DNA from: Halobellus sp. LT62
GTDB lineage: Archaea; Halobacteriota; Halobacteria; Halobacteriales; Haloferacaceae
DNA length: 64,000 nucleotides
Direction of reading: 5' to 3'
Assembly: GCF_037031285.1 (NCBI RefSeq)
Contig: NZ_JAYEZO010000001.1
Span: 806,001 to 870,000, forward strand
Part shown: positions 1 through 64,000 of the stretch, piece by piece
Position numbering within the stretch: the first letter of the stretch is position 1
Layout of the letters: the number at the start of each line of letters is the position of its first letter
Notes under the pieces: model-generated
Told to the model about the DNA's origin: nothing
What the model saw: only the letters and a program-made list of their open reading frames with translations
The model's database searches: none
Program-made: the position numbers and the translations under genes

Positions 1-212
1 AAGAGCACCTCGCCGGGGAGATACCGGTCCTCGCCGACGGCGTTCAACACCCCGCGGTCGGCCATCTTCGCGAGGATGCTTCGAACCGTTCGCTCTCGGC
101 CCGGGATGAGGTTCGCCTCCTCGATCACCCCGTCGGTCGTCACTTCCCCTTCGAGTAGCGCCAGCCGGATCGCCGCCACCCACGCCGGCTCTCGCTTCAA
201 CTCCCGACACAT
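1..212 (-). CDS. Winged-helix protein, 3' end cut by window edge
   Basis: The gene begins at the ATG complementary to 210-212 and runs out of the left edge, so only about 70 residues are visible. The protein starts MCRELKREPAW and continues as a compact helical segment with a strand-like end (GVLNAVGEDRYLPGEVL), which fits a winged helix-turn-helix that recognises DNA. The pattern 'VTTDGVIEEANL...TVRSILAKMADRGVL' is the usual helix-helix-wing order. It is convergent with nothing visible and lies downstream of trpB on the same strand. The function of the missing part is unknown, so I call only the fold, not a regulon. Confidence 0.6.
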   Translation of the reverse strand, partial: MCRELKREPAWVAAIRLALLEGEVTTDGVIEEANLIPGRERTVRSILAKMADRGVLNAVGEDRYLPGEVL

Positions 213-323
213 ACCCTTCGACGGCGGCTACCACGCCGACCGAATTAGCGTTTGCGGAGTGAGTCGGCCGAGTGGAAGACGGACGTCAGACGAACGGGAG
301 GGAACGGAGGCGGTACCGAGGTC

Positions 324-402
324 GTCTCAGGGCGGATCGGCCCACTGTCTCAGGGCGGATCGGCCCGTCAGATCGACCCGTCGTCTCAGGCCAGATCGAA
401 CA
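324..402. repeat. Short tandem copies of the trpB 3' end
   Basis: Two identical 20-bp copies (324-343 and 347-366, beginning GTCTCAGGGCGGATC) precede a diverged third copy at 383-402 that is the 3' end of trpB. The third copy includes the trpB stop codon (386-388 on the minus strand). About 15 of 20 bases match between the outer copies and the gene end. It looks like a gene-end duplication. No hairpin-plus-T terminator is evident. Confidence 0.6.
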
Positions 403-1534
403 GCTCCGCGGCCTGCTCCATATCCTTGTCGCCGCGGCCGCTGAGGTTCACGAGGATGGAGTCGTGCTCGTCGGCGAGATCCCTCGCGAGCGCGATCGCG
501 TGGCTGGATTCGAGCGCGGGGATGATCCCCTCCTCCTCGGAGAGTTCCCGGAACGCGGCCTTCGCGGCCTCGTCGTCGACGGCTCGGTAGTCACAGCGGC
601 CGACCGCGCGGAACATCGCGTGCTCGGGGCCGACGCCCGGGTAGTCCAGCCCGGCGGAGACGGAGTGTACCTCGACGTCGTCGTCGATGACGCGCGTTTT
701 CATCCCGTGGATCGTCCCGTCCGCGCCGTCCGCCAGCGGGGCGGCGTGACGCTTCGAGCCCGCGCCCTCGCCGCCGCCCTCTGCCCCGTAAAACGCCACG
801 TCGTCGTCGCGGAAGGCGTGGAACAGCCCCATCGCGTTGCTGCCGCCGCCGACGCAGGCGACCGCCGCGTCGGGGAGGGTTCCGGTTCGCTCTCGGAACT
901 GCTCGCGCGCCTCCTCGCCGATGACGGCTTGGAAGTCTCTGACCATCCGCGGGAAGGGGTCGGGACCGACGACGGAGCCGACGAGGTAATGCGTGTCGTC
1001 GATGTTCTCCGCGAAGTCTTCGAGCGCGGCGTCGACGGCGTCCGACAGCCCCGATCCGCCGCGGGTCACCTCGTTGACCGTCGCACCCATCAGGCGCATC
1101 CTGAAGACGTTCATCTTCTGGCGCTCGACGTCCTTTTTGCCCATGTAGATCTCCGTGTCGAGATCGAGGAGCGCGCCGACCATCGCGGTCGCCGTGCCGT
1201 GCTGGCCCGCGCCCGTCTCGGCGATGAGCCGCGATTTTCCGGCCTTCTTCGCCAACAGCGCCTGCCCGAGCGCGTTGTTGATCTTGTGCGCGCCGCCGTG
1301 CAGGAGGTCCTCGCGCTTGAGGTAGATGTCTGCGCCGTAGCGCTCGCTCAGGCCCTCGGCGTGGTACAGCGACGTCGGTCGTCCGGCGTAGTCTTCGAGT
1401 AACTGCTCCAGTTCGGTCCGGAACTCCTCGGTCGCCTTGATGTCGTCGTAGGCGGTCGCCAACTGTTCGAGCGGTCCGCTGAGCGGTTCGGGGACGTGCC
1501 GTCCGCCGTACCCCTCGAAGTCTCCTTCGGACAT
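386..1534 (-). CDS. trpB: Tryptophan synthase beta chain paralogue (solo TrpB)
   Basis: PLP enzyme of 382 aa that normally condenses indole with L-serine to tryptophan as the beta subunit of TrpAB. Seen: N-terminal YGGRHVPEPL, the PLP lysine in GGAHKINNALG (K84), the catalytic glutamate in AETGAGQHGTATAM (E106), the phosphate-binding GGGSNAMG loop, and HSVSAGLDYPGVGPEH near the C-terminus. The reading frame stays open upstream through a 21-bp repeat array. I place the start at MSEGDFEGYGG because the family begins there and a TATA-like element lies about 27 bp upstream. No trpC, trpA or other trp gene is adjacent, and parts of the protein (GKKDVERQKMNVFRM, IHGMKT) read more like bacterial TrpB. 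It may be a second copy acting on indole or another beta-substitution; that is inference. Confidence 0.88.
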   Translation of the reverse strand: MSEGDFEGYGGRHVPEPLSGPLEQLATAYDDIKATEEFRTELEQLLEDYAGRPTSLYHAEGLSERYGADIYLKREDLLHGGAHKINNALGQALLAKKAGKSRLIAETGAGQHGTATAMVGALLDLDTEIYMGKKDVERQKMNVFRMRLMGATVNEVTRGGSGLSDAVDAALEDFAENIDDTHYLVGSVVGPDPFPRMVRDFQAVIGEEAREQFRERTGTLPDAAVACVGGGSNAMGLFHAFRDDDVAFYGAEGGGEGAGSKRHAAPLADGADGTIHGMKTRVIDDDVEVHSVSAGLDYPGVGPEHAMFRAVGRCDYRAVDDEAAKAAFRELSEEEGIIPALESSHAIALARDLADEHDSILVNLSGRGDKDMEQAAELFDLA

Positions 1535-1556
1535 ACGTTCCGCACAATTCGCTCCC

Positions 1557-1568
1557 CCGATATAAACG
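1557..1568 (-). promoter_or_regulatory. TATA box for trpB
   Basis: On the minus strand this reads CCGTTTATATCG, ending about 24-27 bp before the trpB ATG. That is the usual haloarchaeal spacing for a leaderless transcript, and it supports the downstream start rather than the longer open frame. Confidence 0.65.
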
Positions 1569-1578
1569 GTACTCTGCG

Positions 1579-1746
1579 CCGAGAGCGTCACTCCGTCCCG
1601 CGCAAGCGACACTCCGCTCCGCGCAAGCGACACTCCGCTCCGCGCAAGCGACACTCCGCTCCGCGCAAGCGACACTCCGCTCCGCGCAAGCGACACTCCG
1701 CTCCGCGCAAGCGACACTCCGCTCCGCGCAAGCGCCACGCCGCCTC
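1579..1746. repeat. 21-bp tandem array between trpB and the MetE-like gene
   Basis: Six perfect copies of a 21-bp unit (GCGCAAGCGACACTCCGCTCC-type) lie head to tail at 1600-1725. Diverged copies flank them at 1579-1599 and 1726-1746. Because 21 is a multiple of three, the repeats keep a reading frame open upstream of trpB (heptads ARSGVSL), but this is probably not translated. There are no spacers, so it is not CRISPR. It lies upstream of the trpB TATA box and between two divergent promoters. Confidence 0.9.
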
Positions 1747-1803
1747 GCTGGCCAGCGGCTCGCCCCCGACATCTCTTTGTGGCCGCCCCGACAGAAACGA
1801 TCT

Positions 1804-2937
1804 ATGTCACCGCCCGCGATCCGCACCACCCACGTCGGAAGCCTGCCCCGTTCGGATCGACTGCGTTCGCTCTTGACCGACTCGGACGCCCGCGGGGAGG
1901 CGTTCGAGGCCGCGGTCGAGGAGTCGATCCGGGAAGTCGTGCGCCGGCAGGCTGACGTCGGCATCGACGTCGCCAACGACGGCGAACAGAGCCGCATCGC
2001 CTACTCGGTCGACGTCACCAACCGCCTCGCGGGCTTCGGCGAGGGAACCGTCGAGCGCGAGTGGCCCTCGGACCTCGACGACGTCCCCGACTACGGCGAG
2101 GAACTGCTCGGCACGACCGAGAACATCGGCGGCCCGGTCGCACGGGGGCCGATCGAGTACGTCGGCGAGGAAGATCTCGAACGCGATCTGGCCCGGTTCG
2201 ACGACGCGGTCGCCGCCGAGGGCGTCGAGTTCCCCGCGCGCTTTCACACCGCACCCTCGCCGGGGGCTGTCCTCCGCTTTACGGAGACTGCGTACCACGA
2301 CTCCGACGAGGAGTACCTCTTCGACCTCGCGGCGGCGCTCGCGACGGAGTACGAACTGATCGCCGAGACGGGGGCGATCCTCCAGATCGACGCGCCGGAC
2401 CTGCTGGCGGGCTTTACGCTCACGTACAAGGACGACTCCGTCGACGACTTCCGCGACCGGGTGCGCACGCATATCGAAGCCCTGAACGAGGCCGTTTCGG
2501 GGGTCCCCTCCGAACAGATCCGCCTGCACGGCTGTTGGGGCAACTACGAGGGACCCCATCACCACGACGTCGCGCTCGACGCGGTGATCGACGCGTTCTA
2601 CGAGGCCGACGTCGGCGGGCTGGTCGTCGAGGGCGCGAACCCGCGGCACCAACACGAGTACCGGACGTTCGAGGAGCATCCCCTCCCCGATGACTGGCGG
2701 CTGATCCCGGGCGTCATCGACGTGAAGACGAACGTCGTCGAACACCCCGAGGTCGTCGCCGACCGCATCGAGCGATTCGCCGACGCGGTGGGAGACCCCG
2801 ACCGGATCGTCGCCGGTGCCGACTGCGGCTTCGAGACGGTCGTCGAGGGCGCGAACGCGGTGCATCCGAGCGTCGCGTGGAAGAAACTGGCGGCGCTGCG
2901 AGCGGGCGCTGATCTCGCCGCCGAGCGGTTGTCCTGA
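1804..2937 (+). CDS. MetE C-terminal domain family methyltransferase
   Basis: A 377-aa member of the cobalamin-independent methionine synthase (MetE C-terminal / UROD-like TIM barrel) family. The zinc-site residues of the family are recognisable: His242 and Cys244 in LHGCWGNYEG, Glu276 in VVEGANPRH, and Cys341 in AGADCGF. The start IRTTHVGSLPRSD is typical. Relatives transfer methyl or alkyl groups to thiols (homocysteine, or coenzyme M in epoxyalkane transferases). The ATG at 1804 is chosen because the longer frame (from 1777) adds only nine non-conserved residues. It is divergent from the trpB paralogue. The substrate cannot be told from the sequence. Haloarchaeal methionine synthesis often uses stand-alone proteins of this size. 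Confidence 0.85.
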   Translation: MSPPAIRTTHVGSLPRSDRLRSLLTDSDARGEAFEAAVEESIREVVRRQADVGIDVANDGEQSRIAYSVDVTNRLAGFGEGTVEREWPSDLDDVPDYGEELLGTTENIGGPVARGPIEYVGEEDLERDLARFDDAVAAEGVEFPARFHTAPSPGAVLRFTETAYHDSDEEYLFDLAAALATEYELIAETGAILQIDAPDLLAGFTLTYKDDSVDDFRDRVRTHIEALNEAVSGVPSEQIRLHGCWGNYEGPHHHDVALDAVIDAFYEADVGGLVVEGANPRHQHEYRTFEEHPLPDDWRLIPGVIDVKTNVVEHPEVVADRIERFADAVGDPDRIVAGADCGFETVVEGANAVHPSVAWKKLAALRAGADLAAERLS

Positions 2938-3030
2938 TACCGACGGGGCTCCTTACGTCGACGCGCCACCGACGAACGAGGGCTCCGCGGAGCGAAACAT
3001 CTTCGTCCCCGCCTCTCGACACTCCGATCG

Positions 3031-4395
3031 ATGGTCCACCGTCCCGACTCCCTCCCCGACTTTCTTTCGGACGCCCTCCTTGGTTCTGTGTCCGACTTCC
3101 TCCGTCGGCCGCGCATCGGACGCTCCTCCACATCCGTTCGCGCGGTGCTCTTGTTCGCGATCCTCTGGGGTGCCGCCTCATACGAGCGAAACTTCAACCC
3201 CGACGTCCTCGGCTTGGGTTGGAGCCCCGGCAGCAACCTCGGTGCGAACATCCGGACGTACCGGTACGCGGCGAAACTGGCCCGCGAGGGGCAGTCGTTC
3301 TACGCGGTCGCCCCGCCGGAGTTGGGCGAGTGGGCGGTCTATCTCTACCCGCCGATCACGGTCAGCGCCTACTACCCGTTCACGTTCCTCGAGTGGATGG
3401 ACGGCTACTGGGCGATCGTCGCGCTGAACGCCCTCGCGGGGGTGGCCGTCGCCGCCGCCATCGTCCGCTTCGTCGATCGGGTCAGTCACCGTCTCGGCTG
3501 GCTCGACGCGGCCCTGATCGTCGGCGTCGTGCTCCTCTCGCCGTTCACCTTCGGGACGATGTATTACGGGAACATCAACCTGCTCGTCGCGCTCGCCTTC
3601 GTCGCGGGCTTTCTCGCGCTCGACGGCGACCGGCCCGGGTGGGGCGGCGCGGCGTTCGGGCTCGCGGCGCTGTTCAAGCTCTTTCCGGCGGTCGTGGGCG
3701 CGTGGCTCCTCAGAACTCGGTCGTGGCGCTCGATCGCGAGCGCGACCGCAGTCGGTCTCGGTGGGGTCGCGGCCGGGGCCCTCGCCTACGGCTGGGGGCC
3801 GACGGTCACGTTCTTCACCGAGGTCGTCCCGAACCGCTCGGAGACGGCGGATTTCGTCGGCGGGTATCCGATCGACAGCACCTACTACGTGACGGTTCAG
3901 CGGCCGCTGTCGCACGTGCTCTGGGGACTCTTCCCGGACGCCCCCGCCGAGGCGTTGTTACCGCTCACGCTTTTTGTCTGCGCCGGCGTGCTCGCCGTCT
4001 TCTACCGCCGCGTGGAGACGCTGCAGGCGCGCCTGATCGCGATCTTCGCGACGCTCGTCGTGACCGTCACGGTCTTTCCGGCGCTGCAGTGGTATCTGGT
4101 CTTTCTCTTCTTCCCGATGATCCCGCTGTGGTACGTCTGGGAGGGTCCCGGACGACTCCTCTTTCTCGCGGGCGGGGCGGTGATGTTCGCCAACAGCCCC
4201 CCGGGCGCGATCGTCGACGAGGTGGCCGCCCTCGGCGTGCCGGACGTCGTCGAGGTCGTCGCCACAGCGGTCTTCACGTTCGCGACGGTGCAACTGTACG
4301 GGATCGCGATTATGCTGCTCGCGTGCGCGGCGTGGACGTACGGGTGGCATCCTGCGAGGATCGTGAGTCGGGTTGTGAGTGTCGTCCGGCGCTGA
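3031..4395 (+). CDS. GT87-type (DUF2029) membrane glycosyltransferase
   Basis: A 454-aa integral membrane protein with roughly ten hydrophobic helices. It fits the GT-C fold family GT87 (formerly DUF2029), whose members use lipid-linked sugars to glycosylate envelope components. Seen: an extracellular first loop with YRYAAKLAREG and LYPPITVSAYYPF, the NINLLVALAFVAGFLALDGDRPGWGGAAFGLAALFKLFP segment typical of the family (family signature G..LKxxP-like), and a basic C-terminus (VSVVRR). It stands alone, with no other glycosylation gene adjacent. The acceptor is unknown. The last 28 bp, including the stop codon, are tandemly duplicated downstream. Confidence 0.75.
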   Translation: MVHRPDSLPDFLSDALLGSVSDFLRRPRIGRSSTSVRAVLLFAILWGAASYERNFNPDVLGLGWSPGSNLGANIRTYRYAAKLAREGQSFYAVAPPELGEWAVYLYPPITVSAYYPFTFLEWMDGYWAIVALNALAGVAVAAAIVRFVDRVSHRLGWLDAALIVGVVLLSPFTFGTMYYGNINLLVALAFVAGFLALDGDRPGWGGAAFGLAALFKLFPAVVGAWLLRTRSWRSIASATAVGLGGVAAGALAYGWGPTVTFFTEVVPNRSETADFVGGYPIDSTYYVTVQRPLSHVLWGLFPDAPAEALLPLTLFVCAGVLAVFYRRVETLQARLIAIFATLVVTVTVFPALQWYLVFLFFPMIPLWYVWEGPGRLLFLAGGAVMFANSPPGAIVDEVAALGVPDVVEVVATAVFTFATVQLYGIAIMLLACAAWTYGWHPARIVSRVVSVVRR

Positions 4396-4424
4396 ACGGG
4401 TTGTGAGTGTCACTCGGCGCTACG
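4369..4424. repeat. 28-bp tandem duplication of the glycosyltransferase 3' end
   Basis: Copy one (4369-4396) contains the last codons and the TGA stop of the upstream gene. Copy two (4397-4424) follows immediately. Both begin CGGGTTGTGAGTGTC and share CGGCGCT further on; differences are concentrated at the centre and at the end. In copy two the stop has become TAC in the same register. Confidence 0.75.
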
Positions 4425-4523
4425 TCGGCGTCGTGCGTCGATTCGTGATAGTGTCCAACTCGCGCGACCGCTCAGCGGCGACACCAACCGTTTTATCGGC
4501 ATCCCTCGTGGGTCACGCTACCG

Positions 4524-4739
4524 TGGTTCAGTCACGTCAGTATCGTCGCGGCGGACCTTGAGGAGTCGACCGACTTCTACGAGTCGGTCTTCGGGATGGA
4601 GCGGATTCCGACGCCGGCGTTCGCGGAACCGGCCCAGTGGCTCAAGGCCGGCGAACTGCAGCTTCACCTCGTTGAGCGCGACGACATCGACCCGCCGGGA
4701 CCGGGCGACGCGCCCGCGCCGATTTATATGGACGAGTGA
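4524..4739 (+). pseudogene. VOC (glyoxalase-like) gene remnant, start frameshifted and C-terminus lost
   Basis: Translation from 4524 gives FSHVSIVAADLEEST-type sequence continuing DFYESVFGMERIPTP, the N-terminal half of a vicinal-oxygen-chelate protein. There is no start codon in frame. A GTG at 4523 is one base out of register, and removing one G would restore GTG-TTC-AGT-CAC. A TTTTAT element at about 4490-4496 lies at the right distance for that lost start. The frame stops at PIYMDE, where intact relatives go on for 60 or more residues. I read it as a decayed gene with a one-base insertion at the start and a replaced 3' half. A sequencing error could explain the first defect but not the second. 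Confidence 0.6.
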
Positions 4740-4798
4740 GCGAGACGCCTCGATCGCACGAGAGCGTGCGATCGGATGAGCGGTCAGTTGCAAACGCG

Positions 4799-4807
4799 AC
4801 TATATGC
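4799..4807 (+). promoter_or_regulatory. TATA box for the 63-aa protein gene
   Basis: ACTATATGC ends about 25 bp before the ATG at 4831. It supports a leaderless start there rather than at the in-frame ATG at 4804, which overlaps the box. Confidence 0.6.
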
Positions 4808-4830
4808 CCGGAGCCGCCGTACTCCTCGTT

Positions 4831-5022
4831 ATGCGGACCTTCGAACTCCACGCCGACGACACCGGCACGATCGAACTCGTCTGTGAACGAACCGACGAGG
4901 AGGCTCCCGCTCCCCGCGTCCGCTCGTTCGCGGGGCGCGACGAGTTCGGACTGCTCGTCGACGATCTGACGCCCGGCGAGCGGGTCACGCTGTTCGTCGA
5001 CGACGCCGTCGATTCGGCGTAG
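4831..5022 (+). CDS. Small acidic haloarchaeal protein (63 aa)
   Basis: Protein MRTFELHADDTGTIEL..., 63 aa, acidic, with alternating strand-like segments (ELVCERTDEE, RVRSFAGRDEFGLLVDDL, ERVTLFVDD), so probably a small beta-rich domain. There is no signal peptide and only one Cys. I do not recognise a characterised family. The start follows from the TATA box at 4799-4807. It sits alone between the VOC remnant and a small membrane peptide. Confidence 0.6.
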   Translation: MRTFELHADDTGTIELVCERTDEEAPAPRVRSFAGRDEFGLLVDDLTPGERVTLFVDDAVDSA

Positions 5023-5091
5023 GTTCGAGATCGACCCGACGCGCCGGACGCCTTCGCAAGCGACTTCTACGCCGTCGCCGAAGCCCGGCGT

Positions 5092-5244
5092 ATGACCGTG
5101 CTGCTCCACGAGGGACACGAGCACACCGAAACCGCGGCCGCGGCGATGTCGGGGGCGAACGCCGACCTGACCGTCGCGGCGGTCGTGGGTGCGCTGCTTC
5201 TCATCCCGCTTCTCGGCTACGCGATCACGCGATACCGAGACTGA
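5092..5244 (+). CDS. Small single-helix membrane protein (50 aa)
   Basis: ATG at 5092 opens a 50-aa frame: a polar His/Glu-rich start (MTVLLHEGHEHTETA), one hydrophobic helix (LTVAAVVGALLLIPLLGYAI, about residues 26-45) and a TRYRD tail. Topology is probably N-out/C-in. It lies convergent to the lipoprotein gene ending at 5257. The histidine-rich N-terminus could bind metal, but that is only a guess. The function is unknown. Confidence 0.55.
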   Translation: MTVLLHEGHEHTETAAAAMSGANADLTVAAVVGALLLIPLLGYAITRYRD

Positions 5245-5256
5245 TCCGATCGGGGG

Positions 5257-6537
5257 TCACTCCATTCGCTCGATCACGAACGCGGTCGCCGGGGGGACGG
5301 CGCGAGCGTAGAGTTCGGCCCACGCGAGGTCACCCTGCGCGCGGGCCGCGTCGACGTAGCCGTCCTCGATGTATTCGGGGAGGTACTCGAACGTCTCGAG
5401 CGCGGGGCGGGCGAGTCGAGCCGCCAATCGCACGTCGTCGCTCTCGTCGATGGCGTCGATCGCGTCTCTGGCCCGGTCGGCGGTTTCCCGCACAGACTCG
5501 ACCGACACCGGGTCCTGATAGCCGTCGCCGCGGATCCCTTCGATCGCCGCCCGGAGCGCCTCGACGGCGGCCAGCGCCTGTCCGGCCTCGATCACGGCGG
5601 TCGCGTAGTCGCCGTCGTCCCGGCGCTCTTCGTACTCGTCGGCCGAGGCGCTGACCTGCCCGCTGGCCCGCCGAAAGAGCGCTGTGGCCGGCGTTCCGTC
5701 GAGGTCGGCCTCGAACGGCGGCTCGTAGACGTCGAGGAAGTCGCGGACGGTCGAGCGGGCGCGGGAGACCGCCAGTCCGAGGCGGTCCGAGGCGTCGATC
5801 AGCGCCGTCCACCGCGAGGGCGGGTCGTCGCGCTCGGTCAGATAGACCGACCGTACGCGTGCGGCGTCCGCGAGCGTCGCGCGAGCGAGTTCGACGCGTC
5901 CGACGGCGTCACCGGCGCGGAAGGGATGGGCGACCGGGTCGTCAGGGTACGCCGGGTTCGGACGCGTTCGACCGCGGCAGTCCGCGAGCAGCGCCTCGAT
6001 CGGTTCGTGCGCGAGCACCGCCTCCAGCGGCGACGACGCGCGGTACTCGTGGTCGGCCGCGAGCGACCCGAACGCGTCGCGTACGCTCCGGCGCTGTGTC
6101 TCGACCTCTTCCGCGTCGTCCTCGCCGGTCGCCGCGCGGTACGCGCCGAGGACGGTCGCGGCCTCGTGTCGCCGCCCCCGCCACGTTTCGAGTCTGTCGG
6201 TCGGCCACGGGTCGTCCGCCGCCTCGTCGAGTCGCTCGGCGGTACGTTCGCGGTCGGTTCGGAGCTCCTCGGCGATCGCGCCGTTGGGCACCGACGGGTC
6301 GGTCGGCACACTCGCGAGCAACGTCTCGGCGCGCTCGCGGTGAGAATCCGCGAGCGTCGGCGGGACCGCGACGGGGAACGGCGAATCGGGCCACTCGATC
6401 GATCCGGCGGCGTCGCGCGGGAGCTCCACGTACTCGCGCTCGTCGTCGCCCTCGACGAACGGCAGGCCCGAACAGCCGGCCAGTCCGGCGACGCCGACGC
6501 TCGCGAGCCCGGCGAGGAACCGGCGACGGGAGGTCAC
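5257..6537 (-). CDS. Tat-exported lipoprotein, mostly helical, function unknown
   Basis: GTG start at 6537 gives MTSRRRFLAGLASVGVAGLAGC: a twin-arginine signal followed by an LAGC lipobox, so the mature 400-aa protein is anchored outside the membrane at its N-terminal Cys. The rest is Arg/Asp/Glu/Ala-rich and predicted largely alpha-helical, with no recognised domain. Its start overlaps the stop of the upstream lipoprotein gene by four bases (GTGA), so the two are translationally coupled and probably work together at the cell surface. No transporter genes are adjacent. Confidence 0.75.
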   Translation of the reverse strand: MTSRRRFLAGLASVGVAGLAGCSGLPFVEGDDEREYVELPRDAAGSIEWPDSPFPVAVPPTLADSHRERAETLLASVPTDPSVPNGAIAEELRTDRERTAERLDEAADDPWPTDRLETWRGRRHEAATVLGAYRAATGEDDAEEVETQRRSVRDAFGSLAADHEYRASSPLEAVLAHEPIEALLADCRGRTRPNPAYPDDPVAHPFRAGDAVGRVELARATLADAARVRSVYLTERDDPPSRWTALIDASDRLGLAVSRARSTVRDFLDVYEPPFEADLDGTPATALFRRASGQVSASADEYEERRDDGDYATAVIEAGQALAAVEALRAAIEGIRGDGYQDPVSVESVRETADRARDAIDAIDESDDVRLAARLARPALETFEYLPEYIEDGYVDAARAQGDLAWAELYARAVPPATAFVIERME

Positions 6538-7190
6538 TCTCCGGCACCTCCCTCGGCGGGCGTCACCGTCGGATCGAAGGGGTCGCCGCGCCGCGTCGGC
6601 CCGCAGGAGCTCGACATCCCGCTCCCGCTTCCGGACGATTCCTCGGCCGCCACGGGGAGTCGGATCGCGAACCCGGCTGTGTGGGTCTCGTCGGCCCCGC
6701 ACTCGACGTCGGCGGGGCGGGTGGTCCGACAGAAGTCCGCGTGCGGGTGGAGGTCGTCGGACTCCAACTCGTCCCACTCTACGCTCGCCGACCGGAGGCG
6801 GAGCTCGTAGCAGGCCTCCACGGGCATCGCGAAGAGGTAGATCGACGCCGACTCGAAGTCGGTCTCGGCGGCGAACCCGCGGAGGCGTTCGGCCTCGGGG
6901 ACGTCGTTGAAGGTGAGCGCTTCGAGGTCCTCGTCGCTGACGACGACGCTGCGGGCGGACCGGGCGTACCGGCTCCGCTCGTCGTCGGTCACCGTCGGGA
7001 GCTCCTCGCGCCGGCTGAACAGCACGTCTCCGTTCTCGTTGCGCACGTGTCGCGCCTCGTAGTCGTCGAGCGTTTCGTCGTCTCTGGGAGGGTCGATGGT
7101 CGGGCGGTCGCTTTCGCCGGAACAGCCGGCCAGTGCGGCGACCCCCGACGCGGCCGCGAGGAGGGCTCGGCGGCGGGTCAGATCGGGCAT
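6534..7190 (-). CDS. Tat-exported lipoprotein with Cys/Ser-rich tail
   Basis: Protein of 218 aa starting MPDLTRRRALLAAASGVAALAGC: a Tat signal with lipobox. The mature part contains two Cys pairs (EACYEL/ADFCRTT and VECGAD/SSSCGPT) that could form disulphides, and a Ser/Gly linker near the end. It is the first gene of a two-gene operon with the helical lipoprotein (GTGA overlap). The family is not recognised. Extracytoplasmic placement is well supported; the role is not. Confidence 0.72.
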   Translation of the reverse strand: MPDLTRRRALLAAASGVAALAGCSGESDRPTIDPPRDDETLDDYEARHVRNENGDVLFSRREELPTVTDDERSRYARSARSVVVSDEDLEALTFNDVPEAERLRGFAAETDFESASIYLFAMPVEACYELRLRSASVEWDELESDDLHPHADFCRTTRPADVECGADETHTAGFAIRLPVAAEESSGSGSGMSSSCGPTRRGDPFDPTVTPAEGGAGE

Positions 7191-7244
7191 CCTCTCGGCT
7201 TTCGTGGAGGGGTGAAAAACGTCTTGTGGAGCGATTGTCGGTGA

Positions 7245-7443
7245 TGGGCGCGGCGTCGGGTCGCCGTCGAGGAGGCGGGCGGCTTCACGGGCTTACGCGA
7301 GACCGCGACGAAGACGAACTCGCTGGTGGATCGACTGAAGGCGATAACGCTGCCCGATCCCGACGACGTCGCCGACGATCTCGCGCGCTACGTGCAGGGA
7401 TGAGGAAATCGATATCGTCGAGAACGCGGTGGGCGAGGAGTGA
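7245..7443 (+). pseudogene. Decayed gene fragment
   Basis: Between two stop codons lies a protein-like stretch without a start codon: AGGFTGLRETATKTNSLVD, then RLKAITLPDPDDVADDLARYVQ. It ends in TGA at 7401-7403. Shifting one base after YVQ continues smoothly as DEEIDIVENAVGEE to TGA at 7441-7443. Codon use is typical of local genes. I infer the 3' part of a lost gene with a frameshift. The family is not recognised. The rest of the 7191-7564 gap holds only the promoter of the next gene (a TTAAG-type element near 7530-7537). Confidence 0.4.
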
Positions 7444-7564
7444 AGCGGGAGACGCCAGCACCTTGCGCCGGGGTGTCAGCGGCGACTGTAACCAAATATG
7501 GCTCGATATTTCCAAGTAATTAATAACTGTAGTTAAGACCCTGCCGCGCGTTCCAGTGTACACT

Positions 7565-8056
7565 ATGTCTGATGGGTCAGATTGTGCTGAAGACGTCGAT
7601 GTCGGTGCCGAACCGACGGACTACGCACGGGGGAGAGGACCCCCGCCGGAGCGGGTTTTCGGATTGGATCACGTGTACGAGGCGCTCGCGCACCCGCGGC
7701 GTCGCTACCTCTGCTATACGCTGTTGGAGGACACCGAGTGGTCGCTGACCGCGCTGGCGACGAAGGTCGCGGCGTGGGAGGCCGAGACCGCCGAGCGCGC
7801 GGTCGACGATCACGAGTGCGATCGGGTGTACGTCGCGCTGTATCACGCGCACGTCCCCAAGTTGGTCGACGAGGGGATCATCGCGTTCGACGAGGCGACC
7901 GGGACGATCACGGCCGCCGAGAACGCCGGGCAGGTCCTCGCGGCGCTCGAGGGAATGGGCGCGAGCCTCGACGCCGCCCAAGAGACGCACGCCCGGCGTG
8001 AGATGGACCGCGGCGAGACGACTGAACGGGAAGAAATCGATGACGAAACACACTGA
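7565..8056 (+). CDS. Winged-helix protein, DUF7344-like
   Basis: 163 aa. After an acidic N-terminus comes LDHVYEALAHPRRRYLCYTLLEDTEWSLTALATKVAAWE, then YVALYHAHVPKLVDEGIIAFD: the haloarchaeal DUF7344 winged-helix pattern in which the second helix pair reads DNA. The ATG at 7565 is preferred over the GTG at 7556 because of spacing from the AT-rich promoter (about 7525-7540). The next gene starts inside this one (17-bp overlap), so the pair is co-expressed. Probably a transcriptional regulator; the target is unknown. Confidence 0.75.
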   Translation: MSDGSDCAEDVDVGAEPTDYARGRGPPPERVFGLDHVYEALAHPRRRYLCYTLLEDTEWSLTALATKVAAWEAETAERAVDDHECDRVYVALYHAHVPKLVDEGIIAFDEATGTITAAENAGQVLAALEGMGASLDAAQETHARREMDRGETTEREEIDDETH

Positions 8057-8399
8057 CAGCGGAGCCGAATCCACCGACGACACGAACGCCACGCCGACGA
8101 TGCGCTGGCGGCAGATCACCCAGCGACACTACGACTCCGAACGAGACGGCGAGCTCACGACCGCGATCGTCTACGCGATCGCGGAGGCGATGGACGTCGA
8201 ACCGAAGGCGGTGGAGTCGCCGACGCTGTACGAGACTATCGATGTCGCGGCGATCGAGCGCACCCTCTTCAACCCCGGGACGACCACCGGCTCCGAAGAG
8301 GGATCCGGCAGTGTCGAGTTCCGATACGACGAGTACCGCGTCACCGTCCGCAGCGACGGCTGGGTGCGAGTCGACGAGACGACCGAGGCGGGACTGTAA
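8040..8399 (+). CDS. HalOD1 output-domain protein
   Basis: 119 aa. The core 'TTAIVYAIAEAMDVEPKAV...LYETIDVAAIERTLF' followed by 'GSVEFRYDEYRVTVRSDGWVRVDE' is the haloarchaeal HalOD1 output domain, often found alone or on response regulators. ATG at 8040 overlaps the end of the winged-helix gene by 17 bp. HalOD1 is assigned to signal transduction but lacks a proven biochemical role. Together the two genes make a small regulatory operon. Confidence 0.8.
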   Translation: MTKHTDSGAESTDDTNATPTMRWRQITQRHYDSERDGELTTAIVYAIAEAMDVEPKAVESPTLYETIDVAAIERTLFNPGTTTGSEEGSGSVEFRYDEYRVTVRSDGWVRVDETTEAGL

Positions 8400-8786
8400 C
8401 CGATCTCCCCTATGTGTCGACGTTTCCAGTTCAGAAATCCTCGCTATCCGAAGGAGCCTCCTGAGGTGAAATAACTGTCCGGCCTTGGACGCCACAACGG
8501 TCGCAGCCGTTACGCCGTCTGTGGACTGTTGATGAAGGAGATGCGATATGGACTCGACGGATTTGAACCCGGAACCAGACGGTCGCTCGCTCCGCTCGGC
8601 GCTGCGCTGGTAGGGCTTCAAACCCACGGCCTCACGGCGTTCGGCCTCGACTCGCTATTCACTCGCTTCGTAAAGCTCCGCTCGTTTATGCACTCGGTGG
8701 GAGTCCCGCGAGCGAGTGCAACGAGCGAGGGGGACTACGCCGAGGACACGAGCGACTGAGGGAGCGAAGTGACCGAAGAAAGCGAG
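8400..8786. other. Gene-free stretch between HalOD1 gene and tRNA-Ala
   Basis: No convincing gene. It holds a degenerate tRNA 3' segment (8549-8576) and GCGAGTG/GAGCGA-rich low-complexity sequence. The open frame at 8529-8759 runs through the tRNA-like segment and has no family-like features, so I do not call it. Confidence 0.6.
8549..8576 (-). repeat. Degenerate copy of a tRNA 3' end
   Basis: On the minus strand it reads GGTTCCGGGTTCAAATCC followed by GTCGAGTCCA: a T-loop plus a CGAGTCC acceptor half identical to that of the tRNA-Ala about 240 bp away. One T-stem base is missing and no 5' half exists. It resembles an attachment-site relic, but no integrase is present in the window. Confidence 0.5.
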
Positions 8787-8858
8787 TGGACTCGGCGGGA
8801 TTTGAACCCGCGGCCTCTCCCATGCCAAGGGAGTGATCTACCCCTGATCTACGAGCCC
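8787..8858 (-). tRNA. tRNA-Ala (anticodon GGC)
   Basis: 72-nt cloverleaf on the minus strand. The acceptor arms GGGCTCG and CGAGTCC pair (one G-U), the anticodon stem CTCCC/GGGAG encloses loop TTGGCAT with anticodon GGC, and the T-arm GCGGG-TTCAAAT-CCCGC is perfect. The discriminator is A and CCA is not encoded. It decodes GCC/GCU alanine codons, heavily used in this GC-rich genome. No intron is seen. Confidence 0.93.
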
Positions 8859-9096
8859 TCGTTCGCAATCTGCAGTATTCCGCTTTCGGTCTTAAGGGCT
8901 TCGACTTGCCGAATGTCGCCTGCAGGTCGGAATCCTTTTGTCGACCACGCGGATGGGTACAGACGGGAACAGCACGGCCGCAAATCTGACTCGCCGCGCT
9001 CGCGCGGCTTGGGATTGCGGAAGTGCGATGTCGCCGACACGCTCGGCTGCATCACATCGCGTATTCTGCGGTCTGTGCCGTTCCAATCTGATACCA

Positions 9097-9564
9097 ATGG
9101 CACGAATGCACACCCGCCGCCGCGGCTCGTCCGGTTCGGACAAGCCGGTGGCAGACGAACCCCCGGAGTGGAGTGACGTCGAAGCAGACGATATCGAAGC
9201 GCGCGTCGTCGAGCTCGCAGAGCAGGGCTACGACCCGAGCCAGATCGGCCTGAAGCTGCGCGACGAGGGCGTCAAGGGAGTTCCCGTCCCCGACGTCAAG
9301 CTCGCGACCGGCAAGAAGGTCACCGCGATCCTCGACGAGAACGACGCGGCCCCGGAGATCCCCGAAGACCTCCGGAACCTGATGGAGCGCGCCGTGCGCC
9401 TCCGCCGCCACGTCAACGAGAACGGGCAGGACATGCAGAACAAGCGCGCCCTGCAGAACACCGAGTCGAAGATCCGTCGCCTCGCGGACTACTACCGGGG
9501 CGACGAGCTCGACGAGGACTTCACGTACACCTTCGACGTCGCGGTCAAACTCCTCGAAGCGTAA
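9097..9564 (+). CDS. rps15: 30S ribosomal protein S15 (uS15)
   Basis: 155 aa, MARMHTRRRGSSGSDKP start, archaeal-type long uS15 with the extended N-terminal part (LAEQGYDPSQIGLKLRDEGVKGVPVPDVKLATGKK) and the S15 core (RAVRLRRHVNENGQDMQNKRALQNTESKIRRLADYYR). It binds 16S rRNA in the platform. First gene of the operon with the RecJ-like protein, Pcc1 and S3Ae. The ATG at 9097 is the family start; the longer open frame is spurious. The 8859-9096 leader has a TTTTG element near 8935 but no clear regulatory structure. Confidence 0.96.
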   Translation: MARMHTRRRGSSGSDKPVADEPPEWSDVEADDIEARVVELAEQGYDPSQIGLKLRDEGVKGVPVPDVKLATGKKVTAILDENDAAPEIPEDLRNLMERAVRLRRHVNENGQDMQNKRALQNTESKIRRLADYYRGDELDEDFTYTFDVAVKLLEA

Positions 9565-9579
9565 CTCCCACACGCACAG

Positions 9580-10830
9580 ATGGCATCCCGATCCGACACC
9601 GCCGCGGACGCGAACGCCCCCACCGAGAGCGCAGCGGACGCGCTCGCGAGGGCCTCGTTCGTCCGCGTCGTCTCAGCGGCCGACGGCGATTCGCTTTCGG
9701 CCGCGGGGCTGCTCGCACGGGGGCTCCGGAGCGTCGACGTGCCGTTTCACGTGCGCGTCGCCTCGCTCGGGGCCGACGCGCCCGCTGCCGACGACGGCGT
9801 CTTGGCGGCGGTCGGATCGACGCTCCCGAACGCGGACGTGACAATCGCACCCGACGGCGAGCCCGCGAGTCTCCGCGCGTACGAAATCGCGCGGACGCTC
9901 GGTCGCGACGTCCCGAACGATATCGGTGATCCGAGCCCCGGTCTCGACGTCGACCCGACGCTCGCGCTCGCAGGCGTCGTCGCCGCGGGCGACCACCCGG
10001 CGTCGACTGCCGGCGCGCTCGTCGAGTCGGCAGTCGACTCGGGCGCGCTCGTTCGACGCTCCGGCGTCGCAGTTCCCGTCGACGACGTCGTCGACGGGCT
10101 AACGCACTCGACGCTCGTGCACGCGCCGTTCTCCGGCGACGGAGACGCCGTTGCGGCCGAACTAGCGGCGGTGTTTGACGGCGTCGACGACGAGAGCGCT
10201 CACGACGAGGAGACGCGGCGATCGATCGCCTCGCTCGTCGCGCTCGCTGTCGCCGGCGACGACGCCGCCACGCCGCGCGCCGCGACCGCGGTCGAACGGG
10301 TGCTGCGCCCGTACGCGACACCCGAGGCCCCGACGGCGACGCTCGGCGGCTTCGCCGACGTGCTGAACGCCGTTGCGGGGGAGCGCCCCGGCGTCGGCGT
10401 CGCGCTCGCGATCGGACACCGCGGCCGCGACGCCGCCGTCGACGCGTGGCGCACGCACGGGACGGCGGTCCACCGGGCGCTCCACGACGCGCACATCGCC
10501 CGCTACGACGGTGTCTTCGCCGTTCGGAGCGACGTCCGGGCCGAATCCGAGAGTGCGTCCGACAGCGCGGTCGCCGCCCGCCTGCAGACGGTCGCTCGGC
10601 TCGCTCGCGATTTCCGCTCGCCGGAGCCGCTCGTCGTCGCCCTCGGCGACGGCGTCGCGGCGGTCTCGGCGATCGACTCGGGCGCGGCCGCGGCCGCCAG
10701 CGCGCTCGCGTCCGAATTCGGAAGCGACGCCGCAGACTGGACGGGCAACGGGACGCGTGCGATCGCGCGCTTCGATCCCGCTGCGGAGGAGGCAGACGTC
10801 ATCGCTGCGATCAGGGAGGCGGTTCGATGA
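9580..10830 (+). CDS. RecJ/Cdc45-like DHH-family protein, degenerate active site
   Basis: 416 aa. Position between rps15 and pcc1 is where many archaea encode a RecJ-like (GAN/Cdc45-related) protein. Motif I survives only as ADGDSLSAAGLL (about residues 34-45), without the usual His and double Asp. The DHH triad is absent; the nearest trace is AAGDHPAS (about residue 139). The C-terminal part with 'GVGVALAIGHRGRDAAVDAW' and 'FRSPEPLVVALGDGV' resembles the DHHA1-type substrate domain. It is therefore probably not a nuclease but a structural replisome factor akin to Cdc45; this is inference. Its stop overlaps the pcc1 start (ATGA). Confidence 0.72.
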   Translation: MASRSDTAADANAPTESAADALARASFVRVVSAADGDSLSAAGLLARGLRSVDVPFHVRVASLGADAPAADDGVLAAVGSTLPNADVTIAPDGEPASLRAYEIARTLGRDVPNDIGDPSPGLDVDPTLALAGVVAAGDHPASTAGALVESAVDSGALVRRSGVAVPVDDVVDGLTHSTLVHAPFSGDGDAVAAELAAVFDGVDDESAHDEETRRSIASLVALAVAGDDAATPRAATAVERVLRPYATPEAPTATLGGFADVLNAVAGERPGVGVALAIGHRGRDAAVDAWRTHGTAVHRALHDAHIARYDGVFAVRSDVRAESESASDSAVAARLQTVARLARDFRSPEPLVVALGDGVAAVSAIDSGAAAAASALASEFGSDAADWTGNGTRAIARFDPAAEEADVIAAIREAVR

Positions 10831-11102
10831 CCGACGGCACAGACACACAGACGACTGCGGACGCGACCCGCGAGTGCGGGTCGCGGACCGCCCGCCTGCG
10901 GACGACTCACGCCGACGCCGAGACGGTGGCGGCGGCGCTCCGTCCGGACAACACCGACTCGATGCGGATGCGCGTCGAGGGCGACACGCTCCTCACGCGC
11001 ATCGAACGCGAGACGACCGGCGGGCTCCAGTCCACGGTGGACGACACCGTGGTCAACCTGACGGTGGCCGACGCCATCGTCGACACGACACACAAACTAT
11101 GA
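10827..11102 (+). CDS. pcc1: KEOPS complex subunit Pcc1
   Basis: 91 aa. Pcc1 is the small dimerisation subunit of KEOPS, which with Kae1, Bud32 and Cgi121 makes t6A37 in ANN-decoding tRNAs. The core 'VAAALRPDNTDSMRMRVEGDTLLTRIERETTGGLQSTVDDTVVNLTVAD' is the Pcc1 fold (beta-hairpins followed by a C-terminal helix; family phrase ALxPDN). ATGA overlaps on both sides tie it to the RecJ-like gene and to S3Ae. Confidence 0.88.
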   Translation: MTDGTDTQTTADATRECGSRTARLRTTHADAETVAAALRPDNTDSMRMRVEGDTLLTRIERETTGGLQSTVDDTVVNLTVADAIVDTTHKL

Positions 11103-11743
11103 GTGAACGATCAGTTTCGAAGCAGAAGCGCGGAAAGCGATGGTACACGCTCATCGCACCGGAACAGTTCGACCGAACCGAACTCGGCTCGACCTTCGCG
11201 GACGAGCCCGAGAAGGTCGACGGCCGTACCGTCGAGGTCACCCTCGGCGACATCACCGGCGACCAGGGCGAGAACAACACGAAGCTCACCTTCAAGGTGA
11301 ACGAGGTCACCAGCGACGCGGCCTACACCGAGTTCGTCAAGCACGAGCTCGCGCGCGACTACGTGCGCAGCCTCGTCCGCCGCGGGGCCTCGAAAGTCGA
11401 CGTCGCGATCACGGTGCTGACGACTGACGATTACCGCGTCCAGCTCCAGCCCGTCGCGTTCACGACTAAGAAGGCCGACCGCAGTCAGGAAAAGGCGATC
11501 CGACGCGTGATGATCGACCTCGTCGAGGAGGCCGCCGCCGAGCGGACCTTCGACGAGCTCGTCGACAGCGTCATCGAGGGACGGCTCTCCTCGGCGATCT
11601 ACGGCGAAGCGAAGACGATCTACCCGCTCCGCCGCGTCGAGGTCCAGAAGCTCACCCTCGAAGCGCGACCCGAGGAGGTCGCCGCCGAGGAAGAAGCCGC
11701 CGTCGACGTCGACGAGGAAGACGTCGCGGTCGACGACGCCTGA
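11099..11743 (+). CDS. rps3ae: 30S ribosomal protein S3Ae (eS1)
   Basis: 214 aa, MSERSVSKQKRGKRWYTLIAP start, the conserved eS1 segment DITGDQGENNTKLTFKVNEV and a C-terminal acidic tail (EEAAVDVDEEDVAVDD) usual in halophiles. It lies at the mRNA exit side of the small subunit. Last gene of the rps15 operon; the start overlaps the pcc1 stop by four bases. Confidence 0.96.
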   Translation: MSERSVSKQKRGKRWYTLIAPEQFDRTELGSTFADEPEKVDGRTVEVTLGDITGDQGENNTKLTFKVNEVTSDAAYTEFVKHELARDYVRSLVRRGASKVDVAITVLTTDDYRVQLQPVAFTTKKADRSQEKAIRRVMIDLVEEAAAERTFDELVDSVIEGRLSSAIYGEAKTIYPLRRVEVQKLTLEARPEEVAAEEEAAVDVDEEDVAVDDA

Positions 11744-11874
11744 TTCGGTTCGCGAACGACCTGCAGACGCCCCGATTTTTCAGTCCTGTGACCGACGAGC
11801 CGCGGCTCGTCGACGTATCCGCCGTTCGGAAATCAGCCGCAGCTCCCATTCTCGACGACAATGCTCGCCTCTCC

Positions 11875-11945
11875 CTCGACGGCGATGGTGTCCGCCTACT
11901 CCTCGACGGCGATGGTGTCCGCCTACTCCTCGACGACGATCGTCC
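11875..11945. repeat. 27-bp tandem duplications at the halocyanin 3' end
   Basis: Two perfect 27-bp copies (11875-11901 and 11902-11928; unit CTCGACGGCGATGGTGTCC...) plus a partly matching third from 11929. On the minus strand the units repeat the gene's last residues as 'I-V/A-V-E-E-stop-A-D-T', so the stop codon itself is duplicated. Readthrough would add ADTIAVEE, stop, then ADTIAVEGEASIVVENGS. Confidence 0.85.
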
Positions 11946-12372
11946 CGATCATTCCGCCCTGTTCGTGCGGGATGCAGAAGTACTCGTACTCGCCCGGAAC
12001 CTCGAACGTGTGCGACCACGTCGCGCCGCTGTCGATCGAGCCGCCGAACTCCGATCGGAAGGCCTCTCTGGCCTCTTCGGTCGAGTTGTAGCCGCCCGTG
12101 GCGAAGAACTCGGCATCGTCCGGAATCCCGGAGTCGTAGGCCGTGACGGTGTGTCCGCGCGAACTCGTGTTCTGCCAGACGACCGTCTCGCCGACTTCGA
12201 CCGTGAACTCCGACGGCGTGAACGCGGAGGCGGTCATCCCGATATCGTAGTCGTCGCTCTCGGCGCTCGAATCCGAACAACCCGCGAGTCCCGTCGTCGC
12301 CGCCGCGCCGAATCCACCGAGAAACCGGCGGCGTGAGACTCGTCCGTTCCCCGAGACTCGCTGCCCTGTCAT
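11923..12372 (-). CDS. Halocyanin-like blue copper lipoprotein
   Basis: 149 aa. Tat signal (SRRRFLGGFGAAATTGLAGC) with lipobox, then a plastocyanin-type domain whose four type-1 copper ligands are visible: His74 (SRGHTV), Cys133 and His136 (YFCIPHEQ) and Met141 (GGM). It carries electrons outside the membrane, plausibly between the bc1-like complex and terminal oxidase; cytochrome oxidase genes lie further along the window. The minus-strand TTTAG element near 12399 gives a leaderless start at 12372. An internal GTG start (SRRRF) is possible. The 3' end is tandemly duplicated. Confidence 0.9.
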   Translation of the reverse strand: MTGQRVSGNGRVSRRRFLGGFGAAATTGLAGCSDSSAESDDYDIGMTASAFTPSEFTVEVGETVVWQNTSSRGHTVTAYDSGIPDDAEFFATGGYNSTEEAREAFRSEFGGSIDSGATWSHTFEVPGEYEYFCIPHEQGGMIGTIVVEE

Positions 12373-12500
12373 ACTCGGCGTTCGAAGGGCGAGGGCTAAA
12401 TGTGACCCGGTCTACCGACCGCCGCGCTGAGTGTAGATTGACCCGCCCATCACCGACCCGGATGTAAAGAGGTAAACCCGTCCTCCGAGTGCGGCGTGAT

Positions 12501-13202
12501 ATGAAGCCGCGGTTCGTCGGTCGCGTCGGCCTCGCGGATGCGGTGACCGTCTCGAACGCCGCCCTCGGATTCGTCGCCGCCGTCGTCGCCACCGTCGATA
12601 TCGAACTCGCCGCGCGAATTCTCCTCTTGGCCGCCATCGCGGACGCGCTCGACGGCGTCGTAGCGCGCAGGCGCGGCGGGACCGACGTCGGGCCGTACCT
12701 CGACTCCCTCGCCGACGTGGCCTCCTTCGGCGTCGCACCCGCGCTCTTGGTGGCGATGGCCGCCGCCGAGACGTGGGGGCTCACCGGAGCGTCGGGGGCC
12801 ACCGCGATCGCGGGCGGGGCGCTCTTCGTCGCCGCCGCGGTGACCCGGCTCGGGCTCTATACCGCCTACGACAGCGACGCCGCCGAGACCGAGGGCGTCC
12901 AGACGACGCTCGCGGCGACGATCATCGGCGCGTCCGTGCTGGCGGGCTTCACGAGTCCGATCGTGTTGGTCCCGCTGGTGTATCTACTCACCGCACTGAT
13001 GCTCGCCCCGATCACGTACCCCGATCTCCACGCCCAAGACGCGCTGGTGATGGGCGTCGTCCAAGCGGCGGCGATCCTCCTCGGCGGCCGGGTGGGCGAG
13101 CGACTCGTCGGGTCGATCGGCGAGGGCTTCGCCTTCGGGCTGCTGTTCCTATCGCTCGCGTACCTCGTTCTCGGACCGCGGTTCTACTGGCGGCGCGATT
13201 GA
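12501..13202 (+). CDS. pssA: CDP-alcohol phosphatidyltransferase, probable archaetidylserine synthase
   Basis: 233 aa with about seven hydrophobic helices. The complete CDP-alcohol phosphotransferase signature is present around residues 48-75: DALDGVVAR, then GPYLDSLADVASFG (D-x2-DG-x2-AR-x8-G-x3-D-x3-D). The enzyme condenses CDP-archaeol with an alcohol, most likely L-serine, in polar lipid synthesis. The start MKPRFVGRVGLADAVTVSNA matches archaetidylserine synthases better than phosphatidylglycerophosphate synthases. It is divergent from halocyanin, and no lipid gene is adjacent. Confidence 0.82.
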   Translation: MKPRFVGRVGLADAVTVSNAALGFVAAVVATVDIELAARILLLAAIADALDGVVARRRGGTDVGPYLDSLADVASFGVAPALLVAMAAAETWGLTGASGATAIAGGALFVAAAVTRLGLYTAYDSDAAETEGVQTTLAATIIGASVLAGFTSPIVLVPLVYLLTALMLAPITYPDLHAQDALVMGVVQAAAILLGGRVGERLVGSIGEGFAFGLLFLSLAYLVLGPRFYWRRD

Positions 13203-13277
13203 GCGACGTCCTCACAGGCGGGTTGGAACGCTGTCGCGGGCCGGCGGCGACGCTACTATACTGTAGTCCGCCCGGGA

Positions 13278-13553
13278 CTACATCCCCATATCGGCGGCGA
13301 CGTCCGGAATCGGCAGGTCGTGCGGGGAGACGCCGAGCAACTCCGCGGCGTGGTCGAGGGCCATATCGAATCCGTAGTAGCGTTCGAGTTCGTCGCCGTC
13401 GGCGCTCGGACGGACCTTCAGCATCGCGTAGCCGTCGACGTTCTGCGCGATCGCTGCCGTCTTGCCGTCGGTCTCGAACGTGAGCAGTCGCTCGGCGTCG
13501 GTCTCGCGGTACCGCGCGGTGATCCCGTTCGCGGTCGCCTCGTGGTCGGTCAT
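13278..13553 (-). CDS. Small haloarchaeal protein of unknown function (91 aa)
   Basis: 91 aa: MTDHEATANGITARYRETD, then LLTFETDGKTAAIAQNVDGYAMLKV and GFDMALDHAAELLGVSP. It alternates strands and ends with a helix, so likely a single alpha/beta domain. No signal, membrane segment or metal motif. Soluble cytosolic protein; the family is conserved in haloarchaea by my recollection but uncharacterised. Confidence 0.6.
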   Translation of the reverse strand: MTDHEATANGITARYRETDAERLLTFETDGKTAAIAQNVDGYAMLKVRPSADGDELERYYGFDMALDHAAELLGVSPHDLPIPDVAADMGM

Positions 13554-13697
13554 ACGCCGATTTCGAGATCAGGGAAGTCGAAGCTACCGATTCCGCGCTG
13601 CGGTTGGTGGGATATTCCACGTTGCGGTCGGCGGAACGAGCGATCGCGCGAGCGACGAAGCGAAAACGATGTCACAGCGCAGTCCAATCTTCGACCG

Positions 13698-13991
13698 ATG
13701 TCGCAGTGGCTCCAGAGCGGTCGGCGACGGGACCTGTGCGCGCTGCTCTACGAGGCGGGGTCGCTCCGCGGGCAGAAGCTCAAGACGGCGCTCGAACGAC
13801 ACTACGGGGTGCGGATCGATCCGCAGTCGTTCTACGGGAGTCTCGATGCGCTCGTCGACCGCGGGCTCATTGCGTGTGAAACGGAGGGGATTCACGACGT
13901 CTACCGACTTACCGAGGTCGGCGTCGACGGCGTCGAATCGCACTACGCGTGGCTCACCGAGCGGTTGGACGGGCGCGAGCGGGACGACTGA
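13698..13991 (+). CDS. PadR-like winged-helix transcriptional regulator
   Basis: 97 aa. The order 'ALLYEAGSLRGQKLKTALERHYGVRIDPQSFYGSLDALVDRGLIACETEGIHDVYRLTEVGVDGV' is the PadR-type winged helix: recognition helix with SFYGSLDAL, then wing with YRLT. PadR proteins usually bind as dimers. This one lacks the long C-terminal dimerisation arm and ends in a short helix (HYAWLTERLDGRE). The start at 13698 is the only one giving the family N-terminus. Target genes are unknown. Confidence 0.78.
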   Translation: MSQWLQSGRRRDLCALLYEAGSLRGQKLKTALERHYGVRIDPQSFYGSLDALVDRGLIACETEGIHDVYRLTEVGVDGVESHYAWLTERLDGRERDD

Positions 13992-14388
13992 GGGGACGGC
14001 ACCCGACGATCGATGGTCACGAGGTCACCGATTGATGCGAGGCGTTGCCGACGGCGGGTGCGAGGCGTTGCCGACGATGATGGGCGAGAGTGTCGAGAGC
14101 GACGAGAGACGTTGCTGACGGGAGACAACCGTTTCGAGCAAGGGGGCGAACAGTCGGCACACGCGGGAGTGAGACGCCACTGCGCCGCGCTGAGCGGCAG
14201 ACGACATCACTCGCTCACCCGCGTCGACGTGCCGAGCAACTGCAACCCGACGCGGGGTTCTCGTTACGTCACGGGGGCGCTGGCCGCGTCTTCGGTTATA
14301 AATTCACGCACGGAGGCGTGACAGTGTGTACTCCATCGTCACCCCACGAAGCTTTTAATCCCGCCCTCCGTAAGCCCTGACACTCCGA
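13992..14388. other. Gene-free region upstream of the squalene/phytoene synthase
   Basis: Contains two perfect 18-bp copies (14036-14053 and 14059-14076, TGCGAGGCGTTGCCGACG) and a decayed third (14106-14120). There is a strong second TATA-like box (GGTTATAAATTC, about 14294-14304) followed by a five-base hairpin (CACGC/GCGTG, 14305-14320), then the gene's own TATA at 14351-14360. No open frame there looks like a protein. An unannotated short transcript is possible. Confidence 0.5.
14351..14360 (+). promoter_or_regulatory. TATA box for the squalene/phytoene synthase gene
   Basis: GCTTTTAATC, preceded by the purine-rich GAA of a BRE, about 30 bp before the ATG at 14389: a typical leaderless haloarchaeal promoter. 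Confidence 0.7.
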
Positions 14389-15465
14389 ATGTCTCAGCAG
14401 GATGAACGCCCCCGAGTCGATAAAGCCGACCTGGAGTGGTGTCACAAGTCGGTGCAAGGGGTCTCTCGCACCTTCGCGCTCACGGTGGACGTGCTCGACG
14501 AACCGATGTCCTCGTACATCTGTCTCGGATACCTCGTCTGCCGGATCGCGGACACCGTCGAAGACGCCTCGCACATCCCTCCCGAAGAACAGGCCGACCT
14601 CCTCCGAACCTACGACACCGTCCTCGCACCCGACGACGAGACGGACGCCGCGGAGTTCGTTTCCTCGGTCGAACCGTACCTCCCCGACGAGGAGGCGATG
14701 ACCGAAGACTGGGCGGTCGTTCGCGACTCCCCCAGAGTGCTCCGAACGTTCGGGAGTCTCCCCGAGGACGTCCAGCAAGCCATCGTTCCGCCGGCCAGAG
14801 AGCTCGTGCAGGGGATGGCCGAGTTCGTCGAGCGCTACGAGGACGACGGCGGCCTCCGGATCCAGACTCGAGGAGAGTTAGAAGAGTACTGCTACTACGC
14901 CGCCGGAACGGTCGGTAATCTCATCACGAACCTCGTGACGCGACACGATGTCGCCGCCGACCGCCGCCGTCGGCTGTACGACACCGCCGAGGAGTTCGGA
15001 CTGCTCCTTCAGCTCGTCAACATCTCGAAGGACGTCTACGACGACTACACCGCCGAGGACAACGTCTATCTCCCAGCCGAGTGGCTGCGGGACGCGGGCG
15101 TCCCGCAGGACGCGGTCATCGACGAGGAGCACGAAGACGAGGCCGCTTCGGTCGTCCGCCGCACCGCCGAATTCGCCGGGTCGTTCCTCGACGACGCCCA
15201 GACGTACTTGGAGACGGTACCGCTTCGGGACGGCAACACGCTCGAAGCGTGGGCGATTCCGTTCCTGCTCGCGGTCGGGACGCTCCGGGAACTGCTTTCG
15301 CGGCCGGAGGACGCCCTTTCTTCGACCGGCGTGAAGATCTCCCGCCAAGAGGTGTTCGCGGTCGTCTCCGAGATGAGCGCCAGCGGCAACCGCGAGTCTC
15401 TCGACGAACTGCGGCGCGCCATCGCGACGGGGCCGTATCACGCGTCGCTGTCGAACGCCGACTGA
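14389..15465 (+). CDS. Squalene/phytoene synthase family protein, probably squalene synthase
   Basis: 358 aa trans-isoprenyl head-to-head synthase. The two Asp-rich motifs that bind the diphosphates are present: DTVED (in CRIADTVEDAS) and DVYDD (in LVNISKDVYDDY), together with SRTFALT and YYAAGTVGNLITNL. It joins two C15 (to squalene) or two C20 (to phytoene) diphosphates. The YCYYAAGTVG block and overall length favour squalene synthase over CrtB. Squalene and derivatives are abundant neutral lipids of haloarchaea; it may also feed the carotenoid step suggested by the UbiA-cyclase fusion elsewhere in the window. Leaderless start supported by the TATA at 14351-14360. Confidence 0.82.
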   Translation: MSQQDERPRVDKADLEWCHKSVQGVSRTFALTVDVLDEPMSSYICLGYLVCRIADTVEDASHIPPEEQADLLRTYDTVLAPDDETDAAEFVSSVEPYLPDEEAMTEDWAVVRDSPRVLRTFGSLPEDVQQAIVPPARELVQGMAEFVERYEDDGGLRIQTRGELEEYCYYAAGTVGNLITNLVTRHDVAADRRRRLYDTAEEFGLLLQLVNISKDVYDDYTAEDNVYLPAEWLRDAGVPQDAVIDEEHEDEAASVVRRTAEFAGSFLDDAQTYLETVPLRDGNTLEAWAIPFLLAVGTLRELLSRPEDALSSTGVKISRQEVFAVVSEMSASGNRESLDELRRAIATGPYHASLSNAD

Positions 15466-15500
15466 CGCCGTCTTTCGACAGTGGGTCGCCGACTGACGCC
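15456..15500. repeat. 14-bp repeat spanning the synthase stop codon
   Basis: CGCCGACTGACGCC occurs at 15456-15469, containing the TGA stop, and again at 15487-15500, 31 bp later. This matches the pattern of gene-end duplications elsewhere in the window, although the flanks have diverged. Confidence 0.55.
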
Positions 15501-15624
15501 ACCGTCTACGGGCGCGGTCGGTGCCGTCGCCGGTCGCCGGTCGGGCGATCTCTCGATCGCCGACCGCGCGCGTCGGCCGCGCCGTTTGGGAGGCTTTTTA
15601 GTCGTCGGATCGAAACCCACGTCT

Positions 15625-16485
15625 ATGGGTACCGAAGAAGCACACGACGACCACGGACACCACCTCCCCGCCGTGGAGGACTGGCCCCGTGGGTTCGGTG
15701 AGGCGAGTTGGTGGCCGTTCGTCACCGCCGCCGGCGCTGCGGGCATCTACATCGCCGCCGCGCTGTACATTCTCGGCCGCGGCGACAGCGCGATCGTTAG
15801 CTCCGTCGCCGGACCGGCAGCGCTGGTCGCGACGGTCGGACTGTTCCTCGTCGGGCTGTACGGCTGGGTGTATCACGCCTTCGTGATCAAGTTCTGGGAG
15901 CGCGACGCCGACGCCAAGAGCGCGAACAAGCTCCGCTGGGGGATGCTCGCGTTCCTCGGCTCCGAACTCGCGACGTTCGGCGCGCTGTTCGGCTACTACT
16001 TCTACATCCGCGCTGGCGAATGGGGATCGATGTTGACCGGCGTGCCGGACCTGACGACGTCGCTCGTCATCGGCAACACGCTCATCCTGATCATCTCGTC
16101 GATCACGCTGCACTACGCGCACGTCGGCATCCGCAACGACGACCGCGGGAAGTTCCTCGGCGGCCTCGCCGTGACGCTGCTCTTGGGCGTCATCTTCATC
16201 GGCGGGCAGGTCTACGAGTACTACGAGTTCATCGTCCACTACGACTTTACGCTCACTTCGGGCTTCTTCGCCTCGGCGTTCTTCGGCCTCACGGGCCTGC
16301 ACGGACTGCACGTCAGCCTCGGCGCGGTGCTTCTCGGCATCGTCTTCGTCCGGGCGCTCTTGGGGCAGTACTCCGCCGAACGGCACGTCTCGGTCAGCAC
16401 CGCCTCGATGTACTGGCACTTCGTCGACGTCGTCTGGGTGTTCCTCGTCGTCGTGCTGTACGTCGGCGCGGAAGTCGGTGCGTAA
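15625..16485 (+). CDS. coxC: Cytochrome c oxidase subunit III
   Basis: 286 aa, seven-helix heme-copper oxidase subunit III. Seen: a His-rich start (EEAHDDHGHHLP), helix VYHAFVIKFWERDAD, the conserved FLGSELATFGALFGYYFY (SE...F motif of helix III), NTLILIISSITLHYAH, GQVYEYYEF and the final helix with MYWHFVDVVWVFLVVVLY. It stabilises the proton-pumping oxidase core. The TTTTTAG element near 15594-15600 gives a leaderless ATG at 15625. It is 8 kb from coxA, and coxB is not in the window. Confidence 0.93.
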   Translation: MGTEEAHDDHGHHLPAVEDWPRGFGEASWWPFVTAAGAAGIYIAAALYILGRGDSAIVSSVAGPAALVATVGLFLVGLYGWVYHAFVIKFWERDADAKSANKLRWGMLAFLGSELATFGALFGYYFYIRAGEWGSMLTGVPDLTTSLVIGNTLILIISSITLHYAHVGIRNDDRGKFLGGLAVTLLLGVIFIGGQVYEYYEFIVHYDFTLTSGFFASAFFGLTGLHGLHVSLGAVLLGIVFVRALLGQYSAERHVSVSTASMYWHFVDVVWVFLVVVLYVGAEVGA

Positions 16486-16521
16486 CCGAGGCGAACCGAT
16501 TCCGTTTCTCGCAGTGATTCG

Positions 16522-17106
16522 ATGACAGCCGGAGACATAACCTCGCCCGCCGCGCGTCTCGCCGGACCGGTCGGAGCGATTTTCACGAGTTCGGCTATTC
16601 TGGCGGCGACGCTTCTCTCGCCGACCTTCTCGTGGACCGAGAGCGCCCTCTCGAACCTCGGCGTCGCGGCCGAGCCTTTCGTCGCGCTGCTGTTCAACGG
16701 CGGCCTCGTGGCCGGTGCCGTGATCGGCCTCGCCTACGCGCTCGCGCTTCGCCCGTACTCGCGAACGCTCGCGGTCGGTTACGTGCTGTCGCTTCTCGCG
16801 ATGGCGCTCGTCGGCGTCTTCCCCGCCGGAACCGATCCGCACATCCCCGTCGCGATGGCCTTCTTCCTGCTCGCGACGGCGACGGTGACGCTCGACGGCT
16901 GGCGACGACGAACGTCGACGACCGGACGCGCTGGCCTCGCGCTCGCGGTGGTTCACCTCGCGGGGTGGATTCTCTGGTCGGCGGGGATCCGACCAGGCTC
17001 CGGGCTCGCACTGCCCGAACTCGGCGGCGTCGTGATGTTCGGCGCGTGGTTGCTCGTGCTCGCGCCGCCCTCGCGGCAGTGGTGGCGTCGTCGCAGTCGT
17101 CGGTGA
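16522..17106 (+). CDS. DUF998 family membrane protein
   Basis: 194 aa with six hydrophobic helices. The opening ARLAGPVGAIFTSSAILAATLLSPTFSW followed by SALSNLGVA (the 'ALSDLGxxx' signature of DUF998) and VGVFPAGTDPHIPVAMAFF identify the family. The function is uncharacterised in archaea. It follows coxC by 36 bp on the same strand, so co-transcription is likely, but a link to respiration is only positional. Confidence 0.75.
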   Translation: MTAGDITSPAARLAGPVGAIFTSSAILAATLLSPTFSWTESALSNLGVAAEPFVALLFNGGLVAGAVIGLAYALALRPYSRTLAVGYVLSLLAMALVGVFPAGTDPHIPVAMAFFLLATATVTLDGWRRRTSTTGRAGLALAVVHLAGWILWSAGIRPGSGLALPELGGVVMFGAWLLVLAPPSRQWWRRRSRR

Positions 17107-17168
17107 CCGCTCGTACCGACGCCGCGGAAACCGGATCAGTTTTCACACCTGTCGCGTGAGTGTCGCGT

Positions 17169-17399
17169 ATGCCCGAGGAAGAGACGGACGACGAACCCAC
17201 GGTTCCGATCGTCTGTGAGGTCTGCGAGACGACCTCGCGAGTCCCGCTGTCCGAACTTCGCGATTCGATCGACCAGCACAACGACCACCGGCACGACGGC
17301 GAGGAGATCGCGCAGGTGGATCCGATACTCGCCGACGCGCTGGCCGACGCCGTCGCCGACGATCTCGGTCTGTTCGACGACGAACCGCCAGAGCAGTAA
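17169..17399 (+). CDS. Small acidic protein with one CxxC and a His cluster
   Basis: 76 aa. MPEEETDDEPTVPIVCEVCETTSRVPLSEL then QHNDHRHDGEE: CEVC plus the spaced histidines could make a small zinc site. The second half is an acidic helix (LADALADAVADDLGLF). ATG at 17169 is chosen over an upstream in-frame GTG. The family is not recognised with a function. It lies between DUF998 and dph5, which has its own promoter. Confidence 0.65.
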   Translation: MPEEETDDEPTVPIVCEVCETTSRVPLSELRDSIDQHNDHRHDGEEIAQVDPILADALADAVADDLGLFDDEPPEQ

Positions 17400-17426
17400 C
17401 CGACCCTCCTGACCCGCTTTCACGCC

Positions 17427-17434
17427 GCTTATAC
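17427..17434 (+). promoter_or_regulatory. TATA box for dph5
   Basis: GCTTATAC lies 23-30 bp ahead of the ATG at 17457, giving a leaderless message. Confidence 0.65.
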
Positions 17435-17456
17435 GCGTCCGCGACCCACCACGGCT

Positions 17457-18236
17457 ATGCTCACCTTCATCGGCCTCGGCCTCTACGACGAGCGCTCGAT
17501 CACCGTCGAGGGGCGGGAGGCGCTCGCCGACGCCGACCGCGCGTTCGCGGAAGTGTACACCAGCCACCTCGTCGGTGCGACCGTCGACGAACTCTCCGCG
17601 GCCCACGACATCGACATCGAGGTCCGCGACCGCGCGGGCGTCGAACAGCATCCCGAGGACATCCTCGACGCCGCCGAAGAGGCACACGTCGCCTTCCTCA
17701 CCGCGGGCGATACGATGATCTCGACGACTCACGTCGACCTCCGCTTGCGCGCCATCGAGCGCGGCATCGACACCCGAGTCGTTCACGGCGTCACCGCCCA
17801 GACGGCCGCTAGCGGTCTGACGGGGCTCCAGAACTACCGCTTCGGAAAGGCGGTCACGCTCCCGTTCCCGTACGCCCACGGGGCCGACGGTGTCCCGGCG
17901 AGCGTCGTCGACTCGATCGAGGCAAACCGCGAGCGCGGCCTCCACACCGCCGTCTATCTCGACATCAAGGCCGACCGCGACGAGTATATGACCGCCGACG
18001 TCGCAAGCGAGATGCTCGCGGCGGGCTGGGAAGACGTCCTCGCTGTCGCCGTCGCGCGCGCCGGGAGCCCGGATCCGCTCGTCGCCGCCGACCGCCTCTC
18101 CGCGCTGGCCGAACGGGACTTCGGCGACCCGCTGCACCTGCTGGTTATCCCCGGCGACCTCCACCACGTCGAACGCGACGCGCTCGCGACGCTCGGGGGC
18201 GCGCCCGAGGACGTGCTCGCAGAGAACGAAGTCTAA
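17457..18236 (+). CDS. dph5: Diphthine synthase
   Basis: 259-aa SAM-dependent methyltransferase that trimethylates the aminocarboxypropyl-histidine of elongation factor 2 in diphthamide synthesis. Seen: start MLTFIGLGLYDERSITVEGREAL, FLTAGDTMISTTHVDLRLRA, VVHGVTAQTAASGLTGLQNYRFGKAVTLPF: the tetrapyrrole-methylase fold with the GDP-type loop of Dph5. Length matches archaeal Dph5. Dph2 and Dph6 are not in the window. Confidence 0.95.
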   Translation: MLTFIGLGLYDERSITVEGREALADADRAFAEVYTSHLVGATVDELSAAHDIDIEVRDRAGVEQHPEDILDAAEEAHVAFLTAGDTMISTTHVDLRLRAIERGIDTRVVHGVTAQTAASGLTGLQNYRFGKAVTLPFPYAHGADGVPASVVDSIEANRERGLHTAVYLDIKADRDEYMTADVASEMLAAGWEDVLAVAVARAGSPDPLVAADRLSALAERDFGDPLHLLVIPGDLHHVERDALATLGGAPEDVLAENEV

Positions 18237-18298
18237 CTCGAACCGCGACCGACTTCTTCCCCCGAAGACACTTATCGTGTACACCGGACCAACGGTGT

Positions 18299-19534
18299 AT
18301 GAACCGGCGGTCCGTCCTCAAGGTCCTCGGCAGCGGTGGACTCGTTGGGCTCGCGGGGTGCTCCGAGAACGACGGCCCCGGCACAACGTCGGGAGCCCCG
18401 GCCACACACACCGCGACGGAAACGTCGGGGGCCGTACTGAACTGCGAGTTGCCGAAAGATGGTGGTACGGGGAAGACGAATCCGCAGTTTCAGGGCTCGG
18501 CCGAACACACGGGACATATCGAGACGACCGGGCCGACAGGGGACGTCACGACGTACTGGCGACGAACGCCGTCTCGGTACGAACACTCCCAGCCGGTCGT
18601 CGTCGCCGATCAGGTGTTCGTCTCCTTCGCGGGCGACCTCGTTCGGCTGGACCGGTCCACGGGTGACCGTCACTGGACTACCGACGTCGGCCACAGCGGA
18701 GCCTCGACCCCGGCGATCTACGACGGGACTGCGTACGTGACCGTCTGGAACGGGGGTGAGAACGTCGACCGCGGACTCACGGCCGTCGACGCCGACAGCG
18801 GTGAGATCGAGTGGCGCGGCGTAACCGACGCGGATGTGACTACCTCACCAGCTACGACGGAAGACGGCGTGTTCGTCGGCGGGGGGTACGAGACGACGAC
18901 CGTCGCGGCGTTCGATCACGACGAAACCGAGCGGTGGCGTCACGACCTCGACGAGTACGCTTCGACCCCGGCCGTGGCCGAGAGAATGGCTGTCTACGGT
19001 TCGGGCGGCGATTCCGTCGTTGCCTACGACGCCGTTTCCGGCGAGCGACGCTGGACCGTCGATACCGACGGCAACACGACCGCCGCACCGACTGTCGCGG
19101 ACGGGCGGGTACTGATCGGAACTCGCGCTGGAACCCTCTACGCGCTCGATATCGAGGACGGCTCCGAAGAGTGGACGTTCGATCTGCCCGGTCCGGTTCG
19201 TCGATCGGTGGCCGTCGCCGACGGCAGAGTGGTCGTTTCGACCGAGGAGGGGTTCGTGAGCGTCGACAGTACTGGTTCCCACCGATGGACGGAGGCCGGA
19301 ATCTCGGACGCGACTGACCCGATTATCGCCGGAAACACCGTGTATTTCGGCGACGGCCGAACGGTGCGAGCGCTGTCGTTGGACGACGGAGCGGAGCTGT
19401 GGTCGTTCCGAACTCGCGAACGGACGTATACCGACGTCGTGCTCCAAGGAATTCGGGCGGCACCAACTGTGACAAACGGCGTTGTCGTCGTCGCCACGCA
19501 GGCGGGAGACGTGTACGCACTCGGCGCGGAATGA
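18299..19534 (+). CDS. Tat lipoprotein with PQQ-type beta-propeller
   Basis: 411 aa. MNRRSVLKVLGSGGLVGLAGC is a Tat signal with lipobox. A Thr-rich linker follows, then seven or so propeller repeats of the form 'xxPAVADGxVYVGxxxxxVxALDxxxGxxxW' (for example TRAGTLYALDIEDGSEEW, SVVAYDAVSGERRW). PQQ cofactor residues are not evident, so it is more likely a binding or scaffold domain on the outer face than a dehydrogenase. GC is slightly lower than in neighbours. Stands alone, next to artA (convergent). Confidence 0.82.
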   Translation: MNRRSVLKVLGSGGLVGLAGCSENDGPGTTSGAPATHTATETSGAVLNCELPKDGGTGKTNPQFQGSAEHTGHIETTGPTGDVTTYWRRTPSRYEHSQPVVVADQVFVSFAGDLVRLDRSTGDRHWTTDVGHSGASTPAIYDGTAYVTVWNGGENVDRGLTAVDADSGEIEWRGVTDADVTTSPATTEDGVFVGGGYETTTVAAFDHDETERWRHDLDEYASTPAVAERMAVYGSGGDSVVAYDAVSGERRWTVDTDGNTTAAPTVADGRVLIGTRAGTLYALDIEDGSEEWTFDLPGPVRRSVAVADGRVVVSTEEGFVSVDSTGSHRWTEAGISDATDPIIAGNTVYFGDGRTVRALSLDDGAELWSFRTRERTYTDVVLQGIRAAPTVTNGVVVVATQAGDVYALGAE

Positions 19535-19576
19535 CTCGTGGCGCGCGGGTATCGACTCACGCGCCTGATAGCCGAT

Positions 19577-20500
19577 CTACGCCCGCGACTGATCGAGTCC
19601 GAGATCCGACGCGAGATCGTACTCGTCGCCGGTGACGAGGAAGAGCACGTCTTCGATGATCGTCAGCAGCTCGGGCAGCTCGCGGACGACGAGGTAGGTG
19701 ATCCCGATGAGGACGACGACCGCGAGCAGCTGGCTGATGATCCGATCGGAGATGAAAAACGAGACCATGTACGGGTCGGACGAGCCGAACAACAGCAGGA
19801 TTTCGTCGACGAACCACTGCATGTACTGTTTCCCGAAGGCGATCGTGATGAACGTCGTCCGGAGCAGATTCAGCCCGTAGATGACCGGCACGGCGATCGC
19901 CAGCGCGCGGAGCTTCCGGCGCAGCGGGGCCTCGACGGCGGCGATGAGGCCGGCGAAGATGGCGATACTTCCCAGACCGGTACACGCGAGGACGACTTCG
20001 ACCGTCAGGCGGTGGTCGCCGTCCCAAAAGACGAACGTGTTGTAGAAGCCTTCCTCGCTGTGGATCATCTCGGGGTGGTAACCGAGCGCGTTCACGAGGA
20101 ACTCCGTCTGGGCGGCGACGACTTCCATCAGCACGCCGCGCGGGGCGGGGAGCGACAGGCCGAAGAGCGCGAACGCCGGAATGGTTTCGAAGGGAAGGTA
20201 GATGATCCCCATCGCCGCGACCGCCCGCGAGAGCACGAACAGGGAGTCGCGCCCGCCCCAGAGCAGGTAGCCGGTGTACAGCGACGCGGGGACCGCGGCG
20301 ATCGAGAGGATCCCCTCGACGTAGCTCTTGTGGACGAACGCGAAGTGCGGGACCAACTGGAGCCAGAAGACCGCGAAGCCGACCCACGCGGCGACCGTGA
20401 CGTACCGCGCGAACCGATCGTTTCGCTTCGCAGAGAGCGCTCCGACGGCGAACGTCAGGATGACGACCCACGCGAGCGCGTCGGAGAGCAGGCCGGGCAT
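19577..20500 (-). CDS. artA: Archaeosortase A
   Basis: 307-aa membrane transpeptidase that cuts PGF-CTERM tails (such as that of the S-layer glycoprotein) and attaches the protein to archaeal lipid. The catalytic triad is visible at the positions known in Haloferax: Cys173 (VLACTGLG), Arg214 (NLLRTTFI) and Arg253 (FFISDRIIS). About eight hydrophobic helices. The start MPGLLSDALAWVVIL is fixed by a TATA box 22-30 bp upstream; the longer frame adds a non-hydrophobic leader. I see no PGF-CTERM substrate in the window. Confidence 0.94.
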   Translation of the reverse strand: MPGLLSDALAWVVILTFAVGALSAKRNDRFARYVTVAAWVGFAVFWLQLVPHFAFVHKSYVEGILSIAAVPASLYTGYLLWGGRDSLFVLSRAVAAMGIIYLPFETIPAFALFGLSLPAPRGVLMEVVAAQTEFLVNALGYHPEMIHSEEGFYNTFVFWDGDHRLTVEVVLACTGLGSIAIFAGLIAAVEAPLRRKLRALAIAVPVIYGLNLLRTTFITIAFGKQYMQWFVDEILLLFGSSDPYMVSFFISDRIISQLLAVVVLIGITYLVVRELPELLTIIEDVLFLVTGDEYDLASDLGLDQSRA

Positions 20501-20521
20501 AGGAGGGAGAACGGAGTTGAC

Positions 20522-20532
20522 GGATAAATCCC
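20522..20532 (-). promoter_or_regulatory. TATA box for artA
   Basis: Minus strand GGGATTTATCC, 22-32 bp before the ATG at 20500. It decides the artA start. The 106-bp space to 20607 also carries the divergent promoter (AATACTTA near 20573-20580). Confidence 0.65.
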
Positions 20533-20606
20533 TTGTCGTTCCGGTTGCTCGGAGACGCAGATCCGCCGCACCCAATACTTACTCCGATTCGGGTGTGATA
20601 CGATCT

Positions 20607-21275
20607 ATGCACACTGCGGAGGCTCTCGATCGGCCGGATATCCGGTATCGGTCGGATGGGAGACCGGTCTCGCGGGACGCGGTACTGCCGCCGATCGATG
20701 TCACGGATAGAGTCGGGATCGTAACGGAGACCGGGACCGGTGGATTGGGCGCGGGCGCGTTCCTCCTGTCCTGCGTCACGGCGTTTTACGACCGTCTTCG
20801 CGAGACGGCGGAGGGTTTCTTCGAGTATCCGAACTACTACACGTTCCAGACCACCGCGGAACCGGCCGATTACGGAATGCTCGACGTCTACCCGTCGCAC
20901 AAGAACGTGTCCGTCGAGGCGGACGCCGAGCGGCTCCTCAGAGCCATTACCGACCGCGCGGTCTCGATTCTCGTCGTGCCGGACGGGGAACCGCGGACGC
21001 CACCGTCCGCGATCGACGACGTCACCCGGCGGAGCGCGGAGCGCCGGATCGAGCACTGCTACGCCTACGCGCCGGACGGTGACCTCGACGACGCCGAATT
21101 CTCCATCCGGCATCCCCGACAGCCCGCAGAGGAGTGGTACCGAGCGGTCTTCGAGTCCGCAGGAGGAGGTTCGGCCGCGTATCGGACGCCGTCAACGACG
21201 TCAGGGGGCGAGGAGATAACGCAGGGCTTTCGACGCATCTCCGTCGAGCGCGCGCTCACGAGCCTCCCGGGCTGA
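20607..21275 (+). CDS. Haloarchaeal protein of unknown function, divergent from artA
   Basis: 222 aa. Soluble, alpha/beta: 'RVGIVTETGTGGLGAGAFLLSCVTAFYDRLRETAEGFFEYPNYYTF', 'GMLDVYPSHKNVSVEADAERLLRAITDRAVSILVVPDG' and 'YAYAPDGDLDDAEFSIRHP'. The central sheet and the Tyr-rich block are well formed, so it is a real gene, but I do not recognise a characterised family. ATG at 20607 follows an AATACTTA element by about 27 bp. The shared promoter region with artA is the only functional hint. Confidence 0.7.
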   Translation: MHTAEALDRPDIRYRSDGRPVSRDAVLPPIDVTDRVGIVTETGTGGLGAGAFLLSCVTAFYDRLRETAEGFFEYPNYYTFQTTAEPADYGMLDVYPSHKNVSVEADAERLLRAITDRAVSILVVPDGEPRTPPSAIDDVTRRSAERRIEHCYAYAPDGDLDDAEFSIRHPRQPAEEWYRAVFESAGGGSAAYRTPSTTSGGEEITQGFRRISVERALTSLPG

Positions 21276-21315
21276 TCCCGGTCCCCGATCCGCCGCCGTC
21301 GGCTCGGCCGTTCGA

Positions 21316-22086
21316 TCAGTTCGACGGTTCGAGTATCTCGATCTCGTGGCCGTCCTGATCCGTCGTGAAGGCGTAGCGGTCGTCACAGGACTCGGGATCG
21401 CGGTAGTCCTCGGCCTCGCGTTCCATCAGCGTCTCCCAGTAGTCGTGGAGGTCGTCGGCGCGGACGCAGAGGTGGCCCCACGAGTCGCCCAGCGTGTACG
21501 AGCGGCCGTCGTAGTTGTAGGTGAGTTCGACGGTCATCGCGGCCTCGGAGGCCCCGGCGGGCTTCATGAAGTAGTTCGCGAAACTGTCGGACTCCCAGCG
21601 ACGGACGTAGTCGTACTCGAACTTCCGCGTCCAGAACCCGATCGCCTCGTCGGCGTCCTCGACGCGGATCATCGTGTGATCGAGTCCCCACGTGGGGAGT
21701 TCCGGGTCGCGCTGGACGATCTCGACCTCGTGGCCGTCGGGGTCCTTCACGAAGGCGTAGCGGCCACCGCAGGACTCGGGGTCGCGGTAGTCTTCGACGC
21801 CCTCGTCCAGCAGCTGCTGGTAGTGTTCTTCGAGCTCGCCCTCGGGGACGCGCACCGCGATGTGGCCCCACGCGTCGCCCATCTCGTAGGTCCGGTCGTC
21901 GTGGTTGTACGTGAGTTCGAGCATCGCGCCCTCCTCGTGGAGGTCCTCGGGGCCGAGGTAGACGTTGGTGAAGGTGTCGGCCTCCCAGCGACCCTTCTCC
22001 TCGTAGTTCAGATGCGTCGTGTACCAATCGAGCGACGCCTCGAGGTCTTCGACGCGGACCATCGTGTGATCGAGTACTCCGGACAT
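21316..22086 (-). CDS. Two-domain VOC (glyoxalase/bleomycin-resistance) protein
   Basis: 256 aa made of two tandem vicinal-oxygen-chelate domains with nearly parallel wording: LDHTMVRVEDLEASLDWYT...LELTYNHDDRTYEMGDAWGHIAVRV...DPDGHEVEIVQ, then LDHTMIRVEDADEAIGFWT...VELTYNYDGRSYTLGDSWGHLCVRA...DQDGHEIEIL. The paired His/Glu metal ligands are present in both halves (H in LDH, E in LELTY/VELTY, H in WGH, E in VEI/IEI). This arrangement fits lactoylglutathione lyase-like GloA proteins; haloarchaea lack glutathione, so the thiol may be gamma-glutamylcysteine (inference). Start MSGVLDH at 22086. Confidence 0.85.
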   Translation of the reverse strand: MSGVLDHTMVRVEDLEASLDWYTTHLNYEEKGRWEADTFTNVYLGPEDLHEEGAMLELTYNHDDRTYEMGDAWGHIAVRVPEGELEEHYQQLLDEGVEDYRDPESCGGRYAFVKDPDGHEVEIVQRDPELPTWGLDHTMIRVEDADEAIGFWTRKFEYDYVRRWESDSFANYFMKPAGASEAAMTVELTYNYDGRSYTLGDSWGHLCVRADDLHDYWETLMEREAEDYRDPESCDDRYAFTTDQDGHEIEILEPSN

Positions 22087-22207
22087 ACGCGAGGGCACGG
22101 TCGCGGGCGGAAAAAGGATGCCGGACCGCGGTTACTCGCGAACGCGTCAGATGGCTCGGGTGCGACGCCCGACTCGACTCTCGGCCCCGTCGCGATCGAC
22201 GATGGAA

Positions 22208-23320
22208 TCACTTCCTCGCGACGACGCGCAGGATGTCTTCGTCCCGCAGCTCGTGATCGCGGCCGACCTGCTGTTCGTCGTGTTTGGCGCTCGGGCCGGT
22301 CACGCGGGCGAAGCGGAACCGCTCGTCGAGCGTGCCGCCGAGTTTCCTGAGGGCGTCGTCGACGGTGTTCTCGCCTTCCATCAACACCAGCGGCTCCTCG
22401 TAGTCGACGCCGCGACCGGGTTTGTCCATATACACGCGAATGAGCCCAAGCGTCTCCCAGAGCTTCTCTTTGAGGGCGTCTAAGCCCTTCTCCGCCTCGG
22501 CGCTGATGAAGACCGCCTCGTCGGGGTCGACGCCGACCTCGCGGAGGTTCTCCTCGACGGTCGGCAGGTAGTCGCGGTCGATCAGGTCGGCCTTGTTGAC
22601 GGCGACCATCGAGGGCAGATAGACGCGGTTGTCCATGATGGCGTCGATGAGTTCGTCGATGGTGACGTCGCCGCGGACCGTCACGTCGGCGTTGACGTAC
22701 CCGTGTTCGCGGAGCACGCTCGCGATGGTGTCGTCGTCGAGGTCGACGTCGTCGGCGGTCGTCACGTGGATCCCACCTTTGCCGCGCTTAGAGACGGTCA
22801 CGCTGGGTGGCGACGTGTCGAGACGGATTTTGTTGTTGTACAACTCCTCCTGCAGCCGTTCGTAGCGCTCGATCTCGAACACCGAGAGCAGGTAGACGAC
22901 CAGATCCGCGGTTCGAACGACCGAGAGGACTTCCTTGCCGCCCCCCCGGCCGCCCGCCGCACCTTCAATGAGTCCGGGGACGTCGAGAATCTGGATGTTC
23001 GCACCGTTGTACTGCAGCATTCCGGGGTTGACGTCGAGCGTCGTGAACTCGTATTCGCCGACCTCGCTGTCGGCGTTGGTGAGCGCGTTGATCAGCGTCG
23101 ACTTGCCGACGCTGGGGAAGCCGACGAGCGCGACGGTCACGTCGCCGGTTTTCTCGACCGCGTAGCCGTGGCCACCGCCGCTGCCGGACTGGTTTTCGAG
23201 TTTCTCTTTCTTCTCCGCGAGTTTCGCCTTCAGCCGGCCGATGTGCGCCTCCGTCGACTTGTTGTACGGCGTCTCAGCGATCTCCTCGCGGATTTCCTCG
23301 ATCTCTTCCTCCAGTCCCAT
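22208..23320 (-). CDS. DRG-family GTP-binding protein
   Basis: 370-aa developmentally-regulated-GTPase (OBG superfamily). N-terminal charged helix (MGLEEEIEEIREEIAETPYNKSTEAHIGRLKAKLAEKKEKL), G1 GFPSVGKST, G2 region EFTTLDVNPG, G3 DVPGL, the Gly-rich GGRGGGKEVLS, G4 NKAD and a C-terminal TGS domain (IRVYMDKPG...VDDALRKLGGTLDERFRFARV). DRGs associate with ribosomes and translation factors; archaeal ones are single-copy and conserved. Stand-alone gene. Confidence 0.94.
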   Translation of the reverse strand: MGLEEEIEEIREEIAETPYNKSTEAHIGRLKAKLAEKKEKLENQSGSGGGHGYAVEKTGDVTVALVGFPSVGKSTLINALTNADSEVGEYEFTTLDVNPGMLQYNGANIQILDVPGLIEGAAGGRGGGKEVLSVVRTADLVVYLLSVFEIERYERLQEELYNNKIRLDTSPPSVTVSKRGKGGIHVTTADDVDLDDDTIASVLREHGYVNADVTVRGDVTIDELIDAIMDNRVYLPSMVAVNKADLIDRDYLPTVEENLREVGVDPDEAVFISAEAEKGLDALKEKLWETLGLIRVYMDKPGRGVDYEEPLVLMEGENTVDDALRKLGGTLDERFRFARVTGPSAKHDEQQVGRDHELRDEDILRVVARK

Positions 23321-23483
23321 CGTGTTACCGTTCGGCTATCTGCGTCGAAAAAGGTGTTCTTTCCGACCGCGCGGCGGCGCGACCACCGGGGGGGCGGTCC
23401 GGTACGTGAAACGCGGTCGCCGGCCACGCCCGGTCACCGGCCGAATCGAAGCCCTTTGTACCTCCGAGAACGTACCGCCGGTA

Positions 23484-23849
23484 ATGGACGCAGAACCGGG
23501 ACTCTCTGAACAGTATCGGATGGCGAGCCCGTGGCCGATTTTCATCGCGCTCGGAATTCCGATCGCGGAACTGGGGATCATCTTCGGGCTGCTCCCGCTT
23601 TCGGTCGGCGGCCTCCTCCTGTTCGGGGGCAGCGCCGCGGGGATGGCTTTCGAGTCCGGATACGCGAAGACGCCGTGGCGCGGGCTGTTCGGCGTCGCCC
23701 TCCCGCTCGCCGTCCTCGGCGTGGCGTTCGTGTACACGCGCATCAATCTCCCGAGTCGCGGCCTCTCCATCGTCGCCGCGGCCGTGATCCTCGCGGCTGC
23801 CGGTCTCGCCGGAACGGTGTTCACACCGGCGGAGGAGCCGGCGTACTGA
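23484..23849 (+). CDS. Small membrane protein next to oxidase genes
   Basis: 121 aa, four hydrophobic helices after a polar start (MDAEPGLSEQYRMASPWPIFIALGIPIAELGIIFGL). Haloarchaeal genomes frequently carry this family (DUF7541-like, from memory) near aa3-type oxidase genes, as here upstream of coxA. It could be an assembly factor or accessory subunit; nothing in the sequence shows cofactor binding. Confidence 0.68.
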   Translation: MDAEPGLSEQYRMASPWPIFIALGIPIAELGIIFGLLPLSVGGLLLFGGSAAGMAFESGYAKTPWRGLFGVALPLAVLGVAFVYTRINLPSRGLSIVAAAVILAAAGLAGTVFTPAEEPAY

Positions 23850-23981
23850 ACGCGGGTATCGTACCTGCCCTCCGACTTTCGCCACACTGCGTGTCGAGAC
23901 TGGGTGTGAGAGACGAGACTCGCGACGACTCCCTGGCGCGAAACCAACAACCTATTTGATTCTCCACCGGAAGGGGCAGGT

Positions 23982-24437
23982 ATGGCGAACAAGATCTTCG
24001 ATCGGGACACCCTACTCGACCTCACAGTCAACGTCGTCCCGCTTTTCATCATCGCGTTCTTCGTCGTCGCCTTCGCGGTGGTCACGCCGTTCGGGATCGA
24101 TCCGCTCGCGTCGGCGATCCAGTTCGGGCTGCTAGTCGTGCCGTTCGTGATGCTCGCGGTCTTGACGTACTTCTCGGGCAAGGCCATCGCCGGAGCCGAA
24201 CTCCGGGACGAGGTCTACCTGCCCGGGCAGGCCGGCGTTCGGGGCGCAGAGCCGCTCGAAGAATCCGAAGGCGCGGCGACCGAACTCGACGACGAGTCAC
24301 CGTCGGCCGTCGAGGGCGACGCTGAGAATGTCGAAGGCGACGCTGACGACGACGTTCAGACAGACGATGGCGACGCCGCGAGCGACGAGGTGTCCACGTC
24401 CGAAAGCGGTTCCACCGAAGACGAACGCGACGTCTGA
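23982..24437 (+). CDS. Membrane protein with long acidic tail (DUF6684-like)
   Basis: 151 aa. Two transmembrane helices (LTVNVVPLFIIAFFVVAFAVV and FGLLVVPFVMLAVLTYF), then from about residue 90 an Asp/Glu/Ser/Thr-rich tail (DDVQTDDGDAASDEVSTSES). Members of this family precede coxA in haloarchaea. The MANKIFDRDTLLDLTVN start is characteristic. Probably an oxidase accessory protein; that is inferred from position. Confidence 0.72.
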   Translation: MANKIFDRDTLLDLTVNVVPLFIIAFFVVAFAVVTPFGIDPLASAIQFGLLVVPFVMLAVLTYFSGKAIAGAELRDEVYLPGQAGVRGAEPLEESEGAATELDDESPSAVEGDAENVEGDADDDVQTDDGDAASDEVSTSESGSTEDERDV

Positions 24438-24623
24438 AACCGGGCATCGCGCTCTCCCCGGCGCGCCCTCTGTGGGAGTCGACGCCGGTCTTTCGGTCGA
24501 CGTTTTCCGATCGGCGATGAGTCTCTTGTATGCCGATTCCCGCCGCGCTGAGTCCGTCTACCGGATCCTCCGTGGCAGCGCCGTCCCGAACCTTTCATTA
24601 CCTTTCGTTCCTCAGACTTTCCT

Positions 24624-26411
24624 ATGGAGGTCAACGGACAGTTAGCACTGACGGTCCTTATGGGACTTTTCCTCGTGGCCGTCGCCGCGTGGCTCGCGCG
24701 GGTCGAAAACTGGCGCTCATACACCCCGGTCGCGGGCGGGGGCGCTTACGGGCAGAAGGAAAGCTACGGTTCCGAAGAGAAACCGTCCGGCGTCATTCGC
24801 TGGCTGACGACGGTCGACCACAAGGACATCGGCATTCTCTACGGCACCTACGGACTCATCGCGTTCGCCGTGGGCGGATTGATGGTCGTCGTGATGCGGA
24901 TCGAGCTCATCGATCCCGCGGCGTCGATCATCTCGAACACGTTCTATAACTCGCTGATGACGAGTCACGGCATCACGATGCTGTTCCTCTTCGGGACGCC
25001 GATCATCGCGGCGTTCTCGAACTATCTGGTGCCGCTTCTCATCGGCGCGGACGATATGGCGTTCCCGCGGATCAACGCCATCGCGTTCTGGCTCCTTCCG
25101 CCCGCCGCGTTACTCATCTGGGCGGGCTTCTTCCCGCTACCGGAGATCATTCCGGCCCAGACCGCGTGGACGATGTACACCCCGCTCTCGGCGGGCGCGG
25201 GTGCCGGTAATCAGGCCAACGCCGGCGTCGACCTGATGCTTCTGGGACTGCACCTCTCGGGCGTGTCGGCGACGATGGGCGCGATCAACTTCATCGCGAC
25301 CATCTTCACAGAGCGCGGCGACGACGTCTCGTGGGCGAACCTCGACATCTTCTCGTGGACGATCCTCACTCAGTCGGGGCTCATCCTGTTCGCGTTCCCG
25401 CTTCTGGGCAGCGCGATCGTGATGCTGCTCTTCGACCGCAACTTCGGCACGACGTTCTTCGCGGGGGAGGGCGGCGCGATCCTCTGGCAACACCTGTTTT
25501 GGTTCTTCGGCCACCCCGAGGTGTACATCCTCGTGTTGCCGCCGATGGGCATCGTCAGTTACGTCCTTCCGCGCTTCGCGGGCCGGCGGCTCTTCGGGTT
25601 CAAGTTCGTCGTCTACTCCACGCTCGCGATCGGCGTCCTCTCCTTCGGCGTCTGGGCGCACCACATGTTCGCGACGGGGATGGACCCGCGGCTTCGCGCG
25701 TCGTTCATGGCGGTCTCGCTCGCGATCGCGATTCCGAGCGCCGTGAAGACGTTCAACTGGATCACGACGATGTGGAACGGTCGGGTCCGGCTCACGACGC
25801 CGATGCTGTTCTGCGTCGGCTTCGTCTCGAACTTCGTCATCGGGGGCGTGACGGGCGTCTTCCTCGCGTCCATCCCGATCGACCTCGTGCTCCACGACAC
25901 CTACTACGTCGTGGGTCACTTCCACTACATCGTGATGGGCGCGATCGCCTTCGCCGGCTTCGCGGGTCTGTACTACTGGTTCCCGCTGTACTCCGGTCGG
26001 ATGTACCAGAAGACCCTCGGCAAAGCGCACTTCTGGCTGTCGATGGTCGGCACGAACGTCACGTTCTTCGCGATGATCCTGCTCGGCTACGGCGGGATGC
26101 CGCGCCGCTACGCGACGTACCTCCCGCAGTTCGCGACGCTGCACCAGCTCGCGACGGTCGGGGCGTTCCTGCTTCTCGTCGGCCAGATCATCTTCGTCTG
26201 GAACTTCGTCCAGTCGTGGCTCGAAGGCCCCGAGATCGAGGACGGCGACCCGTGGAACCTCCGCAATTCCGGGCTGTACACCGCCGAGTGGGACTGGTAC
26301 GACAAGAAGCTGGAGACGGCGATCGCCGACGGCGGCGAGGCCGACGACACGGACGATCCGATGCTGCCCGACGGCGGCGAAACCGACGCCGACGCAGCGT
26401 CAGAAACGTAA
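24624..26411 (+). CDS. coxA: Cytochrome c oxidase subunit I, A1-type heme-copper oxidase
   Basis: 595 aa, about 13 helices. Heme and copper ligands are visible: low-spin heme His115 (MTSHGIT) and His434; CuB ligands His297 with the cross-linked Tyr301 (FGHPEVYI) and His346/His347 (AHHMF); high-spin heme His432 (VGHFHY). Glu299 in GHPEV marks type A1 with a D-channel exit, and Lys375 (SAVKTF) the K-channel. It reduces O2 and pumps protons. ATG 24624 follows a TTTCATTACC element by about 27 bp. Subunit II is not here and subunit III is at 15.6 kb. Confidence 0.96.
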   Translation: MEVNGQLALTVLMGLFLVAVAAWLARVENWRSYTPVAGGGAYGQKESYGSEEKPSGVIRWLTTVDHKDIGILYGTYGLIAFAVGGLMVVVMRIELIDPAASIISNTFYNSLMTSHGITMLFLFGTPIIAAFSNYLVPLLIGADDMAFPRINAIAFWLLPPAALLIWAGFFPLPEIIPAQTAWTMYTPLSAGAGAGNQANAGVDLMLLGLHLSGVSATMGAINFIATIFTERGDDVSWANLDIFSWTILTQSGLILFAFPLLGSAIVMLLFDRNFGTTFFAGEGGAILWQHLFWFFGHPEVYILVLPPMGIVSYVLPRFAGRRLFGFKFVVYSTLAIGVLSFGVWAHHMFATGMDPRLRASFMAVSLAIAIPSAVKTFNWITTMWNGRVRLTTPMLFCVGFVSNFVIGGVTGVFLASIPIDLVLHDTYYVVGHFHYIVMGAIAFAGFAGLYYWFPLYSGRMYQKTLGKAHFWLSMVGTNVTFFAMILLGYGGMPRRYATYLPQFATLHQLATVGAFLLLVGQIIFVWNFVQSWLEGPEIEDGDPWNLRNSGLYTAEWDWYDKKLETAIADGGEADDTDDPMLPDGGETDADAASET

Positions 26412-26581
26412 CGGTACTGTTTTCGCGGTCTCTTCCGGAAGAACCCCGATCGCGACGCGTTCGATTCTCGGGAGCGAAAGCGACGCTCGACTCAGACGAG
26501 TTCGCGCCGCGGTTTCGGCGCTGCCGGAACACCGATCTGCGATCCGAGACGGCGGAGTCGCGGCTGGACGGACGGCCCCGA

Positions 26582-26665
26582 TCAGGTCGCGAGAAACAGG
26601 CCGGTCGCGAACATCAGAACCGCGATCGCCGCGAGGATGAGTGCGAGGAGGTCCGTATCGCGCAT
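26582..26665 (-). CDS. 27-aa single-helix membrane peptide
   Basis: ATG at 26665 gives MRDTDLLALILAAIAVLMFATGLFLAT: a charged start and one perfect transmembrane helix ending at the C-terminus. Peptides of this shape are common as small subunits of oxidases, and it is flanked by coxA and another oxidase-type membrane gene, though on the opposite strand. It could be a chance frame. The 26412-26581 stretch before it holds nothing else that I can see. Confidence 0.45.
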   Translation of the reverse strand: MRDTDLLALILAAIAVLMFATGLFLAT

Positions 26666-26781
26666 AGTCGACGTTGAGCGCACGCGGCCAAAGGTGCGTC
26701 GGTTCCGCGTCCGGACGCGGTGCGGACCTCCGACGTGTCGCGAACGGGTGGCTTTTCAGCCTCCGCACCACAGTCTCGACC

Positions 26782-27126
26782 GTGAACGACGACGAGGGCG
26801 CACTCGATGCCGACCCCCACAGTCACGGAGTCGACGGCGTCGGAAGCGGCGGAGATGTCGCCCGCCCGCCCGCCCGAGGGCACGACGGCCCGAGGCTCGT
26901 CGCGGGGCTCTACGCGGCTCTGGTTTGCGTCGCCACGGCCGCCGGGTTCCTGACGGGGGCGTTCGTCGACGGCCTCGACGCTCCGCGCTTTCTCTTCGTG
27001 ATTCCGTTTCCCGCCTCACCGCTCGGATTCGCCGCCTACGGCGGCCTGACCATCGCACTGGTCCTCGGCGTGCCGCTGGCGCTGGTGATCTACGTGTCAC
27101 AGCGGATCGACGATGAGGCGTCGTAA
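26782..27126 (+). CDS. Small membrane protein near coxA
   Basis: GTG start at 26782 gives 114 aa: a polar His/Gly/Asp-rich leader (NDDEGALDADPHSHGVDG), then three hydrophobic segments (LVAGLYAALVCVATAAGFLTGAFV, FLFVIPFPASPLGFAAYGG and IALVLGVPLALVIYVSQ). The start is chosen by spacing from a CTTTTCAG element near 26750. Resembles a DUF7520-type protein found near haloarchaeal oxidase genes; the function is unknown. Confidence 0.62.
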   Translation: MNDDEGALDADPHSHGVDGVGSGGDVARPPARGHDGPRLVAGLYAALVCVATAAGFLTGAFVDGLDAPRFLFVIPFPASPLGFAAYGGLTIALVLGVPLALVIYVSQRIDDEAS

Positions 27127-27194
27127 CCGAGCGAAATCCACCATAGTCGATCGAATGTGTTGTAGCCGGCCGAACAGGGCCGACACCAGCGACC

Positions 27195-27203
27195 CTTTTT
27201 ATC
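27195..27203 (+). promoter_or_regulatory. TATA box for the RPA1 operon
   Basis: CTTTTTATC lies 26-34 bp before the ATG at 27229, with a short upstream purine stretch. It drives rpa1, the associated protein and the phosphoesterase, which overlap or nearly touch. Confidence 0.7.
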
Positions 27204-27228
27204 CCATGCGGCTCTACTACCGCTGAAG

Positions 27229-28503
27229 ATGGACGTAGACGAACACGCCGAGGAGCTCGCCTCCGCCCTCGGAGTAGACAAAGCGGAGGTCAAATCCGAC
27301 TTGGAGAACCTGCTGTCGTACAGCGTGCCGATCGACGAGGCAAAACAGAGCGTCCGCCGCAAACACGGCGGCGACGGCGGCGGCGGTGACGCGACGCCGA
27401 CGACGAAAGATATCGGTGACATCACGCCCGAGGACGGCAACGTCACCGTCACCGTTCGCGTGCTCTCGGTGGGCCGCCGGTCGATCCGCTACCAGGGCGA
27501 CGAACAAGTGATCCGCGAGGGCGAGTTCGCCGACGCGACTGGCAAAATCTCCTACACCGCGTGGGAGGACTTCGGCTTCGAGCCCGGCGACTCGATCACC
27601 GTCGGCAACGCGGGCGTTCGCGAGTGGGACGGTCGCCCCGAACTGAACATCGGCCAGTCCTCGACGGTCGCCGTCGAGACGACGCCAGTCGAGGTCCCGT
27701 ACGAGGTCGGCGGCGACACCGAGCTCGTCGACCTCCGCTCGGGGGACCGCGGCCGGAACGTCGAGGTGCGCGTCCTCGAATCCGAAGAGCGCGTCATCGA
27801 CGGTCGCAACGGCGAGACGACGATCCGATCGGGCGTCGTCGCCGACGAGTCCGGGCGGCTTCCGTTCACCGACTGGAAGGCCCGCTCGGAGCTCCGTGAG
27901 GGCCACGACTTCCGCTTCGAGGACGTGTACGTCCGCGAGTTCCGCGGCGTCCCGCAGGTGAACCTCTCGGAGTTCACGACGGTCACGCCGCTGGCCCGCG
28001 AGGTCGAGGTCGACGACGAGGCCCCTCGGATGAAGCTCGTCGAGGCGGTCGCCTCCGGCGGCCTCTTCGACGTCGAACTCGTCGGTAACGTCCTCGAAGT
28101 CCGCGACGGCTCGGGGCTCATCGAGCGCTGCCCGGAGTGCGGGCGCGTGCTCCAGAACGGACAGTGCCGCAGTCACGGCGAGGTCGAGGGCGAGGACGAT
28201 ATGCGCGTGAAGGCGATCGTCGACGACGGCACCGGAACCGTGACCGCCGTTCTCGACCGCGAACTCACCGAGGAGCTCTACGGCGGCACGATGGAGGAGG
28301 CGATGACGGCCGCCCGCGAGGCGATGGACAAGGAGGTCGTCGCCGATACGATCCGCGAGCGGGTCGTCGGCCGCGAGTACCGCGTCCGGGGCAACCTCTC
28401 GGTCGACGACTACGGCGCGAACCTCGAAGCCGGCGAGTTCGAGCGCGCGGAGGACGATCCGGGGGCGCGTGCGAGCGCCCTCCTGACGGAGGTACGATCG
28501 TGA
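27229..28503 (+). CDS. rpa1: Replication protein A, RPA1 type (three OB folds plus zinc finger)
   Basis: 424-aa single-stranded DNA-binding protein used in replication and repair. N-terminal helical segment (MDVDEHAEELASALGV), three OB-type blocks (starting near DGNVTVTVRVLSVG, RGRNVEVRVLES and FDVELVGNVLEV), and a zinc finger CPECGRVLQNGQCRSHG. Order and length match RPA1 of Haloferax. First of three genes; the next gene starts within the stop codon (GTGA), the arrangement known for rpa1-rpap1-rpe. Confidence 0.93.
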   Translation: MDVDEHAEELASALGVDKAEVKSDLENLLSYSVPIDEAKQSVRRKHGGDGGGGDATPTTKDIGDITPEDGNVTVTVRVLSVGRRSIRYQGDEQVIREGEFADATGKISYTAWEDFGFEPGDSITVGNAGVREWDGRPELNIGQSSTVAVETTPVEVPYEVGGDTELVDLRSGDRGRNVEVRVLESEERVIDGRNGETTIRSGVVADESGRLPFTDWKARSELREGHDFRFEDVYVREFRGVPQVNLSEFTTVTPLAREVEVDDEAPRMKLVEAVASGGLFDVELVGNVLEVRDGSGLIERCPECGRVLQNGQCRSHGEVEGEDDMRVKAIVDDGTGTVTAVLDRELTEELYGGTMEEAMTAAREAMDKEVVADTIRERVVGREYRVRGNLSVDDYGANLEAGEFERAEDDPGARASALLTEVRS

Positions 28504-29969
28504 GCGACGCCGTCCAAGGCCGGGAGGTCGCTCGGCGGCTCTTCGCCGCGGAGTTCGACGACGCGACGCTGTCGTACTCTGAGGGCGACGACGAGCGCGC
28601 GCCGAACTACGTGGTGACGCCCACCGGCGCGCGCGTCAACCGGCTCTTCGCCGTCGGCGCGCTCACCGAGGTCGAACAGGTGAACGAGGAGATCGTCCGC
28701 GGTCGGGTCGCCGACCCGACGGGCGCGTTCGTCACCTACGCGGGCCAGTATCAACCTGACGCGATGGGCTTTCTCGACCGCGCGACCCCGCCGTGTATGG
28801 TCTCGCTGACGGGCAAAGCGCGCACCTACCAGCCCGACGACTCCGAGCGGATCTTCACCTCCGTCCGCCCGGAGAGCCTCAACGAGGTCGACGCCGACAC
28901 CCGCGACCGCTGGGTCATCGCCGCCGCCGAGGCGACGCTCGACCGCGTCGCGACGATGGCCGCCGCCGTGAAATTGGACGTCCGCGGCGACGATCTCACC
29001 GCGGCGCTGGAAGCCCGCGGCGTCGAATCGGCGTTGGCGCAGGGCGTCGCGCTGGCGGTAGACCACTACGAGCCGACGGAACACTACCTCGAAGGGATCC
29101 GCCAAACGGCGGTGCAGGCGCTCGAACTCGTCGCGGGCGAGCGCGAGGCCGTCGACGCGCCGACCGCCGCCCCCGACGAGGAGGGACCGCGGACGCTCGG
29201 GTCGCTTCCGGACGTGGCCGCCGCGGCGGCCGCGCCGGACAACGCCGCGGCGGTTCCGACCGAGCCGTCCGGAGACTCCGACTCCGAGGTAGGGTCTGGA
29301 GACGACAGCGAGTCGGGATCGTCCGCTGAACCCGAGACTGACCCGACTGCTGAACCCGAGGCTGAACCGACCACTGCGTCCGAGGACGCTGCTCCCGTGA
29401 CGGATGATGCGGAGGAATCCGGAACGCTCGGCGATTTCTCCCCAGAGAACGGCGACGAGATCGATGGGGGCGACGAGGCTGACACCGAGGCCGATGCCGA
29501 GGAGGACCTCGAAGCGGACGTCGACAGCGACGAGATGTACGAACTCGACGAGGAAGAGCGCGCCGAGATCGAGGCCGAGTACGGAACCGAGTTCTCGACC
29601 GGCAACGAGGTCGACGACCCGGGCGAGGCCGACATCGACGTGCCAGACGTCGACGAACTGGAGGACAAAGTCGACGAGGAAGCCGGTTCGGGGTCGAGCG
29701 AGGAAGCGTCGTCCGCGGATGCGGACGAACCGTCAGACTCCGACGAGGGCGAGACCGACGAAGCCCCGGCCGACGTCGACCTCGAAGACGCCGCGGTCTC
29801 GGTGATGGCCGACCTCGACGATGGCGACGGGGCCGACCGTGAAGCCGTCGTGGCGGCCGTCGTCGAAGAGTACGGCGCGGACCCCGACGACGTCGACGAG
29901 GCCATCCGAGAGGCGCTGATGGGCGGGAAGTGCTACGAGCCCGCGGAGGGGACGCTGAAGTCGATCTGA
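28500..29969 (+). CDS. rpap1: RPA-associated protein with long acidic linker
   Basis: 489 aa from a GTG overlapping the rpa1 stop. N-terminal OB-like domain (REVARRLFAAEFDDATLSY...APNYVVTPTGARVNRLFAVGAL), a helical middle (LDRVATMAAAVKLDVRGDDLTAALEARG), about 180 residues of Asp/Glu/Ser/Thr-rich linker, and a C-terminal winged-helix-like segment (VSVMADLDDGDGADREAVVAAVVEEYGADPDDVDEAIREALMGGKCYEP). It partners RPA1 and stabilises it on single-stranded DNA in Haloferax; the linker length is the variable feature. Confidence 0.9.
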   Translation: MSDAVQGREVARRLFAAEFDDATLSYSEGDDERAPNYVVTPTGARVNRLFAVGALTEVEQVNEEIVRGRVADPTGAFVTYAGQYQPDAMGFLDRATPPCMVSLTGKARTYQPDDSERIFTSVRPESLNEVDADTRDRWVIAAAEATLDRVATMAAAVKLDVRGDDLTAALEARGVESALAQGVALAVDHYEPTEHYLEGIRQTAVQALELVAGEREAVDAPTAAPDEEGPRTLGSLPDVAAAAAAPDNAAAVPTEPSGDSDSEVGSGDDSESGSSAEPETDPTAEPEAEPTTASEDAAPVTDDAEESGTLGDFSPENGDEIDGGDEADTEADAEEDLEADVDSDEMYELDEEERAEIEAEYGTEFSTGNEVDDPGEADIDVPDVDELEDKVDEEAGSGSSEEASSADADEPSDSDEGETDEAPADVDLEDAAVSVMADLDDGDGADREAVVAAVVEEYGADPDDVDEAIREALMGGKCYEPAEGTLKSI

Positions 29970-29971
29970 GC

Positions 29972-30823
29972 GTGGACCCGATCGATTTCGACGAGGGCAC
30001 GGACGGTGCCGCCCGAGACGACTCGCGCGACCGCTCGGGAGCGTCGCTCGTCGAGCCGGTCCCGGGCGAACCGGCGGCGGTCGCGCGGGTCGGCGGCGAA
30101 CGAGCGCTCGTCGTCGCCGACTACCACGCCGGTATCGAGCGCGGCCTCCGCTACGAGCGCGGGGTCGAACTCGAGAGCAACGCGGCCGTTCGCCGGGTTC
30201 GACTTCTCGGCCTGCTCGACCGCGTCGACCCCGACCGCCTCGTCGCGCTCGGCGATCTCGGCCACCGGATCGGCGGGGCCGACGGCGCGGAGGGCGACGA
30301 ACTCGACGAACTGCTGGAGGCGGTTCTCGAACGCGTGCCCGTGACGCTCGTCGCGGGCAACCACGACGGCGGGATCGCCGAGCGGTTCGAGCCCGAATAC
30401 CCGGATCGGTTCGTCGTCACCGGCCGGGACGGCGTCCGTCTGGGACGGATCGGGTTCGTCCACGGCCACACGTGGCCCGCGCGCGAGGTCGTCGAGAGCG
30501 ACGTCGTCTGCGTCGGCCACGAGCATCCCGCCGTCCGGCTGGAAGACAGCGTCGGCGGCGGCCGCAAGGAGCGCGCGTGGCTCCGGGGGCCGCTGCGTCC
30601 GGAGCCGTTCGCCGAGCAGTTGGGAGTCGACGTCGCGGACCTCGACTGGCGCGATCCCGAAGTGGTGGTCTTCCCGGCGTTCAACGATCGCTCGGGCGGC
30701 ACGTGGGTCAACGTCGAGGGACAGGGGTTTCTCGCGCCGTTCCTGCCGCAGGCGCTCGTCGAGGAGCGGGCCGACGCGTACCTGCTCGACGGCACCCGAT
30801 TGGGACCGTATCGGTCGGTCTGA
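29972..30823 (+). CDS. rpe: Calcineurin-like phosphoesterase of the RPA operon
   Basis: 283 aa from GTG 29972, two bases after the rpap1 stop. Metallophosphoesterase motifs in order: DYHAGIERG (D-x-H), GDLGH (GD-x-x), GNHDG (GNH-D/E), GHTWP and GHEHP (GHxH). These coordinate two metals to hydrolyse phosphodiesters. The third gene of the conserved rpa1-rpap1-rpe operon, so a nucleic-acid substrate is plausible. The C-terminal extension (LGVDVADLDWRDPEVVVFPAF...) is normal for this clade. Confidence 0.92.
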   Translation: MDPIDFDEGTDGAARDDSRDRSGASLVEPVPGEPAAVARVGGERALVVADYHAGIERGLRYERGVELESNAAVRRVRLLGLLDRVDPDRLVALGDLGHRIGGADGAEGDELDELLEAVLERVPVTLVAGNHDGGIAERFEPEYPDRFVVTGRDGVRLGRIGFVHGHTWPAREVVESDVVCVGHEHPAVRLEDSVGGGRKERAWLRGPLRPEPFAEQLGVDVADLDWRDPEVVVFPAFNDRSGGTWVNVEGQGFLAPFLPQALVEERADAYLLDGTRLGPYRSV

Positions 30824-30861
30824 GCGCCTCCCTTTTCGGTCTCCAGCGAGAAACGTGTAGC

Positions 30862-30987
30862 ATGCGGACCTCGAATCTGGTGATCCTGCTCGGCGTCCTG
30901 TTGTTCGTGCTCCCGATACCGGGAACCTTCATCGGCGGCGGACTCGTCATCGCTATCGGCGTCGCGATCCGGCTGCTTGTGGAGTAA
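30862..30987 (+). CDS. 41-aa membrane peptide
   Basis: MRTSNLVILLGVLLFVLPIPGTF, then IGGGLVIAIGVAIRLLVE: two short hydrophobic segments split by a Pro/Gly turn, so a hairpin or two-helix peptide. It lies between rpe and lhr on the same strand with its own ATG at 30862. Similar tiny proteins occur in haloarchaea, but no function is known. Confidence 0.6.
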   Translation: MRTSNLVILLGVLLFVLPIPGTFIGGGLVIAIGVAIRLLVE

Positions 30988-31030
30988 CCGAACGCGGAAC
31001 CGCCGACTCCGAGCGCCACTCGAACGCTGT

Positions 31031-31037
31031 GCTTATT
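31031..31037 (+). promoter_or_regulatory. TATA-like box deciding the lhr start
   Basis: GCTTATT ends 24 bp before the ATG at 31062. It favours that start over the in-frame GTG at 31029, which overlaps the box. Confidence 0.5.
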
Positions 31038-31061
31038 CCGCTCGCGCCGCTACTGCTGTCG

Positions 31062-33917
31062 ATGCCACCCGGCGCGTCGCAGGGGATGGACGCGTTCACG
31101 GCGCTCGGGAGCGACGTGCGGTCGGCACTCTCCGATCGCGGCTTCGAGACGCCGACTGAGCCGCAGCGCCGCGCTATCCCGCCGCTTTCGACCGGGAAGA
31201 ACGCCCTCGTCATCGCGCCGACCGGGACCGGGAAGACCGAGACGGCGATGCTGCCCGTCTTCGACGCGATCGTCCGCGCCGACGACGAAGAGCGCGAGGG
31301 GCTCTCGGCGCTCTACATCACGCCGCTGCGCGCGCTCAACCGCGATATGCGCGAGCGACTGGAGTGGTGGGGCGAGACCTTAGACGTCGATATCGACGTC
31401 CGCCACGGCGACACGACGCAGTACCAGCGGGGCAAGCAGGCAGACGACCCGCCGGACGTGTTGGTGACGACGCCAGAGACGCTGCAGGCGATGCTCACGG
31501 GCAAGAAGCTCCGGCGCGCGCTCTCGGACGTCCGGCACGTCGTCGTCGACGAGGTCCACGAGCTCGCCTCCGCGAAGCGCGGCGCGCAGTTGACGGTCGC
31601 CCTAGAGCGACTGCGGGCGCTCTCGGGGCCGTTCCAGCGGATCGGGCTCTCGGCGACGGTCGGCTCGCCCGCCGAAGTCGGGAAGTTCCTCACCGGCGAC
31701 AGGGAATTCGAGATCGTCGAGGTCGACGTCGGCAGCGACGTCTCCTTCACCGTCACCCGCCCGGAGATCACGCGAGAGGACGAGCTGCTGGCCGGGAAGC
31801 TCGCCACCGACGACGAGATCGCGAGTCACGTCCGGGCGATCCGCGACATCGTCCACGAGCACGAGTCGACGCTCGTGTTCGTCAACACCCGGCAGACCGC
31901 GGAGGCGCTCGGTTCGCGGTTCAAAGCGCTCGATGAACCGATCGAGGTCCACCACGGCTCGCTCTCGAAGGACGTCCGCATCGACGTCGAGGATCGGTTC
32001 AAGGCGGGCGAACTCGACGCCTTGGTCTGCACGTCGTCGATGGAACTCGGCATCGACGTCGGCCGCGTCGATCACGTCGTGCAGTACGGCAGTCCCAGAG
32101 AGGTCGCGCGGCTCCTCCAGCGGGTCGGTCGCGCCGGACACCGCCGCGACGAAGTTTCGCGCGGGACGCTCGTCACCTCCTCGACCGACGACACGCTCGA
32201 AGCGCTCGCGATCGCCCGGCGCGCGGAGGCGGGCGAGGTCGAACCGGCGCGGATCCACCACGCCAGCCTCGACACCGTTGCCAACCAGATCGTCGGCGTC
32301 GTGATGGACGAAGGCGACGTGTCCGCTCGGCGCGCGTACGACCTCGTGAGCGCGGCGTATCCGTTCTCGGAGTTGGAGGAAGAGGCCTTCCGCGAGGTCG
32401 TCCGCGAGCTCTCGAAGAACCGCCTGCTCTGGCTCGAGGAGGACGCCGACCGCTTGGAGAAATCGGGCGGCACGTGGCAGTATTTTTATGCTAACCTCTC
32501 GATGATCCCCGACGAGGAGACCTACGAGGTCCACGACATCTCCTCGCGCGGGCGGATCGGCACCCTCGACGAGCGCTTCGTCGTCAACTTCGCCGAACCC
32601 GGCGCGGCGTTCGTCCAGCGCGGCGAGATGTGGCGCATCAACGACATCGACGACGAGGAGTCGCGGGTGAACGTCACGCCGATCGAGGATCCGAGCGGCG
32701 AGGTCCCCTCGTGGACCGGCTCGGAGATTCCGGTGCCGGCCGCGGTCGCACGCGAGGCCGGTGAAATCCGCGAGGTCGCCGCCGAGCAGTTCGAGGCGGG
32801 CGCGACGCGCGAGGCCGTCGCCCGCGACCTCCGGAGCCGGTATCCGACCGACGCCGCGACGCTCGAAGCCGCGCTCGATCCGATCGAACGGCAGGTCGAG
32901 ACGGGACACCCGATCCCGACGGCCGACCGACTGGTCGTCGAGGGGCAAGCCCGTAAGGTCGTCCTGAACAGCTGTCACGGCCACCGCGTCAACGAGACGC
33001 TCGGACGGCTGCTCGCCGCGCTCGTCGGCCAGCGCACCGGGACCTCCGTGGGAATGGAGATCAGCCCCTACCGGATCGAACTGGAGGTCGCCGCGGCCTC
33101 GTCGGTCCGCGACGTGATCGAGGTGCTGGAGACGACCGACCCCGCCCACGTCGAGGCGGTACTCGAACTGGCGCTCAAAAACTCGGACGCGCTGAAATTC
33201 ACGCTCGCGCAGGTCGCCGCGAAGTTCGGCGCGCTCAAGCGGTATCAGGGCCGCGAGCGCTTCGGCGCGGACCGGTTGCTCGCGGCGCTCGAAGACACGC
33301 CCGTCTACGACGAGGCCGTCCGCGAGGTGTTCCACGTCGACCTCGCCGTCGAGGCGACCGCGGAGCTGCTCGGCCGGCTGCGGGACGACGACTCGTCCGT
33401 CTCGCTCGAAACCGCGCGGGAACGCACCCCGATCGGCGTCGACGGTCGCTCCAGCCGTCGCGAACTGCTCGTGCCCGAGAACGCCGACGCGAGCGTCATC
33501 GAGGCGATTCGAGAGCGGATCCGAAACGACCGCGTCCGACTGCTCTGTCTGCACTGCTCGGACTGGGAACACACGACGAAGGTTCGTCGCGTCCGCGAAC
33601 AGCCTGAGTGCCCGCACTGCGGCGCGACTCGGATCGCCTGTCTGAACCCGTGGGACGAGGAGACGCCCGCTGCCGTTCGCGCCGATCCTGACGAACGCGA
33701 CGACGAGGAGGAGCGCCGCGTCGAGCGCGGCTACCGCTCGGCCAGCTTGGTCCAGAGCCACGGCAAACAGGCGGTCATCGCGCTCGCCGGGCGCGGGGTC
33801 GGTCCGCAGACGGCCGTGCGCATCATCGGGAAACTCCGCGAGGACGAGGCCGACTTCTACCGCGACATCCTCGAACAGGAGCGGCAGTACGCGCGGACGC
33901 AGTCCTTTTGGGACTGA
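31062..33917 (+). CDS. lhr: Lhr-type superfamily 2 DNA helicase
   Basis: 951 aa. SF2 motifs: Q-motif (FETPTEPQRRAIP), Walker A (APTGTGKTETAMLP), TTPETLQ, DEVHE, SAT (LSATVGSP), VFVNTRQTAE, TSSMELGIDVG and motif VI LLQRVGRAGHRRDE. After the helicase core come the winged-helix and Lhr-specific domains (HGHRVNETLGRLLAALVGQRTGTSVGMEISPYRIEL) and a C-terminal four-cysteine site (CLHCSDW...CPHCGATRIAC). Lhr unwinds forks and RNA-DNA hybrids. It lies next to the RPA operon, in line with a repair role, and is convergent with the Cdc48-type gene. Confidence 0.93.
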   Translation: MPPGASQGMDAFTALGSDVRSALSDRGFETPTEPQRRAIPPLSTGKNALVIAPTGTGKTETAMLPVFDAIVRADDEEREGLSALYITPLRALNRDMRERLEWWGETLDVDIDVRHGDTTQYQRGKQADDPPDVLVTTPETLQAMLTGKKLRRALSDVRHVVVDEVHELASAKRGAQLTVALERLRALSGPFQRIGLSATVGSPAEVGKFLTGDREFEIVEVDVGSDVSFTVTRPEITREDELLAGKLATDDEIASHVRAIRDIVHEHESTLVFVNTRQTAEALGSRFKALDEPIEVHHGSLSKDVRIDVEDRFKAGELDALVCTSSMELGIDVGRVDHVVQYGSPREVARLLQRVGRAGHRRDEVSRGTLVTSSTDDTLEALAIARRAEAGEVEPARIHHASLDTVANQIVGVVMDEGDVSARRAYDLVSAAYPFSELEEEAFREVVRELSKNRLLWLEEDADRLEKSGGTWQYFYANLSMIPDEETYEVHDISSRGRIGTLDERFVVNFAEPGAAFVQRGEMWRINDIDDEESRVNVTPIEDPSGEVPSWTGSEIPVPAAVAREAGEIREVAAEQFEAGATREAVARDLRSRYPTDAATLEAALDPIERQVETGHPIPTADRLVVEGQARKVVLNSCHGHRVNETLGRLLAALVGQRTGTSVGMEISPYRIELEVAAASSVRDVIEVLETTDPAHVEAVLELALKNSDALKFTLAQVAAKFGALKRYQGRERFGADRLLAALEDTPVYDEAVREVFHVDLAVEATAELLGRLRDDDSSVSLETARERTPIGVDGRSSRRELLVPENADASVIEAIRERIRNDRVRLLCLHCSDWEHTTKVRRVREQPECPHCGATRIACLNPWDEETPAAVRADPDERDDEEERRVERGYRSASLVQSHGKQAVIALAGRGVGPQTAVRIIGKLREDEADFYRDILEQERQYARTQSFWD

Positions 33918-33932
33918 GTCGCGACGTTCGGT

Positions 33933-36143
33933 TCACCGTCCCGCTTCCGACGGCCCGACCGCCTCCAGCGCCGCCTCGAAGTCTGCCGCCGAGACGAGCA
34001 CCTCGTCGGCGTGCTCGTTGGCGGCCTCGCCCTCGTACGCGCTCGCGACCCGCTCGATCGCGCGCACCGAGGCGTCGCGGACGACCGCGGCGAGATCGGC
34101 TCCCGAATAGCCCTGCGTCGCCGCCGCGAGTTCCTCGCGGTCGACGTCGTCGGCCAGCGGCTTCTCGTCGAGGTGGACGTCGAGAATCTCTCGGCGGGCG
34201 GCCTCGTCGGGAGCGGGCACTTCGACGTGCGACTCCAAGCGTCCGGGCCGCAGGAGCGCCGGATCGAGCGCCCCCCGTCGATTGGTCGCCGCGAGGACGA
34301 CGAGGTTCGGATGGTCCGCCAGCCGATCGAGTTCCGTGAGGAGCTGGGAGACGACGCGCTCGCCGACCCCGGAATCGCCGCCCGCCGCGTCGCGGTCGGT
34401 CGCGACGGCGTCGATCTCGTCAAAGAAGACGATCGCCGGGGCGGCCTGTCGGGCGCGCTCGAACACCTCTCTCACTGCCTTCTCGGACTCGCCGACGTAG
34501 CGGTCCAAGAGTTCCGGTCCGGCCACCTGCACGAAGTTGACGCCGCTCTCGCCGGCGATCGCGCGAGCGAGGAGCGTCTTCCCCGTTCCGGGCGGGCCGT
34601 AGAGGAGGACGCCGGTCGGCGGCTCCGTCCTCGCGGCGTCGAACAGCGGCCCGTACGTCAGCGGCCACGTCACCGCGCGTTCGAGCGTCCGCTTGGCGTC
34701 GTCGAGCCCGCCCACGTCGGCGAACGTCGTCGTCGGCGACTCCGCGACGTACTCGCGCATCGCGGAGGGCTCGACCGCCGCCATCGCGGCCTCGACGTCG
34801 GCGCGGGTGACTTCGAGATCCGCGATCGGCGCGTTCGCGTCCTCGCGGCGGCCGCGACGCAGCGCGATCATCGCCGCCTCAGTCGCCAGCGATTCGAGGT
34901 CCGCGCCGACGAAGCCGTGCGTCCTCGCCGCCAGTCGGTCGATGTCGACGTCGTCGGCGAGCGGCATCCGCCGGGTGTGGACGTCGAGGATCTCCCGTCT
35001 CCCCTGCTCGTTCGGGACGCCGATCTCGATCTCGCGATCGAAGCGACCGCCCCGTCGAAGGGCGGGGTCCAGCGAGTCGACGCGGTTGGTCGCGCCGATG
35101 ACGACGACGTCGCCGCGGGCGTCGAGCCCGTCCATCAGCGACAGGAGCTGCCCGACGACGCGGTTCTCGACGTCGCCGCCGTCGTCGCGCTTGCCGGCGA
35201 TCGAATCGATCTCGTCGAAGAAGACGATCGCGGGCGCGTTCTCGCGGGCATCGACGAACTTCTCTCTGAGCTTCTCCTCGGACTCGCCCTTGTACTTCGA
35301 CATAATCTCGGGGCCGGAGACGTCGATGAACGTCGCGTCGACCTCGTTGGCGACGGCCTTCGCGATGAGTGTCTTCCCGGTTCCCGGCGGCCCGTGGAGG
35401 AGGACGCCCTTCGGCGGATCGACGCCGAGGTGAGCGAACACCTCCGGCTCCGAGAGGGGCAGTTCGATCATCTCTCTCACCAAATCGAGCTCCTCGTCGA
35501 GGCCGCCGATGTCCTCGTAGGTGACCGTCGGCGTCGCGCCCGGTGTTCCGCTCGCGGTGTCGGTAGCGCCCCCGGTCGTCGATCCGCTCTCGGAGCCGCC
35601 GCTGCTGCCGCCCGAGAGCGAGGAGACGACGCGGCTCAACCGACCGCCGCGGTGCAACCGGAGCTCCGTCGCGTCGGTGACGCGGACCATCCCGTCGGGC
35701 TCCGTTGCGTCGACGGCGAACGGGTCGTCGCTCAGCGTCTCGAAGTGGATCTGGCCGCCGGGTTGGATGGGTCGATCCCGGATCGCGCGCTTGATCAGTT
35801 CGACCGCGCGGTCCTCGTCGGAGAAGGCGACGTCGTCGGGCATCGAGAGCGTCACCGAGGTCGCGTCCTCGACGTCGATCTTTCGAACGGTGACGGACTC
35901 ACCGATCTTCGCACCCGCGTTCGTCCGCGTGTCGGCGTCGACGAGGACGACGTCGTCGGGGACGCCGCCGCCCGCCGGCCACACTTTCGCGACGGTCTCG
36001 CGCTCGCCCGCGACGACGACGGTGTCGCCGCTGAGGACGCCGAGTCGCCGCCGCGCCGGTTCGGGCAGCCGCGCGATCCCGCGTCCGGCGTCCCGTTTTT
36101 CGGCCCCGCGAACGGTCAGTTCGAGGACGTCGTCCGCGCTCAT
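33933..36143 (-). CDS. Cdc48/VCP-type AAA+ ATPase
   Basis: 736 aa. N-terminal double-psi barrel (RGIARLPEPARRRLGVLSGDTVVV) and small barrel, a Gly/Ser/Thr linker around residues 173-205, then two AAA modules. Walker A: GPPGTGKT at 251-258 and 516-523. Walker B: FFDEID in both. Sensor/arginine-finger regions ATNR...LRRGGRFDREIEI and LLRPGRLESHVEV. Cdc48 unfolds proteins for the proteasome; both ATPase sites look intact. Haloarchaea have several paralogues and this one lacks the C-terminal HbYX-like tail (it ends PSEAGR). Start fixed at MSADDVLEL, although the frame is open for 31 more codons. Confidence 0.92.
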   Translation of the reverse strand: MSADDVLELTVRGAEKRDAGRGIARLPEPARRRLGVLSGDTVVVAGERETVAKVWPAGGGVPDDVVLVDADTRTNAGAKIGESVTVRKIDVEDATSVTLSMPDDVAFSDEDRAVELIKRAIRDRPIQPGGQIHFETLSDDPFAVDATEPDGMVRVTDATELRLHRGGRLSRVVSSLSGGSSGGSESGSTTGGATDTASGTPGATPTVTYEDIGGLDEELDLVREMIELPLSEPEVFAHLGVDPPKGVLLHGPPGTGKTLIAKAVANEVDATFIDVSGPEIMSKYKGESEEKLREKFVDARENAPAIVFFDEIDSIAGKRDDGGDVENRVVGQLLSLMDGLDARGDVVVIGATNRVDSLDPALRRGGRFDREIEIGVPNEQGRREILDVHTRRMPLADDVDIDRLAARTHGFVGADLESLATEAAMIALRRGRREDANAPIADLEVTRADVEAAMAAVEPSAMREYVAESPTTTFADVGGLDDAKRTLERAVTWPLTYGPLFDAARTEPPTGVLLYGPPGTGKTLLARAIAGESGVNFVQVAGPELLDRYVGESEKAVREVFERARQAAPAIVFFDEIDAVATDRDAAGGDSGVGERVVSQLLTELDRLADHPNLVVLAATNRRGALDPALLRPGRLESHVEVPAPDEAARREILDVHLDEKPLADDVDREELAAATQGYSGADLAAVVRDASVRAIERVASAYEGEAANEHADEVLVSAADFEAALEAVGPSEAGR

Positions 36144-36246
36144 ACGCCCGCTTCGGGTCGATCGCTCTTTTGTCTTGCCCGCCACAGTCCGGCGAACCGA
36201 CACGGTCGGGGGAAGCGTTTTGACTCGTGGCACCAATCCACACAGT

Positions 36247-36381
36247 ATGGTGTCGACCGTCGAACGGGACGGAGGAACGTGGTACCAGTGCGACGAGTGC
36301 GGGCTGTTGCTCGACGACGAACAGGACGCGAAAGCACACGAGGCGAACTGCGACGCGGAGGACCCGTCATACCTCCAGTGA
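36247..36381 (+). CDS. 44-aa C2HC zinc-finger protein (DUF7128-like)
   Basis: MVSTVERDGGTWYQCDECGLLLDDEQDAKAH, then EANCDAEDPSYLQ: CxxC plus His and Cys spaced as a single zinc finger. The EDPSYLQ ending is characteristic of a very widespread haloarchaeal family. A TTTTGA element near 36218-36223 precedes it by about 27 bp and the start is leaderless. The role is unknown; such single-finger proteins influence biofilm and swarming in Haloferax in at least one family. Confidence 0.82.
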   Translation: MVSTVERDGGTWYQCDECGLLLDDEQDAKAHEANCDAEDPSYLQ

Positions 36382-36393
36382 GTCGCCCTCGGC

Positions 36394-37161
36394 TCATTCG
36401 AGGAGCAGCCATCCCGCGACGCCGACGGTAGCCGCGACGATCGCGATCACGACGAGCGCCAGCAGTAGTTCGCGGGTGAGGAGGATCACGCCGACGCCGA
36501 CGAGGAGCGCGGCGGCTGTGAGCGTGAGGAACGCGATTGCTTCCGAGGACCCGCGGCGCGCCTTCGCGACGGCGGCCGTGATCTCCTCTATCGAGAGCCC
36601 GCGCGCGATCGCGTCCCAATTCGACGCTGGCGTCGACAGACTCCCGAGCGTCGCCGACGATCCGGGGGTCCCGCGGGTTCCGCGCGTGTTCGTGTTCTTG
36701 CGACGGACGACGGTGGGCTCGCTCGCCGTCTCGGTCGCATCGGAGCGACCGTCGGCCGACTGTTCGGCGGTTCTTCGCTGTCCGGCCGACTGATTCGACC
36801 GGCTCGAATCCGGGTCCGAACCGGGCCGCTCGCCGTCGGTCGCGTTCGGAACGATCGTGAGTTCGACGTAGGAGACCTCCGCGCCGTACCCCGAGACTAC
36901 CTTGAGTCGCCCGGTGACCGGCCGCCGGTCGGGGAGGACGCCGATCGGCACGCGCTTTGTCGCGTCCTCTTCGACGTAGTGGTTCACCTCGTCGACCCGC
37001 GAGACCCGCGAGAGGTCGTCGTCGAGGTGGAGGTGAACGTGGGTCGCACCGCCCGCGTTGTCGAATTCGACGTGGAACGGCCCCTCCGCGGTGAAGGCAC
37101 TCGGCGCGTCGATGGCGTGGACGGATCCGTTGTTCAGTCCCACCCGTAGCGACTCTGGCAC
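36394..37161 (-). CDS. Haloarchaeal membrane-anchored protein with N-terminal beta domain
   Basis: 255 aa from GTG 37161. Residues 1-105 form a beta-rich domain (SLRVGLNNGSVHAIDAPSAF, ATHVHLHLDDDLSRVSRVDEVNHYVEED, GRLKVVSGYGAEVSYVELTIV). A Ser/Arg/Asp linker of about 60 residues follows, then two C-terminal helices (IAFLTLTAAALLVGVGVILL and LLLALVVIAIVAATVGVAGWLLLE). The domain is likely cytoplasmic and tethered. Similar to a haloarchaeal DUF7524-type family of unknown function. Confidence 0.7.
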   Translation of the reverse strand: MPESLRVGLNNGSVHAIDAPSAFTAEGPFHVEFDNAGGATHVHLHLDDDLSRVSRVDEVNHYVEEDATKRVPIGVLPDRRPVTGRLKVVSGYGAEVSYVELTIVPNATDGERPGSDPDSSRSNQSAGQRRTAEQSADGRSDATETASEPTVVRRKNTNTRGTRGTPGSSATLGSLSTPASNWDAIARGLSIEEITAAVAKARRGSSEAIAFLTLTAAALLVGVGVILLTRELLLALVVIAIVAATVGVAGWLLLE

Positions 37162-37225
37162 GTCGCCGACGACGCGGCGTATCTGTAAAAGGCTTTATGC
37201 GGTTACCGGGCCGAGTCTCGATCCG

Positions 37226-37414
37226 CTATTCGTCGTCGCGCATATCCGGCGGCAGCAGGTTCGGAATCCCGTCCTCGATCGGGTACACTTCGCCCGTGAC
37301 GGTACCGATGAGTCGGCCTTCGAGGATCTCCTCGCCGTCGCGTTCGTCGACTTCGAGTTCGAGGTCGCTCTTGTCGAGGGGGTCACAGAGGATGTCCATC
37401 AGAGACTCTTTCAT
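37226..37414 (-). CDS. Trm112 family methyltransferase activator
   Basis: 62 aa. MKESLMDILCDPLDKSDLELEVDE, then GRLIGTVTGEVYPIEDGIPNLLPPDMR: the Trm112 zinc-binding-like fold, with the conserved DILxCP start (here ILCDPLDK, one Cys) and 'YPIxDGIPxLLPxD' end. In archaea Trm112 activates several SAM methyltransferases acting on tRNA, rRNA and release factor. The loss of most zinc cysteines is usual in haloarchaea. Confidence 0.85.
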   Translation of the reverse strand: MKESLMDILCDPLDKSDLELEVDERDGEEILEGRLIGTVTGEVYPIEDGIPNLLPPDMRDDE

Positions 37415-37507
37415 TAGGAGAGGGAAGGAAACCGGCGGTGAAAAGAATACGGGTTCGCGAGTCGTGGCGGGGAGACGGTCGACGGCCGAGGCGCTCGACG
37501 GCGCGGC

Positions 37508-38833
37508 CTACTCGCCGAACGGGTTCGCCAGTTCGATCGTCTCCGCGCGGTCGGGGCCGACGCCGACGGCGTAGATCGGCGCGTCGACCTCCTCGGAGAG
37601 GTAGTCGAGGTACGCCCGCGCGTTCGCGGGGACGGCGTCGTACCCCTCCTCGGCGACGGCGGTCCAGTCGACCTCGTCCCACGTCTCGAACTCCCGGAGG
37701 TTCGGCTCACAGCGGCCCCAGCGCTCGGTCGTCGCGGGCATCGTGAACCGCTCCTCGCCGTCGAGGTCGTAGGAGTGTCCGACCTTCACTTCGTCGAGGC
37801 CGGCGAGCACGTCGATGTGGTTGACCGCGATGCCGGTGAAGCCGTTGGCGCGCGCGGCGTGTCTGAGCATCGGAACGTCGAGCCAGCCGATGCGTCGGGG
37901 GCGTCCGGTGACGGTGCCGAACTCGCCGCCCTTCTCGCGGATGTAATCGGCGAGCTCCTCGTCGTCGTCGGTGAGCTCCGTCGGGAGCGGACCGGTGCCG
38001 ACCCGCGAGAGGTACGCCTTGACGATGCCGACGACCTCGCCGCGGCCGACGACGGTCGGACCGACGCCCGTGCCGGTCGACGCGCCGCCGGCGGTCGGGT
38101 TCGAGGAGGTGACGTACGGGTAGATGCCGTGGTCGATGTCGATGGAGGTACCCTGCGCGCCCTCGAACAGGACGTCGTCGCCGTCGTCGAGATAGCTTCC
38201 GAGGAACTCCCCGGCGTTGACAGTCATCGACTCCCGCTGGAGGCGCTCGCCGATCTCTCGGTACTCCTCGAAGACGGCGTCGACGTCGAAGGCCTCGCCG
38301 GCGTCGATGCCGAAGACGTCCTCGGCGAGCGCGCGCTTCTGCGGGACGACGTACTCCAGTCGGTCGCGGAGGACGTCGGGGTCGAGCAGGTCGCCGATTC
38401 GGATGCCGCGACGGCCTGCTTTGTCCTCGTAGGTCGGCCCGATGCCGCGTCCGGTCGTCCCGGCTTCGAGACCGGAGTCGGATTTGGCCTCCTCCTCGAT
38501 GCCGTCGAGGACGCGGTGGTACGGCATAATCACGTGGGCGCGTCGGGCGACGCGAACGTCGGGGTCGAGGTCGCGTTCGCGAAGTTCGTCGATCTCCGAG
38601 AACAGCGTCTTCGGGTTGACGACGCAGCCGTTGCCGAGCACGCCGACCTTGTCGCGGACGGCCCCGCTCGGAACGAGAGAGAGTTTGTACTCGTCGCCGC
38701 CTTCGACGACGGTGTGGCCTGCGTTGTCGCCGCCCTGATACCGGGCGACGACGTCGGCGTCGCCTCCCCACAGGTCGACGAGCGCACCTTTGCCCTCGTC
38801 GCCGAGTTGGGAGCCGACGATCGTGACGGTCAT
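37508..38833 (-). CDS. purA: Adenylosuccinate synthetase
   Basis: 441 aa. GTP-dependent condensation of IMP with aspartate, first committed step to AMP. Motifs: GSQLGDEGKGALVD (P-loop with catalytic Asp), GGDNAGHTVV, GRGIGPTYEDKAGRRGIR, FEGAQGTSIDIDHGIYPYVTSSN and TGRPRRIGWLD. The start MTVTIVGSQLGDEGKG is certain from the family. A minus-strand TTTTAC box lies about 26 bp upstream. Confidence 0.97.
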   Translation of the reverse strand: MTVTIVGSQLGDEGKGALVDLWGGDADVVARYQGGDNAGHTVVEGGDEYKLSLVPSGAVRDKVGVLGNGCVVNPKTLFSEIDELRERDLDPDVRVARRAHVIMPYHRVLDGIEEEAKSDSGLEAGTTGRGIGPTYEDKAGRRGIRIGDLLDPDVLRDRLEYVVPQKRALAEDVFGIDAGEAFDVDAVFEEYREIGERLQRESMTVNAGEFLGSYLDDGDDVLFEGAQGTSIDIDHGIYPYVTSSNPTAGGASTGTGVGPTVVGRGEVVGIVKAYLSRVGTGPLPTELTDDDEELADYIREKGGEFGTVTGRPRRIGWLDVPMLRHAARANGFTGIAVNHIDVLAGLDEVKVGHSYDLDGEERFTMPATTERWGRCEPNLREFETWDEVDWTAVAEEGYDAVPANARAYLDYLSEEVDAPIYAVGVGPDRAETIELANPFGE

Positions 38834-39072
38834 ACACGCCGATTCTTGACGCCGCGTAAAACCCATTACGGTCCGCCGCCGCGAGATATGCACGTTCTTG
38901 GATTAGCGTGACGGTTATCGTCACCTCAGTACGCAGCTATCTGCTATTCTCCGTCTTGAGCCTGCGTTCGATAACGAGGCCGCCTCGTCGGCAGACCCGA
39001 ATCGTTAATTACGCCTGCCACCGTACCCCGTGGTACCCCCTGTGATGTGGTTCTGCGGATCGGAGGGTAACA
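38834..39072. other. Gene-free region between purA and the divergent regulator gene
   Basis: Holds the purA TATA (38856-38863), a six-base-pair hairpin GTGACG-GTTAT-CGTCAC (about 38908-38924) and a GTACC-rich imperfect palindrome near 39024-39042. There is no open frame of protein character. The hairpin could be an operator or a small transcript element; no further evidence. Confidence 0.4.
38856..38863 (-). promoter_or_regulatory. TATA box for purA
   Basis: Minus strand GGTTTTAC, 23-30 bp before the purA ATG at 38833. Confidence 0.55.
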
Positions 39073-39080
39073 TTTAAATC
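39072..39080 (+). promoter_or_regulatory. TATA box for the coiled-coil winged-helix regulator
   Basis: ATTTAAATC, preceded by the purine-rich GGAGGGTAAC (BRE-like), about 26-34 bp before the ATG at 39106: one of the most canonical promoters in the window. Confidence 0.75.
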
Positions 39081-39105
39081 CTGCCCAGACAAGTTAACAG
39101 ATGAC

Positions 39106-39411
39106 ATGATAGACCGACTCGAAAAGGAAGTGGATATGCTTGAACGCCACTTACAGGTCCTGAAGATGGTCATCGAGAGCGAACCGATCGGCATCGTGAA
39201 GATGTCGAACGAGACCGGCTACCCCCATCACAAAGTTCGCTACTCCCTCCGCGTCCTCGAAGAGGAGAATCTCATCGAACCGTCCAGTCAGGGCGCGATC
39301 ACGACCGAACGAACCGCGGAGTTCGTCGACGAACTCGACGAGAAACTGGACCAGATCGTCGACAAACTCGACGAGATGAAGATCGAAGAAGCGGTCGAAG
39401 TCGAAAGCTGA
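39106..39411 (+). CDS. Winged-helix regulator with flanking coiled coils
   Basis: 101 aa. N-terminal helix (MIDRLEKEVDMLERHLQVLKMVIES), winged helix (EPIGIVKMSNETGYPHHKVRYSLRVLEEENLIEPSSQGAITTER) and C-terminal heptad helix (VDELDEKLDQIVDKLDEMKIEEAVEVES). This fits the conserved archaeal predicted-regulator family (COG3432-like). It probably forms a dimer through the coiled coils. Strong promoter, single gene. The last 11 bp are part of a tandem repeat. Confidence 0.8.
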   Translation: MIDRLEKEVDMLERHLQVLKMVIESEPIGIVKMSNETGYPHHKVRYSLRVLEEENLIEPSSQGAITTERTAEFVDELDEKLDQIVDKLDEMKIEEAVEVES

Positions 39412-39440
39412 GCACGGTCGTCGAAGGCTGAGCACCGTCT
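39401..39440. repeat. 20-bp tandem duplication across the regulator stop codon
   Basis: Copy one TCGAAAGCTGAGCACGGTCG (39401-39420) contains the TGA stop. Copy two at 39421-39440 differs at three of 20 positions and repeats the TGA. Confidence 0.8.
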
Positions 39441-39542
39441 TCTGGCGAGCGCGCGCTCGCGCGCCTCTTTCTCTGTTCTGCGCTGCCTCGACGAGTGTTT
39501 CAGTCGTATTCGTCCGCCGGGACGAGAATCGACTCGACCCGA

Positions 39543-41789
39543 TCAGAGATCGGGGACGTTCAGGTGGAACTCGCCGTTTCGCGCCTCGACGAGACAGAGG
39601 TGATAGCCGCGCTTTCGGGAGAGTTTGACGAACGAGCGTTTCTTCGACCGCGAGAGGAGCCCACCGCCGGTCTCCTCGCTGACGGTCTCCAGCGCGCCCG
39701 GCTCGTAGAACGATTCGGTGACGTAGAAGCCCGCCGAGAGCGACTCGTCGTTCTCGGCGATAATGCCGGTGTTCGTCACGAGCGACCCGACCATCGCCTC
39801 GGTCGTCGCGTTTCGGGAGTCGTTGATGTCGGCGACGAACAGCGGATCGCCCATCTTGTCGCGGAAGATGACGTCGAAGTCCCGCCGTTCGACCCCGTCT
39901 TCGGTGTCGACGCCGACAGTGCCGTACAGTTCGATGCGGTCGATCTCTGGGATCGCATCGAAGACGCCGGCCATCCCCGTTCGGTTTCCGGTCTCGCCGA
40001 TCTCATAGAGCAGATCCGTCACCAGCCACTCCGCGAACGAGTACTCGGTGCTGTCGCGGAGGAACTCCGCGTACGGCCGCCCGCCGACGGCGAGTCCATC
40101 GGTCTCGAACGTGGTGTGATGTTCCAATCGGAGGTTCTTCGAGACGTCCTCACGCGACGCCTCCCCGGCGTGTGCGTGTTCGAGCGTCGCCTCTCCCTTC
40201 CGGTCATAACGGACGAACAGGTTCGTCCCCGAGAGCGCTCGTTCGGGGGACATCGACGTGTCACCGACCGATTCCGATTCGCCGTCGAGTTCGGATTTCA
40301 GCCGCTCGACTTCGGCTTTGAGTGTCTCTCGCTCGGCTTCGAGTTCCTCGATCCGATCGCGTTGATCGTCGCGCTCGGTTTCGAGCGCGGTGAGTCGCTG
40401 CTGTGTTTCCTCTCGCTCCTCTCTGAGCGACGCCCGCTCTTCTTTCAGCGTCTCGCGCTCGGATTCGAGTTCGTCGATCCGGTCTCTGGCGCGTGAAAGC
40501 CGCTTTTTCAACCGACCGGTGTCGTCGTTCCCCCGCCGTCCGCTTCGATCGCGCTGTGTCTCTCTCGACTGTGCCGAGTCGGCCGAGGTTCCCCGATCAC
40601 GCGCCTGTCGCCGGGCGGCCTGCTGTTTCTGTAGTTGTGCCACCCGCTCGGTGGCCGACTGTGCCGCCGACTCGTCGGCGCGCTGTGCGGTCCCGTTGTT
40701 GCTGGACTCGCTCGGATCGAGAGACGGAATCGTCTTGGCCTTTCGCCAGCGCTCCTCGTCGGAGAAGACGCCGTCGGCACCGCCCGACGGCTCATCGGCC
40801 GTTTCGCCCCCCGAAGACGGGGGTTCCGTCGCTACCGGGTCCGCCCCGGAACCGACCGCGTCGCCGTCGCCGGCCGCTGGACTGGTGGCTGCGTTCTCAG
40901 CATCGTCGTCCGCACCGGCCGTCTCGGTCGGTTCGGATTCGACGTCCTCGTCGGATCTGCTGCCGTCGGCAGCGTCCTCATCGGACCCGCTGTCGTCGGC
41001 GTCAGCCCTGTCGTCGTCGTTAGCCCTGCCGCCGGCTTTGGACTTGTCGTCCTCGTCGGGTCCGCTGTCACCCCGTTCGACGTTTGCACCGTCGTCCGCA
41101 CCCGCGTCTTCGGGCCCGTCGTCCGCCGTGTCGGCAGCGACGGCCGCGGTATCGGTGTCCGCCTCGTCGGTCGAATCTGTCCCGTCATCGGTCGAATCCG
41201 TTTCGTCGGCGGCGTCGGACTCGTCGCCGTCGTCCGGCTCCGGATCGGGCAGTGCCGGAATCTCGACGAGTTCGACGTCGGTGTCGATCACTTCGTAGAT
41301 GCCGACCTCGTCCGCGGCGGTCTCGAAGGCCTCATCGCCCGTGATCAACCGTTCGGAGCTCCCCACGAACGCGGCGCTCATCGACTTTCCGCCGTGATAG
41401 ACGACGTAGTAATCCCCGGAGAGAACGTTTTCGGAGAGTTCGATATACCCCGTAAAACCGCCGTTCGAAAGCGTCTGATCCGCGTCCGTCAGTGACGTCT
41501 CGTTCGTGTAGTAGCGTGCCTGCGTCTCCCCGCCGCGTTCCTGCATCGAAAACAGCAGCGGAAGGCTCGGATCTGCCGCGCGGTACGCGGTCAGTTCAGC
41601 GTCCTCGAAGTCCCCGATGTCCCCCTCGAAAACGCCGACGACGCGCCCGTTCAGAAAGAACGCCCACGTCATCCCGGCGGAGACGGCTCCACTGAACTCG
41701 GCGTCGGCGAGCTCGTGGAGCCCCTCGTATCCGTCCGGTGTGGCGACCGTCTCCCAATCGGTCACCACGTCGATAGTTCGACTGTTCAT
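39543..41789 (-). CDS. 748-aa protein: N-terminal domain, acidic linker, coiled coil, C-terminal nuclease-like domain
   Basis: Four regions. (1) Residues 1-180: compact domain (DWETVATPDGYEGLHELADAEFSGAVSAG, FLNGRVVGVFEGDIGDF, GFTGYIELSENVLSGDYYVVYHGGKSMSAAFVGSSERLITGDEAF) resembling a haloarchaeal DUF of unknown function. (2) 181-340: Asp/Glu/Ser-rich linker. (3) 380-505: Arg/Glu-rich heptads (RLKKRLSRARDRIDELESERETLKEE...), a coiled coil. (4) 510-748: domain with 'ETFDVIFRDKMGDPLFVADINDSR'-type core (FDVIF 638-642, ADIND 653-657), reminiscent of restriction-endonuclease-like folds but without a clear (D/E)xK lysine. No transmembrane segment, so a cytosolic scaffold. Clearly a real gene; the function is not known. 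Confidence 0.75.
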   Translation of the reverse strand: MNSRTIDVVTDWETVATPDGYEGLHELADAEFSGAVSAGMTWAFFLNGRVVGVFEGDIGDFEDAELTAYRAADPSLPLLFSMQERGGETQARYYTNETSLTDADQTLSNGGFTGYIELSENVLSGDYYVVYHGGKSMSAAFVGSSERLITGDEAFETAADEVGIYEVIDTDVELVEIPALPDPEPDDGDESDAADETDSTDDGTDSTDEADTDTAAVAADTADDGPEDAGADDGANVERGDSGPDEDDKSKAGGRANDDDRADADDSGSDEDAADGSRSDEDVESEPTETAGADDDAENAATSPAAGDGDAVGSGADPVATEPPSSGGETADEPSGGADGVFSDEERWRKAKTIPSLDPSESSNNGTAQRADESAAQSATERVAQLQKQQAARRQARDRGTSADSAQSRETQRDRSGRRGNDDTGRLKKRLSRARDRIDELESERETLKEERASLREEREETQQRLTALETERDDQRDRIEELEAERETLKAEVERLKSELDGESESVGDTSMSPERALSGTNLFVRYDRKGEATLEHAHAGEASREDVSKNLRLEHHTTFETDGLAVGGRPYAEFLRDSTEYSFAEWLVTDLLYEIGETGNRTGMAGVFDAIPEIDRIELYGTVGVDTEDGVERRDFDVIFRDKMGDPLFVADINDSRNATTEAMVGSLVTNTGIIAENDESLSAGFYVTESFYEPGALETVSEETGGGLLSRSKKRSFVKLSRKRGYHLCLVEARNGEFHLNVPDL

Positions 41790-41872
41790 CCCTGTGTGTA
41801 TCGCCGAATCCGCATCAAATACTTTCCGGAGAGTCTGACGGTCGTCGGACGGGCTGTCCGGGCTCTCGAATT

Positions 41873-41912
41873 GTCAGTCACGACGTCAAGACGGACAGTC
41901 AGTCACCACGTC
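41873..41912. repeat. 15-bp duplication across the M20 gene stop codon
   Basis: GTCAGTCACGACGTC (41873-41887) and GTCAGTCACCACGTC (41898-41912) differ at one base. The second holds the stop codon of the M20 gene (41899-41901, minus strand). Confidence 0.65.
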
Positions 41913-43167
41913 GACTCCACGCAAGCAGCGAGCGAGCGAGGACGTCGACGGCGATTCCGATCGTTTCCTCGTCGACGTCGAACGTCGACGTGTGGTGGCC
42001 GCCCGGGTGATCGGTACCGACGCAGACGTAGGCGGCACTCCCGCCGCGCTCTTGGACCCGCCGCATCAGGTAGGTCGCGTCCTCGCTGCCGCCGAGGTGA
42101 TCGGAGTCGAGGACCGAGGTGACGCCCGGCGTGTCGCGGGCGACCTCGCCGACGACGGCTCGGAGGTCGTCGTCGCTCTCCGTCGACGGTGCGACGCCGG
42201 CGCGCTCGATGTCGACCCCGCAACCGTGCATCTCCGCGGCCGATCGGATGACGCGCCGGGCCCGCTCGTCCATATACTGCATCAGCTCGGTCGTCTCTCC
42301 CCGAACTTCGCCCTCGATCCCGACGCGCTCGGGGACGATGTTGGTCGCCGTCCCGCCCTCGATGACGCCCACGTTGACGCGGGTCGCGCCGTCGGCGTGC
42401 CGCGAGATGCCGTAGAGGTTACTGACCGCAGTCGCCGCGGCCTGCATCGCGTTCTCGCCGCTTTCGGGTCGTGCGCCGGCGTGGGCGGGCGTGCCGCGGA
42501 ACGTCGCCTCGAACTGCGAAACGGCGAGGAACCCGTCGATGCCGGCGACGACTTGGCCCGTCGGATGATCCAAGCCGACGTGCACCGCGAGCAGCGCGTC
42601 GACGTCGTCGAGATGGCCCGAGTTCGCCATCGGTTCGCCGCCGACGATCCGCTCTTCACCCGGTTGGAAGAACACCTTCAGCGTTCCAGCGAAGTCGCTG
42701 TCGAGGACGGCGTCGAGCACGCCGAGGCCGATCGCCGCGTGGGCGTCGTGACCACAGGCGTGCATATAGCCCTCGTTTTCGGAGCGGAATCCCTCCGACG
42801 CGGGAACGTGGTCGACGTCGCTCGACTCCTCGATCGGCAAGGCGTCGATGTCGACGCGGAGCGCGACTGTGGGGCCGTCGCCCCGCTCCGCGACGGCGAC
42901 CGCGCCGGTGTAGCCGCCGTCGAGTCCACGTAAAACGTCCTCTCGCGCACCCGCGTCGCGAGCGCGTTCGACCCACGCGTCCAATTCCGCGTCATCGGGG
43001 ACGCCGATCCGGTCGTCGTCGAGCACCTCGGGTCCGACGTAGAGCCCGTCGAGGTCGCGCCGTTCCAGTTCCTCGACGATCCGCGCGGTCGTGTAGAACT
43101 CACACCACGCCGGCTCGGGGTGTCGGTGGAGCTCCCGCCGGAGTTCGACGAGATCTGACTCGGTCAT
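41899..43167 (-). CDS. M20-family amidohydrolase (AbgA/AbgB-like)
   Basis: 422-aa zinc amidohydrolase. Family blocks: LRRELHRHPEPAWCEFYT, ACGHDAHAAIGLGV, FFQPGEERIVGGEPM, HVGLDHPTGQVV, a lid domain (FRGTPAHAGARPESGENAMQAAATAVSNLYGISRHADGATRVNVGVIEGG) and the end DHPGGHHTSTFDVDEETIGIAV. Members release amino acids from N-acyl or p-aminobenzoyl conjugates; an insert after the first block (about residues 35-85) resembles the p-aminobenzoyl-glutamate hydrolase group. ATG at 43167 follows a TTTATT element on the minus strand. Substrate not determinable. Confidence 0.86.
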   Translation of the reverse strand: MTESDLVELRRELHRHPEPAWCEFYTTARIVEELERRDLDGLYVGPEVLDDDRIGVPDDAELDAWVERARDAGAREDVLRGLDGGYTGAVAVAERGDGPTVALRVDIDALPIEESSDVDHVPASEGFRSENEGYMHACGHDAHAAIGLGVLDAVLDSDFAGTLKVFFQPGEERIVGGEPMANSGHLDDVDALLAVHVGLDHPTGQVVAGIDGFLAVSQFEATFRGTPAHAGARPESGENAMQAAATAVSNLYGISRHADGATRVNVGVIEGGTATNIVPERVGIEGEVRGETTELMQYMDERARRVIRSAAEMHGCGVDIERAGVAPSTESDDDLRAVVGEVARDTPGVTSVLDSDHLGGSEDATYLMRRVQERGGSAAYVCVGTDHPGGHHTSTFDVDEETIGIAVDVLARSLLAWSRRGD

Positions 43168-43185
43168 ACGCCATCTGTGTCGGGG

Positions 43186-43196
43186 GAAAATAAAGC
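43186..43196 (-). promoter_or_regulatory. TATA box for the M20 gene
   Basis: Minus strand CCGCTTTATTTTCC, centre about 25 bp before the ATG at 43167. Confidence 0.6.
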
Positions 43197-43293
43197 GGCG
43201 TCGGAGACGAATCGAGCGCTCGCCGGCGACTACCTCCACCGGACGGGTTCGACCGCCTCCGTCAGACCGGCTCGCTCGCTCCCAGCAGACCGG

Positions 43294-43303
43294 TTTGTTT
43301 ATG
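43294..43303 (+). promoter_or_regulatory. TATA box for the NhaC-type antiporter gene
   Basis: TTTGTTTATG, about 26-35 bp before the ATG at 43329. It is divergent from the M20 gene promoter about 100 bp away. Confidence 0.6.
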
Positions 43304-43328
43304 CGGAACGCTCACAACCGTTCGGCCG

Positions 43329-44849
43329 ATGAGTTCAGGAACCGACGATTCGACGGCGCTTCGGTTTTATGGGGGCCGTGCGGCCAGCGCGATACCCATC
43401 GGCTTCTTCATCGTGTGGGCGATCGTCCAGAGCGGACTGTTGGGAATCGGCGACACGAACGGCCTCATCGTGGGGATACTGGTCGGATTAATTGTCGGAA
43501 TGTTCTTCGTTCGCGGGTCGTGGAAGACCTACGCCGACATCCTCTTCGACGGGATGACGCAGCGGGTCGCCGCGACCGCCATCGTGGCTTGGCTGTGGGC
43601 CGGAATGTTCGCAGAAACCATCCAAGTCGGCGGCTTCGTCGACGGCCTCGTGTGGGCCGCCGAGGCCGTCCGGGTCGGAGCCGCGTTGTTCCCGGCGATC
43701 ACGTTCGTCCTCGCGGCGCTCCTCGCGACGGGGATCGGCACCGGGTACGGGACGGCGATCGCGTTCACCGCGCTCGTCTTCCCCGCCGGCGTCGCGATCG
43801 GCGCGAGCCCGGTCCTCCTGTTCGGAGCGATCCTCTCCGGTGCGGTCTTCGGCGACAACCTCGCGCCCGTGAGCGACACGACGATCGTCTCCGCGGTGAC
43901 GCAGGACGCCGATATCGGGGGCGTCGTCGCCTCGCGGTTCAAGTACGCGATCATCGCCGCGGTGTTCGCCTTCGTGGCGTACCTCATCGCAGGCCAGTCG
44001 ATGCGGGGGACGGCGGTCGACGCCGCCTCGGCCGGCGGAAGCGGGACGGCACTCGGGCTGATTCACCTCGCCTCCATTGGCATCGTCATCCTGACGGCGG
44101 TCCGCGGCCGCCACATCGTCGAGGCGATCTCGTGGGGGATCGTCGTCTCGGTGGCGTTCAATCTCGCGCTCGGGCTCTCTGAGGCGTCTGCGATACTCGC
44201 GTTCGAGGCGTCCGAGGGATCGGCGCTGGTGCGGTCGATCGACGCGATCCCGGTTCTCGGCGCGGTCGTCGTCCCCGTCGAGGCCGGAAGCACGGCGGTC
44301 TCGGGAAGTCTCTACACCGGCGCGGTCGGGTTCTTCCCGCTGATCGTGCTAGTGCTTCTCATCGTCGCGGCCGCACAGATCATGCAGCGCGGCGGCGGGT
44401 TCGAGGCCATTCAGGAGTTCCTGCTCGAACGCGTCGCGACGACCGTTCGCCGCGCGGAGACGACGATGGTGCTCGGCACGGCGCTCGTCAACGCGATGAT
44501 CACGATCAACACCGCCGCGGAGATCGCCATCGCCCCGTACATCCGGACGCTCGGTCGGCGGTTCAACATCAACGGCTACCGGCGGGCGAACATCCTCGAC
44601 GCCAACACCTCGGCGCTGGGGTACATCTTCCCGTGGGGCGGCGGCCTGCTCGCGGGCTACACTGCGATGCAACAGCTCCCCCAACAGTACGAGTGGTTCA
44701 CGCCCGCGATGCTCGTCAACCCGGCGTCGGTGTTCCCGTTCGTCTTCCACGGATGGTTCCTCGTCGCCGTCTTCCTCTTGGCGGCGTGGACCGGCTACGG
44801 TCGCGAGTACGTGTCTGACCGCGTGAGCGAGGAGGTGAGTCGCGTATGA
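43329..44849 (+). CDS. nhaC: Na+/H+ antiporter, NhaC family
   Basis: 506 aa, about 12 helices. NhaC signatures: TGIGTGYGTAIAFTALVFPAG, GAILSGAVFGDNLAPVSDTTIVSA (conserved FGD...SDTT block), TALVNAMITINTAAEIAIAPYIRTLGRRFNINGYRRANILDANTSALGYIFPWGGG. These mediate Na+ export against H+. It overlaps the following small gene by four bases (ATGA). High-salt-in physiology makes several such antiporters normal. Confidence 0.9.
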   Translation: MSSGTDDSTALRFYGGRAASAIPIGFFIVWAIVQSGLLGIGDTNGLIVGILVGLIVGMFFVRGSWKTYADILFDGMTQRVAATAIVAWLWAGMFAETIQVGGFVDGLVWAAEAVRVGAALFPAITFVLAALLATGIGTGYGTAIAFTALVFPAGVAIGASPVLLFGAILSGAVFGDNLAPVSDTTIVSAVTQDADIGGVVASRFKYAIIAAVFAFVAYLIAGQSMRGTAVDAASAGGSGTALGLIHLASIGIVILTAVRGRHIVEAISWGIVVSVAFNLALGLSEASAILAFEASEGSALVRSIDAIPVLGAVVVPVEAGSTAVSGSLYTGAVGFFPLIVLVLLIVAAAQIMQRGGGFEAIQEFLLERVATTVRRAETTMVLGTALVNAMITINTAAEIAIAPYIRTLGRRFNINGYRRANILDANTSALGYIFPWGGGLLAGYTAMQQLPQQYEWFTPAMLVNPASVFPFVFHGWFLVAVFLLAAWTGYGREYVSDRVSEEVSRV

Positions 44850-45109
44850 GCCGCCTCGAGATGTTCCTCGCCGGACTCCAGTTCCGCTCGTCGAAGCCCA
44901 GCTTCGAGGTCGGCGAGGAGGTCCCGGTGTTCGTCACCGACCGCAGCGACTCCGGTCTGCGGGCGCGCGTGGGCGACACCGTGTTGGAACTGTCCGATGT
45001 GGACCCGTCACTCCTCGACGCGAAAGTTCGGATCGAGATCGAGTCGTTCGACGAGGAAACCCATCGCGGAACCGCCCGCGTTCTCGAAGTTCTCGAAAAC
45101 GAGGGCTGA
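44846..45109 (+). CDS. Small protein translationally coupled to the antiporter (DUF7513-like)
   Basis: 87 aa: MSRLEMFLAGLQFRSSKPSFEVGEEVPVFV, TDRSDSGLRARVGDTVLELSDVD, KVRIEIESFDEETHRGTARVLEVL. It has a TRAM-like beta-barrel look (the 'G-E-V-x-V-F-V ... G-D-T-x-L' rhythm). The ATGA overlap with nhaC means stoichiometric coupling. The role is unknown; possibly a regulator of the antiporter (inference). Confidence 0.7.
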   Translation: MSRLEMFLAGLQFRSSKPSFEVGEEVPVFVTDRSDSGLRARVGDTVLELSDVDPSLLDAKVRIEIESFDEETHRGTARVLEVLENEG

Positions 45110-45207
45110 CGGAGCCGTCCCGCCGACGATGCACTACGGTTTTCGATAGAACGAATCCGTGCGATCCGCAACGGATCACCGTGCCGAAACGAGACGCTGG
45201 TCTGAGC

Positions 45208-45540
45208 CTACTTTCGCAGGTGACCTGCGGGCTTTTGCTGTTCGACTTCGATCTCGACGTGCAGGCTCTCGGGGAAGTCCATATGCCCGACCTCGCGGGC
45301 GGTATGGTCGTTGCCGTGGATTTCGAGCTTTCGGGAGTAGACGGTGTAGTCCCACGCGGAATAGGCGTCGCCGGGCTGAAGCGACTTGTACTGCGGGACG
45401 GTGATCCGCTTCGGCGGATCCGCGTGCGGGCCTTTACACTCCGCGCCCTTGCGTTCGAGCATCGATTTGAGTTCTGAAACTTCCGATTCGAGTTCGTAGC
45501 GGTTCCCCGATTGGAGGCGTAACTTTGTTACGAAGGTCAT
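45208..45540 (-). CDS. uS10-like ribosomal-fold protein
   Basis: 110 aa. MTFVTKLRLQSGNRYELESEVSELKSMLERKGAECKGPHADPPKRITVPQYKSL: the S10 fold with the 'K/R-G...GP...P' loop. The C-terminal strand (GHMDFPESLHVEIEVEQQ) replaces the canonical S10 tail. True uS10 lies in the elongation-factor operon of archaea, so this is a paralogue (uS10/mL48-like). It may bind the ribosome or RNA; not proven. Confidence 0.72.
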   Translation of the reverse strand: MTFVTKLRLQSGNRYELESEVSELKSMLERKGAECKGPHADPPKRITVPQYKSLQPGDAYSAWDYTVYSRKLEIHGNDHTAREVGHMDFPESLHVEIEVEQQKPAGHLRK

Positions 45541-45679
45541 AGTGAGGTCTCGCTGGGATAGGAGATACGTCGTCACCGAGCGGTAAAAGTACATCCATCG
45601 CGCCAGCAACGGCGAACGGTTCGTCTCGTTTCGAGGTCGCTGGCACCACCGCAATCCGTTCGAGCCAACGTCCGATAGC

Positions 45680-45687
45680 CTCTTAAC
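45680..45687 (+). promoter_or_regulatory. TATA-like element deciding the NUDIX start
   Basis: CTCTTAAC lies 24-31 bp ahead of the ATG at 45711. The upstream in-frame ATG at 45702 would be only 15-22 bp away, so 45711 is preferred. Confidence 0.5.
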
Positions 45688-45710
45688 GCCTTACCCGGTT
45701 TATGCATCTA

Positions 45711-46172
45711 ATGACAGTGGAAGCGGTAAGCGCTGGAGCGATCCTCTTCCGCGACACCCGCGGCGAACGGGAGTATTTACTCCTGAAGAGCCGCCCGGGG
45801 GACTGGGAGTTCCCCAAAGGCGGGGTCGAAGGTGAAGAGGAGCTCCAGCAGACGGCGATTCGCGAAGTGAAAGAGGAGGCCGGAATCGAAGAGTTCCGCC
45901 TCATCGACGGATTCAGAGAGGAGTACGACTACGTCTTCGAGGCCGGCGGGAAGACCATCCACAAGACGGTCCACCTGTTCATCGCGCGGTCGTTCGAGGC
46001 CAGCGCCGAACTCTCGAAGGAGCATCGCGACCTCCAGTGGCGCGACTACGAGCAGGCGCTCAACACGATCACGCAGGACGGCCCGCGCGAGATCTTCGAG
46101 CGCGCTCACGACTACCTCGACGACCTCGCCGCGGAGAACGGTGAGGTCGAAGACGGCAAGTACCTCGCGTAA
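45711..46172 (+). CDS. NUDIX hydrolase, probable Ap4A-type hydrolase
   Basis: 153 aa. NUDIX box GGVEGEEELQQTAIREV then KEEAGI (G-x5-E-x7-REUxEExGU is complete). The start TVEAVSAGAILFRD...EYLLLKSRPGDWEFPKGG and the 'KTVHLFIARSFE' strand are those of archaeal bis(5'-nucleosyl)-tetraphosphatases (asymmetrical). It removes dinucleoside polyphosphates. The DUF5787 gene follows after 17 bp, perhaps co-transcribed. Confidence 0.85.
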   Translation: MTVEAVSAGAILFRDTRGEREYLLLKSRPGDWEFPKGGVEGEEELQQTAIREVKEEAGIEEFRLIDGFREEYDYVFEAGGKTIHKTVHLFIARSFEASAELSKEHRDLQWRDYEQALNTITQDGPREIFERAHDYLDDLAAENGEVEDGKYLA

Positions 46173-46189
46173 GCTCGGAGCAGACACGC

Positions 46190-47275
46190 GTGTACCCCGG
46201 AGACGCCGAGTTCGGCTTCGAGCTGCTCGTCTGTCGGTGGGCCGAGGAGTCGTGGCCGCCCGAGGGGCCGCGGAGCGACGCCGTGATCGTCGCCAGACAG
46301 CTCGGGACCAAGCGGCGTCGCTGGGACACCGTCGTCCTCGAATGCGACCCCGCGGGACTCGCTGCGCGTCGGCAGTTCGGCGAGCGCGAGCTCAATTCGG
46401 ACCTGCTGCACGTCGTTCGCCACGCGCCCGCCGACTGGGAGTGGTACCGAGAGGCGCTGCCGCACCCCGGCTACCCGTGGCGCTACGTCCGCGAGGCGAT
46501 CCACCGGGCGGACGCCCGCGACGTCGTGGAGACGCGGCGCAACGGCAATCGGATCGAGATCAGACGGGTCGCGCCGTATCCCGACTGGCTCCGGCGGATC
46601 GTCGCCGTCGAGAACAAGCCCGACCTCGACGCGTCGGCCGCGCGGGCGCTCTCCGGACAGTTGGAACACGACGTCGAGACCGCCCTCGCCGACGAGGTGT
46701 GGGTCGCGACCGAGGCGACCGGCCGACGCATCGAGCCCGCGCTGCTCGAAGATCTCCCGGTCGACGTCGGCATCGTGGCGCTCTCGTTCGACGAGAGCGT
46801 CACGGGTATGCCTCACGACGTCGCACACGACGCCGCGGCCGATACCCGAGGCGACCGTCGGAGCGACGGCGTCGACGCCGCGGACGCACGGGTCGAATTC
46901 GAGGGCACCGTCGAGTGGTATCCGAGCGAGGTGACACCGACGGACGCCGAGGCCGACGACGAGCGACGGCGACGACGGCTCGAACTCGCCGAGCGCGCCT
47001 ACGGCCGCGGCTGGCGCTCCTACCACGAGACGATGCGCCCGGACTGTCGACACTTCGAGCTTCGGCGCTTCGGGGCTGCGTTCGTCCCGAACTGCGCCGT
47101 GAAAGGACGATCGCAGACCGCCGCCGAGTGCGCCGGGTCGTGTCCGAAGTTCGAGCCGGAGCCGCCGCTGTGGCGGACCCGCGGCTGGCCGGTCGAGGGC
47201 GGCCCCGGAAAAGGGATCAAGCGGTTGCTCCGTCGGCGTCGCGAGTGGATCCGAGACCGAGAGTGCGGGGAGTGA
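46190..47275 (+). CDS. DUF5787-like protein with PD-(D/E)XK-type core and C-terminal cysteine cluster
   Basis: 361 aa from GTG 46190. Central block: Asp132 (YPDW), Glu141-x-Lys143 (AVENKPDL) and Gln157 (GQLEHDV), followed by the strand EVWVAT: the residue order of RecB-like PD-(D/E)XK nucleases. N-terminal Cys15 (LLVCRW). C-terminal cysteines Cys286, 302, 314 and 318 (spacing x15, x11, x3) could hold a zinc or an iron-sulphur cluster, as in Cas4/AddB-type nucleases. Arg-rich tail (RLLRRRREW). Haloarchaeal family of unknown function; the nuclease reading is my inference. Downstream of a NUDIX gene. Confidence 0.7.
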   Translation: MYPGDAEFGFELLVCRWAEESWPPEGPRSDAVIVARQLGTKRRRWDTVVLECDPAGLAARRQFGERELNSDLLHVVRHAPADWEWYREALPHPGYPWRYVREAIHRADARDVVETRRNGNRIEIRRVAPYPDWLRRIVAVENKPDLDASAARALSGQLEHDVETALADEVWVATEATGRRIEPALLEDLPVDVGIVALSFDESVTGMPHDVAHDAAADTRGDRRSDGVDAADARVEFEGTVEWYPSEVTPTDAEADDERRRRRLELAERAYGRGWRSYHETMRPDCRHFELRRFGAAFVPNCAVKGRSQTAAECAGSCPKFEPEPPLWRTRGWPVEGGPGKGIKRLLRRRREWIRDRECGE

Positions 47276-47328
47276 CGATCCGAGGGCGGGAGTCCGAGGA
47301 CCGACGAGAGGCTCCTGACGGGTGTCGG

Positions 47329-47850
47329 CTACGACTCGGACACTTCGACGTCGATCTCCTCGCGCGGCGCGGTCAGCCGGAACGTCGGGACCGTCCGGTA
47401 GATCACCTCGACGGCCCCTTTCCGGCGAAGGCTCTGGAGCGCTTGGCGGACGTCTTCGACGGGCGGGTCGACGTCGAACGCCTCCCGAACTTTGTTGAGC
47501 ACGCTCACGACGCTCTCGGAGCGCTCGTCGGGACCGGCGACGACCTCGAACACCTGCGCTTCCAGTTGCGGCACTCTGATCACCGACGGCACGCCGCCGT
47601 CCTCGTCGTCGCCGCCCTCGACGCCGGGCTCGACGTCGACGAGTTCCGCCGCCTCCGCGGTCGCTCGGATCAGGCTGTTGTCGTCGCGGTAGTAGTAGTC
47701 TTTCAGCTCTCCTTCGAGGAACTGGTGCACCTCGCTGCCGGAGTCCAGTCCCCACTGCTCTTGAAGCTCTTTGTTCTTCGTCGGCTGCAGGCGAACGACG
47801 TCGGCGAGTCGTTCTTTCGCCTGCTCCGAGAGGGCGTCATCGTCGGTCAC
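47329..47850 (-). CDS. DUF5797-like protein, two helix-rich domains
   Basis: 173 aa from GTG 47850. 'SEQAKERLADVVRLQPTKNKELQEQWGLDSGSEVHQFLEGELKDYYYRDDNSLIRAT' looks like a winged helix with recognition part LQEQWGLDSGSEVHQFL. After a Gly/Asp linker, a second one: VVSVLNKVREAFDVDPPVEDVRQALQSLRRKGAVEVIYRTVPTFRL. Tandem winged helices suggest DNA-binding regulation. Widespread in haloarchaea; targets unknown. Confidence 0.7.
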   Translation of the reverse strand: MTDDDALSEQAKERLADVVRLQPTKNKELQEQWGLDSGSEVHQFLEGELKDYYYRDDNSLIRATAEAAELVDVEPGVEGGDDEDGGVPSVIRVPQLEAQVFEVVAGPDERSESVVSVLNKVREAFDVDPPVEDVRQALQSLRRKGAVEVIYRTVPTFRLTAPREEIDVEVSES

Positions 47851-47972
47851 ACCACCCTGTTCGCACCGCGGTATTAAGACGTTTCAACATCTGGTCCGGA
47901 ATCCGCCAGCATCCACGACCCACACTGGATCCCGGTCACTTAAGTCTCTGAAGCGTCTTCTGTCGGGGTATA

Positions 47973-48296
47973 ATGGAGTTCTGCGACGAATGCGGTTCGA
48001 TGATGAAGACCGACGGCGACGTCTGGGTCTGCGGCGCGTGCGGCTACGAGAAGCCCCGAGACGCGGCTGAGGAGGCCGATATGACCTCGACCGCGAAGCG
48101 CGAAGACAGCGAGATCGTCGATATGTCCGATGTCGACGACGCCGAGATAGGCCCGACGACGACAGTCATCTGCCCCGAATGCGGCCACGATCGCGCGCGC
48201 TACGAGATGAAGCAGATCCGCTCGGCCGACGAATCGGAGACCCGATTTTTCACCTGCGTCGAGTGCGGCCACAAGTGGCGCGAAGACGACCACTGA
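47973..48296 (+). CDS. tfs: Transcription factor S (RNA cleavage factor)
   Basis: 107 aa. N-terminal zinc ribbon (MEFCDECGSMMKT..WVCGACGYEK), acidic linker, C-terminal TFIIS-type ribbon (TVICPECGHDRARYEMKQIRSADESETRFFTCVECGHKWRE). The acidic pair in RSADES is the catalytic D-E that enters the polymerase channel and stimulates transcript cleavage. A CTTAAG element near 47939-47944 lies about 28-34 bp ahead. Confidence 0.95.
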   Translation: MEFCDECGSMMKTDGDVWVCGACGYEKPRDAAEEADMTSTAKREDSEIVDMSDVDDAEIGPTTTVICPECGHDRARYEMKQIRSADESETRFFTCVECGHKWREDDH

Positions 48297-48333
48297 GGGC
48301 GTCGGTCGAATCCTCCTGTGCTGAACTGTGAAC

Positions 48334-49494
48334 TCACTCGTCCAGCCCCGCCAACGTCTCGTGGACGCCCACGACGAGGGCGGGGACGACGATCATAAAC
48401 AGGTGTTCTTCGATCGGGATCCCGGCGAGTTCGACGCCGGTCCGTAACGGAATCGCGAACACGCCGACCGTCAGCGTGTACCAGTCCCAGACGAACGCGA
48501 TCGGATACAGCGCGAGCACGGTTCGCGCCGCGCGCCACACCGCGTCGGCTCGCAGGAGCAGCGCGAGGGCGACGGCACCGAATACGACCTCCGTCGCGAG
48601 GTACGTGTACGGACCGAGCATACCGATATCGGGGAGCGGAACGCCCATCAGCGGCCGGAACCAGACGGCAACGACGAGAATCGCGAGGAACACGTACGAG
48701 CCCCGAACGAGGAGCATCGTCGCCACTGACGGGCCGGCACGCGCCGCGACGGCGGCGACGAGCCCGAACGCGACCGCCGCGAGCGGAGCCGTCGGGGGAA
48801 ATATTCCGTCCACAGTACATACGAGGACGAGCGTCAACCCGGCGTACAGCAGTGCGTACGCCAGCCGCCGGCCGCGAGAGATTCCGAGGGCGACCGCGAC
48901 CGTCCGCTTTCCGATGGATCGATCGTACGCGTAGTCGGTCGCGTCGTCGACGATCTTCACGCCCGCGAGGGTGACGAGAAACACGAGACCGAACGCGAGC
49001 GCCTCGGCGGCGAGCGCTCCGGTCTGGGCGTGCTGTCCGCCAACGACCGCGAGCGCGATACCGAACGGATACCCCAGCGTCGTGGTGACGGGATTGGTGT
49101 CTGACTGGGGGGCGTGGAAGAACCCGAGCGCCCACATCGGGGCCGTGAGAAGGGCCGTCGCGGGACCGCTAACGAACGCGAGCGCAGCTGTCACGGCGGC
49201 GAAACAGAGCGTCGAACCGGCGAGCGCCCACCGACAGCCCGCTTCCGTCAGCGGATGATCGTCGTCCTCGCCGCGGCGGTGGAAGTCGACGTAGCCGTCT
49301 TTCAGGTGCGCGGTGTAGACAGCGAAGAAGGTCGCGGCGACGTGAAGTCCGAGCGGACCGGGGGCGAACCGCTCCGCGAGGATCGCGCCGAACAGGCTCG
49401 CGGCGACTGGCGGGAGCATAAAGACCGGGTGGACCTGCGACGCCAGCGCTGCGGCTGCGGCCCGGGAACCTGTGCCGTGGCGCGAGAATGCCAT
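48334..49494 (-). CDS. UbiA prenyltransferase fused to a lycopene-cyclase domain
   Basis: 386 aa, about ten helices. Residues 1-290: UbiA fold with the two Asp-rich motifs, KDGYVDFHRRGED at 65-77 and DDATDYAYD at 183-191, which bind Mg-isoprenyl diphosphate. Residues 295-386: a single CrtYc/CrtYd-type lycopene cyclase domain, marked by WDWY (336-339) and PIEEHLF (360-366), the signature of membrane lycopene beta-cyclases. Fusions of a lycopene elongase with a C50 cyclase exist in actinobacteria (LbtBC of Dietzia). One copy only, whereas haloarchaeal CrtY has two. Predicted to prenylate lycopene and perhaps cyclise the ends; substrate unproven. No other carotenoid gene is adjacent. Start MAFSRHGTG at 49494. 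Confidence 0.8.
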   Translation of the reverse strand: MAFSRHGTGSRAAAAALASQVHPVFMLPPVAASLFGAILAERFAPGPLGLHVAATFFAVYTAHLKDGYVDFHRRGEDDDHPLTEAGCRWALAGSTLCFAAVTAALAFVSGPATALLTAPMWALGFFHAPQSDTNPVTTTLGYPFGIALAVVGGQHAQTGALAAEALAFGLVFLVTLAGVKIVDDATDYAYDRSIGKRTVAVALGISRGRRLAYALLYAGLTLVLVCTVDGIFPPTAPLAAVAFGLVAAVAARAGPSVATMLLVRGSYVFLAILVVAVWFRPLMGVPLPDIGMLGPYTYLATEVVFGAVALALLLRADAVWRAARTVLALYPIAFVWDWYTLTVGVFAIPLRTGVELAGIPIEEHLFMIVVPALVVGVHETLAGLDE

Positions 49495-49610
49495 ACAAAT
49501 AACACGAACTCGGGTCGCAAAAGGGTTAGTCAGCGATCGGGTGTCGGAAACGCGCCCGTGCGGCAGTCTGCCTGTGCGGTGGTCTCTCGCCGGGGTCGAT
49601 CGCGGCCGAC

Positions 49611-49619
49611 AGTATAAGT
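49611..49619 (+). promoter_or_regulatory. TATA box for the 202-aa protein gene
   Basis: AGTATAAGT, 24-32 bp before the GTG start at 49643; this supports GTG as the start codon. Confidence 0.65.
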
Positions 49620-49642
49620 CGAACGCCGCCCATCCAAGCACC

Positions 49643-50251
49643 GTGCCCCCCGACGTCCCGCCGCCGACGCTCGACGTCCCGGACGGGTGGCGACTCGTTT
49701 CGGAGGAACTCACCACGCCGTTCGACGTCCGCGTCGTGACCGTCATCGCGAACACGCGGATCTACGAGGACGTCGGCCTCCGCGAGCGACTCGACGACGT
49801 GACCGACAGCGACGCGACGTGGCGCTTCGTCTTCGCGAGTCGGCTCCGAATCCGCCCCGCGAAGCCGCCCTCCGGTGCGCTCTCGCGGTTGGTCACCGAC
49901 CGTGCCAATTCGCGGTTCGTCGACGTCCTCGGAGAACGGGGCTTCGAGTCGATCGAACGCGCCGACGCGCACCGACTCGACCTCGGCGCTGGCCAGACTG
50001 CCGCCGGTGACGCCGTGAGCGGAGACGCCAGCGAGGGCAGTTCGAGGACGGCGGCGACGCGCTACCGCGCCCGCGTTCGCCTCGACGATCGATCGATTCC
50101 CGTCGAGGCGTACTTCGCGGCGTGGCCCGCCGGCGACGGCGAGTTCCTCCTCGGCGGCGGCGCGTATCCCCTCTCGCTGCCGGAGTCGACGTCGTTCGAC
50201 CCGGAAGACGCCCGCGAGGAGCTCTTTTCGATGCTGCGCTCGATTCGGTAG
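49643..50251 (+). CDS. Haloarchaeal protein of unknown function (202 aa)
   Basis: GTG at 49643 gives MPPDVPPPTLDVPDGWRLVSEELTTPFDVRVVTVIANTRIYED. The middle (RFVFASRLRIRPAKPPS) and C-terminal (ARVRLDDRSIPVEAYFAAWPAGDGEFLLGGGAYP) parts are beta-rich. No Tat signal or membrane helix. It resembles lipoprotein-type DUF6517 domains but without the anchor. Soluble, function unknown. Confidence 0.65.
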   Translation: MPPDVPPPTLDVPDGWRLVSEELTTPFDVRVVTVIANTRIYEDVGLRERLDDVTDSDATWRFVFASRLRIRPAKPPSGALSRLVTDRANSRFVDVLGERGFESIERADAHRLDLGAGQTAAGDAVSGDASEGSSRTAATRYRARVRLDDRSIPVEAYFAAWPAGDGEFLLGGGAYPLSLPESTSFDPEDAREELFSMLRSIR

Positions 50252-50286
50252 GCGAAGAAACGCGTGGAACCGAAGAAAGGGCGCGC

Positions 50287-51021
50287 TCAGCGGCCGTTGC
50301 GCGCGAACGTCAGATAGCCCGTGTGGCCGACGCCCGCAGTCGATGGGCGGGAGCCGCGCGCGCCGAAGTCCATCTCCCGCTGGATCGTCTCGTACGTTTC
50401 GACGTCGACGAGTCCCGCCTCGCGTGCGGACTCGACGGCCTCGCGGCTGTTCTCGACGAACGGTGAGTACACGGCGGCGTGGCCGCCGTCGGCGAGGAGA
50501 TCCGGCGCGCGTTCGACGATGTCGGGCGCGTCGCCGGTGTCGAGCGTGAGCGCGTCGAACGGGCCGTCCTCGACCGCGGCGTCGAGCTCGGTCGAGAGGT
50601 CGCCCGTCCTAACCTCGACGCGGTCGTCGACGCCCGCCAGTCGCATATTCTCGCGGGCGACGTCGGCGAAGTCGGGATCGATCTCGTAGCTGACGACGTC
50701 TGCGTGCATCCGGCCGAGGTACGCCGCGAGGACGCCCGTCCCGGTGCCGGCGTCGAGGACGCGGTCGCCAGCGGCGATGCCGGTGTGGCCGACGACCAGC
50801 CCGACGTCTCTGGGCATCATCGGCGCGCCGGTTCGCTCGAAGTGGTTGAAGAGGTCGGGACCGCGGAGCCGGCGGACGACGAACGCCTCGCCGAGATGCG
50901 TCTCCAAGACGTCGCCGGGTTCGACGTCTTCGGGGACGTCGAGGACGCCGAGGTCCGTCTGGAGCTCGTCGCCCGGCGCGCGCAGGTACTCGCGGTCGTC
51001 GTGAACGAGCAGGTAGCTCAC
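50287..51021 (-). CDS. trmI: tRNA (adenine58-N1)-methyltransferase, TrmI type
   Basis: 244-aa Rossmann methyltransferase from GTG 51021. N-terminal barrel ([28 protein letters not shown]), SAM motif [40 protein letters not shown] and catalytic-region [15 protein letters not shown]. Archaeal TrmI methylates A57/A58 in the T-loop. It overlaps the NAC gene by four bases (GTGA), a pair conserved in archaea. Confidence 0.9.
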
Positions 51022-51425
51022 TCGAGGTCGGCGATGGCGGCCGCGAGGTCGCCGTCGTTCGTTTCGAGCGCTTCCCGGGCCGTATCGGTGTCGACGCCGG
51101 CGCGCTCGGCGACGAGTTGGACGTCCTCGTCGGGAATCGCGTCACCGCTGCTTCCGGCCTCATCTGTGTCGGCGTCGTCGCTATCACCTTCGACTGCACC
51201 TGCGGCCGCGTTTGCGCTCTTCTCGCGGCTCTCGGGGTCGCCGACGACCTGATAGGTCTGCTGGCCCTGCGCGTCCATCCGGGTGACCTGCGCGTCCGAG
51301 AAGACGAGCTCTTCGTCGGCCGTCGTGATGACGACCTCCTCGACGTCGAGTTCGGTGACGTCGATGCCCATCTGTTCCATCATCTGCTTCATCTTCCGTG
51401 GGTTCATACCGCCTCCTCCGAACAT
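51018..51425 (-). CDS. nac: Nascent polypeptide-associated complex protein
   Basis: 135 aa. Start [35 protein letters not shown] is that of archaeal NAC, followed by the NAC barrel ([26 protein letters not shown]), an acidic linker longer than in methanogens, and a C-terminal UBA domain ([35 protein letters not shown]). It binds ribosomes near the exit tunnel. First gene of a two-gene operon with trmI; a TTTTGCTATC element about 30 bp upstream. Confidence 0.95.
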
Positions 51426-51553
51426 AGTTGGCCGAAGGGAGGATGTCCGATAGCAAAAGCGTGGCGAACCACGGCGTTCGCGGCGGGCTCACGTCCGAGG
51501 AGATTGTCGAGTGCGAGCGCACGATGGCGACTCACACGGGATCGCTCAGCGCG

Positions 51554-52021
51554 TCACTCGCGCTCCGCCTCGGGACGCCGCTGCAGCCCGGTCGCTTCCT
51601 CGATCGAGAGTTCGTACCCGACGATCGACAGCTGTCGCCGACCGACCGAGGAGAGATCCGGTGACCACGCGTTGTCGTCCATCAGTTCTCCCACCGCTCC
51701 CCACTCCTCGGTCGACAGCTCGCGGAGCGTCCCGAACGCGAGCACGCTCCGCCAGTCGGTCTGGGACTCGATATCGTACACGGTCAGGCACGCGCGTTCG
51801 GTCGCCTCGCTGAACGCTTTTTTCCGGCTGTCGGAGCCGAACTGCCAGTAGGAGAACACGGCGCGACCGGTCTCGTAGCCGAACGAGATTGGGACCGCGT
51901 ACGCGCGGTTGCCTTCGGCCAACGAGAGCACGCCGGTTCCCTGCTCGGACAGATAGGCGTCGATCTCCGTGTCGGTCATCCGTCCGCCGCGAACCCGATC
52001 GGGGTCGACTCGGTCCGTCAT
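51554..52021 (-). CDS. Pyridoxamine 5'-phosphate oxidase-like flavin/heme-type split-barrel protein
   Basis: 155 aa. MTDTEIDAYLSEQGTGVLSLAEGNRAYAVPISFGYE..., RAVFSYWQFGSDSRKKAFSEATERACLTVYDIES and SVLAFGTLREL: the split-barrel PNPOx fold that binds FMN, F420 or heme. The start at 52021 has a TTAC element about 27 bp upstream; an alternative is MTDTEID at 51979. Several such proteins occur per haloarchaeal genome. Cofactor unknown. An 11-bp repeat (GGCAGTCGTGG, 25 bp apart) sits upstream at 52091-52126. Confidence 0.78.
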   Translation of the reverse strand: MTDRVDPDRVRGGRMTDTEIDAYLSEQGTGVLSLAEGNRAYAVPISFGYETGRAVFSYWQFGSDSRKKAFSEATERACLTVYDIESQTDWRSVLAFGTLRELSTEEWGAVGELMDDNAWSPDLSSVGRRQLSIVGYELSIEEATGLQRRPEAERE

Positions 52022-52224
52022 AACCACCCGTTCGTCGGCGTCCGTAATGGTGTTGTCCCTCGCGGCTCGTCCGACTCCGAGCGGTGGTGTGGCAGTCGTG
52101 GCGGTGGGGCGGTCTGGCAGTCGTGGTAGTCGTAACGTGGACATTGTAGCGGACGCGGCAATCGCGACGGCGGGTCGGTGGGTCGATGACACAGTTTCAA
52201 TAGTCGCCGGACCCGACGTTTGCT

Positions 52225-53901
<1,677 letters not shown>

Positions 53902-53955
53902 CTCACCGGCGCAACTGTCCATACCGCTTATCCCGCTCTCGCGTGAGTTCCACCT

Positions 53956-54351
53956 ATGACGATGGCGTTCGACCACCTCGGGATCGCGACGACCGACGGC
54001 GCGAGCCTCGCGGCGACGTTCGAGGCGCTGTTCGACGCGCCGGTGGTCCACGAGGAGACGTTCGACGGGATGGCCGTCCGGTTTCTCCAACTCGACGGCG
54101 GCTATTTCGAGCTGCTGGAACCGGAAGACGGCGGGACGATCGCGCGGTTTCTGGATCGCAATGGCCCCGGGATTCACCACGTCGCGCTCCGGACAGAAGC
54201 GCTCGACGCCGCCTTGGAGCGCGCCCGCGACGTCGGCGTCGACCTCGTCGACGAGGAGCCACGACCGGGCGCGTGGGGTCACGAGGTCGCCTTCCTGCAC
54301 CCCCGATCGACCGGCGGCGTTCTCGTCGAGTACGTCCAGCACGATGGGTGA
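53956..54351 (+). CDS. mce: Methylmalonyl-CoA epimerase
   Basis: 131-aa vicinal-oxygen-chelate enzyme racemising C2 of methylmalonyl-CoA. Metal ligands: His in FDHLGIA, Gln/Glu in VRFLQLDGGYFELLEP, His in PGIHHVAL and the last Glu in VLVEYVQ. The CTTATCC box near 53928-53934 precedes it, so it may have its own promoter although the mutase is directly upstream. Together they link propionyl-CoA to the TCA cycle. Confidence 0.93.
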   Translation: MTMAFDHLGIATTDGASLAATFEALFDAPVVHEETFDGMAVRFLQLDGGYFELLEPEDGGTIARFLDRNGPGIHHVALRTEALDAALERARDVGVDLVDEEPRPGAWGHEVAFLHPRSTGGVLVEYVQHDG

Positions 54352-54446
54352 GCCACTCGGTGGGATTCACGCGGAGCCGCGTCGGCCGCAGGACCCCCTG
54401 CGACAACAGTACAGTTTAACCCTTCGGCGACGCCCTCGTATGTAGG

Positions 54447-56144
54447 ATGCGCGATTGGCTCGCTCACCGCGCGAAGATAGAGCCGCACGTTCCGGCGCTC
54501 GTCGTCGCCGAATCCGGCGACGCCTACTCGTTCGGCAACCTCGACACGCTCGTCGACGATCTCGCCGGACGCCTCGCGGCCGCCGGCGTCGACCCGGAGA
54601 TGCATCTCGGCGCGGTGCTGGATGCCCGACTCGAATACGTCTGCCTGATCCACGCGGCGATGCGCCTCGGCGTGACGCTCGTGCCGATGGGCGACGGGCT
54701 GACCGCTCGGGAACTCGCGGCCCAGATCGAGACCGCGGACGTCGACGCCGTCGTCTGCGAGGCCGAAAGCGAGCAGACGGTCGTCGATGCGGTCGACGCC
54801 ATCGCCGCCGATCGGGCCCCTGCAGCCGACAACACGACCGATACCGACGACACGACCGCGGCCAACGACACGACTGCCGCTACCGACGACACGACTGCCG
54901 CTACTGCCGACGCAGACGATAACTCGCCTGACGGACCCGATCTGCTGCTCACCGTCGACGACTCGGAAACCGACGCCACGAAACCGCTCTCTGACGTCGT
55001 CGCCGAGCCCGTCACGCCCGCGGAGTGGTCGCTAGAGACCCGTCAACTGCTTCTGTTCACTTCGGGGACGACCGGCGACCCGAAAGCCGTGCCGTTGACG
55101 ACCGGAAACCTCCTCGCCAGCGCCGTCGCCTCCGCGTTCCGGCTCGGGTTCGATCCCGAGGACCGCTGGCTCGTGACGCTCTCGCTGCACCACATGGGCG
55201 GTATCGCGCCGATTCTGCGGATGCCGCTGTACGGAATGACGGTGCTCTTCCGCGAAACGTTCGACGCGGGGGCGGTCGCAGACGACCTCGACAGATACGA
55301 CGCGACGGCGATTTCGCTCGTGCCGACGATGCTCCGACGGATGCTGGAGCGCCGCGGGACGCTCTCGGACTCGCTCCGAGTCGTGTTACTCGGTGGGGCA
55401 CCCGCCCCGGCCGGTCTCATAGAGCGCTGTCGGGACTACTCGATCCCCGTGCACCCGACGTACGGAATGACCGAGACCGCCTCACAGATCGCCACCGCGC
55501 GACCGAGAGAAGCCTTCGATGCGCCGGACAGCGTCGGTCGACCGCTATTTATGACAGAGGTGACCGTCGTCGACGAGGAGGGCCAGCCACTGCAGACAGG
55601 AGAGTCGGGGGAACTCGTCGTCGCCGGGCCGACCGTGACGCGCGGGTACTACGGCGATGACGAGGCGACCACCGATGCGTTCGGGCGGTTCGGACTCCAC
55701 ACCGGCGACGTCGGCGTCTTCGATGACGAGGGGATACTGCGGATCCTGAACCGCATCGACGACCGCATCGTCACCGGTGGCGAGAACGTCGAGCCCGGCG
55801 AGGTGGTCGATGTCCTGCTCGATCACCCCGACGTTCGGGAGGCGGCCGTCGTCGGCGTTCCGGACGCCCAGTGGGGCGAGCGTGTCTCCGCGGTGGTAGT
55901 CCCCCGGCGCGATTCGGCGGCCGACTCCCAAGACGCGGCGGACGCCACCGAGGCCGCAGATCCCGCGGACGCCGCGGTCGACCGCGCCGAACTGATCGAC
56001 TTCGCGCGGGAACGGCTGGCGGGGTTCAAACTCCCGAAAACGATTGCCGTCACCGATGCGCTTCCCCGAACCGTCTCGGGCACCGTCGACCGCGAGGCCG
56101 TCCGCGGACTGGTCTCGGAGCCGACCGCCGATAGCGACGAATAA
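54447..56144 (+). CDS. menE: o-Succinylbenzoate-CoA ligase, MenE
   Basis: 565-aa AMP-forming acyl-CoA ligase for menaquinone. Motifs: P-loop-like LLFTSGTTGDPKAVPLT, HPTYGMTETASQIA, TGDVGVFDDEG, the hinge NRIDDRIVTGGENVEP and the C-terminal lysine in GFKLPKTIAV. Compared with bacterial MenE it is about 80 residues longer, largely from a Thr/Asp/Ala-rich repeated insert around residues 125-170 (DDTTAA units) and a C-terminal Asp/Ala insert. TTTAACC near 54414-54420 gives a leaderless ATG at 54447. The other men genes are not here. Confidence 0.9.
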   Translation: MRDWLAHRAKIEPHVPALVVAESGDAYSFGNLDTLVDDLAGRLAAAGVDPEMHLGAVLDARLEYVCLIHAAMRLGVTLVPMGDGLTARELAAQIETADVDAVVCEAESEQTVVDAVDAIAADRAPAADNTTDTDDTTAANDTTAATDDTTAATADADDNSPDGPDLLLTVDDSETDATKPLSDVVAEPVTPAEWSLETRQLLLFTSGTTGDPKAVPLTTGNLLASAVASAFRLGFDPEDRWLVTLSLHHMGGIAPILRMPLYGMTVLFRETFDAGAVADDLDRYDATAISLVPTMLRRMLERRGTLSDSLRVVLLGGAPAPAGLIERCRDYSIPVHPTYGMTETASQIATARPREAFDAPDSVGRPLFMTEVTVVDEEGQPLQTGESGELVVAGPTVTRGYYGDDEATTDAFGRFGLHTGDVGVFDDEGILRILNRIDDRIVTGGENVEPGEVVDVLLDHPDVREAAVVGVPDAQWGERVSAVVVPRRDSAADSQDAADATEAADPADAAVDRAELIDFARERLAGFKLPKTIAVTDALPRTVSGTVDREAVRGLVSEPTADSDE

Positions 56145-56175
56145 AATAGAGAACTTGTTTTCAGTTTTTCAAAGT
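56145..56175 (+). terminator. AT-rich, T-run terminator after menE
   Basis: Directly after the stop come AAAATAGAGAAC and then TTGTTTTCAGTTTTTC, the most AT-rich spot in the window with two T-runs, which end transcription in archaea without a hairpin. It precedes the promoter of the dehydrogenase gene. Confidence 0.6.
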
Positions 56176-56181
56176 TCCGAG

Positions 56182-56190
56182 GGTTATTTG
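56182..56190 (+). promoter_or_regulatory. TATA box for the acyl-CoA dehydrogenase gene
   Basis: GGTTATTTG, 24-32 bp before the ATG at 56214. Confidence 0.6.
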
Positions 56191-56213
56191 CTCGTTGGAC
56201 GAGAGGGCCTCGT

Positions 56214-57365
56214 ATGGATCTTCTCGACGAATCGGTGGTTCCGGAGCACGCTCGCGAGGTAAAACGCGAGGCGCGCGAGTTCGCCGACGAGCACATCCGC
56301 CCGAACGCGGAGGCGTACTTCCAGTCGGCGGAGTACCCCTGGGACGTCCTCGAAGCGGGGATGGACGCGGGACTCGTCGCCCAAGACATCGGCGAGGAGT
56401 ACGGCGGCGAGGGGTACGACCTCGAACAGATCCTCGCGATCAACGAGGAGTTTTACGCCGCCGACGCGGGAATCGCGCTGACGTTGATGCTCGCCTCCTT
56501 CGGCTGTGAAATCGTCGAAACATACGGCACGGAGGAGCAGAAAGACGAGTACCTCCGCCCCGTCGCGGCCAACGATCAGATCTCCGGGCTCGCGGTGTCG
56601 GAACCGCAGACCGGGTCGGATATGGCCGGGATGACGACGACGGCCGAGCGGACCGACGACGGCTGGGTGTTGAACGGCGAGAAGTACTGGGTAGGTAATG
56701 CGGTAGAGGCCGACTGGCTGACCGTCTACGCGAAGACCGGCGAGGGCGAGGACCGCTACTCGAACTACTCGATGTTCATCGTCGAGACCGATGCGCCGGG
56801 CTACGAGGCCGAGCACATTCCCGAGAAGATCGGGATGCGCGCCTCCAAACAGGGTCACATCGTCTTCGACGACTGCGAGGTCCCCGAGGAGAACCTCATC
56901 GGGTCCGAGGGCGGCGGATTCTACGTGCTCGCGGACTTTTTCAATCACGGCCGCGTCGTCGTCGGCGGTCACGGCATCGGCCTCGCCGCGCACGCCATCG
57001 AGGAGACGTGGACGTTCGTTCACGACCGCGAGGCCTTCGGCCGCAACATCGCAGAGTTCCAGTCGACCCAGCACATCCTCGCGGATATGCGGATGGAGTT
57101 CGAGGCCGCGCGCGCGCTCAACTGGCGCGCAGCCCACAAGGTCGAGACGAACGAAGACGCCGGCTTCTGGGCCGCCGCGACGAAGACCAAATCGACCGAG
57201 ACGGCGATGCACTGCGCCGAGCGTGGGATGCAATTACACGGTGGCCGCTCCGTGCTCGAAGAGTATCCCATCTCCCGCGTCTACCGAGACGTCCGGATTC
57301 CGGTCATCTACGAGGGTGCCAACGAGATCCAGCGCAACCTCATCTACCGACAGGGTAGCATCTGA
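56214..57365 (+). CDS. Acyl-CoA dehydrogenase
   Basis: 383 aa FAD enzyme of fatty-acid/branched-chain degradation. Blocks: EYGGEGYDLEQIL, GLAVSEPQTGSDMAGMTTTAERTDDGWVLNGEKYWVGNA (FAD site), HIVFDDCEVPEENLIG, ADFFNHGRVVVGGHGIGLA, REAFGRNIAEFQSTQHILADM and the C-terminal YEGANEIQRNLIYR, whose Glu is the usual catalytic base of short/medium-chain members. Electrons go to ETF. The substrate chain is not clear from the sequence; it sits beside propionyl-CoA genes. Confidence 0.93.
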   Translation: MDLLDESVVPEHAREVKREAREFADEHIRPNAEAYFQSAEYPWDVLEAGMDAGLVAQDIGEEYGGEGYDLEQILAINEEFYAADAGIALTLMLASFGCEIVETYGTEEQKDEYLRPVAANDQISGLAVSEPQTGSDMAGMTTTAERTDDGWVLNGEKYWVGNAVEADWLTVYAKTGEGEDRYSNYSMFIVETDAPGYEAEHIPEKIGMRASKQGHIVFDDCEVPEENLIGSEGGGFYVLADFFNHGRVVVGGHGIGLAAHAIEETWTFVHDREAFGRNIAEFQSTQHILADMRMEFEAARALNWRAAHKVETNEDAGFWAAATKTKSTETAMHCAERGMQLHGGRSVLEEYPISRVYRDVRIPVIYEGANEIQRNLIYRQGSI

Positions 57366-57508
57366 CGAAAACTCCCGGTTCCGCTATTTTCCGGCGGAGC
57401 GTCCCAATTCTTTGCCGATCTTGACAGACTCCGACGTCGACGGAAACCTAACTGTGTAGGGTTCGTGGTGAATACCGTCGCTGTCCTTCCTTCAGATACC
57501 GAAGCACG

Positions 57509-57709
57509 ATGTCTAAGAGTCAATCGACACTCACCGAACTGACCGAGCACTGCGAGGGGTGCGGTTCCCGGACGCCTCACGAGGTCTCCATCGAGCTCAA
57601 GACCGAGAGCAAAAAGCGGACGAACCGGGAGTTCTCCCGGGAGCCCTACCGGGTCACGCAGTGTCGCGTCTGCGGCGACAAACGGTCTCAGCGGATGAAC
57701 GACGCCTGA
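57509..57709 (+). CDS. Small zinc-ribbon protein (DUF7835-like)
   Basis: 66 aa. MSKSQSTLTELTEHCEGCGSRTPHEVSIELKTESKK, then YRVTQCRVCGDKRSQRMNDA: two CxxC knuckles (CEGC and CRVC) separated by a charged strand, a zinc beta-ribbon. Common in haloarchaea with no known role. The 57366-57508 gap has no clear TATA. Confidence 0.75.
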   Translation: MSKSQSTLTELTEHCEGCGSRTPHEVSIELKTESKKRTNREFSREPYRVTQCRVCGDKRSQRMNDA

Positions 57710-57756
57710 GTTCCCAATAGCGTCGTTCGACTACCCACAACTCGGCCCCGCTCTCG

Positions 57757-59610
57757 TTACTCGTCGTCGACGCGGTCCCCAGCGTCGGGACGCCTCGACG
57801 ATTCCGCCCTCCTCGACTCGGTTCTCGCCGACTCGGTTCCGGACGGTTCAGTTCCCGACGATTCCGACACGAACGCCTCGATGAGTTTCCGCTCGCCCGA
57901 ACGCAGGTGCTCGTGGAAGGTCGGTGCCGCGATGCCGAGGGAGTCGGCCACTTCCTCGGCCGTGCTCCCCCGCGGCCACTCGAAGTAGCCCGAGGCGAGC
58001 GCCGCTTCGATCACCTCTTGTTGGCGGGCGGTGAGCTTCTCTTCTAACTGGCGGCGAAAGGACGCCGTCGACTGTACCGCGTCTTCGACTTCCCGCTTTG
58101 CGACCACCGAAACGTCCGGATACGACGACTGAACCGCGTCGGTGAGCGCTCTGAGGTCCGCCTTCGGCGGCACGTGGACGACCATCGTTCCGACGCCGTT
58201 GTCGGCGGTGAGCGACTCGATCGTCGCGCCCAGTTCGACGAGGGTGACGACGACGGACGCGCCGGTCAACCGGAACTCGAACAGCGTCTCCTCGTCCTCC
58301 TCGGCGACGGTGCGTGCGTTCACGAGCACGTCGAGGGGTGCCACCGCCGAGAGCACCGCCGACGGGTCGACCGTTTCGATCGCGACGTAACAGGAGACGA
58401 CGCCCTCGTCGGTGAGCGTCGTCCCGTCGAGGCGGACCGCCGTCTCGAATTCCAGCGAGAGGTCGACGAGCAGGTCGCGCGTGTCGTCGTGATCGAACTC
58501 CAGTTCGATCGCCGCGTCGCCCTGCAGTAACTGCTTGGACTCCGCGGCGTTGATGCCGTGGCCGACGCGCTCGGCGATCTCTTCGAGCATCGACTCCTCC
58601 TCGTCGGTCACGTCGCCGCGGACGTAGACCACCAACACGCCGTAGACGGTGTCTCGGTAGCGGATCGGCGCGGCGACGAGGGTCCTGTCGCCGTCGGGGG
58701 GCTCCGGCGCTTCCAACACGCTCGCGGCGTGCGCTGGGGAGACCGCTGCGGTCCGGACCGCCCGGGTCTCGATAGCGCCTCGAACCACGTCTGCCGGCGG
58801 CGTCCAGTGCTCTCGGTTCACGTCGACCCCTTCGAGCGGCGACTCGACCGAGTCGGCGCTCGCCTCGCACGCGACGGTGTCGACGACGGTGTTGTACCGG
58901 GCGATCCATACTCCGTCGTACGGGGAACCGCCGAACGAGTTACACACCGTCCGGACGATGTCCTCGCGGGTCGTCGCGTCGACCAGCGATCGGTCGATCT
59001 CGCGGAGGAATCCGTTTATCTGCCTGATTCTGGACAGCTGTCGCTCGCGGGTTCTGATCTCCGATTCGCGCTCGTCTCTGAGTTCGCGAACGCGCGCTGT
59101 CAACTCGTCGAGCGCGTCGGGATCACCGAGCTCGCCGCTGTCGCGGTCGTCGAGCACCGCTTCCGTCGACGCGAGCGCGAAGTACTCCCGCACGCGGTCG
59201 TCGAACTCCGAGCGGACCAGTAGCTCCTCGATGGTGTCTCTGACGCTCGCTTGGTCGACCGGTTTGACGAGGTACTCGTCGAACGGCATCTCGACGATGT
59301 CGGTGTCGGGTTCGACCGCGGTCATCATCGCGACGCGACAGTCGAGTCCCCGCGCGTCGATCTCGGCGAGGACCTCGTCGCCGGATCGATCCGGCATCCG
59401 TCTATCGAGGAGGACGATGTCGACCCCCTCGTCGATCAGATCGAGCGCCGCGTCGCCGCCGTAGGCCACGCGCACCTCGTAGTCTTCGCGCAGCCAATAC
59501 TCACAGGTGTCGGCCAAGTCTCTGTCGTCGTCGACGACGAGGACGACGGGCGCGTCGGCCGACGCTGTCGGCTCCCCTGCGGGATCGTCTGGCGCTCCGT
59601 CGGCAGACAT
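57757..59610 (-). CDS. Response regulator with HalX, GAF and bacterioopsin-activator-type HTH
   Basis: 617 aa. Receiver domain (VVLVVDDDRDLADTCEYWL, phospho-Asp in IVLLDRRMP, Lys in YLVKPVD), HalX-type segment with coiled coil (REYFALASTEAVLDD...LRDERESEIRTRERQLSRI), GAF domain (INGFLREIDRSLVDATTREDIVRTVCNSFGG...VAAPIRYRDTVYGVLVVYV), Bat-type GAF/HTH associated domain, and an HTH10 domain at the end (LTARQQEVIEAALASGYFEWPRGSTAEEVADSLGIAAPTFHEHLR). Phosphorylation presumably by an unlinked histidine kinase. An inverted repeat lies upstream. Start MSADGAPDD fixed by a CTATTTG box about 31-38 bp away. Confidence 0.9.
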   Translation of the reverse strand: MSADGAPDDPAGEPTASADAPVVLVVDDDRDLADTCEYWLREDYEVRVAYGGDAALDLIDEGVDIVLLDRRMPDRSGDEVLAEIDARGLDCRVAMMTAVEPDTDIVEMPFDEYLVKPVDQASVRDTIEELLVRSEFDDRVREYFALASTEAVLDDRDSGELGDPDALDELTARVRELRDERESEIRTRERQLSRIRQINGFLREIDRSLVDATTREDIVRTVCNSFGGSPYDGVWIARYNTVVDTVACEASADSVESPLEGVDVNREHWTPPADVVRGAIETRAVRTAAVSPAHAASVLEAPEPPDGDRTLVAAPIRYRDTVYGVLVVYVRGDVTDEEESMLEEIAERVGHGINAAESKQLLQGDAAIELEFDHDDTRDLLVDLSLEFETAVRLDGTTLTDEGVVSCYVAIETVDPSAVLSAVAPLDVLVNARTVAEEDEETLFEFRLTGASVVVTLVELGATIESLTADNGVGTMVVHVPPKADLRALTDAVQSSYPDVSVVAKREVEDAVQSTASFRRQLEEKLTARQQEVIEAALASGYFEWPRGSTAEEVADSLGIAAPTFHEHLRSGERKLIEAFVSESSGTEPSGTESARTESRRAESSRRPDAGDRVDDE

Positions 59611-59687
59611 TCGTGCTACAGAGAGGGAGCGATTCCATCGACAAATAGTTGCCCCTCGTGGCGGTACGCTGGGGTTCGTCGTCCCGA

Positions 59688-59716
59688 CCCTAACGACGTA
59701 GGGCACCGTGTTAGGG
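59688..59716. promoter_or_regulatory. Inverted repeat in the divergent promoter region (operator candidate)
   Basis: CCCTAAC (59688-59694) and GTTAGGG (59710-59716) are perfect inverse complements with a 15-bp spacer. They lie upstream of the regulator gene and of the small zinc-ribbon gene at 59778. Perhaps a dimer-binding site. Confidence 0.45.
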
Positions 59717-59777
59717 CCGCTGCCCCCATCCGTGTAATTAGCTATGATCGATCGAACCGTCGCCGAGGTGGAGACCC

Positions 59778-59942
59778 GTGCCTGAGTGCCAAAATTGCGG
59801 CTCGTTCGTCTCTCGTGATTACGTTCGCGTGTTCGCCCCCGAGAACGTCGAGAACGCGCGTGTCTGTCCCCACTGCGAGGATATGATTCGCGAGGGCGCG
59901 GCCGTCCGCGACGCCCGATCGCGACGCGTTTCGTCGCTGTAG
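59778..59942 (+). CDS. 54-aa zinc-ribbon protein (DUF7563-like)
   Basis: GTG start: MPECQNCGSFVSRDYVRVFAPENVENARVCPHCEDMIREGAAVRDARSRR. CxxC (CQNC) and CPHC bracket a short strand, one zinc ribbon. Found widely in haloarchaea, often near sensory or transposon genes; role unknown. TAATTAGCTATG near 59736-59747 is the likely promoter. Confidence 0.75.
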   Translation: MPECQNCGSFVSRDYVRVFAPENVENARVCPHCEDMIREGAAVRDARSRRVSSL

Positions 59943-60155
59943 CCACTCGTCACACGCGGCATCGACGCTCGGCGTCGACTTCCCCGTTCCGGGCGTCCTT
60001 CCTCCTCTTCTTCCCCTTCTAGGCCCCCAGCAACGAACGAGACTTTCCCAACAGCGTACGCGGTTCTTCCAACAGCCAACGCGCGACGAATTGAACCCGC
60101 GCGGGACTCCCGTCCGACCGCCAACCTACAAGGCGGTGCCGCTGGATCGGTGGGT

Positions 60156-61898
60156 ATGCGACTGGAGGATTACTGGGGTGTCGGCCCGAAGACGAGCGAG
60201 AAACTCCGGGAAGCCCTCGGCGTCGAACGCGCGATCGAGGCCATCGAGAGCGCCGACATCAGGGCTCTCGCGGACGCCGGAATCCCCCGCGGACGGGCCG
60301 TTCGGATTCTCCGGCGGGCGAACGGTGCGGCGGGGATCGACACGCTCGGGACCCGAGACACCCGCGACGTGTACGACGAGTTACTCACGCTGGCGAGCGA
60401 GCACGCCCTCACGGCGCACGCCGCAGACCGTATTCGCGTGCTGACCCCGCTCTCTGACGCCGGTGAACGATCGGACCGACTCGACCGCGTTGACGCCGCC
60501 CGCGACGCGTGGACGGAACTCACCGAGGAGGAGCGTGAGGCGGTTCGGTCGGCCTTCGAGTCGTACGACGACGCCGGCGGAACCGATCGCGCGGCGGTCG
60601 AGACGGCGCTGTCGCTCCGCGCGGTCGGCCTGCGCGGCGGGACGTTCGACGCGCTCGACGACCTCGACGACGAGTCGTTAGAACGGGCTGCGAGCGCGCT
60701 GGGGACCGTCGGCGAGGACGGGACCGTCGCGCCCGGTGCCGACGAGGAGTTGGACCGGTTGCGCGAGCGCCGCGACGCCGTCGCCGAGATGGAGTCGAGC
60801 GCGCTCGACGTCCTCGAATCCGTCCGAGAGCGCGGCGTCCGCAGTTTCGAGGAGTTCCGCGCGGCATTCGTCGAGTACGTCGCGAGCGAGACTGACGTCC
60901 GCCGCGGGCGCGTCGAAGCCGCCGTGGCCGACGACGCCCGCGACGAGGCGGACTTCGTGTCGACCTCGCTGCGGTCGCTCCTCTCGGAGTTCGACGCCGA
61001 GGTCGAAGAACGCGAGGCCGCCGTCGCCGACGAGCTCAGAGACTCGATCGAATCCGCTCGCGAGGACGTCTCCGTCGCCGTCGATGCGGTCTCGGAGATC
61101 GCCTTCGAGCTCTCCTTGGGGAGATTTGCGACCGCGCACGACCTCCGACGGCCGCGGCTCGTCGAGGACGGCCTCGCGGTGTCGCGAGCGCGAAACCTCA
61201 CGCTGTCTGGTGACGTCCAACCGGTGACCTATGCGGTCGGGACGCACGACGTCGACGGCGATCCGAGCCCGCCGTCAGGTGACCGCGTCGCGGTGCTCAC
61301 CGGGGCGAACTCCGGCGGGAAGACGACGCTCCTCGAGACCCTCGCACAGGTCGTCGTCCTCGCGTCGATGGGGCTGCCCGTCCCCGCCGAGCGCGCTGAC
61401 GTCGGCCAGTTCGACACGGTGGTCTTTCACCGCCGACACGCGAGCTTCAACGCCGGCGTGCTGGAGTCGACGCTGAAATCGATCGTGCCGCCGCTCTCGA
61501 CGGGCGACAGAACGCTGATGCTCGTCGACGAGTTCGAGGCGATCACCGAACCCGGGCGGGCGGCGGACCTGCTGAACGGGCTCGTCGACCTGACGGTCGA
61601 TCGCGACGCTCTCGGCGTGTACGTGACCCATCTCGCCGACGACCTCAGTCCGCTCCCCGCGGAGGCGCGCATCGACGGCATCTTCGCCGAGGGTCTGACG
61701 GAAGACCTGTCGCTACAGGTCGACTACCAGCCGCGGTTCGGCACCGTCGGCAAGTCGACGCCGGAGTTCATCGTCTCTCGACTCGTCGCGAACGCCCGCG
61801 ACCGCGCGGAGCGACGCGGCTTCGAGGCGCTGGCGTTCGCCGTGGGCGAGGAGGCGGTACAGCGAACGCTCTCGGACGCGCAGTGGTTCGAGAAGTGA
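60156..61898 (+). CDS. MutS-like ATPase with N-terminal helix-hairpin-helix domain
   Basis: 580 aa. Residues 7-50: HhH DNA-binding region (YWGVGPKTSEKLREALGVERAIEAIESADIRALADAGI). Residues about 60-330: Glu/Arg-rich helical lever region like MutS connector/clamp helices. C-terminal ATPase: Walker A GANSGGKTT (383-391), HRRHASFNAGVLEST, Walker B TLMLVDEFE (453-461), and TLSDAQWFEK end. No mismatch-recognition or Smr domain is seen. Archaeal MutS homologues of this type are of unclear role, perhaps recombination. Start MRLEDYWG at 60156 preferred over an in-frame GTG at 60150. Upstream 59943-60155 has a pyrimidine tract (59996-60020) and no gene. Confidence 0.82.
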   Translation: MRLEDYWGVGPKTSEKLREALGVERAIEAIESADIRALADAGIPRGRAVRILRRANGAAGIDTLGTRDTRDVYDELLTLASEHALTAHAADRIRVLTPLSDAGERSDRLDRVDAARDAWTELTEEEREAVRSAFESYDDAGGTDRAAVETALSLRAVGLRGGTFDALDDLDDESLERAASALGTVGEDGTVAPGADEELDRLRERRDAVAEMESSALDVLESVRERGVRSFEEFRAAFVEYVASETDVRRGRVEAAVADDARDEADFVSTSLRSLLSEFDAEVEEREAAVADELRDSIESAREDVSVAVDAVSEIAFELSLGRFATAHDLRRPRLVEDGLAVSRARNLTLSGDVQPVTYAVGTHDVDGDPSPPSGDRVAVLTGANSGGKTTLLETLAQVVVLASMGLPVPAERADVGQFDTVVFHRRHASFNAGVLESTLKSIVPPLSTGDRTLMLVDEFEAITEPGRAADLLNGLVDLTVDRDALGVYVTHLADDLSPLPAEARIDGIFAEGLTEDLSLQVDYQPRFGTVGKSTPEFIVSRLVANARDRAERRGFEALAFAVGEEAVQRTLSDAQWFEK

Positions 61899-62155
61899 GC
61901 GAGGCTCGGAGACGGTTGTCACTACCCATGGGTGTTGGCGGACAGTCGGCACCCGCGTCGGATCACGGCGACGCACCCGTCTCAGCGTCGCCGTCCTCGT
62001 TCGTTCCCGCGTCGCCGTGCCGAGCAACCGCGAAGCGGCGCGGGGCGTCTCTCAGCGCACGCGACTTCTGGTCCCGGTATCGTATATAAACGCTCGGCAG
62101 AGCGGGCTGCCCGCCGGGCCAACGCTTTTGCGAGCGCCGGGCCAAGATCTCTCCA
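61899..62155. other. Gene-free region with TATA-like box and hairpin
   Basis: Strong TATATAAACG at 62083-62092, then GCGGGC-T-GCCCGC (about 62102-62114), a perfect six-base-pair hairpin, and two direct copies of GCCGGGCC (about 62112 and 62137). The TTTTG box near 62125 serves the next gene. No convincing protein frame. It may encode a short non-coding RNA or simply be a double promoter. Confidence 0.4.
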
Positions 62156-62587
62156 ATGGTCAGACTCCCGTGGCGTGGGCGCGGCGCTGAGACGAACGAC
62201 GACGGGAGTCACTCCACCGAGGGAGGCGACGGCGACGAAGAGAGCGCGAATGAACGCGCGGAGCCGGACGAGCGCCATTCGGACGCCCGACTGGTCTGCG
62301 AGTTTCAAGACGGCACGCTGTGCGTCTACGACGACCGCGTCGTCATCGAACGCGTGGCTCGCTCGCGGTTCGCCGACAAGACGATTCCCGCCGCCGAGAT
62401 CAGCGGCGTCGACCTCTCGAAGGGGATCACGATCGGATACATACAGATCGAACAGGTGGGCGTCGCTGTCGACGAAGGCGGGCTACTCAGCGATCCGGTG
62501 AACGAGAACACGCTGCACTTCGGGCGCGGGGGACGGGACTGTGCAGCGGACGCGCGAACGGAGATCCTGTCGATCGCGCGCGGGTGA
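62156..62587 (+). CDS. PH-like domain protein
   Basis: 143 aa. After a polar acidic leader (DDGSHSTEGGDGDEESANERAEPDER), a compact beta domain: 'ARLVCEFQDGTLCVYDDRVVIERVARSRFADKTIPAAEISGVDLSKGITIGYIQIEQVGVAV', which alternates strands as PH-like (DUF4429/bPH) domains do, then NTLHFGRGGRDCAADARTEIL. It is probably a small binding module; the function is unknown. Convergent with cheF, whose own N-terminal domain has the same rhythm (GRILLSNRRIVL...FLLSDVDQV). Confidence 0.7.
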   Translation: MVRLPWRGRGAETNDDGSHSTEGGDGDEESANERAEPDERHSDARLVCEFQDGTLCVYDDRVVIERVARSRFADKTIPAAEISGVDLSKGITIGYIQIEQVGVAVDEGGLLSDPVNENTLHFGRGGRDCAADARTEILSIARG

Positions 62588-62590
62588 GTG

Positions 62591-62630
62591 ATCGATCAGA
62601 GGAGACGTCCATCGATCGGAGGAGATCGAC
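62591..62630. repeat. 20-bp tandem duplication between the PH-like gene and cheF
   Basis: ATCGATCAGAGGAGACGTCC (62591-62610) and the following ATCGATCGGAGGAGATCGAC share 16 of 20 positions. It sits between the two convergent stop codons. Confidence 0.65.
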
Positions 62631-63518
62631 TCACATCTCCGCGCTCTGTTCGTCGATCGCGTCGGCGGCGATCGACCGGCCTCGCGCGTTCAACTCGACC
62701 TCGTGGCGGATGCGGACCTCGTCTAAGACGTCGTGGTCGATGAGGCGGACGAACAGCTCTTCGACCTGCTCGACGTCGATGCCGAGAAACGCGGGGATGT
62801 CGAACGGCGAGACGCCGGAGTACAGCGCCATCAACACCTGTTTGTCCTGCGTAGAGAGGTCTAACGACGTTTCGGTCTGCTCTTCGCCGATCCGAAGCAG
62901 CGATCCTAGGATCACCACGTGTCGCTCGGGTCCCGACACGTACGTCTGCACGCTCGTCGAGTCGTCGGAGTGTTCGACCTCGATGACCTTCCGCTGCTCT
63001 TCTCTGACCGTCCGGTGTCCGATCTCGATGTCGCCGATGTCGTCCAGCGGGATCTCGACGAACCGACCCGTGACGGTCGCGATGCTGACCACCTCCGCGT
63101 TCTCCTCCACTTTGAGCCGCGCGCCGACCCACTCGGTGTTCTGGACGACGCCGCCCTCGACCGCCGGGTGACGGACGAGAAACTGCGTCGAGGAGAGCAA
63201 GGTATCGTAGATCTTCATCTTGAACTCCTCGAACTCCGCGGGCGCGACGAGGACCACGTCCTCACCGTCGTCGAACTGGAGAGCGATGTAGTCCGAAACC
63301 GTCGCGACGCGCTGGTTCACGTCGAATCGACCGCCGACTTGGTCGACGTCGCTCAGTAAAAAGGTGCGCTTGCCGCCGGTTCCGGCCAAGACGATCCGTC
63401 GATTCGAGAGCAGAATCCGGCCGTTCGTCCACGCCGCGTCGTTGCGCTCGCGACCGTTTCTGAGCGCCTGCAAGAAGCGACCGCGCGTGTCTTCGACCTT
63501 CGTCTCATCGGGTTCCAC
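62631..63518 (-). CDS. cheF: Chemotaxis adaptor CheF
   Basis: 295 aa from GTG 63518. CheF links phosphorylated CheY with the archaellum motor in haloarchaea. Seen: N-terminal domain TRGRFLQALRNGRERNDAAWTNGRILLSNRRIVLAGTGGKRTFLLSDVDQV, middle beta block (NTEWVGARLKVEENAEVVSIATVTGRFVEIPLDDIGDIEIG) and C-terminal helical domain (DLSTQDKQVLMALYSGVSPFDIPAFLGIDVEQVEELFVRLIDHDVLDEVRIRHEVELNARG). It follows cheR by six bases, so both belong to a chemotaxis operon continuing beyond the window. Confidence 0.9.
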   Translation of the reverse strand: MEPDETKVEDTRGRFLQALRNGRERNDAAWTNGRILLSNRRIVLAGTGGKRTFLLSDVDQVGGRFDVNQRVATVSDYIALQFDDGEDVVLVAPAEFEEFKMKIYDTLLSSTQFLVRHPAVEGGVVQNTEWVGARLKVEENAEVVSIATVTGRFVEIPLDDIGDIEIGHRTVREEQRKVIEVEHSDDSTSVQTYVSGPERHVVILGSLLRIGEEQTETSLDLSTQDKQVLMALYSGVSPFDIPAFLGIDVEQVEELFVRLIDHDVLDEVRIRHEVELNARGRSIAADAIDEQSAEM

Positions 63519-63524
63519 GTCTGC

Positions 63525-64000
63525 TCACCTCCGCAGTGCTGACGGCTGTTTCGCTCCCGTGTCGCGGTAGATTCTGAGCCGCTTTTCGACCGCCTCGAAG
63601 CGGTCGCGGCAGGACGACGGCACGGTCTCGGTCATCCCGATCGTCAGGTATCCACCGGATCTGACGGCGGAGCCGAGCGTCTCGAAGATTGCCTCCTTGG
63701 CCTCCTTGTTGATGTAAATAAACAGGTTCCGGCAGATGACGAGATCGAACGTGTCCGGCGGTTCCTCCTGCACCAGATCGTGGCGTCGGAACGAGACGAG
63801 GTCCCGCACCTCGTCGGTGACGCGGTACGTGTCGCCGTCGCGGTCGACGTACCGATCGCTGTGCGTCAGCGGTTCGAGCTGCTCTTCGAGATCGTTCGTC
63901 TCCGAGGCGTGATACTCGCCGCGGCGGGCCGCACGGAGAATCTCCGGTTTGATGTCCGTTCCGAGGATTTCGACGCGCCTGTGATCGATCCGATCGTCGT
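63525..64000 (-). CDS. cheR: Chemotaxis methyltransferase CheR, 5' part outside the window
   Basis: About 158 C-terminal residues are visible, beginning DDRIDHRRVEILGTDIKPEILRAARRGEYHASE. CheR methylates glutamates of chemoreceptors with SAM. Seen: GTDI (SAM-binding), the DLVSFRRHDLV strand, FDLVICRNLFIYINKEAKEAIF (catalytic NxxxY-type block with CRNLFIYI) and GGYLTIGMTETVPSS. The reading frame is open to 64000, so the gene starts beyond the edge. Directly upstream of cheF. Confidence 0.93.
   Translation of the reverse strand, partial: DDRIDHRRVEILGTDIKPEILRAARRGEYHASETNDLEEQLEPLTHSDRYVDRDGDTYRVTDEVRDLVSFRRHDLVQEEPPDTFDLVICRNLFIYINKEAKEAIFETLGSAVRSGGYLTIGMTETVPSSCRDRFEAVEKRLRIYRDTGAKQPSALRR

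Follow-up and report, generated by a model that had tools for sequence, protein, structure and literature searches.

Several actinobacterial systems have been described in which a lycopene elongase is found together with two different cyclase subunits, all encoded by clustered carotenoid genes, namely LbtBC/LbtA, CrtEb with CrtYe/Yf and CrtE2 with CrtYg/Yh (PMC6393565). For instance, LbtB of Dietzia sp. CQ4, which is part of the LbtBC fusion, needs LbtA as the second cyclase subunit (PMC6393565). Here, we describe a protein of the haloarchaeon Halobellus sp. LT62, which is encoded in a 64,000-nucleotide stretch of the genome (the window). Like LbtBC/LbtA and CrtEb with CrtYe/Yf, in which a UbiA-family enzyme is either joined to single domains of the lycopene-cyclase type or encoded alongside them, it combines both kinds of domain. 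However, the source genome encodes no second cyclase subunit, the UbiA half of the fusion falls outside the lycopene-elongase models and the fused gene lies outside any carotenoid gene cluster. The analogy to LbtBC drawn in the original prediction thus holds for the architecture and fails for the second cyclase subunit and for an elongase-type UbiA half. To our knowledge, every relative of the cyclase domain that has been characterised acts on carotenoids, which speaks against a substrate of another kind.

The coordinates of the fused gene and of its parts are given in Table 1. The start codon is backed by homologues with a matching start position, and a longer in-frame reading frame reaching position 49755 has an extension without conservation among homologues. 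As had been claimed, a UbiA domain is fused to one domain of the CrtYc/d type, and both halves score above the curated cut-offs. The N-terminal half reaches 36.5 bits with Pfam UbiA (PF01040; gathering cut-off 34.2) and the C-terminal part 42.5 bits with the lycopene-cyclase profile TIGR03462 (curated cut-off 39.4). The Pfam model Lycopene_cyc gives 22.8 for the fused protein, which is below the cut-off of 27, and 28.6 for a stand-alone homologue from Haladaptatus. The AlphaFold model (mean pLDDT 94.1, pTM 0.77) is almost wholly helical, and the cyclase domain forms three long helices. A sequence search of the PDB gave zero matches. The best fold matches of the model in the PDB were UBIAD1 (8djk, the top match) and archaeal UbiA-type lipid synthases including DGGGP synthases, and the TM-scores of the best three UbiA structure matches, normalised by target, were 0.72-0.75. 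By score, fold and two Asp-rich motifs, the protein belongs to the UbiA prenyltransferase superfamily. The UbiA half is the orthologue of a stand-alone UbiA protein of about 283 amino acids in other haloarchaea. In the alignment, the UbiA part ends with VWFRPL and the cyclase part starts with LPDI after a linker of about four residues, which amounts to a near end-to-end join.

Table 1 Features of the fused gene (positions in the window)
Feature	Position	Strand	Basis or remark
Fused UbiA prenyltransferase / single lycopene-cyclase-domain protein	48334..49494	minus	386 aa; ATG at 49494, stop codon 48334-48336
UbiA half (residues 1-282), a membrane domain predicted to contain multiple helices	48649..49494	minus	Pfam UbiA 35-249; stand-alone orthologues stop there; Foldseek
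First Asp-rich motif region, HLKDGYVDFHRRGEDDD, residues 63-79	49258..49308	minus	variant of NDxxDxxxD
Second Asp-rich motif, DDATDYAYDRSIGKRT, residues 183-198	48901..48948	minus	D183, D184, D187, Y190, D191 and K196 invariant
Junction MGVP, residues 283-286	48637..48648	minus	fused proteins aligned with the C-termini of stand-alone UbiA and the N-termini of stand-alone cyclases
Single lycopene-cyclase-type domain, residues 287-386, CrtYd-like	48337..48636	minus	TIGR03462 296-376; helices 291-315, 319-343, 361-385
WDWY motif, residues 336-339	48478..48489	minus	W336, D337 and Y339 invariant whether fused or stand-alone
PIEEHLF motif, residues 360-366	48397..48417	minus	P360, E362, E363, H364 and F366 invariant in 54 sequences

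Conservation was assessed in an alignment of 73 relatives comprising fused, UbiA-only and cyclase-only proteins, of which 57 sequences cover the first UbiA motif and 54 the cyclase half. The latter number equals that of the members matching TIGR03462 at E<=0.01. The motifs quoted in the original prediction (KDGYVD, DDATDYAYD, WDWY and PIEEHLF) are all present; DDATDYAYD and PIEEHLF fall on invariant residues and the other two nearly so. KDGYVD is a variant form of the first Asp motif, (K)DGYVDxHxRGED, which is near-invariant within the family: H63, D66, G67, D70, R74, E76 and D77 are invariant in the 57 sequences and K65 is conserved at 0.98. DDATDYAYD is of the canonical type. In the cyclase half, PxEEHxF, WDxYTL and GVFxIxxRTG are invariant or near-invariant in the fused and the separate forms, and position 338 is W in 0.75 of the stand-alone cyclase domains. 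Moreover, an alignment with the CrtY halves revealed that the PxEE core is common to the single-domain cyclase half and the CrtY halves.

The fusion recurs at 58-89% identity in more than 50 named haloarchaeal contigs from genomes and MAGs, among them Halobellus, Halorubrum, Haloferax, Halovenus, Halobaculum and Haloplanus. This recurrence rules out a unique, chance or artefactual fusion caused by assembly. In a sample of the Halobacteriota, 35 of 295 genomes gave a match, every one of them in the source organism's own order. Among 392 haloarchaeal genomes, 89 carry the fusion and 219 have its UbiA type as a stand-alone protein, the classes being set by E-value (fused, <1e-125; stand-alone, 1e-60 to 1e-125). 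In nearly all of the latter, the cyclase domain accompanies the stand-alone UbiA as a separate gene: a cyclase-domain protein of about 100-120 amino acids was found in 22 of 24 stand-alone-UbiA genomes tested directly (62-78% identity), both misses being MAGs, and in 27 of 27 genomes of a second sample. The two separate genes are mostly unlinked. In Haladaptatus salinisoli, for instance, UbiA lies at about 0.48 Mb and the cyclase gene at about 2.45 Mb of the same contig. Counting the TIGR03462 domains of each genome, in which CrtY contributes two and a single-domain gene one, allowed a single domain to be inferred from an odd number. An odd count was obtained for 305 of the 308 genomes that have this type of UbiA and for 2 of the 84 that lack it (Fisher p ~1e-78, kinship between genomes being ignored). 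Joint loss of the halves is automatic for fused genes. In genera with unlinked genes, the absence of one gene usually coincides with the absence of the other (genome G018 of genus g26; G220 of g28; G037, G049, G099 and G299 of g37; G058 and G366 of g46).

The gene neighbours of the fusion, the stand-alone UbiA and the separate cyclase revealed no operon or context that would name a pathway. The stand-alone UbiA adjoins genes for an aminotransferase and a YchF GTPase, and the fusion adjoins housekeeping genes; in the window, its neighbours are TFS, DUF5797, DUF5787, a tRNA methyltransferase-like gene and a NAC-like gene. As five fused loci still carry the aminotransferase gene that flanks the stand-alone UbiA, and four of these the YchF gene too, the fusion may have arisen at the ancestral UbiA site. 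In the UbiA tree, only two state changes are needed to account for the fused and stand-alone forms, and a single fusion event is possible. Some loci showed further arrangements. In one MAG (locus L071), the cyclase domain (6022-6690, minus strand) lies head to head with UbiA (6704-7555, plus strand) and has an N-terminal extension that resembles the last UbiA helices; it is perhaps a fission product. The separate single-domain cyclase gene is divergent beside a gene for a CBS-domain protein in 8 of 8 genomes examined from several genera (loci L181-L188, ~7.3-8.4 kb). In Haloferax mediterranei (locus L194, 3111-4664), the gene of a DUF998 membrane protein starts about 19 bases after the stand-alone UbiA gene and might be an operon partner.

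The functional linkage of the two halves is strongly supported. Since they are kept together, fused or separate, in most haloarchaea, the UbiA protein and the single cyclase domain probably work as one enzyme that modifies isoprenoids and has so far been undescribed. More specifically, we tentatively favour, at a little below an even chance, a unit in which a UbiA prenyltransferase of the MenA-like kind is combined with a CrtYd-like module of one domain. This unit would be distinct from both LyeJ and two-domain CrtY, and its substrate would be an isoprenoid different from lycopene.

The original prediction had proposed for the UbiA half a role as lycopene elongase, which our results do not support. 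The haloarchaeal elongase LyeJ (NF009516/PRK12875) is indeed a UbiA-family member and present in the source organism too. However, it is encoded by a separate gene on contig C2, a contig other than that of the fused gene, side by side with the genes for a CrtD/CrtI-type desaturase, CruF and CrtB, and it scores 463 bits with NF009516. The fused protein gave zero matches at E<=10 to NF009516/PRK12875 and to the bacterial models PRK13595 and PRK13105, and a profile comparison of its family with LyeJ yielded just a non-significant match of 38 columns. Among the 73 alignment members, 47-56 weakly match MenA/PRK12884 models and one matches LyeJ; the family's hits to MenA-like and other UbiA models lie well under the respective cut-offs. 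Thus, the known lycopene elongase is probably a different protein from the fused one, which was rejected as the elongase of the source organism. As LyeJ is present in 386 of the 392 haloarchaeal genomes, its presence is useless as a discriminator. The window also contains a gene of the squalene/phytoene synthase family (PF00494, 184 bits; 14455-15345, plus strand) at a distance of about 33 kb from the fused gene, which is distinct from the crtB copy of the cluster on contig C2.

A genetic experiment also touches on the elongase assignment. In Haloferax mediterranei, plasmid pHME505 carries a stand-alone UbiA gene orthologous to the UbiA half (56% identity), and deletion of the lyeJ gene of this species halts the pathway at lycopene, which alone was detected by TLC and spectrum (PMC6282799). 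Provided that the engineered strain retains the plasmid, expresses the orthologue and also has the single cyclase domain, this result argues indirectly against elongation of lycopene by the UbiA orthologue.

These results bear on the possibility that elongation of lycopene, or a reaction on C45/C50 intermediates, by the UbiA half is followed by formation of a cyclic C50 carotenoid by the cyclase domain, in the manner of LbtABC in Dietzia. The enzyme classes equal those of CrtEb with CrtYe/Yf and of LbtBC with LbtA (PMC6393565), lycopene is available in the cell through the CrtB-CrtI/D-LyeJ-CruF cluster, and the cyclase domain belongs to the carotenoid-cyclase family. Yet the UbiA half lies outside the elongase models, nearly all genomes have a separate LyeJ, and the known C50 cyclases use two different domains, of which the source genome has one. 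Likewise, the lyeJ mutant of H. mediterranei stops at lycopene despite its orthologue. Furthermore, no report of a cyclic C50 carotenoid from haloarchaea is known to us, which counts against this possibility as well. The reading as elongase and C50 cyclase is weakened by these findings, and we regard it as unlikely.

The nearest sequence models for the UbiA half are those of MenA-like prenyltransferases, with similarity in the GKRTxAVxLG region, and the top fold match is UBIAD1. However, the first Asp motif is a variant, MenA is separately present in the source genome, and the fused protein remains far below the MenA cut-offs (19.7 bits vs 102 for TIGR00751; 28 bits vs 264 for PRK06080.1-3). 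Moreover, the similarity is confined to the latter half of the UbiA domain, so that the acceptor cannot be deduced from it. In a tree of the UbiA half with LyeJ, MenA and DGGGP synthase, the branches were saturated and gave no interpretable placement. The source genome encodes a second UbiA paralogue (C1:1265560-1266375; locus L091, 1378-2274, minus strand), which is 37% identical to the UbiA half and has no cyclase domain. It adjoins genes for an acyl-CoA synthetase-like protein, an IclR regulator and a transporter, and related copies are found in comparable surroundings on plasmids of Haladaptatus, Halorussus and Haloarcula.

The cyclase half is related to the haloarchaeal two-domain CrtY (two TIGR03462 domains), with which it shares PxEE. 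Its profile matched the second domain of CrtY better than the first, and in a FastTree tree from a short alignment it formed a separate clade beside the C-terminal domains of CrtY (support 0.95 for the grouping and 0.75 for its own clade). By this phylogeny, it is sister to the CrtYd-type second half of haloarchaeal CrtY. Unlike CrtY, it consists of one domain, forms a clade of its own and does not co-occur with Blh. Cyclases of the CrtYcd type that act on lycopene or C50 carotenoids comprise CrtYc and CrtYd, either fused or as a heterodimer. In the source genome, neither a second cyclase domain nor a CrtYc-type partner was found, and a weak second match turned out to be CruF. Therefore, either a homodimer or a role other than cyclisation is needed; another role of the cyclase half had also been considered in the original prediction and may apply.

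The second of these options would be realised if the cyclase-type half were non-catalytic, i.e. a conserved membrane subunit of three helices with a stabilising, orienting or regulatory effect on the UbiA enzyme. There is one domain only, whereas the known cyclases of the family are paired (LbtA/LbtB; PMC6393565), and an obligate structural subunit would give an equal pattern of fusion and co-occurrence. However, the conservation of PxEEHxF, WDxYTL and GVFxIxxRTG exceeds what a scaffold needs, and the PxEE core is common to the CrtY halves, which renders a purely structural role quite improbable.

The search for other carotenoid genes that had been proposed with the original prediction, in addition to the cluster with LyeJ, CruF, CrtD and CrtB, found neither CrtY nor Blh/BCD (PF15461) in the source genome. 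All other sampled members of the genus have CrtY and BCD/Blh, unlike the source genome. That the single domain replaces CrtY to make beta-carotene for retinal would explain the missing CrtY, but is hardly credible and was rejected, because BCD is missing too and follows the two-domain CrtY (241 of 244 among the 392 genomes) rather than the UbiA/single-domain module, and because most fused genomes, with three TIGR03462 domains in 58 of 89, apparently carry both CrtY and the fusion. Across the 392 genomes, the pair has no positive association with CrtY or BCD, the latter being present in 182 of 308 genomes with the UbiA type vs 61 of 84 without it. The UbiA/single-domain pair is independent of the retinal pathway.

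If the two halves form one enzyme acting on a non-lycopene isoprenoid, the UbiA half, with its two Asp-rich motifs and Mg2+, would transfer the prenyl group of a prenyl diphosphate to an acceptor other than lycopene, for which a quinone-like or another lipid nucleus is our best guess. The CrtYd-like half, probably as a homodimer, would then protonate and cyclise (or isomerise) the isoprenoid chain through the PxEE carboxylates in a proton-driven reaction, the product of which is, like the acceptor, a guess. Both halves would act on the same substrate, UbiA first, in coupled reactions; the fusion would hand over the intermediate within the membrane, and the separate proteins would associate. 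A particular form of this mechanism is a two-step enzyme that attaches a prenyl group to a non-carotenoid acceptor and then closes a ring in the attached chain, giving for example a chroman-type or ring-ended quinone, with the lone CrtYd-like domain working as a homodimer. We consider this detailed version doubtful.

About four fifths of the sampled haloarchaea keep UbiA and the single cyclase domain together. In the open-access literature, to which our search was confined, no paper describing the pair was found. The NCBI annotation already contains a "UbiA family prenyltransferase" and a "lycopene cyclase domain-containing protein"; thus, the coupling is new and not the domain names. In view of the findings, neither "lycopene elongase" nor "lycopene cyclase" is a safe annotation for such genes. 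If confirmed, the coupling would point to a membrane isoprenoid still to be discovered in organisms that have been studied intensively, and it would show that a lycopene-cyclase-type fold can work with one domain, possibly on a non-carotenoid. Should two-step prenylation and cyclisation prove true, the lycopene-cyclase fold would operate outside carotenoids, and haloarchaea would contain a lipid that has been undescribed in this group.
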